Part shown: in pieces, positions 1 through 33,292 of the stretch
Position numbering within the stretch: position 1 is the stretch's first letter
Layout: every line of letters starts with the position of its first letter
Assembly (NCBI GenBank): GCA_024220525.1
Contig: JAMYWO010000114.1
Span: 84,374 to 117,665, forward strand
Reading direction: 5' to 3'
DNA from: Cochliopodium minus
Taxonomy: Eukaryota > Discosea > Himatismenida > Cochliopodiidae
Length of the DNA stretch: 33,292 nucleotides
Made by a program: the position numbers and the translations under genes
The notes under the pieces: model-generated
Databases searched by the model: none
What the model was told of the DNA's origin: nothing
What the model saw: only the letters and a program-made list of their open reading frames with translations

Positions 1-404
1 AAAAGTTTAATTTATAACTTGATTGACTTACCTCTGAATGCTTTTTCCCATATTAATTCCATATCATCATATGAATCGAATTGAGCATTTTTTAAGGGAT
101 AATTTAATTCCCTATTCTTCAGATCGATCAATGCTTCTGATCCAATCTTTTTTGCATTTAAATAATCAGTTAAATTTCATATATTAATTATTTTTAGTTT
201 TTTTATAAAGTGATATATTTGCTAGCTTATGTAAGATTATCAAATGATATAAATTACAAATTTTTTAAATCTTTTCTCATCTTTTAATTCTGTTCCAATA
301 ACTGTGGGAAATTCAATCAATGGAGATTCTTCTCCACTAAAACCTGCTCTTGTGGTATCAGTTCCCACATCAAGAACAATAGAGGTAACTTCTTCCTCAA
401 TCAT
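1..404 (-). CDS. Actin-related protein, Arp4/BAF53-like (5' part, runs off left edge)
   Basis: Two exons are visible: 404-258 and 146-32, with a GTAAGT donor after 32 leading off the window. The start ATG at 402-404 follows an A-run, as in neighbouring genes. Exon 1 gives the actin phosphate-1 loop (IVLDVGTDTTRAGFSGEE) and a PTVIG segment. Exon 2 gives an IGSEAL stretch, then a YPLKN segment and a DDMELIWEKAFR helix, matching actin residues around the DNase loop and the WDDMEKIW helix. Spacing and wording (GSxAL, KNxxFDSYDD) look closer to nuclear Arp4, a subunit of INO80/SWR1/NuA4-type chromatin complexes, than to conventional actin. The C-terminal two thirds lie outside the window, so the subfamily is an inference. 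It is transcribed divergently from the WWE/ARP8-like gene on the right. Confidence 0.75.
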
Positions 405-447
405 TTTTTTTTTTTTTGAAAAGATTAATAAATTTGAAAAGAGGATT

Positions 448-633
448 TCATCTTGATAGTTTTCCAATATCCCACATACAACCTTTCAAATCTGTATTCA
501 GTGCAGCTCCAAATTCTTTGTACTCCTGCTCAAAAAAGGATTTGTAGAGACTATTAAAGTCATCATCAATCAAAACAGGGAGATCCTTTGCATACAAGTG
601 AATCTCCCTACTTGCCAATCTTCCTTTCTTTCG
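448..633 (-). other. Unassigned minus-strand open stretch with coding-like composition
   Basis: A 61-codon minus-strand frame, preceded by a possible acceptor (TTTTTAATAG) and ended by TGA, lies between the two divergent ARP genes. The peptide (e.g. GRLASREIHLYAKDLPVLID) is rich in D/E/K/R and aromatic residues and does not look like spacer. No ATG opens it. A further minus-strand stretch near 683-710 (RLNEEISNFDRHI) also looks coding, but no GT donor connects the two. I recognise no family. It may be an exon of a broken or unusually spliced small gene, a remnant, or chance. Confidence 0.25.
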
Positions 634-763
634 CTATTAAAAATGTAAAAATTTCTTTAAAATTTCTTTTTCTTTTCCTTAGATATGCCGATCAAAGTTG
701 CTGATCTCCTCATTCAATCTGAGATTTTGTAAGTACAAAAATGATGATCAATTAAAAAAAAAA

Positions 764-3700
764 ATGAAAGAGAATAAAGAAGAATATGATAAAGATGAAT
801 TTATACCATGGTATTATAATAATTTTGGTATTTTGATAGAACATACAACCCCAAATTCCATCAAATTGGAGAGAAATTACCAAGAATTTCTTCAAACCAA
901 GATCACCCGTCCTTTATCCCTCTATATCAACAACGATATCTTTGAGGTAGATTACAAAAAAATGACCCAAAAAGATTTATCAAACCAAAATCTCAAATAT
1001 GAGTTGAAGAGATCAACCGAATCAATTTCCAAAGCAAATTTCTTCGATCTTCCAAAGAAAACTAAAGATGGAATCTGGTTGTATTTGGATAATGATCATA
1101 TATGGAAGAAATTTGATCCCTCCCAACAAAAACAAATAGAAACAAATTTTAACAAAAATCCTCACAGCAAATTTGAAATGAAAGAGGAGAAAAAAAAATT
1201 TGATTTGGACAAAAAGAGATTTTGGGATACCACAAACAACAATAAAGAATATATCATTATAAGATCCAATTCAAAACCATTTTGGTGCTATTTGAAAGGT
1301 GGCAATTGGGAGAGATATAATCAGGTAAGAGTTTGAAATAAATTGTCCCAATTACAGTTAATAAAAAAATTTTATGTGAATCATAATTGATAGGAAAATT
1401 CAGATGAGATAGAAGAAGAATATCAAAAGAAAACAAGAATTTTTTCAATCACCCAGAAACACAAGATTTTCAAAAACAAAATATATGAAGTGAATCTTCA
1501 AAAATTTACTCATAGGGAAAGAAACGAAACCAATGTAACTAAAATTACCAGAATTCCTCCTTATTTAGGATTATTGGGAAATGAAGATAATCACAAATTA
1601 GGTAAAGAATAGTTTATAAAATAATTTTTTATTAATTTAAAAACCGATCTTTCTTATTTTTTGAAATATTTCAAAAATGTGTTATTTTATTAAAAAACTA
1701 AATCTCAAAAATACCTTTACTTATTCCTAATTTTATTCCTGTATTTAAAATAGGAGAAATTCCCACAAAAAACTTTTGTGAAATTACGGAAGAACAAGTC
1801 CAAAGCATTCTCAAAGAAAACAAAAAAACCTACATTTCTCATGTAAAACAAATGTTGTGGACTTCAAAGAGAAACTATAAAATAATCGATCCTCCCAAAA
1901 ACTTTGAAAATGAAAAACCTGAACTAACTAGAGAAGACTTTCAAGTGGATGACAACATTGTCTTTTCTGTTGAAAATGTTTTATCACCCAAAACTTGCCA
2001 GTACTATCTTGAAAAAACAGAGAAAGAGGGATATCAAGATCTCACACAACAATATGATAAAGATTACAGAGGAAATGACATGTAAACAAAAAGAACTTTA
2101 TATTTTATTTTTTTATTTAATTTTTAATTTGTTTATTTTGTGAAATATAAAGTATTCTTGTTGTTGGTAAATAATTTTTTAAATGCAAAATATTCCCTAA
2201 ACTAAAATTATCAAATTTTAAGATGAAGTTTTGAGCAATGAGCTTTGGAAACAAATACAACAAAAATTAAAGGATGAAGATCTTTTGTTCATTCAGCCAT
2301 ATGGTTTTGGAACAGAAGGTAAAAAATAAAATTAATGAAGAAAGAAGGTGAAATGATTAAAAATAAAAATTTTACATGTAAAAAAGGAACGTGGAAAGCT
2401 TGTGGTTTGAACAAGTGCATGAAATTTGCTAAATACTCTGAAGGTATATTAAACTATTTATTTATTTATTCTTTTATTATTTTTGTTCCGTTTTTAAAAG
2501 GGTATTGCTTTCAACCTCATGTCGGTAAATTAATTATTCGTTTTTTGTCACAAAAAAATTTAATTCTATGAATAAATAGATGGTCCTTGGGCTCCAGATG
2601 ATGACCGATCTTCGATTTTCACTGTGGTAGTTTATTTAAATGACGATTACGAAGGAGGAAAAACAAATTTTTACAAAGAACCATTAGAGTCCAAACTGGA
2701 AGGTAAAAAAGGAGCGAAGGTCGAAGAAAAGGATCTTTTTGCTTCTGTTTCTCCAAAACAAGGAAAATGCTTGATATTTACTCACAGTTGTTACCATGAA
2801 GTAAAAAAAAAAAATGTTTGTTAGTTTTTAATTCTTTTTTGTTAAACTATATTAAAGGGAGCAGTGATAACAAAAGGAACAAAGTATATCATTAGAACTG
2901 AAAGTAATTATAAAAAATTTAATAAATTCCAATACCATTCTTATTTATCTTTTTATGTTGATTCTTAGATTTAATAATTTCCAAGCATTCTAATCTAATC
3001 TTATCAATAAATTTAAAAATATAATTTGTTGAATTCCTAATTTTTTTTTTTTTTTTAGTAATGTTCAAGAGAGTGGACCCAAAAATTTTTAAAAATAAAA
3101 AAAAACTCGACAATAATAATGAATACAAGAAAATGGTGACTCTTTACAAAAACAGTCTGATCCAAGAATATCGAGGCAATTCAACAGAGTCTACCGACAG
3201 CTACCTTCAAGCACTCAGCATCTTGAGAAGTGGTAACAATTCCAATTTCATCTCTTTGCAACTTTTGAAGCTTCCCAGAGTGATTTGGACCAAAATCATG
3301 CTCTCGTTAGGTGTAAACGATGTTTGTTCCTTGATGAGTACTTCCAAATCCTTTTATTTGATTGGAAAAGACAGCAAAATTTGGAGAAATCTTTACTTGG
3401 TTATTAATTTTTTTTTTATTAGTAATTTTAAATTAATTCATTAATATTACCTATATATATTGTTTTAAAAACTTTCTTTATTTTGTTATCTATTTTATAA
3501 ACAAACTTTCTTTTTTTTTGTTATCCATTTTATAACAAATTTTTTTTTTGTTAAAGCACTCGCCACATGCAAATAAATTTAAGCTCCCGTTCGAGAAAAA
3601 TTTGGACCAACTACTGAGCACGAATGTCAATGACTGGCACAGTATTTATAGGTTTGTCAAGAGTACTATTCGGGGAACGAATCCAGTCGTAGCATTTGAC

Positions 3701-6105
3701 TTGGGGAGGTAATTGGAAATTATTTTTGTTTTTTTTTGTTTTTTAATTTTTTTTTCAAATTTTAATTTATTTTTTTTTTTAAATCAGATCTTTGGTGAAA
3801 TACGAAGTCAAATCTAAAGAAGAGATTCGTCTCATTTGCTATAATTGTTTAACATATGCATTTCCTCCCGTGATACTTCATGAAATAGGAGTTTTTTGCA
3901 AAGATTGTTGTGTGTGTTGTATTTGCAAGAACGCTTTTTCTGGCAATAGTAATAAAATACTTTTTAAAAAATACAATCATTTATTAAATTTAAACTTTTT
4001 TTATTATTTTCATCTCCAAAATAAATCAAAATACAAAAATTTATTTTTATTAAAATCATGATTTTTTTTGAATTAAAAATAAATTTAAAGTTTTTTTTTT
4101 TAATTCATTTCTCTTAATAAATGTCATAAAAATAAATTGAAATTTTTTTTTTTTTTATTTTTCAAAAATTTAATTTAATCTTTTTGACCCCTCCAATGTC
4201 AGACCAAGAAATCCCAAAAGCAAAAACTCCAATAAGATGGGAACACGAGAGAAACCAGAAAAAAGTTTCGTTTTATTGTGCGGAACACACTCCCAGCCAG
4301 AAAGAAGACACTTTTCTCCATCTCTTGAACGAAAATTCTCAACATTTTTATTCCCGCCAAAATTTTAGGGTAGAAAACATTTCTTCTTTTTCCACCCAAT
4401 ACTATTACAGTCATGGCGAAAACATCGTTGATCACGTAACATTTTTCTTAAAAAAAAAAAAAAACTCTTTAAAAAAAAATTAAATAAACATTTAAAGTCG
4501 TAAAATTATTTGAAAATAAAAAAGTTTACTTCATCATATTATTTATTTTTTTGTTAACTAAAAATTACGATAAATGCGCACTAAATTTTATAAAATTCAT
4601 TTTAATAACAATAACATTATTTTAAAACAAAATTGATCTCAAATTTTCATTGTAAAAGTTCGGATTTGGGATGGATAAAGTCGTACAATATTCACAAGAT
4701 ACAGATTTCGTGGTTTACATTCCCATTGCTAATAACAGAACTATCTCCTCTTTTGAATACATCGGGAAATTGATTGATAATTGTTCAGCTGAATCAAGAT
4801 GCGCTGTATTTGTTGATCCATATGATGGTCTTCATTGTTTATTTAAAATATATTTCTTTTTTATTTTTGAATTTTAAATTTTTTATTTTTTTTAAATTTT
4901 TTATTTTTTTTTAAATTTATTCATTTTATTTCATTTTATTGAAATTTATTAATTTCTTTTAAAGGGTTTTTTGAAAAGTTTATTAACAAAGAATTAAACC
5001 AAATCACACTAAATACTACTTATGTGGCTGCTTGTATAACTGTTCCTCATTATATTGCCTCTCTGTCCTGTTACCACGCAACCAATGGAGTAAATTTTTT
5101 TTTAAAAAAAAAAAAAAATTTAAAAAATAAAAATAAATAAATTTAAAAAATAAAAATAAAATATTAACAAAATAAGATATAAAAAATTTTTATTAAAAAA
5201 TTGAAATTTTAGATAGTTGTCGACATTAACAGCCGTTCCGTTAACATTTGGGTTGTTTTGGATGAAATAGCAGTTGCGAAACTCCCTTTTGATAAGTTTG
5301 AGCATGGAATTGATCCTGAAAAGGATTTCAACTTGTTTCATCTTTTCGGAGACATTCCAGTAGGTAAAAAAAAAAATTTTGTATTTATTGATAAAATAAA
5401 TTAAAATGATAATAAAAAAATAACATAAATATTTTTTTTCTACCTAATTTTTTATTTTTATTTTTTTTTTAAAATAATAATTATTTTCAAAATTTTGATA
5501 TTTTTTATGTAGAAAACGCTCATGAAATTAATAACTTGAAAATTTCGAACAATAACGAAGTATCAGAGTATTGGAAAAGAAGAGCCAAGGACTTAATCGA
5601 TTCTCCTTTTCCTAGCTTTATTGTTGAGAAGATCCGCGAACTTGTCTCTGACTTGACAACAGAACAACTCCAACTTGTTTTGAGTTTTGTTGTTGTCACT
5701 GGATCCCTTGTTACTAACACTCTGCTTCAAAAGATTGAAAAGTTAATCAAAGAAAATCTCAACACTCAAAATTTTTCTGGCAGTGTATTTTTTATTTTTT
5801 AAACAAACTTTTATTTTATTTTTTTTTAATTTTAAATATAGATTTATATTTTTATTTTTTATTTAAATTTTTTTTCTTTTTCGTTTTGTTCAAAGGTGAA
5901 TGTTGTGAGAGAAATAAAAGTTGGAAATTATTCAATTAAACATGATCCTTCCACATGTGCAACCACTGGAGCAATCAACTGGTATGAAAGAAAAATTGTT
6001 GAATGCAGGAAATTCAATAATTTTAGTTTCCTTGAACAACACCATTGGTTTGGAGGTGAAGTTCCCAAAAATAGCTACATCAACAGCATCAATACAAAAA
6101 ATTAA
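764..6105 (+). CDS. WWE x3 - Fe(II)/2OG oxygenase - F-box - ARP8-like actin fold with LIM insert
   Basis: Exons: 764-1324, 1394-1601, 1754-2081, 2153-2166, 2223-2318, 2387-2443, 2501-2524, 2580-2800, 2858-2903, 3059-3399, 3557-3708, 3788-3948, 4203-4435, 4659-4827, 4965-5089, 5213-5363, 5513-5784, 5896-6105. They total 3369 nt (1122 aa) with all phases closing. WWE modules, known ADP-ribose or ubiquitin-ligase-associated folds, lie at about 13-84, 103-167 and 180-245. A prolyl-4-hydroxylase-type oxygenase follows, with iron ligands H428, D430 and H502 and 2OG-binding R516 (GTKYIIRTEIMF). An F-box (LPRVIWTKIMLSLGVND) sits at about 588-632. Next come the ARP8-like DWHSIYRFVKSTIRG and VVAFDLGRSL, a LIM-like C-x2-C-x16-C-x2-C-x2-C-x2-C insert ending FYCAEH, and actin segments GMDKVV, ATNGIVVDIN, VVVTGS and DPSTCATTGA. 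Plant ARP8 is a known F-box-actin fusion; the WWE, oxygenase and LIM parts are additions. The start is the first in-frame ATG after an A-run. Inferred role: substrate-recognising SCF subunit with hydroxylase activity. Confidence 0.85.
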
Positions 6106-6278
6106 ACAACATCAAAAAAATTCATTAAATAAATCAAATAATGATAAATATCCTTTTAATAATCTGAGTAGTCTTTGGCCCATATTTTTTCATCAAATTA
6201 TTCTTTGGAATTTTTATTTTATCTCAAAAGTTTTAACAATTAAGATTCTATCATATGGTATGGAATATTGATTTTCCA

Positions 6279-6794
6279 TTAATTTCTATTTGAATAGCTT
6301 TTGTAATTCCTCTCCCTCATTCTTTGTATCAACCAGAAATATGCCATGAACAAAGGTAATCCGATTATAGCATTCGCAATCACAAGCACCCAGATCAATA
6401 TCCCCGTTATTATTTTGTTGAGATTGAATTTTTGGGAGATTTTGTAGATGTAGACCGAGATGAAGAGATCTGAGCATGCCAAAACATTCCATGTGATCAA
6501 TCCTGCACCCTTTATCTTGAATAATTTCTCAAACATTTCCAAATTGGATCCACTAGATGATAGAACCTTCATCTCTTCGAAATTTTCGATCACAACAAAG
6601 AGGAAGATGATACATTGAATCATCCAGAAGTAAAGATAATTTCTCACAAATTTCTTGGCAATGTTGGAATTTGGAAATAATGTTAATGGAATGAAAAATA
6701 TGATCAAAGAGAAAGAAGATATTTGAAAGAGGATTTCGTGATGGCTATCATACATTTTTTTTATATTTATTTTAATATCACATGATTGATTCAT
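6279..6794 (-). CDS. Small membrane protein, Aba4/DUF4281-like
   Basis: Single exon, 171 residues, one of the few intronless genes here. It has four hydrophobic segments, at about residues 23-40, 52-68, 95-115 and 128-155. The middle carries GAGLITWNVLACSDLFI, resembling the W-x-H/N-x5-DLF core of the DUF4281 family (abscisic-acid-deficient 4, Aba4), followed by IIGLPLFMAYFWLI as the last membrane span. In plants Aba4 is needed for neoxanthin synthesis. Homologues in non-photosynthetic organisms have no assigned role, so I give no function. A second in-frame ATG (MYDSHHE) could be the true start. It converges on the WWE/ARP8 gene (173 bp apart) and lies 94 bp downstream of the SHK-like kinase on the same strand. 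Confidence 0.65.
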   Translation of the reverse strand: MNQSCDIKINIKKMYDSHHEILFQISSFSLIIFFIPLTLFPNSNIAKKFVRNYLYFWMIQCIIFLFVVIENFEEMKVLSSSGSNLEMFEKLFKIKGAGLITWNVLACSDLFISVYIYKISQKFNLNKIITGILIWVLVIANAIIGLPLFMAYFWLIQRMRERNYKSYSNRN

Positions 6795-6888
6795 ACATTA
6801 AAAGTAATACAACAAATCATACATGTTGCTTTTGTGAATAAATTTAATAAACTTTTTATATAAAATAATTAAAAAAAAAAAAAACAAA

Positions 6889-9800
6889 TCAATTCTTGTA
6901 ATTGAAGTTTCCCTTCTTCTTTTCTCTCTCCCTTTGTATAACAATCTCATCATAATACTGATTGGTGAAAATCGGAAAAAAAAATCTGCCATTAACCAAA
7001 GCGAGAATGATATAACGTTTGGCCTTTTTGTTTTTGACAGAAAAAATGAGTTTTTTGTCTTCAGAGTCAGTCAAAATGGTGATATTGAGTTTACTTTTGA
7101 GGGCGGTGGCGTAGAGGATGATCTCATCGACCCATTCGTTACCCTTTTCAAAATTTTTGAGGTATTCAGTCCAAGATTTCTTGGGGTTTTTGCCTTCGTA
7201 GTACTCTTTGAAAGTTTTGCCGCCAAAACATTTTTTCTTGGTCTCATGACCTTTTTCTACGAGCCAGTTATAAACCTCGGTCCTCCTCTGCTCGACGAAA
7301 ACGTTCAGGTCGGACTTGTAGACCCAAAAACAAAGAGACTGAAAAAAAGTCTGCTTGTTATTTACAAATAATAAAGAGGGCACAGAAAAAAGTTTGAGTT
7401 TAAAAATGTTGGCAGCTCTATTCTGAACCAAACTCTGCGCATAGTTGTTTTCCTCCAAGTTAGAAATGTCCTTCGAACCTTTTTGACTGAGATACTGTAT
7501 GAAATCATCAAACTCCATCTCTTTCTGGCTGTTGATCTTAGAGAGGATCTTGGAACTCATCGCTTTGTTGAGGGGACTGAACTCCTCGTCGTCGGAGAGA
7601 TCCGAAGATTCCTCATCGTCGTTGAGGGGTAAGTACATTGAGTCGTATTGGGAGGAGGTCTCTTCAAGTTTGGGGCAGGGAATTTTCAGCTTCTCTTTGT
7701 AGAGATCGAGGAAGTTCTCCAACTTTTTGAAGATGGTCGTCTCTCCTTGCAGGAGCCTGAAGTTACACCACTTGAACGGAGGTTTTCCCAGCCTATTAAT
7801 TTTCAAAAAATAAGGAAATGGTTTTAATTGTTTATCAACAATTTAAAACTTTAAAAAAAATCTTCACAAAAATAAAAAAAATAACGATTTAAATAAAAAA
7901 AACAAAAAATATGAAACGAAATATAAAAATATTTTTTGGAAAAAAAAAACAAAAATAAACCAGTGCCAAAACTAATTGAAAAAAATTAAAATTTATATTT
8001 TTACCTAATGTGTTGAACATTCCCACCACCACCAACAATAGAAATAACGAGCTCGTTACCACTAGAACCAGAAACCCTGATCAAGTAAAAACCCTCCGAT
8101 TTGTTGGACAAAAGTTTGATGCTGTCTTGACGGCTGATGTTTCCGTGGAACCACTCTGAAAGAGCCAGTTGTTGGACGTTCTGTAGGAAGTCTGGAAAGA
8201 CTAGGTCTCCTAAAAGACATACCACTCTCCCAAAATTTTCCATTGTTACAACATCGTTGATAGCTTTTTTTCATTTTATCGATTGAATTAAAAATAATAC
8301 AAAATAAATTCAAAATAAAATATAAAAAATAAAAAAAAAATATTTTAAAGGGTTTTTTACCCAAAAGAGATTTCAAAGCACTTTTGACTTTGGGACCCCA
8401 TTTCTCGTCTTTTTTTTGATTAAATAAAGTTGCAAAAAATTGATTCCAAGATACTGAAATAACATCCTGGTTGAAAAAAAAAAATTGAAAAGAAAAAATC
8501 AAAAAATGAAAAAACTGACAGATCCAATATTATATTTCCAAAACTTATAGGCCTCGCTATCTTCTTTGGATATTGCGGAAAGGACAAAAAGCTCAGTGTC
8601 AAAGACGTGGAGGATTTCGGAAAACTTAGGTCTCTCCGGGTTATTAGTCTTGGTACAGTGGATGATAAGGTTAATGATGACTTCAGAGCAGGCGATTCTC
8701 TCCAAACTCCTCTTGATGAAGTTCTCCTTAGCTTTATCATTGTTGACGAATTCCATGTGGTTTTCAAGAGGCACAGGCCATTTGATCTCATCTTCCCACG
8801 AGATCAAGTTGTAGAGAATCCAACCGTAAGAATAGACGTCGGACTTTTCATCGGTGGCTCTGAATCTACGTGCTTCGGGGGAAGAGTACTCTGCATTACC
8901 CATTGCCATTCTTTCAGTTGAGAATTGTGTGAGGGCTAGACCAAAGTCTGTCACTTTACATTTGCTTGACGAGACCCACTTTCCTTCGACGAGCCCACTT
9001 AACAGGATGTTGCTGGGTTTTAAGTCGTTGTGTCTTAGGTTCATCTGTTCCACTCCCCAGTTCAGCCCCATCGCTATATGGTGTGCCATGCTTATTCTTT
9101 GGAAGAGAGATGGCTGGTTGGTTAGGTTTTTCGAGATGAAGTGTTTGAGATCTGTGTCCATCAATTCGGATACTATTTTTTTTCAGAATATATTAAATTG
9201 ATTAATTAATAAATTTTTGAAATCATACTCAATATCAATCCAAATTCATCATGATATGATACTCCTAGATATAATGAAACATACGGATTGGATACTTGTT
9301 TTACTATGCTCGCTTCTGATTCCAAACTTTGTTCATATGAACTATTTTGCTCTCTTCGATAGGATACATAATTTTAAATTTGAGCCAAATATTAATTAAT
9401 GTTGAATAAGAAATTTTAATATATTATATGTCCAACAATGTTGATAAATGAATTTATTTATCGATTTATAGCAAAAATATGATTATTTTGATGACTATTA
9501 TTTAAAAATTAAACGTATTCATTATATAATTTAATATATTCCTTGAATCAATGCTTTTGCATTATTTATCATATTTCTCTTCTTATTTTTTGAAATAGTT
9601 GATATTAATTTCCCTATTTTTCTTAATTTTACCTCCTCTCTCCAACTGTCTTCAATGCAACATCTATTCCCCATAATCTGCCCTAATAGAAAGTTTGTAT
9701 AAATAAAAATATGGTTGTAAACAAAAAAATATTTTTATAATTTTTGATATATTTACTTTATAAACGGATCCACAAACACCTGATCCAAGCATTTCTGGTT

Positions 9801-10095
9801 TTGTAAATGAACATTGTATATGTGAAAGGGGGATGAATTTGGTTTTATTCTGCAAAATCTCCTCAGAACAAAAAGGACAATAATTGAAATTCAATTCAGC
9901 AGGATGTCCATTAGGACAAGATATCTCTCCTTTATTGGCGATTGGAAAATTATTTTGTACACTATCGCTGTGACTGTTATTCATAGAGGAGTTGATACTA
10001 TTATTTTGATCTTTGCTTTCTTCTTCTGAATTACTATGAAAATCGAAATCATCATCTTCAGCTTCACTATTCCCAAATGAAAAAGATGTATTCAT
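6889..10095 (-). CDS. SHK-like kinase with SH2 domain and C-terminal inactive OTU-like domain
   Basis: Exons 10095-9757, 9682-9633, 9341-9229, 9172-8520, 8466-8361, 8263-8005 and 7792-6889 give 807 aa with closing phases. The N-terminus is acidic and Ser/Asn-rich, then a CPNGH...CPFC zinc-ribbon-like motif (about residues 61-79). The kinase domain has the glycine loop GSGVCGSVYK, VALK lysine, catalytic HNDLKPSN (Asn in place of the usual Arg of HRD), DFGLAL, and SPEARR followed by DVYSYGW. As in Dictyostelium SHK kinases, a helical linker leads to an SH2 domain (WFHGNISRQDS, then FYLIRVSGSS with the phosphotyrosine-binding Arg). After an acidic linker the last ~160 residues follow the OTU protease pattern (TFFQSL, WVDEIILYATAL, LNITIL), but Cys is replaced by Thr and the final His by Phe. 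The kinase looks active; the OTU part looks like a binding module. The OTU call is the weakest part. Confidence 0.8.
9342..9632 (-). other. Large intron of the SHK-like kinase gene
   Basis: This 291-nt intron separates the VALK lysine exon from the alpha-C helix exon. It begins GTAAAAT and ends GCAAAATAG on the minus strand. Its acceptor lacks a clear T-tract, unlike most introns in the window, but it is the only choice that keeps the kinase frame open. I see no gene, RNA or element inside it. Confidence 0.7.
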
Positions 10096-10295
10096 TTTTT
10101 TTTATTTTTTATATTTCGATTCAATTATAAAATCAACGAGATATCCTTTTAAAACAAAGATATAGGTCCAAAATACTTTACTCACATCGATAAAGGAGCA
10201 ATTAGTCAAAAATTCCAAAAGCCTTAATATCCTCACAAATTCGAAAGATAAAAAAAATAGAATTAAAAAGATTCCAGACAAGAGGTTTATTTGAA

Positions 10296-12405
10296 TTAAT
10301 CATCTTCTTTTTGATTTTCATAAACATTGTTGATGCTCTGGTAAGAAACGTTATTGTTACTTTTGGATCTCATCGGAACAAGCATCTTTTTCTTCTCAGT
10401 CAAGACTTGCTTAGCGTTTTCAGCAGCACTCTTTTCTATGGACAATATAATGTTACTCATAATGTACAAGCCCATGAAAGCATACAAAATCAAGATGATT
10501 TTTTGGAACTCGCCTTTAACAGTCAAGTCTCCATAACTAATTAAAAGAGAAATTATCTTAAAAAAAAAACTAAAAATTTTTTTTTTTAAGTTTACCCAAT
10601 GGTACAAATAACAACCACAACAAAGTAAATGGAATCAATATAATCCCAGTCTTCAGTTTGGGTGAAAAGAACACCACCAAGCAAAATGAAAACAATGGTG
10701 GTAAAAATACCCATGGAAAGCTTTAATCTGGTAGGAAGATCGGAAAAGGTGGAGTACAAGCGAATACAAACGTTTGGTTTTCTTTTAGGGACCAATTGAG
10801 TACCCGCAAAACTGTCAATTTCGCTTAATTCAGGATCTTTTTCGGTAGTTTCAGGCTCGTACATTTTTTCTTCCAAGATTTTTTTATTTTTTAACTTTGC
10901 AACATATTCTTTTCTTGCGTTTCTTCTTCCGATCAAGTGTAATAAATAAAATTTGATGTACAAAAAAGCTAATGCAAAGGCAATGATCAAAATCTTGCCT
11001 CCAGCCCTTTTAACGACTATATCACCAAAACCAATGGTGGTAAGAGTAATAGTCATACTAATAAAAAAAATATTTAACATTTTCCTTACAAAAAAATTAA
11101 TAATGAGATTTACAAGTAAAGGGACTCATTGAATGTCCACTCTTCGATATATGAAAAGATGACAGATCCAATAATCACAAATAACAAAAAGAGAAAAGCA
11201 AGCAATATTACTTTGTTGTAATCATCCTGCACTTTAAACACTCCAAAGAATCTTTTTATGAAAATAATGAAAATTTAAGGCTGTTATTAAAAAAAAAAAA
11301 AATCACCTCAATTTTTTTCTGTCTATAGGAGTAAGGAGCAATGCATTTCTTTTTTTAAGTTCGTAGTTTCTAAGGGAGATACTGCAAATGGTATAAATTT
11401 TTAAAAACAAGATCCCAAACAAAAAAAGAATGATGAAAACCAATCCTACAGATGATTTGGGTTCAATATCTCCGAATCCTTTCAAATTTAAAAGAATATA
11501 TTCGTTAAAAGTTGTTATAAAAAAGAGAACTATTTACCTATAGTACACAATGTAGTAGCGGAGAAATATAATGAATCTAAAAAGCTGAGCTTTTCTGTTA
11601 TTCCAAACACTATGGTTCCAAAAACTAATGCTACAAAGAAGAAAAAAAAGCAAGCGAAGAGCCTCGATTGTGACAAGTGCTTGATCTTCTCTTTTATTGT
11701 CTGGGGCTCTCTTTCGATGCTTACTTCTTTTCCTCTCCAGTCTACTTCACTGTTTTTGTATAATTTGATGTTCCTTAATGTTTGTTTATTGTTGACATAA
11801 AATCTGTATCTCTCTTTTTTTATTTATGATTTATTATAATCAATATTAAAAATTCGATAATATTTTCATATTACGAGCAATGCTGCTTGTCATGTATGCC
11901 AAAATAAATAAAGATGTGATCGACCAAAATATGAAAAATAATCTGCTGTAAGATTTGGTTGGTGTTAATCCTCCATATCCGACAGTTGATAATGTTTCTT
12001 GTTCAAATAAATATTGAGTATTTTCAATGAAATGTACAATTCAAATATTAATTATTATAAATAAATATTCATTTGAATTTTCACCCTTTTTAATATTTTT
12101 GAGCGATATTTATTTGAATAAGTGAATTTATATTAATATATATTACTAATTAGGATAAAAGATTGTATCAATTGGGTAATTCAAGTTTCCAAAATTCTTT
12201 AGTTAAATATCAGTTTTGATATTTGTATACCTGCAGTAAAATATAATCCATCAAGATATGGCCAATCTTCCAATAATGTGAATGAAACTGATCCCATAAT
12301 TATTGTTATTACAAAGAGTGTTATACTCAAAACAATCGAATTTTTGGTGAGAATATTCTTGAAATAAAAGTAATCTAAATTATTTGAGCTTTCTTCATTC
12401 TCCAT
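10296..12405 (-). CDS. Four-pore-domain (8TM/4P) potassium channel in one polypeptide
   Basis: Exons 12405-12231, 11997-11875, 11813-11538, 11478-11307, 11251-11114, 11057-10596 and 10536-10296 give 528 aa, all phases closing. The chain is four TM-pore-TM repeats. Each first helix ends in an acidic-aromatic turn (EDWPYLDGLYF, EKLSFLDSLYF, EEWTFNESLYF, EDWDYIDSIYF) followed by a K+ selectivity filter: TLSTVGYG, TLCTIGFGD, TLTTIGFGD, ICTIGYGD. Inner helices follow each filter. There is no voltage-sensor S4. Cytosolic linkers after repeats 1 and 3 are charged (the latter EPETTEKDPELSEIDSF). The C-terminus has an amphipathic SIEKSAAENAKQVLTEKKK helix. K+ channels need four pore loops; usual proteins bring one or two, so this chain could form a pore alone. 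The start is the only ATG before TM1. Confidence 0.88.
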
Positions 12406-12756
12406 TCAAAAAGGGATTTTCAATTTTTATTTTTTTATATTTTTGAATATTTAATACTTCTTATTAAAGATCCTTAATATTTCAGCTATATATGCTTCTT
12501 TTTAAACTTTATGTGTTTCAATCTTGATCCTTAATTTTTTTTTAATTTAACATTTAATTGAAGAAATATCATTAAAGTGGAATATTCCTTTAAAATCAAA
12601 CTAAATTTTGCAAAGGAGATTTCTCTTTTGAGTTTAATTTGAAACTATATTTTAATTTTATATTGATAATCTTTTCCAACAAAGAAAATAAAAAAAAAAG
12701 GTAATTTGCCAATCCTTATTGTGATAATTAACTCAATATTTTTTAGTTGGCTTATC
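12406..12756. promoter_or_regulatory. Intergenic, divergent promoter region
   Basis: This 351-bp AT-rich spacer separates the divergent four-pore channel and membrane oxygenase genes. It holds A- and T-runs but no open frame or RNA structure that I can support. The frame of the right-hand gene stays open back to about 12706 with a hydrophobic segment (LPILIVIINSIFF), so an upstream exon or non-ATG start cannot be excluded. Confidence 0.4.
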
Positions 12757-14965
12757 ATGTATAAACCAAATTTATTGGAAAGAAATAAATCAGAAGCATT
12801 TTATTTGTTCATATTTGCATTTTTCATTTGTAATCAATTCATATGGGGATTCTCATGGTTAACATTTGTTTTGCTTTTGGCGATATTTTTGTCTTCAATT
12901 TTATACTTTCAATGGTCGATTTTCCAAGATGGAGTGATGAAACAAAGAATTACAAAAAAATTTTTGATAGTGCGTACAGATACACCAAAATCCCTTGAAA
13001 TTTCTGAGAGAGTAGAGAAAGATGCAATAAATAGAGGAATAACACCAACATTATTAACAACCCAAACATTTGATCCATTTTCAATGTTATATCAAGCAAC
13101 AGCGATTGTATATGTAATTGATGATTCATACGTGCCAAAAGAAGATGCATTGTTCACATTTTTCCACAATGAAGTGAGCCAGAGACAAAGGGAATCCGCA
13201 CTTTATGGATTTAAAGAAAACATAGTATATACAAAGGAGGGTAAAAAAAAATTAAAAATTCAGTGATTTCAAACAAAATAAAAAATAATCGAAAAATATA
13301 AAATAATTAAAAAGGATGCAGAAGAAATTCATTTTTGAGAGTGAAATACAGTGTCATATCGATCCAAAGCGATAAATATACATATGATACAAATGTAGTT
13401 CCATGGAATTCAAAGGATACAGAGATCCCAATATCTTATGCAGTAGATGTATACATGAAAGAATGCAATTCCTTTCAAGTAGCGGAGAGAAGCACCAACA
13501 CGGAAAAACTCGAGGATTGGATGAAAAATTATTGGAATAAGTTCATCAGCTCTGTTGTCCTCACTCCGAACGATCCCATCTTAAAAGAGGAAAAACTTCT
13601 TGGTTGGGATCACTTCATCAGTTGGTTCTTTGCTTGTCCTTGTTGCAGTCAGATAGAGATAGAGAAAACTAGATTCAGACCTTCCAAGTTTAGAACTTCT
13701 TACCTCGGGATGGTACTCCTTGCTATATATGAGAAAACCTTCACAAAGATCTTTCTCAAGAACCAGTACAAGACACTTAAACTTTGGACTATTCCTAAGT
13801 ACATCAATCAATTCTATACTGATGTAGTTCTTTCCATCTCTCCTCTTTTCACTAAAAGACCCGAGATTTCCAATGAGAAATCTCCTTCCTCACCTACAAC
13901 TGTCCCCACTGAAGATATTCCCAAAGAGGAGGTAGTTGATGTTCCTTACAAGAACATTTTTGGTGATATGGAGTTGTTGGACATTTTTGGTAAGATTGGA
14001 AAAGATGACTACATTGAAAATATACTCGTCAAAAAAACAACCACTGATTTGGTCATTAATAAGAGCTTTTTCTACTCTTACAAACCTTTCATCTCTTATC
14101 CCCATCATTTTGTTTTTGAGTTTGTTTTGATAAATTGGAGAGAAGGTGACTCCATCCTCACAATCGAACATCCCATCACCAAAATAAATACTTTTTATCA
14201 AGTTAAGGATGAAAAATGGAGAAACTTCCTCAACAATTTGAAGCCTGGACAATCTGTTGACAATGAGTTTCTTTCTCAGTTCACCGAGAAAGAACAACAA
14301 TTTTTTGTTGCTTCTAGATTGGTTGTCCCTAAAAACTATGAAGAGTTGGAGAAAGAAAAATTTGATTTGAAAACAAAGACAACTTATGATGATCTTATCC
14401 AGAAAGGATATACTCTCATTGAGAATCTTCTCGATCCTATTCTTTTGTCTTCCCTCTCTAAGTACAATTCTGCCATCTTTGAACATTTTGGTGGAATGGA
14501 CAAACCCGGAAAGTGGAAAACTTATAATGATGAAAATGTCGGGAGATATTATCAATATACTTTGACTGATTTTGTTTCAAAATTGATCAAAAAGAACATT
14601 TCAAACTCTTCTCTAACCCTCAACATTTATATCAGAGAAGGAGATGTAAAAAATAATTTATTCTTTTTCTTTATTTTTAAAAATAAGCGGAATTTTTTAA
14701 TTAGGGTTTTGAACCTCATGTTGATTCCTCTCCTCCTTTTGATATCACTTTGGACATTGTCACTGATCATAGAGGTAAAGGTGAAAGACCTATTTACATA
14801 GTCAAAGGTACTCATGATCAATGGGTTCCTCCTATCGAAAAATTTTCCCTTCATCTTGGACAAAGTGCATTGTTTATTGGTTCTCAATTACTTCATTATG
14901 GAGGCTCCCTTGAGAAAGGAAGTTACCACAATGTTACCTTATTTACCTATCAATATATTGATTAA
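12757..14965 (+). CDS. Membrane-anchored protein with C-terminal 2OG-oxygenase-like domain
   Basis: Exons 12757-13240, 13315-14645 and 14705-14965 give 691 aa. Two N-terminal hydrophobic spans (about residues 13-50, with FYLFIFAFFICNQFIWGFSW) anchor it. A middle region of unknown fold contains a CPCC pair. From about residue 530 a double-stranded beta-helix oxygenase pattern appears: GYTLIENLLDP opening helix, RYYQYTLTDF, LTLNIYIREGDGFEPHVD with a candidate H-x-D iron pair, and SQLLHYGG with a candidate distal His. Where prolyl hydroxylases carry the 2OG-binding Arg or Lys, the sequence reads GSYHNVTLFTY, with no clear basic residue, so activity is uncertain. I chose the first in-frame ATG; the frame is open further upstream. 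I do not recognise a closer family. Membrane topology suggests a secretory-pathway protein. Confidence 0.65.
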
Positions 14966-15087
14966 ATTAATTAAAGTTGAGTATACTTTCATATACTATT
15001 TCATCTTAAAAAGACCAAAATATGATGATTGGAATGATAAACTTTTTAAAAAAAAAAAAAAATAGTGTTTTTAAAATATAACGAATA

Positions 15088-15645
15088 ATGAGACCTATTA
15101 GAGCAGACTTTGGACTTTGGGGTGGAAAAGTATTTAAATCAGGACATCATGTTTCATGGTCCAAGAAGAAGTAAAAAAAAAAAATCATCAATATTTGTTT
15201 AACATACCTTATATTTAAATAATATAACCTATATATGAATCTCAAATATATCTTGAAATATTCCAATAAATTAAATTCTCAATATTCTCTTTCCCCATAA
15301 AGAACCAAACGTAAATTCTTTCCCAATCTTCAAAAAAAGACATTCTTCAGTGATTTATTGGGAAAATCATTCAGAATCGCTGTAACTACCAATGTCCTCA
15401 GATGTATGGATAAAAAAGGAGGCTTTGATAATTATCTCTTATTGACAAAAACTAAAGACATCGATTCTGCTTTTGGATCAGATCTTAAAAGGCAACTCAA
15501 AAAAGCTTATGAAGATAGAGAAAAGAAAAAATTTGTTGTAAGAGATTATGCAGCAAGACATGTCCCTATTAAAATAAAGGGAGATTTCAAAGATATCAAG
15601 ATTACTCCAGCTGTAATCCAAACACCTATTGTTGAACAAAATTAA
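15088..15645 (+). CDS. mrpl28: Mitochondrial large-subunit ribosomal protein bL28m
   Basis: Exons 15088-15170 and 15303-15645 give 141 aa. The first exon encodes MRPIRADFGLWGGKVFKSGH, matching the GxxGGK and xxFGNxVS opening of bL28. The second encodes TKRKFFPNLQKK, then IAVTTNVLRCMDKKGGFDNY, the core of mitochondrial L28, which binds 23S-type rRNA in the large subunit. The basic C-terminal tail (KLAYEDR-like, then VRDYAARHV) extends past the bacterial length (about 78 aa), as is usual for bL28m. The N-terminus is basic and free of acid for its first residues, compatible with mitochondrial targeting. It lies 122 bp downstream of the membrane oxygenase gene on the same strand. Confidence 0.8.
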
Positions 15646-15938
15646 ATTAATTTCATAATCAATCATTATATTTAATCAATCATTATATTTTATTCATCCA
15701 TCGATGCATCAATTCATTATTATTTGAGATAATCCTCAACTTTTGAGTATACTCTTTTTCTTTCTCTGAAATTCTATCTTGGTATTAATTTTTTCAAAGA
15801 GAACTCAATCATAATCTCTTGAACAAAAGATTCAAGATATACTTTTGCTCGTTTCAGGAAATTAAAAGATCCATATTTATTGAAAAAAAAATAAAATTGT
15901 ATTGGATATCTATATCAAAATAGGATAATCAAAATAAT

Positions 15939-18391
15939 ATGAAAGGTAATAAAAGATCCAATTTATTTTCAAACATTAAATCTCACACTCCAAAAAAATC
16001 TCCAAATTTTCATAATTTTTTAATTTCCTTTTTTAGAGGACAAAAAAATGGTGGAGAATTCTGCTTATGAGGGTTTCTCTGTCAATCATGCTTATTTTTG
16101 TGGAACATTTTATCTCAAAAACGCTCAACAAATTGAGAATTATAGTCAAAGTATAAAGGCAACTGTGCCACTTAAAAAGCATAAGCAAATATACAAGAAA
16201 TCAATCAATGCAACAGATCTTGAACAATTATTAGAACCAGAATTTTTGAAGAATATGGATATAGTGGACATATGCTGTGGCTCAAATAGTTATACTGCAT
16301 TGACAGGTAAGAATATTAATAAGAAACCAAATAAATTGATAGCTATTCAATAAAAACTATAAAATTGAAAATTTACCTTTATGGAAACAAAAATATCTAT
16401 TACGCATAGTGTTAAATTCATATATTTTCTTTAAATTGTTTGATTGATCAAAAATAATAAAGGAGATGGATATGTATTCACTAATGGACCAGAAGAATTG
16501 AATTTCACATGTTTGGGAAGAGAAAATAAAACAGATAAATCAAACAAATTGACGATCAAAGGAGCGAATATCTGCGCATCAGGGCCATTCCACACATTGG
16601 TAGGAACAGATGAAAATAAAATCTATTCATGGGGATATAACATCAATTGTTCCACATTAGGGATCAATGGTAATGAAGTAAGAAAAAATGCCTCCTCTGG
16701 CAATTACGCACGTGTAGGACAACTTGGGAGAGAGAATCAGAAGAACGCAGCGGTGCTTGGAGAGGTTCCCGTTAAATTAGACGGTGATATTGTAGGTTTG
16801 GCTTGTGGCGCTTCTTTTTCGGTTGCTTTAACAAACAAAGGAACTCTTTACACTTGGGGATTGAACGATGAAAATTGTGTAAAATTTTTTTTAAAAAAAA
16901 AAATTAAAACATTCAAGAGGAATTATATGGAAATAGTAGTTCTAACTTGAATTATAAGTGATTTTTTGTAGATTATGAAACAAAAGAATTTATAAAAAAG
17001 TTGAAAAAAAAATTAGTTTAAAATAAATATCATGTAAATGAACTTGGTTATATCCAGATCGTGGATTAATATGAAAAATTTAAATGAACAATTAATTTTA
17101 ATAAAATAAAAAAAAAAAAAGTTGGCAAGAGAAGAAAACCCACAAACACCACTCCCAGTGTCATCAAGCTTCTTTAACAACAAAATCTTGAAAGTAGCAT
17201 GTGGATCCCATCACGTATTGGCCAAAACAGAGGGAACTGTATATGGTTGGGGATGGAACAGTCACTCACAAACGGGTATACCTCAAACAGGCAATCAAAT
17301 GGTCGTCACCAAGCCTACCATCATTGAGAAGCTGTCCAATAGAAGAGTTAGAGATATTTCTGCTGGAAATTGTCATTCAGTGGCCTCTACTGCTTCTGGT
17401 AGAATCATTACTTGGGGAAGTAATGACTTTGGAGGTAATTTTCTATCATTTTAATTTTTTATTTTTTTTTTTAAATTATTACAATTTTTTCTTTTATTTA
17501 ATTAAAATTTTAAAACGAACAATTCATTTTTTAAAAGAGCTTGGACGTAACAACAGTGATAACTTGCCTCACTCTGTGAAACTGAAAAATAGAGCACTAA
17601 ATTGTGTATGTGGCGAGTCCACTAGCGCGGCGGTTTGTGAAGACGGAAGCGTGTGGACATGGGGAAGGCTCGCAGGAGAGGAGTTTGCCGAAAATGCTTA
17701 CGCACCTAGAAGACTCAAAAACAACTATTTCGTCACCAAAGCAGAAGTGGGAAGCACTCATTGGGTTTTTATGGTCAATGATGTCCTCACCAAGGCTCTT
17801 CAATTTTACAGTGAAAATTTTTATACTGTCACTGATTTTCCCAAAGAAATTTATCAGCACATTGATCCCGTCAATTTAAGGATTATCCAAGAGAGAGTTC
17901 TTAAGGAGGCTTTCAGTGAGAACAACAAACTTCCGATGATCGAATTAGACAAGGGGTTTCTAAGTTTTGGCTGGCAGACTTCGACTGCTTCGCAGGTTAT
18001 CAACGTGAGCAATCCTACAAGTAAGACTCTTCACATTACTGTCAACATTCCAAAAGATCTTCCCCACAGTTATTCTATTTATTGTCCTCCTGAAATCGAA
18101 ATCAAAGCAAAGACAAAAGTTCCCGTTCCTTTCACTCTTAATCGTAAGGCTCCTCGTCCTCCTGAGATCAAGGATGATTTCATTCGTTTAATTTCTATCG
18201 TTTCTTATCAGGGAAAGAAACCTTCTTTGGGAAAGAAGATGAAGTCTCTCAAGTTTTACTTTCAGTTTTCCATCTCGGAGAATCCTTCTGAGGTTGGCAA
18301 GTTCAGGCCTAGAAATAAACTCGAGAGTACAAGTTTGGTGTCTCAAGCTACCGACTTATCTTCTGATCTCTCTGATGATGAAGATAAATAA
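15939..18391 (+). CDS. RCC1-repeat propeller protein with C-terminal ASH/MSP-like domain
   Basis: Exons 15939-15945, 16037-16306, 16463-16878, 17122-17434 and 17538-18391 give 619 aa. The 7-nt first exon (ATG AAA G) is optional, because an ATG at 16048 is also in frame. RCC1-type blades recur as DICCGSNSYTALT, ICASGPFHTLVGTDENKIYSWG, LACGASFSVALTNKGTLYTW, VACGSHHVLAKTEGTVYGW, ISAGNCHSVASTASGRIITW and CVCGESTSAAVCEDGSVWTW, i.e. six or seven blades. After a helical linker, residues from about 480 (GFLSFGW, QVINVSNPTSKTLHITV, EIEIKAKTKVPVPF) look like an ASH/MSP/PapD-like beta-sandwich. The C-terminus is acidic (SSDLSDDEDK). RCC1 proteins act in small-GTPase exchange or as scaffolds; no GTPase can be named here. 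Confidence 0.8.
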
Positions 18392-18695
18392 ATTTTTTTT
18401 AATTTTGAAAATTAACTTTTTTTTTTAATTGTATAAATATTTTGTGTGGGCTTTCTAATATTTTAAATTTTTGAAAGTAATCAGTTGTTTAAGACGTCTT
18501 TTGTTTAATAAAAAGCCTCGTATCTTTTAACCTCGTTTTAGTATTACATCTTTTATTCATTTTCAAAATTTTTTTCTAAAGAAAAAGTCACTAAAGAAAA
18601 AAGTTACAAAAAAGCCTTCAAGATTAATAGTTCTTTCCTTTAAAATTTCTTCTAAATTTTTCAAATTCTGAGAAAAAAAAAAAATTGATTCAAAT
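18392..18695. other. Intergenic spacer without recognisable gene
   Basis: This 304-bp spacer between the RCC1-repeat gene and the RPA70N-like gene is AT-rich with A/T runs. I see no open frame, tRNA-like fold or repeat in it. It presumably holds the 3' UTR of the left gene and the promoter of the right gene. Confidence 0.5.
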
Positions 18696-19290
18696 ATGGA
18701 TCCACCCACAAAATTGACAAGTAAATTTTATTTTATTGTTTTCCATCTAATGAAAATGATTGAAAAATTCAAAAAGAAAATGCTATTGAAGATATTTTCG
18801 GAAATGGTATCTTTATTGAAGGACCTATCCTCCAGATTTTATCCTTTACCAAATTAACGCAGAATATAAATAATAATTATGATCCTCAAGGACAAAACAC
18901 AACCAAAGAAAAATATAAGTAAAATTTTTTATGTCAAAATTATGCATATCTTTGGTTATATCTATAATCAAACAACTAGGAAGAAGATAGATTAATTTTT
19001 ATTAAAAATATATATTGTGAAAGTTTTAAAAATTAAATACTTTTTGAATAAAGGTTTGACCNNNNNNNNNNNNNNNNNNNNNNNNNNNNNNNNNNNNNNN
19101 NNNNNNNNNNNNNNNNNNNNNNNNNNNNNNNNNNNNNNNNNNNNNNNNNNNNNNNNNNNNNAGAATAGATCATTACTTGATTAATAAAATTGGGGAGCGG
19201 GGAATAATGATAATAATTAAAATGACAAACCATGAAAAACTAGAAAAGAAAATTGGAGATCCAATTAATCTTTGGGAGTCACTTAAATAA
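18696..19290 (+). CDS. Stand-alone RPA70 N-terminal-domain (RPA70N) protein, interrupted by assembly gap
   Basis: Exon 1 (18696-18720) joins an exon from about 18772 to 18918, encoding MDPPTKLTKNAIEDIFGNG and EGPILQILSFTKL. This matches the opening of replication protein A large subunit (RPA1: ..GAI..I....KPILQVINI..I). A donor at 18919 and an acceptor before 19054 lead into a 100-N gap. After the gap the frame reads GERGIMIIIKM, then KIGDPINLWESLK and stop, matching the end of the RPA70N OB-fold (RRVVILMELEVL...KIGNPV). RPA1 normally continues for about 450 residues with three DNA-binding OB-folds. Here the frame stops, leaving only the protein-interaction domain. I found no donor that would extend it. 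The middle is missing, so the join is inferred. Confidence 0.55.
19062..19161. other. Assembly gap (100 N)
   Basis: Exactly 100 N bases, the conventional placeholder for a gap of unknown size. It falls inside the RPA70N-like gene, just after a new exon begins. Confidence 0.95.
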
Positions 19291-19385
19291 ATTTATCACA
19301 GTGTTTTTTCTTTTTAAATTTTGATTCAAATGAAAAAAAAAAAATCAAAAGAATTTCAAATAAAAATTTAAAAAAAAAAAAAAAA

Positions 19386-20389
19386 ATGGGACAACAAAAT
19401 ACAACCCAATCTGATTTTCAATTGCATCATGAATGTTCCCTGAAATCACCTAACTTCAATCTCATCAAATCTCTTGTTTCCAAAAACTATGATCTGAATA
19501 AATACAACAAAGATGGTTTAACATGCTTGAATCTAGCAGTGAACAAAAATGCAAATTTTATAGTTAATCAATTTTGAATTTTTATTTGATCGATTCAAAA
19601 GTAAATAAAAGAATGGATCAATATCAATCAACATATACAATGATAATATGATCATATTCAATCAATGATCAATTTATATACTACATATGTTGAAATATAA
19701 AAATTGATCCAAATTATATTGCGCATATTAAATTCTTACAAAAAAAATTTCAATATTGGATGAATCAAAAAAAAAAAAAAAAAAGATTTAAATCTGAAAT
19801 CATTTATTGCATAGTTGTTAGAATTGCTTTTAGAAAAGGGAGCTGACCCCAATTTAGAAACAAAGGGAGGCAAGACCAATTTACATCTCTCCTTGGAAAT
19901 CAACAGTAAAGAACTTGTCATCTTCTTCTTAATGAAAGTGGATGACCCTTACCAGTTGACTAATTTTCTTTTAGTAGGATTTTTATTAAAAATTTAAAAT
20001 CAATTTTTGTTAACAAAAATATTAGTATCACACAGTGTTTGAAATGTACGAGTATGAATTGATAGTCAATGACTGTGGAGTGCTTTTTAAAGATTACCAA
20101 TCACAGAAACTGTGGAACATTGAAAACCACAAATCATTTCCCGAGTATTTCAAGAAAAATGTCTTCATTATGCATCTTTATTTGAATAGAATAAAGTAAT
20201 TTTTTTTAAAAACAACTAATTATCTTTTAAAAATGTTTTTTCCACAGATTGAAAATCCCAAAGCCCATCATTAGTTTCATTTTAAATTGTTTGATTGATT
20301 ATAAAAAACCTGATCTTCAAAAAATCAATTCTGAAAGAAAGAGAAAAGAATTCTCTCTCAAGGCCCCAAAATTAGTGTATTGTGATTAA
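19386..20389 (+). CDS. Ankyrin-repeat protein with helical C-terminus
   Basis: Exons 19386-19562, 19815-19973, 20026-20195 and 20248-20389 give 215 aa, phases closing. The start ATG follows a 15-A run. About three ankyrin repeats are visible: FNLIKSLVSKNYDLNKYNKD with GLTCLNLAVNKNAN, then LLELLLEKGADPNLETKGG with KTNLHLSLEINSKEL, and a degenerate VIFFLMKVDDPYQL. Residues from about 113 are non-ankyrin (YHTVFEMYEYELIVND, then KNVFIMHLYLNRIKLKIPK) and helical. This could be a small SOCS-box-like or other interaction segment, but I see no clear signature. No enzymatic motif. Its role is presumably protein binding. Confidence 0.7.
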
Positions 20390-20664
20390 ACATCTGTTTT
20401 CTTCAATAAAATTAGAATATTTATTTTTATTTATCCCCTTCCTCAAATTATTATTATATTTATTTCAATTCAAATAATTTCCCAAATCAAATCTAATTTT
20501 TGAATGAATTTCAATTCACAATGATGAAACAAATATTATAGACATTTTCAATCATAACCTATTATGATGATAAATTTAATTTCTGATATAATTTATTTTT
20601 TTTCCTTGAGTAAGTTTTAATACACTAAAAATTTCTTTTTTTTAATTCAAAAAACAAAAAAAAT
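20390..20664. other. Convergent intergenic spacer
   Basis: 275 bp of AT-rich sequence between the ankyrin gene (+) and the PH-domain gene (-). It holds no open frame or RNA I can support, and presumably both 3' ends. Confidence 0.5.
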
Positions 20665-23600
20665 TCAAGACAATAATTTAAAAAAGGTGATGCACAATAC
20701 AGCCAATGCAACAGGGACAGATCCTTTTGGAAATTGAAAATTGATTAAATAAAAAATATTAATAAAAAATTGCTTTACCTTCAATTGTCCACTCAGATGA
20801 TTGATCGCTCGAATTTTTGGCGACGAGAAAGTGCCTGGTTTGGATCCAGTCCTCCATTTCTTTCTTTTCAAAATGGCCTGTCTCATATACATAAGTGAAC
20901 TCCTTTGGCACCTAAAAATAAAAAAATAAAATAAAAAAATAAAAAATAAAAAATAAAAAAATATGACGTACATATTATTTTCAAAACAATATAAATGAAA
21001 AAATTTACCCACAAATAGCAAATGGAGGGGTCTTTTAAGTCTTCGTTTCGAAACCACTCAGCACGGGCACCGTTGAAAACTCCTACACCATGGCTCTTTC
21101 CTTCTTTACAAACGAGCTTATAACCATCCCAAGAGTATTTTGGTGTCTGAAAGGTAGGATGAACCCAACCTACCGTACCTAAAAAAATTTATTTAATAAA
21201 AAATATGAAAAATTAAAAATAATTTCAAAAAAAGAAAAGAAAAAAGAAATTTTAAAAAATTTTAAAATAATCTTAAAATAATTTTAAAAAAATAATTTAC
21301 CATCTTTGTGGAAAGATACGTACTCACCCTTTTTGTTTTTGACAGTTCCCCCCGTGTAAGAATTTTTGTAGAGGGAAGACAAATAACCAGCCTAAAATGA
21401 AATTAAAAAAAAACAATGAAACAAAACAAAATTGAAAGCAAAATCATTTTAATATCAAAAAAAAAAAAAAAAATAAAAAAAAATTAAGTTTACCATTTCT
21501 TCTTCCTTCAAAGAAACCTTGTAAGGCACAAAACAATTGACGAGGAGAGCCCAATGAAGAAGAACGTCCTTCTCAACAAAGTCCAACAAGATGTCGTGCT
21601 TGTTCGATTTTATCTTCAAAGAAAAAACTCCGCTCTTCGACTGCACGATGAAGGAGGAGACAGAGTTGTAGGGGATGGAGAGGTGGGGGCTGGTGTCTTG
21701 TGGCTTCTTGTACACGAGCACCGCGTCCCTCTTCAGCTTCACTAGCCTCTTTTTGAATCCGCGGAAACTCTTTGTCTTTTTGAAGTTGAGGTTGGAGCTC
21801 TCTAGAAGCTGAGTACAATTTGGATAGTAAAAAAAAAAAATTATTTTAAAATGTTAAAAACGTTCAAAAAAAAAAAAAAAGTGAACAATTTATTAAAAAT
21901 AATTTAAATATTCTTGTGGAGAAGTTTTTTAAAAACAACTTTTGGACAGATCACCATGGCAAACAAAAACAATTTTATCAAAAATGCTCAGGAGTTATAA
22001 ATAAAATATAAAAAAAAAAGAAAATAAAAATACTCAATAGATTTTATTGAAAATAAAAATAAAATGAAAAAAATAATTACGTAATTCTCGGTGAATTGGC
22101 TATCCAAGTCGAACTTGGACTTGGAGCTCTTGTCTTTCTTTATCAAGATCTCTTGCTGCTTGGGTTTGTAGACAACAGGAGAGAGATCAGTGTGTCGATC
22201 GCCATTCTTCTTGGTCTTCCTGGGGCTGGTGGTTTTGGAGTCGCTGTTGGGAGTGGTGTTCTTAGACTTGACTTTTTCCCTACGAGAATTCTTGAGGCTT
22301 TCCGAAGACTTTGGAGTTTCGATTCTAGGACTGAAGATGCTCAAGGGACTGACTTCTATGTTAGGAGTTTTGCTGGTGGGAACGGTCTCCCTGATGATGA
22401 TGGGGGTGTCCAGTGTTCTAAAACGCAAGTCTTTGGGGCTGCTGTCGGTGATTTGCAAGGACATTCTGCTGCTGTTTTCAAAGTTGTTGGTTCTGTTGCT
22501 TTCTTTTGTTTTGTTGGAGCTCCAACTGTCTTTTTTGACTTTGTTGCTTTCTAGGTTGTTCAGAGGACTCTCCTTTGCGTAGTTTTCGGTGTGTCTCCTT
22601 GGACTAGATCTGTTTCGAGGGCTCTCCGGTATCTTGGTGGGACTATCTAAGGCAGTTTCCACATTGATTTTCAAACTTTCCTTTGGTTTGGGGCTCTCTT
22701 TATTTCTGGGACTCTCTCTCGATTTGGAACTCTCTTTATTTTTGGGGCTCTCTTTAGTTATTGGATTGTCTTTGATACTGTAGTTTTCTGTGTAACGTCT
22801 TCTTGGGCTCTTTCGAGGACTCTCTGGTTTTTTAGGACTATCTATGCTGACTTTTGTACTTTCTACATTAATTTTCATAGTTTCTTTAGATTTGGGGCTT
22901 TCTTTAGGTTTGGGGCTTTCTTTCTTTTTGATTGGTGGGGTGGTAATGAGTTTGAAATCATCTATGTTTATTCCATGTGAAACTCTTTTATTTTTCTCAT
23001 CATGCCCAATAATGTCTTTAGAACTTTTGATAGGAGTTGATTTCTTCGAAAGGATCCTGTCATCATCCACAAAAATGTTTTGGTAATAGTTCGAGTTGAT
23101 TGATTCATTTTTGGAATCATTGGAAGAATCATCAATCAAATAATACTCCTCCTTCTCTTCCTTCTTCCCCAAAGCTTTTCTGTAATCCAAACTGTCATTA
23201 AACTTGATGGTAGCTTCCTTAAAGTCATAACTGTCGTCCAACTTGATGGGCTGGTCCTTAGAGTGAGTCTCGGAACCAGAAGACTTCTTCCTCTTTTCTT
23301 TTTTGTTTCTCTTCTTCATTTTTCTTGCAGGGGAGTCTAAAGCACCATTCGAAACAACATGAGGAGTGTCAAGCTCCTTCAGTTCAAGAGACCTTTCCAA
23401 CAAAGTAAGGTTCTTCTTGTCCTTGCTGATCCTCCTCGAACCCCTCTTCTTTCTCCGAGCCCCCTTCGTGATACTCTCATCTAAATCCAAAGTGAGATTA
23501 TCGTTGCTCTTCTTGGAGATGTGGCTGTATATGTTGGGTTCGGAGCTCTTCTTCTTTCTCATCAAACTTTGTTTGGGATTCAAGATCTCATCTTCTCCCC

Positions 23601-24624
23601 ATTTGATCTTGATGCTCGTGCTCCTTTCATCCACCAGATCATGATCATCATAGCTCGTCTTGGGGATCTTATTTTCATTTCTGATCAACTCACTGCTCCT
23701 GGGATCCCTCGCACTCGTGCTATTCCATCGATTGAATTCCCTTTTCTCCCTTATACTCTCCCTATCACCATCCCAATCCTTCAAACTCCTTTCTATACTT
23801 ATTTTCCTTTCATTCGGAACCAATGGCTCCATCTTCTCATTATTCGCATCCAAATTGATCTTGTTGAATTCTGTGCTGCTCATCACTCTCCCCAACAATC
23901 CTTTTTTCACATCACCAAAGCTATATTCTCTCTGCACCTTGGAGCTATTTACCCTCTTCAATGGCTTCTTCTTTTTATTATTTCCCTCATTCAATAGAAG
24001 ATCTATGCTATCTTCCTCCTCTTCTTCTGCATCCTTTAATGATTTCTCCAAATAGGTTTTGCTCGATCCCTTGGAGTAACTGTGATATATCTTCTTTTTT
24101 GGTCTCATTATCTTTGTTTCTGATTGTGGTGTGTTCTTTGTTGCAGGTGGATTTATATTTACCTCATTATTATTCATATTGAATGATTTGCTCATATTAT
24201 TAATTGATGTTTCTGTATCCTTCTCTTGTAATTCGATTTTTATGTTTCCTTTTGATCTATTTCTCTCTACTTTAATTTTCCTTTTGTTTTTTGGTGTAGT
24301 GGTGGGTGAATCTGATGAATATCCAGACCCATTTAATTTTTTTTTGAGATATTTATTCTTATTGAAAGCAGTAGGTGTATAATGGGGTGTGTTCTCTGTT
24401 TCCATTTCTTTTTTCTTGATGGATTTGATTAGTGATGATTTTGTCAATGTACCTTTATCTGAGCTATTATCTTCATCATCATCCTCCCTCATATTATCTC
24501 TCAATTGTTTTTTTAGTCTTAAAATAACTTGTTTTTTTGATCTTAAAGTTTCTTTGAGAGAATGGATTTGACCATCACTCTTTCTGATCATTTCCAATAT
24601 CTCATCTTTTGATATATTTTCCAT
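20665..24624 (-). CDS. SP-rich protein with coiled coil, PH domain and hydrophobic C-terminal tail
   Basis: Exons 24624-22081, 21808-21494, 21391-21301, 21178-21009, 20911-20779 and 20723-20665 give 1103 aa. Residues 1-45 form a short coiled coil (QIHSLKETLRSKKQVILRLK). Residues ~50-840 are low-complexity, Lys/Ser/Pro/Asp-rich, with dozens of SP and TP sites. A PH domain follows (about 850-950: FRGFKKRLVKLKRDAVLVYK, LSIPYNSVSSFIV, and the closing helix DVLLHWALLVNCF with the invariant Trp). Next is a ~150-residue segment of unknown type with WDGYKLVCKEG and GVGVFNGARAEWF. The last residues, PVALAVLCITFFKLLS, are hydrophobic and fit a tail anchor. The sequence suggests a phospho-regulated membrane-associated scaffold; that role is inferred. 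All long plus-strand frames across 22096-24571 are its antisense shadows. Confidence 0.75.
22565..22925 (-). repeat. Tandem duplication inside the SP-rich region
   Basis: Two neighbouring units of about 55-60 codons share the order KESPKPKES, then MKINVES or LKINVET, then DSPKKPESPR or DSPTKIPESPR, then RRRYTENY or RRHTENY, then KESP. Short KESPxxKES motifs also repeat within each unit. The high similarity suggests a recent internal duplication within the disordered region of the PH-domain gene. Confidence 0.7.
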
Positions 24625-24831
24625 TTGTTAACAAAAAAACGATCAAAATTTTTTTTTTTTTTTGAAAATTTATATTTAACTTTTTTTCTAAAGATATCGT
24701 GTTATGGAAAAAAAATGGGTAAATGTGAAAGGTTTAATAAAATTATAGTTATATCATCACAGTTTTTTGAACAAATAATAAAAAAACAAATTTATGAAAA
24801 AAATAGAAAGTTATGATTCTTCCCTTTAAAT

Positions 24832-26301
24832 TTAAAAATCAACACTATCATCATCATCCTGCTTCAAAGAGTCAAAGAAAGGATGTTGCATGGCCTCTCT
24901 GGCAGTTAATCTCTCAGCATGATCGTAACGAAGCAATTTATCGACAAAATCGATTGCATCATCTGTTGCAAGATGCTTGTTTTGCACATTGATGAATGAT
25001 TTCCAAGGTTTTCTTGGACAAACACCCAACATCTGCTTGAGATGCGGCTCAATCTCAATATCGTATTTGGAAGCATAATCATACAGTTCAGAGGTTCCAA
25101 GAACTTTGGCAATTTGGACCAATTGATCGTTATTATCTTTTCCTCTGAAAAATGGCTCTTTATTGAAAATCTATTTGAAAAATATTTTTCTCATCAAAAA
25201 TGATTAACATGAAAATTGGATATTTGAATAAAGTGGATTTTTTTTTTTGATAACAGTTTATATATCATTTTATTTTGATAAAAAGAATTTTTTCTTACAA
25301 TGGCCGCCAACATTGCGCCCATACTCCATAAATCCAAAGAATAATCATAATCCTCCAAATCTATCAATAATTCAGGCCCTTTGAAATATCTGCTGGCCAC
25401 TCTGACATTATATTCTTGTCCTGACGAATAAATAAATATAATTGAAAAATATGCTTGATTATACAAAAAATATTTTGATCAAAGAATAGATCGATATCTA
25501 TCCGATCTTTTTTTTTTGTTTTGAATACCTGGATGATAAAATTCAGCCAATCCCCAATCAATCAATCTCAATTGCCTCTTATCATGATCTATCATTATAT
25601 TATGTGGTTTCACCTTGAGATATATTATTTTAACATTATTTGTGAATAAAATAATAGATGATCCTTACATCTCTATGCATTATTCCATTGGAATGAACAA
25701 AATCCAATGCCTTCAATAATTCCATCATATAAAATTTTACATCGTGTTCATTGAATGAAGCGTATAACGTTTTGAAATCTTTGTTGTTAACATTTTCGAA
25801 GATGAGACAAGGGGTCTTGGTTTGATTTTCTCTCACACAATCCAATAATTTGATGATATTTGGTCCTCCTACAATATTCTGCAAGATTTTGATCTCCCTC
25901 TTGATCTTTCTCTTTTTGACGGGCTTCAACACTTTCACCACACATTTCAAATTATTGACAACATTGATAGCCTCAAAAACTTCACTATATTTTCCCCTTC
26001 CCAATTTTCTCACTATTTCATAATCATCTTGATCACTACATGGTGATTTATTAATTTATTATAAACACCACAATTAAAATATATTTTATGCATTGAATTT
26101 TTTCAAGATATACTATCTTCATATAGAAGTTTTTAATCAATGTTTTATTTTTATATACCCCCATGTGATGCTCAGAGAATCATAATCCCAATATTCTTTG
26201 GGTCTATGTTGATTAACATCAGCATATACCCTGGATATACTTTTGACCCGTCTATTTTTGATCTGATTCTTTTGGCTCTGGTTTCCAAAAATGGTACTCA
26301 T
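24832..26301 (-). CDS. CSNK2A: Casein kinase 2 catalytic subunit alpha
   Basis: Exons 26301-26159, 26035-25669, 25613-25529, 25420-25299 and 25170-24832 give 351 aa, close to the usual CK2-alpha length. It starts with the CK2-typical [20 protein letters not shown] segment. The kinase core has [13 protein letters not shown], the lysine in CVVKVLKP, the basic [14 protein letters not shown] substrate-recognition helix, HRDVKPHNIM, the diagnostic DWG in [14 protein letters not shown], and [16 protein letters not shown] in the activation region. The C-lobe ends [16 protein letters not shown], followed by an acidic tail (QDDDDSVDF). CK2 is a constitutively active Ser/Thr kinase for acidic sites, nuclear and cytosolic. 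All expected catalytic residues are present. The start is the only ATG preceding the conserved N-terminal segment. Confidence 0.93.
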
Positions 26302-26548
26302 CACTGGCTATGCAATTTTTTTTATTTTTTTTTTTATTTTTAATTTATTATATTAAATGGTCTCGATATATGATGATCTCGATCATATAGATGGATCCAA
26401 AATTTTTTTCAAATTTTGGTTTCAAGGAATTGATCTGGTTAAAAGTTTATTTTAATCATTTTATTTATAATTAAATATTTGAAAAGAAAAAAAAAAGAAG
26501 AGATACTCCTCAAAAAGACGATCTTGTACAAGAAATACTATTTTTCAA

Positions 26549-29500
26549 TCAAAAAATATGTTTCTTTTCCATTTCATCGTTCTCTTCTTGCTCTTTGGCA
26601 AACTTTATGAAAACCTGCTCTAAAGTCTGTTGACACAAACTGTAGTCACTGATCTTGAGATCTTCCTTGTTCTCCTCAATGACAGCAAAAACTTTACCAA
26701 GAGAAATATTATCTTGAGGAATCTTATATTCTCTGAGACCCTCAATTTCTATTTGGAGGGTAGCATCAGGGAACAACTTATTGATCATGTATCCTACTTC
26801 TTCAGTTTTGGAAGAATCGAATTGGACGGACAAGACGTATCCCTGACCATACTTGGTTTTCAGTTGTTGGGGAGTTCCCATACATCTGAATTGACCTGAT
26901 ACAAGAACTCCGATTTTGTCACAAATTTCTGCTTCCTGAATTCAAAAAAAATAATGAATAAAACTCGTAAAAAAAACAAAACAAAACAAAAAAAGAGTTT
27001 ATTTTTTACCTCCATTGAGTGGGTGGTAAGAATGATGACACGATCTTTTTTCATTAAGTCTATCACTTCCCAAAGTTTCTTTCTAACATCAACAGACATC
27101 CCCGATCTTTTAAAGGAATCAATAAATAAAAAAAAAAAGCAAAAAAAAAAGAAAATTAATTATAAAATAAATATAAAAATAAAATAAATATAAAAATAAA
27201 ATAAATAAAAAATAAAATAAAAAAAAGTATACGAAGGTTCATCTAAAAAGATGACTTTGGCATCTCCTATCAAAGAGATGGCAGTCATGAGCTTTCGTTT
27301 GTTACCGCCAGAAAGATCGCTCGAAAGTTTGTTCTCGTTCTCCTTGAGCTCCAACAAATCGATAAGCCTTGAACAAGTCGCCCTCATGTCATTAACACCT
27401 CTAATTCGGGAATAAAGTTCCAAATGTTCTTTAACAGTGAGAAGGTCGAACAAGACGTTGTCTTGGGGACAGTAACCTATGTTTTTGAAGGCGATGTTTC
27501 TGTCTTTGAAGATGTCGAACCCTGATACTAATGCACTACCTGAGTCGCATGTCATGGTTCCTGTCAAAATGTTCAAAAGACTGGATTTTCCAGCACCATT
27601 GACACTAAAAACAAAAGAAAGGAAATATTAATGATTTTAAAAAAAAATTCATTTATTTTTATAAATTTAATATAAAATCAAATAATGATTAATTAAAAAT
27701 CAAAAAAATATAAACAAAAATTAAAAAATAAAATAAAAATGAAAATTGATTAAAAGTTTAAATAAAATGAAATAAATAAATAAAAATTACTTAATAACTA
27801 TTGTCAAAAATATTAAAGAAATTTAAAGATACCCTAACAAACCAAAAACACCTCTCTTTTTGATTGCGAGAGAAACTTTGTTGACTGCAGTTTTTCTACC
27901 ACCCTTTAGACTAGGGTATGTTTTGAGGATATCACTAACTATGATGGAGTAATCCTCCGAGTCAATCTCTTTATTAAGCAGTGAAGCCACTTTTTTTTCT
28001 TCTTCCAAAACATCGACATCTTTTTCTTGATGGATCACAAATTGATTTTCGATATCTTGGTTGGTTTTGCAGCAGTTTTTGCAATCGAATTGATAGACAC
28101 CAAATGATTTTTTGTTTGTTTCGATAATACTAAAGAAATAATAATGATGAAAAAAAAAGTGATAAGGAAAATTTACAATTAAAATGATAGTTAATATAAA
28201 ATAAGTCAACATGAGAAAAAAAAAAGTTGCTAAATTTAAATAAAGAATTTTAAACCATTAATAATGGAAATCAAAAATTTTTACATAGTAATGGCCAAAT
28301 AGACAATACCTTGGGCCAAGTTGATGATGAGATAAATGATGAATTTTCTTTTAAAGCTGAACATGGAAGAGAAAGTGAGAGGGCCTTCTGCGGAGAACAC
28401 GGTGCTGCATAAAATACTGGTCGCCTCATAGAAGGCTTGGGGAGGATATATGATCGAAATGATAAGCTTAGCAGTACCTAGTCCACTTTGATTGTTTGCA
28501 AAAGCTACTTGTAGGATCATGTATGGGATAATTGTAGCAATGGACATCACAGTATAAAGAAATTCTTTTCGAAAAGTTTGTTATTATTTATTTATGTAAG
28601 TAAGGTCTTTTTAGAAAAAATTAAATTATCGTTAATATTTATCACGAGGATTTTTTCGAAAATTTTTGTTGAAATTTTAAAAAAACTTACTGTTTGCGGT
28701 TTCTTCTGATGCAAACAAAAATCCAAATATATAACCTTGAAATAAAAAAAAAAAGTGAGTAAAAAATTTTTGGAGTGAAAGTCTACTCACCAAAAGGCAC
28801 AGAAGCCCAACCAAAGCACACAAACAACAAAATGGTGCACAAGAAAAAGTTTTTGATGAAGGGCTCGATTTGAGCTGCAAAGAGCGCAATGATGCAAACG
28901 AAAGCCGGAATAAGAAAGGTGATGAAATCAGCTATAAAGGTGGCAGACCAGTAACTGATCTGATTGAGTGAGTTGATCATCATGTGTTGTTTAAGTTTCT
29001 TTTCTTTTTCGATGATCAAGCAAATGGTGAACAAAGGTGCCATGAACACGAATCCGTACTCGAGTAAGATCGGGATGGTTTGTATGTAGATGTTGGATGC
29101 TATGTCAAGTGATCCTGGGAAGTTTCTTTGGCTCACTTCGAGTGTTTTTCCTGTGAGGTTCTTTAAGATTGCATTTCCTATCATGTTCATCATCATTGGT
29201 TGGATGGTCGATTCAGATGTGTTATACATTATTGTTGCATCGTAATATCCGGTTAGATAATTTATCCCATTGAAGAGAACTGCTGTGAGATAGGTGATGC
29301 CACTAATATAAAAAAAAGTATGATTGTGATTGATATATTTTTGAATCAATTATAATTGCGATAATCAAATCAATATATCTTGATCTCTTAGATGTCATTA
29401 ACATTAAATTTAATTTGGAAAGATCAATACCTTTCATTTGAATACATCAAATTATCTTCTACGTTTAATGTGTTTTCCATCTCGACAAATAATGGATATA

Positions 29501-29852
29501 TGCCTCTTTGGGAAGGTATATTTCCTAATAATCCACTAAATGATGTCTCATTTCTGCTTCCTGGAGAATCATTATCTTTGGTACCATTTGGTGATGTAAA
29601 TGGGATGATCAAATTGCTTTGGATGCTTGATGATCCCATCGATATCTTTTCTGAATAATTTTTAGTATCTGATGGTTTGACTAGTGATGCTATCAAGATC
29701 AATATGAAGACCATGATGAATGGAAAAAATACTCCAGAGATGTAAAATTTACTGTGCATCAAATTTAATATAAAATTTTGTTATTTCATTTAATACCGAT
29801 CTCTTTTTACTGTGAGCATCTTTTTAATAAAGATTGCTGAAAATTGAGACAT
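26549..29852 (-). CDS. ABCA-type half transporter (one membrane domain, one ATPase domain)
   Basis: Exons 29852-29797, 29751-29431, 29302-28791, 28735-28691, 28564-28285, 28129-27833, 27604-27233, 27106-27010 and 26935-26549 give 788 aa. The N-terminal span FYISGVFFPFIMVFILILIA is followed by a large extracytoplasmic loop with several N-x-S/T sites, then about five spans (FMAPLFTICLIIEKEKKLKQ is the typical ABCA second-helix motif). The nucleotide-binding domain has Walker A GVNGAGKSS, Q-loop YCPQDNVLFDLLTV, signature LSGGNKRK, Walker B KVIFLDEPSSGM, and the H-loop His in THSMEEAEICD. ABCA-type regulatory segments follow, including RCMGTPQQLKTKYGQGY. Full ABCA proteins have two such halves; this one must dimerise. 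The catalytic set is intact. Substrate unknown, probably a lipid by family. Confidence 0.88.
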
Positions 29853-30181
29853 TTTCCAATTTTTTTATTTTTAATTTGAATTTATTTTATTTTATTTTTT
29901 ATTTTTTGAAAAAACAGATTAAAGAAAAAGAAGGTGAAAATTCTTAAGAAGATGAAAAAAGAAAAGCCAATTTCAATCAAATGATTTCCCACTTTGTTTT
30001 TGTCTCCATTATTGATTATTCCTTTTTCAAATAAATTTTTGGAAAACAAATAAAATGGCAAGAATAAATCAATAGTTTTGAGATTGAAATAAAAAATTTA
30101 AGATCACTCCAAAATATTTTTGAGATCTCAAAAATCTATAAAAATAAAATAAAAAAAAAATTTTCTAAAGTTTTATTTCGA
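29853..30181. promoter_or_regulatory. Divergent intergenic region
   Basis: 329 bp between the ABCA half transporter (-) and the calpain-like gene (+). AT-rich, with an A-run just before the calpain ATG. No open frame or RNA supported; it presumably contains both promoters. Confidence 0.4.
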
Positions 30182-32061
30182 ATGGGAGACAAAAGCGAAG
30201 ATTCCTTATTGGGAAATTTATTTTTCTATGGATCTACCTTGGCTCTCTTGGTGGGAGGATATGTTGCATATAAAAAATATGTAGAAGAAAACAACACAAA
30301 TAATAATAATACAGAGAGAAAAGGAAATAATCTTAACAATGTGAGTTATGTAGTGCAACATAATACACAAATCTCCAATAATAATAAAACTATAGAGAAT
30401 AATAATCAAAAAGAAAATAAAAAAGAGGAGGAGCCCATTGTATTAGATTTGGAACTTAATGTCGATCCTAATACCAAATTTAAAGATTTCAATAATCAAA
30501 GCTTGGAGCAAATCTTGTTGGAATGTGAGAGACTCAAAAAAGATTGGACCGATACATCTTTCCCTGCGACCCAGAAATCTGTGGGAAATTTAATGAGAGG
30601 GCAAATAGAATGGAAGAGGTTGGAAAAAAAAATATAAAAAAAAGTTCTTTTTATTCAAGGGGAATTTATATAATATAAATTATTAAAAATATTAATAATT
30701 TTCATAGATCAACCAAAATGATGAAAAATCCAAAGTTGATTGATGGGATCATTGAGCCTGGAGATATTCTTCAAGGAAATCTCGGAGACTGTGTATATCT
30801 TATTTTTTTCCGATTCATTATTTTGTTTTTAATCAATTATCAACAATCAGTACTTGTTGTCTGCTTTGTAAGAATCATTTTTTAAAATTTTCATTATTAT
30901 TATTTTTTCATTTTATTTTATTGATTTATATTTTTTACTTAGATCAATCCTTGCGGAGTATCCAAAAAGAATGGAGAAAATTTTTGTGATTCATGAGTTG
31001 AGAAGAGGAATTTTCTGTACCAGATTGTATTTGGATGGAATACCAACAAATGTTATGGTAGAGTTTTTATTTATTGATTTCATTTTTATTATATTTTTAT
31101 TGTTTTTTTTTTTTCATAGTTATTTTAAATATTTTTTTTGATTTTTATTTTATTTTATGATTTATCTTTAATTATGTTTTATTTTATTTATTAATTTTTT
31201 TTTTGTTAGGTTGACGACTTCATCCCTTGTCTCAGAGGTACCAACGAAGCAGCTTTTTCTCAAAACCACGAAGATGAGTTGTGGGTTATAATGATGGAAA
31301 AGATCTATGCAAAGTAAAAAAAAATTCCTCTTAAGCATTTTATAAAAATTTTTTGATAAATAAAAAAATTAAAAGATGTTATGGTGGGTATGAAAAAATT
31401 GAAGGAGGAATAACAGGTAAAATTATATTTTTTCTTTTATTAACTTTTATTTTATTTTTTATTTCATTTTATATTTTTATTTTTTTTGAAATTTGAACAG
31501 GTGACGCATTATCTGATCTTGTAAATACATTTTTTTTATTTTTTTTTTGAATATACATTTTTATTTTTGTTTTTGTTTTAGACAGGTGCACCTTACAGCA
31601 TTTACAAAACCAAAGAAAAAGATCCATCTCCTGAACAACTTTGGAAGATCATGTTGGATGCTAGAAAGAGAACATACTTCATTGCTGCCAGTGTAATTTT
31701 TTTTATTTTTTATTCATTTATTTTTATTTTTTATTTTTTATTGATTATTTTTTATTGATTATTTTTTATTTTTGATTTTTGATTTTTGATTTTTGATTTT
31801 TGATTTTGATTTTTTATTTTTATTTTTTTTAATTTTTTAACTAATTAATTCATTTTTTCAGGTTCCTGATGATCCTGAACAAGATTTGATGAAATTGTTG
31901 GGTCTTGTAGAAGGTCACGCTTACGCTGTTTTGGACGTCAAACAAGTTGGAGAATTGAAGCTTGTTCAAATTAGAAAGTGATCATTTACTTTTATTTTTT
32001 GCTTTATTAACTTTATTATTTTTTTTCAAAAAATTAGTCCTTGGGGTAATTCAACAGAATG
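30182..32061 (+). CDS. Membrane-anchored calpain-like cysteine protease (3' end not in assembly)
   Basis: Exons 30182-30618, 30708-30792, 30851-30867, 30943-31057, 31210-31313, 31376-31416, 31501-31520, 31582-31692, 31862-31977 and 32038-32061 encode about 363 residues so far. A hydrophobic span at about residues 10-28 (LFFYGSTLALLVGGYVAYKK) precedes an Asn-rich linker. The calpain core follows: DTSFPATQKSVG, then GDILQGNLGDCYLLSALSIL with the catalytic Cys, VDDFIPC, GGYEKIEGG, LTGAPYS, GLVEGHAYAVLDV with the catalytic His, and RNPWGNSTEW with the catalytic Asn. The whole catalytic triad is present, so the enzyme looks active if complete. The last visible exon ends at a GTAAAT donor. The intron enters a simple repeat and an ambiguous base, and no continuation is found. 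A membrane anchor on a calpain is unusual. Confidence 0.85.
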
Positions 32062-32063
32062 GT

Positions 32064-32065
32064 AA

Positions 32066-32096
<31 letters not shown>

Positions 32097-32143
32097 TATT
32101 TTTTTATTTTTTTATTTTTTTATTTTTTTATTTTTTTATTTTT
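32064..32143. repeat. Simple repeat (T-rich, unit about TTTTTTTA)
   Basis: About 80 bp of short T5-7A units inside the last visible calpain intron, ending at an ambiguous base (N at 32144). Such tracts cause sequencing and assembly errors, and the sequence type changes right after it. Confidence 0.85.
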
Positions 32144-32144
32144 N

Positions 32145-33292
32145 TTTCTATTTCCTCTTCATATTCAAATTCATCTCATGGAGGAATAGTCGGATATAAT
32201 GATAATGGAGGGAATATTTTAAAATGTAATTCATATGACAACATCATCACCACTGCTTCCTCAAATTCATCTCTTGGAGGAGTAATTGGATACAATAATA
32301 ATGGAGGAAGTATTTATTATTGCAATTCACATGACAACATCATCACCACTGCTTCCTTAAGTTCATACAATGGAGGAGTAATTGGATACAATAATAATGG
32401 AGGAAGTATTTATTATTGTAATTCTTATAATAACATCTTGGGTTTCACTTCTGCATCAATTTTTCCCAATGGAGGAGTAATTGGATACAATAATGGAGGA
32501 GTATTTATTATTGCAATTCATATAATAACACCCTGAAAGTCACTTCAAATTCAACTATTCCTATCATTTACAATGGAGGGATAATCGGATACAATAATGG
32601 AGGTAGCATTTCTAATTGCAATTCAAATGGCAACACTCTCACTTGCATCGCATTCTATTCCTTTGTATCACGGGTGGATTCTTCCCTAAGAAATGGAGGG
32701 ATAGTAGGATTTAATAATGGAGGAAGTGTTACTTATTGTAGTTCTTCCAATAACACTCTCACATCTGATTCTTATTTTAGTGCTTTTTTAGTTTCTTCTT
32801 ATATATTCAATGGTGGGGTAATAGGATCTAATAATGGAGGGAGTATTTCTTCTTGCTATTCATACAACAACACTATTATTTCAACATCAACAACTAATCC
32901 AAGATCAACATATACAGGTGCATGCATTTCAATAGTTTATAGTGGGGGTATAAGTGCATACAGTGACTCTTATCTTGTTTCGTGCAATTCATCAAGTAAT
33001 TTCTTCACATCCATTTCGATTGCTCTAGCGAACTTATCTACAAATAGTTTGCAAGTATCTTCAATTTCTTATTGTGGAGGAGTGCTTGGTTACGTAGACA
33101 CCAATGGAGGAGTCACAAATTCTTTTTCTACCAAAAACGTTATTTCTTCTTCTTCTTCTGTTAACTCTTCTTCCATAAACCCTTCCGCAGCATTATCGTA
33201 TTGTGGTGGAGTGGTTGGTTACAAAACCGGAAACATAACAAATGTGGTTTCTACTTACAACAAAGTGAATACTTTTTCATTTTCTCTTTCTT
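32145..33292 (+). CDS. GLUG-like tandem-repeat protein (partial, one frame break, runs off right edge)
   Basis: The plus strand is coding-like from just after the N to the window end. About ten repeats of 96-131 nt each carry NGGVIGYNNNGGSIYYCNS or a variant, followed by an Asn/Thr/Ser-rich stretch. The G-G-[VI]-[IVL]-G...G...C pattern resembles GLUG-type repeats of secreted or surface proteins that form beta-solenoids. Repeats begin near 32180, 32276, 32371, 32470, 32572, 32694, 32813, 32942, 33075 and 33204. The first four are near-identical; later ones diverge. Between about 32490 and 32510 one base of the repeat consensus is missing and the frame shifts, which may be a sequencing error or a true break. 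No ATG, signal peptide or end is in view. Some repeats carry a single Cys, which may pair between coils. Confidence 0.6.

Follow-up and report, generated by a model that had tools for sequence, protein, structure and literature searches.

The channel gene and its surroundings

The window analysed here, a stretch of 33,292 nucleotides from a contig of Cochliopodium minus (JAMYWO010000114.1), contains on its minus strand, from 12405 to 10296, seven exons that can be joined into a spliced open reading frame of 1587 nt, corresponding to 528 codons followed by TAA. The exons, together with the one intron whose join had been queried in a previous sequence-only reading of this DNA, are the following:

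12231..12405, minus strand: exon 1, carrying the ATG, then M1 and a portion of the pore helix from repeat 1
11875..11997, minus strand: exon 2, with the remaining pore helix, the filter TVGYG-G (11986-11972) and M2 of repeat 1; best of 8 junctions
11538..11813, minus strand: exon 3, covering linker 1-2, M3 and the repeat 2 pore helix as far as the first Gly codon of the filter; its 5' edge is placed with the least certainty
11307..11478, minus strand: exon 4, with the remainder of TIGFG, M4 of repeat 2 and the start of linker 2-3; best of 12 junctions
11252..11306, minus strand: intron 4, 55 nt, the queried join
11114..11251, minus strand: exon 5, with the end of linker 2-3, M5 and the extracellular turn of repeat 3; it has no in-frame ATG
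10596..11057, minus strand: exon 6, with the pore helix of repeat 3, TIGFG (11038-11024), M6, linker 3-4, M7 and the repeat 4 pore helix as far as the first Gly codon of the filter; 5' edge best of 35 junctions
10296..10536, minus strand: exon 7, with the remainder of TIGYG, M8 of repeat 4, the C-terminal tail and TAA; best of 36 junctions

That reading had described a frame closing through seven exons and encoding four TM-P-TM repeats with full selectivity filters, and on the predicted splicing the description is confirmed: the frame gives 528 amino acids and the TAA stop, with the filters TVGYG, TIGFG, TIGFG and TIGYG at residues 63, 190, 302 and 447, and thus TxGxG in 4/4 pore loops. We infer from the sequence that the gene is spliced and expressed. 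All six introns are of the GT-AG type; intron 1 measures 233 nt, far above the 55-61 nt of the other five, and we count its length against our best explanation. The GC content is 0.12-0.19 in the introns versus 0.28-0.35 in the exons (values computed with an intron 2 acceptor other than that of the final model). Every P-loop (4/4) is interrupted by an intron.

Outside the channel gene, 14 of the 20 ORFs scanned in the window have a Pfam match, including F-box, RCC1, protein kinase and WWE domains. The region 8499-10095, which lies downstream of the channel and is likewise on the minus strand, holds a protein kinase domain (8502-9182); the motif CPNGH...CPFC occurs in an ORF at 9667-10101, which is probably the N-terminal part of the kinase gene. 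Another ORF (6282-6797, minus) matches ABA4-like (PF14108, E = 1.5e-10), a membrane family named from plants. At 21991-24627 (minus) a stop-free ORF of 879 residues, Ser/Lys/Pro-rich by eye and with no Pfam match, lies in the stretch of highest GC content in the profile (0.40). Gly/Asn-rich repeats at 32066-33291 (plus) reach past the window edge; within this region, 32494-33291 has a match to the GLUG motif (E = 3.7e-07), and the product might, at a guess, be a surface or adhesin-like protein. A run of 100 N at 19062-19161 is probably an assembly gap, and a single N occurs at 32144.

Splice junctions and unity of the reading frame

At the four P-loop junctions we compared GT-AG pairs with a donor at most 60 nt and an acceptor at most 80 nt from the sites of the model (8, 12, 35 and 36 candidate pairs), scoring each junction on the joined chain with a leave-one-out profile from which its own repeat was omitted. 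The splice of the model ranks first at 4/4 junctions, with margins of 29.0, 18.6, 16.7 and 13.7 bits. For the two linker junctions (2 and 4) the reading frame is the sole testable criterion. At junction 2, in intron 2, 8 of the 25 GT-AG pairs stay in frame, and the starting residues of linker 1-2 are for this reason the least certain of the chain; the pair used (11814/11813) is the shortest of the 8 open ones (61 nt), and keeps all of M2. At junction 4, four of the 14 GT-AG pairs are open to the end of the chain, and all four connect repeat 2 with repeat 3.

Methionines are present in the 528-residue chain at positions 1, 37, 94, 296, 360 and later, with none over residues 95-295, so that neither repeat 2 nor repeat 3 has its own ATG start; M94 sits within M2 of repeat 1. 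A single uninterrupted exon of 462 nt (exon 6) joins repeats 3 and 4. The lack of Met between 94 and 296 and the meeting of repeats 3 and 4 inside one exon make two separate genes unlikely, and a two-gene model, in which repeat 3 would be left without a start codon of its own, was set aside on these grounds. The earlier proposal of one coding unit is thus supported by the missing ATG of repeat 3, by the shared exon 6 and by the junction scores and frames. As to the doubt then raised over the join 11307/11251, retention of intron 4 brings in a stop directly after residue 249, and every open pair at this junction links the two middle repeats.

Such retention defines the main alternative product, because the truncated chain would still be a complete 2P unit: were intron 4 kept, or the chain otherwise split, a 249-residue subunit formed by repeats 1 and 2 could dimerise in the manner of K2P and TPK channels. 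We regard this two-pore product or processing variant as quite improbable, since this would leave repeat 3 without an ATG ahead of M5, and since intron 4 resembles the neighbouring introns in length (55 nt), GC content (0.16) and GT-AG borders.

Pore repeats

The Pfam family Ion_trans_2 (PF07885) matches the whole chain in four stretches (173.3 bits, E = 8.9e-52). The sequence-only reading had proposed an HMM comparison with this family as a check, and when each piece contains one repeat all four repeats singly exceed the curated cut-off of 22.5 bits (48.5, 46.8, 58.5 and 55.1 bits). Ion_trans reaches 34.6 bits on the whole chain (cut-off 25); its best stretch, at residues 151-217, covers the last part of the profile, and thus represents a pore without a sensor. 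In the Pfam scan of the chain only these two pore families, Ion_trans_2 and Ion_trans, are above cut-off, and no voltage-sensor, cyclic-nucleotide, RCK or EF-hand family is among the matches listed. With pore families only and two TM segments per repeat, the absence of voltage sensors suggested by the same reading is borne out. The Kir (IRK) profile gives 13.1 bits on the repeat 1 piece, below its cut-off of 22.7, and is absent from the whole-chain matches listed; the NCBIfam models for single-pore K+ channels score far under their cut-offs (NF040645, 65.7 bits with a cut-off of 300; NF007828, 46 bits with a cut-off of 425).

The four repeats align gap-free across 95 columns, and the six repeat pairs stand at 16-21 SD over 300 shuffles each, with local identities of 31-41%. 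When a profile of the four repeats was run against the six frames of the window, 7 ORF pieces passed the inclusion threshold, all of them from the channel gene; the next-best matches are two overlapping ORFs near 30679-30986 (plus), under threshold with E = 0.023 and 0.028. By this search neither a fifth repeat nor a second copy is present above threshold in the window. A single-sequence fold of the exon 6 piece had a mean pLDDT of 57.9 and a pTM of 0.34, values too low for use.

Topology and asymmetry of the chain

The TM boundaries were set by us from hydrophobicity and from the filter positions. The linkers, of about 49, 38 and 70 residues, contain 12, 9 and 15 K+R, respectively, while the outer segments contain 1, 2, 2 and 1 K+R with 3-6 acids each. 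This charge pattern agrees with chain ends in the cytosol and with all four P-loops facing outward; it does not extend to the N-terminal segment, whose 23 residues include 2 K+R and 4 acids. From the end of M1 to the filter Thr there are 17-19 residues in 4/4 repeats, the M1 ends being those of our own assignment.

A closer look at the pore-helix acid, the filter Asp and the inner-helix Gly was prompted by their presumed counterparts in KcsA, E71, D80 and G99. Repeat 1 (ETLSTVGYGG) ends its filter in GYGG, has an acidic pore-helix residue (E59) and no filter Asp; repeats 2-4 have GFGD, GFGD and GYGD, with no acid at the pore-helix position equivalent to E59. A glycine in the middle of the inner helix is found only in repeat 2 (G213) and repeat 4 (G471). 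As the order of the repeats is fixed in the chain, the predicted pore would be asymmetric by construction.

These differences also bear on whether each pore is assembled within one chain. The filter residue of repeats 2 and 3 differs from that of repeats 1 and 4, and repeat 1 has no filter Asp, as one might expect if two chains contributed to a pore (say, repeats 1-2 from one chain and repeats 3-4 from another), or if some repeats were regulatory rather than pore-lining. However, all four filters are complete, and the linkers are probably long enough to connect neighbours in one ring; we therefore give such arrangements little credence.

Relatives and origin of the four repeats

Among solved structures the best match of the whole chain is TOK (64.6 bits; 94 bits for the repeat profile), and the solved chains closest to it are those of TOK and K2P channels, followed by small bacterial pores, which from their entry codes we take to be NaK. 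Taken singly, repeat 1 has its best match in TOK (47.7 bits) and repeat 4 in KCNK2 (56.8 bits). There were no matches in phages, and none for the whole chain in viral_contigs; these collections of relatives are prokaryotic and viral, and bear little on eukaryotic orthologues. The repeat profile led us to fetch 87 loci, namely the best 80 of at least 97 confirmed prokaryotic loci plus 7 viral ones. A matching ORF is present in 86 of the 87 (all but L082), and it contains one pore domain in 86/86 cases, including an ORF (L076) with a second filter-like motif yet one domain match; 17 of the 86, at 110-146 aa, are as short as a bare 2TM/1P protein.

A tree was calculated from 45 rows: the four repeats, 7 pore segments of eukaryotes, and 34 of the 86 prokaryotic or viral pores, these being the ones with at least 38 bits; the remaining 52 were left out. 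Repeats 2 and 3 pair with each other (94/88), and repeat 4 groups with pore 2 of K2P (94/79). Repeat 1 is on a long branch and its placement is unsupported; the long branches, that of repeat 1 included, were flagged by the tool. Of six other groupings tested none is rejected: the AU p-value is 0.42 for a clade of all four repeats, and 0.27-0.39 for the five other pairings. Introns 3 (11538/11478) and 6 (10596/10536) each split the first filter-Gly codon of their repeat (2 and 4, respectively), at positions that differ by one base. By our arithmetic (four introns, repeats of 285 nt) such a coincidence has a chance of about 6%, and for this reason it only hints at the doubling of a 2P unit. Taken together, tree and introns neither favour nor disfavour the argument of the sequence-only reading that, given the filter order Y-F-F-Y, the two halves are not simple copies.

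Interpretation

K+ pores are usually rings of four units built from two or four chains. Here four complete K+ filters are found in one chain, which may thus line a whole pore. The open frame, the four Ion_trans_2 domains, the four TxGxG filters, the charge pattern and the lack of any non-pore Pfam domain above cut-off together form the basis on which we consider it probable that the locus is a eukaryotic 8TM/4P K+ channel gene, a complete K+-selective pore being made by each 528-residue chain, whether that chain is alone or loosely paired with another. What the sequence points to is a K+ channel independent of voltage, in which a single chain provides all four quarters of the pore; that the pore comes from one chain, and is both K+-selective and independent of voltage, is what we infer from these features, and a monomer closing a four-fold pore is plausible.

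In the mechanism that we envisage, both ends of the chain would be cytosolic, and the four M1-P-M2 repeats would fold round one axis, so that a full K+-selective pore would be formed by a single chain, or by either partner where two chains are loosely dimerised. As it has no voltage sensor, and no domain recognised as one for ligands, calcium or nucleotides, the channel would serve as a K+ pathway that is either a background one or under metabolic control; alternatively, control might be exerted by a partner protein or by phosphorylation.

Among the titles and abstract openings listed from the open-access literature, we found no 8TM/4P channel with canonical filters. In the accessible text of a 2012 survey of protozoan K+ channels (PMC3283738) the term 'four pore' does not appear, and in that of a 2025 review of K+ channel modules (PMC12332018) '8TM' appears only as a yeast hybrid. 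Whether the chain represents an undescribed class of K+ channel, 8TM/4P with canonical TxGxG filters in all four loops, neither sensor nor ligand domain, and one polypeptide as a complete asymmetric pore, seems to us an evenly balanced question. The layout itself is already seen in bacterial K+-uptake proteins, but the four units here have true K+-channel filters. If the reading is correct, the chain would be the missing step in the series 2TM/1P, 4TM/2P, 8TM/4P, as well as a present-day parallel to the supposed ancestor of the SKT transporters (KtrB/TrkH/HKT). It would show pore concatenation reaching four units without voltage sensors and outside these transporters, and would bear on the origin of SKT proteins from K+ channels. 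A natural four-unit chain would also allow each filter position to be changed singly, without engineered concatemers.

Comparison with known systems

The K2P and plant TPK channels resemble the chain in being tandem 2TM/1P units without a voltage sensor, and significant K2P matches were obtained. In K2P channels M1 and P1 are separated by an extracellular cap about 60 residues long, whereas the chain, with its 17-19 residues from the end of M1 to the filter Thr, is without a K2P-type cap. The pores of TPKs carry TxGYGD and TxGFGD, similar to the filters found here. K2P and TPK channels differ from the chain, with its four pores, in being dimers with two pores per chain, as described for plant TPKs (PMC8619664, PMC3694395); a further difference from TPKs is that EF-hand is not among the Pfam matches listed for the chain. 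Pore 2 of TOK has the pattern E-x-W-x-Y ... YF ... TIGYGD in common with the chain. The fungal TOK channels are reported to have eight TM segments and two pores (PMC3410928), in the form of a 6TM unit followed by a 2TM unit, whereas the eight TM segments of the chain go with four pores. Each repeat also resembles a bare pore module of the kind represented by NaK and the other 2TM/1P prokaryotic channels; these have a single pore domain per chain (86/86 matching ORFs from the best 80 of at least 97 prokaryotic loci and 7 viral loci).

The sequence-only reading had held that known families supply one or two pores per chain; the generalization is countered by KtrB/TrkH, with four M1PM2 domains, and by CNGK, with four repeats. 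Two-repeat 6TM channels are on record from dinoflagellates, oomycetes and chlorarachniophytes (PMC7576140). CNGK is described as a K+-selective four-repeat pseudotetramer with GYG or GFG (PMC4749565), and shares with the chain the four repeats in one polypeptide and the type of filter. Its repeats are 6TM units, each with a cyclic-nucleotide-binding domain, whereas the chain has two TM segments per repeat and no such domain listed.

KtrB has four M1-P-M2 repeats per chain (PMC4714889). The KtrB/TrkH protomer is described as four non-identical fused M1PM2 domains in which only the first filter glycine is kept in each loop, and KtrB as forming homodimers (PMC12059179). The chain might therefore work as a dimer of this kind, with a pseudo-tetrameric pore in each of two associated chains and gating by a partner encoded elsewhere, an explanation that overlaps with the loose dimer of our own. 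The shared plan and the homodimers of KtrB speak for it, and the lack of a recognised gating domain in the chain makes a partner plausible; but the filters of the chain are full TxGxG, unlike those of KtrB, and the Pfam matches listed for the chain with E values up to 1 do not include TrkH, so that we rate this alternative as unlikely, though somewhat less so than the other two. Returning to the preferred reading, a K+-selective channel with a complete pore from one chain, its likeness to the SKT proteins is one of plan, as both have four covalently fused M1-P-M2 units per chain (the SKT plan being that of KtrB/TrkH), and its difference is one of filters, TxGxG being retained in 4/4 loops of the chain. 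The protein is best classed as four K+ channel pore units combined in one chain on the plan of the SKT proteins, with filters of the channel type and with a presumed function and assembly.
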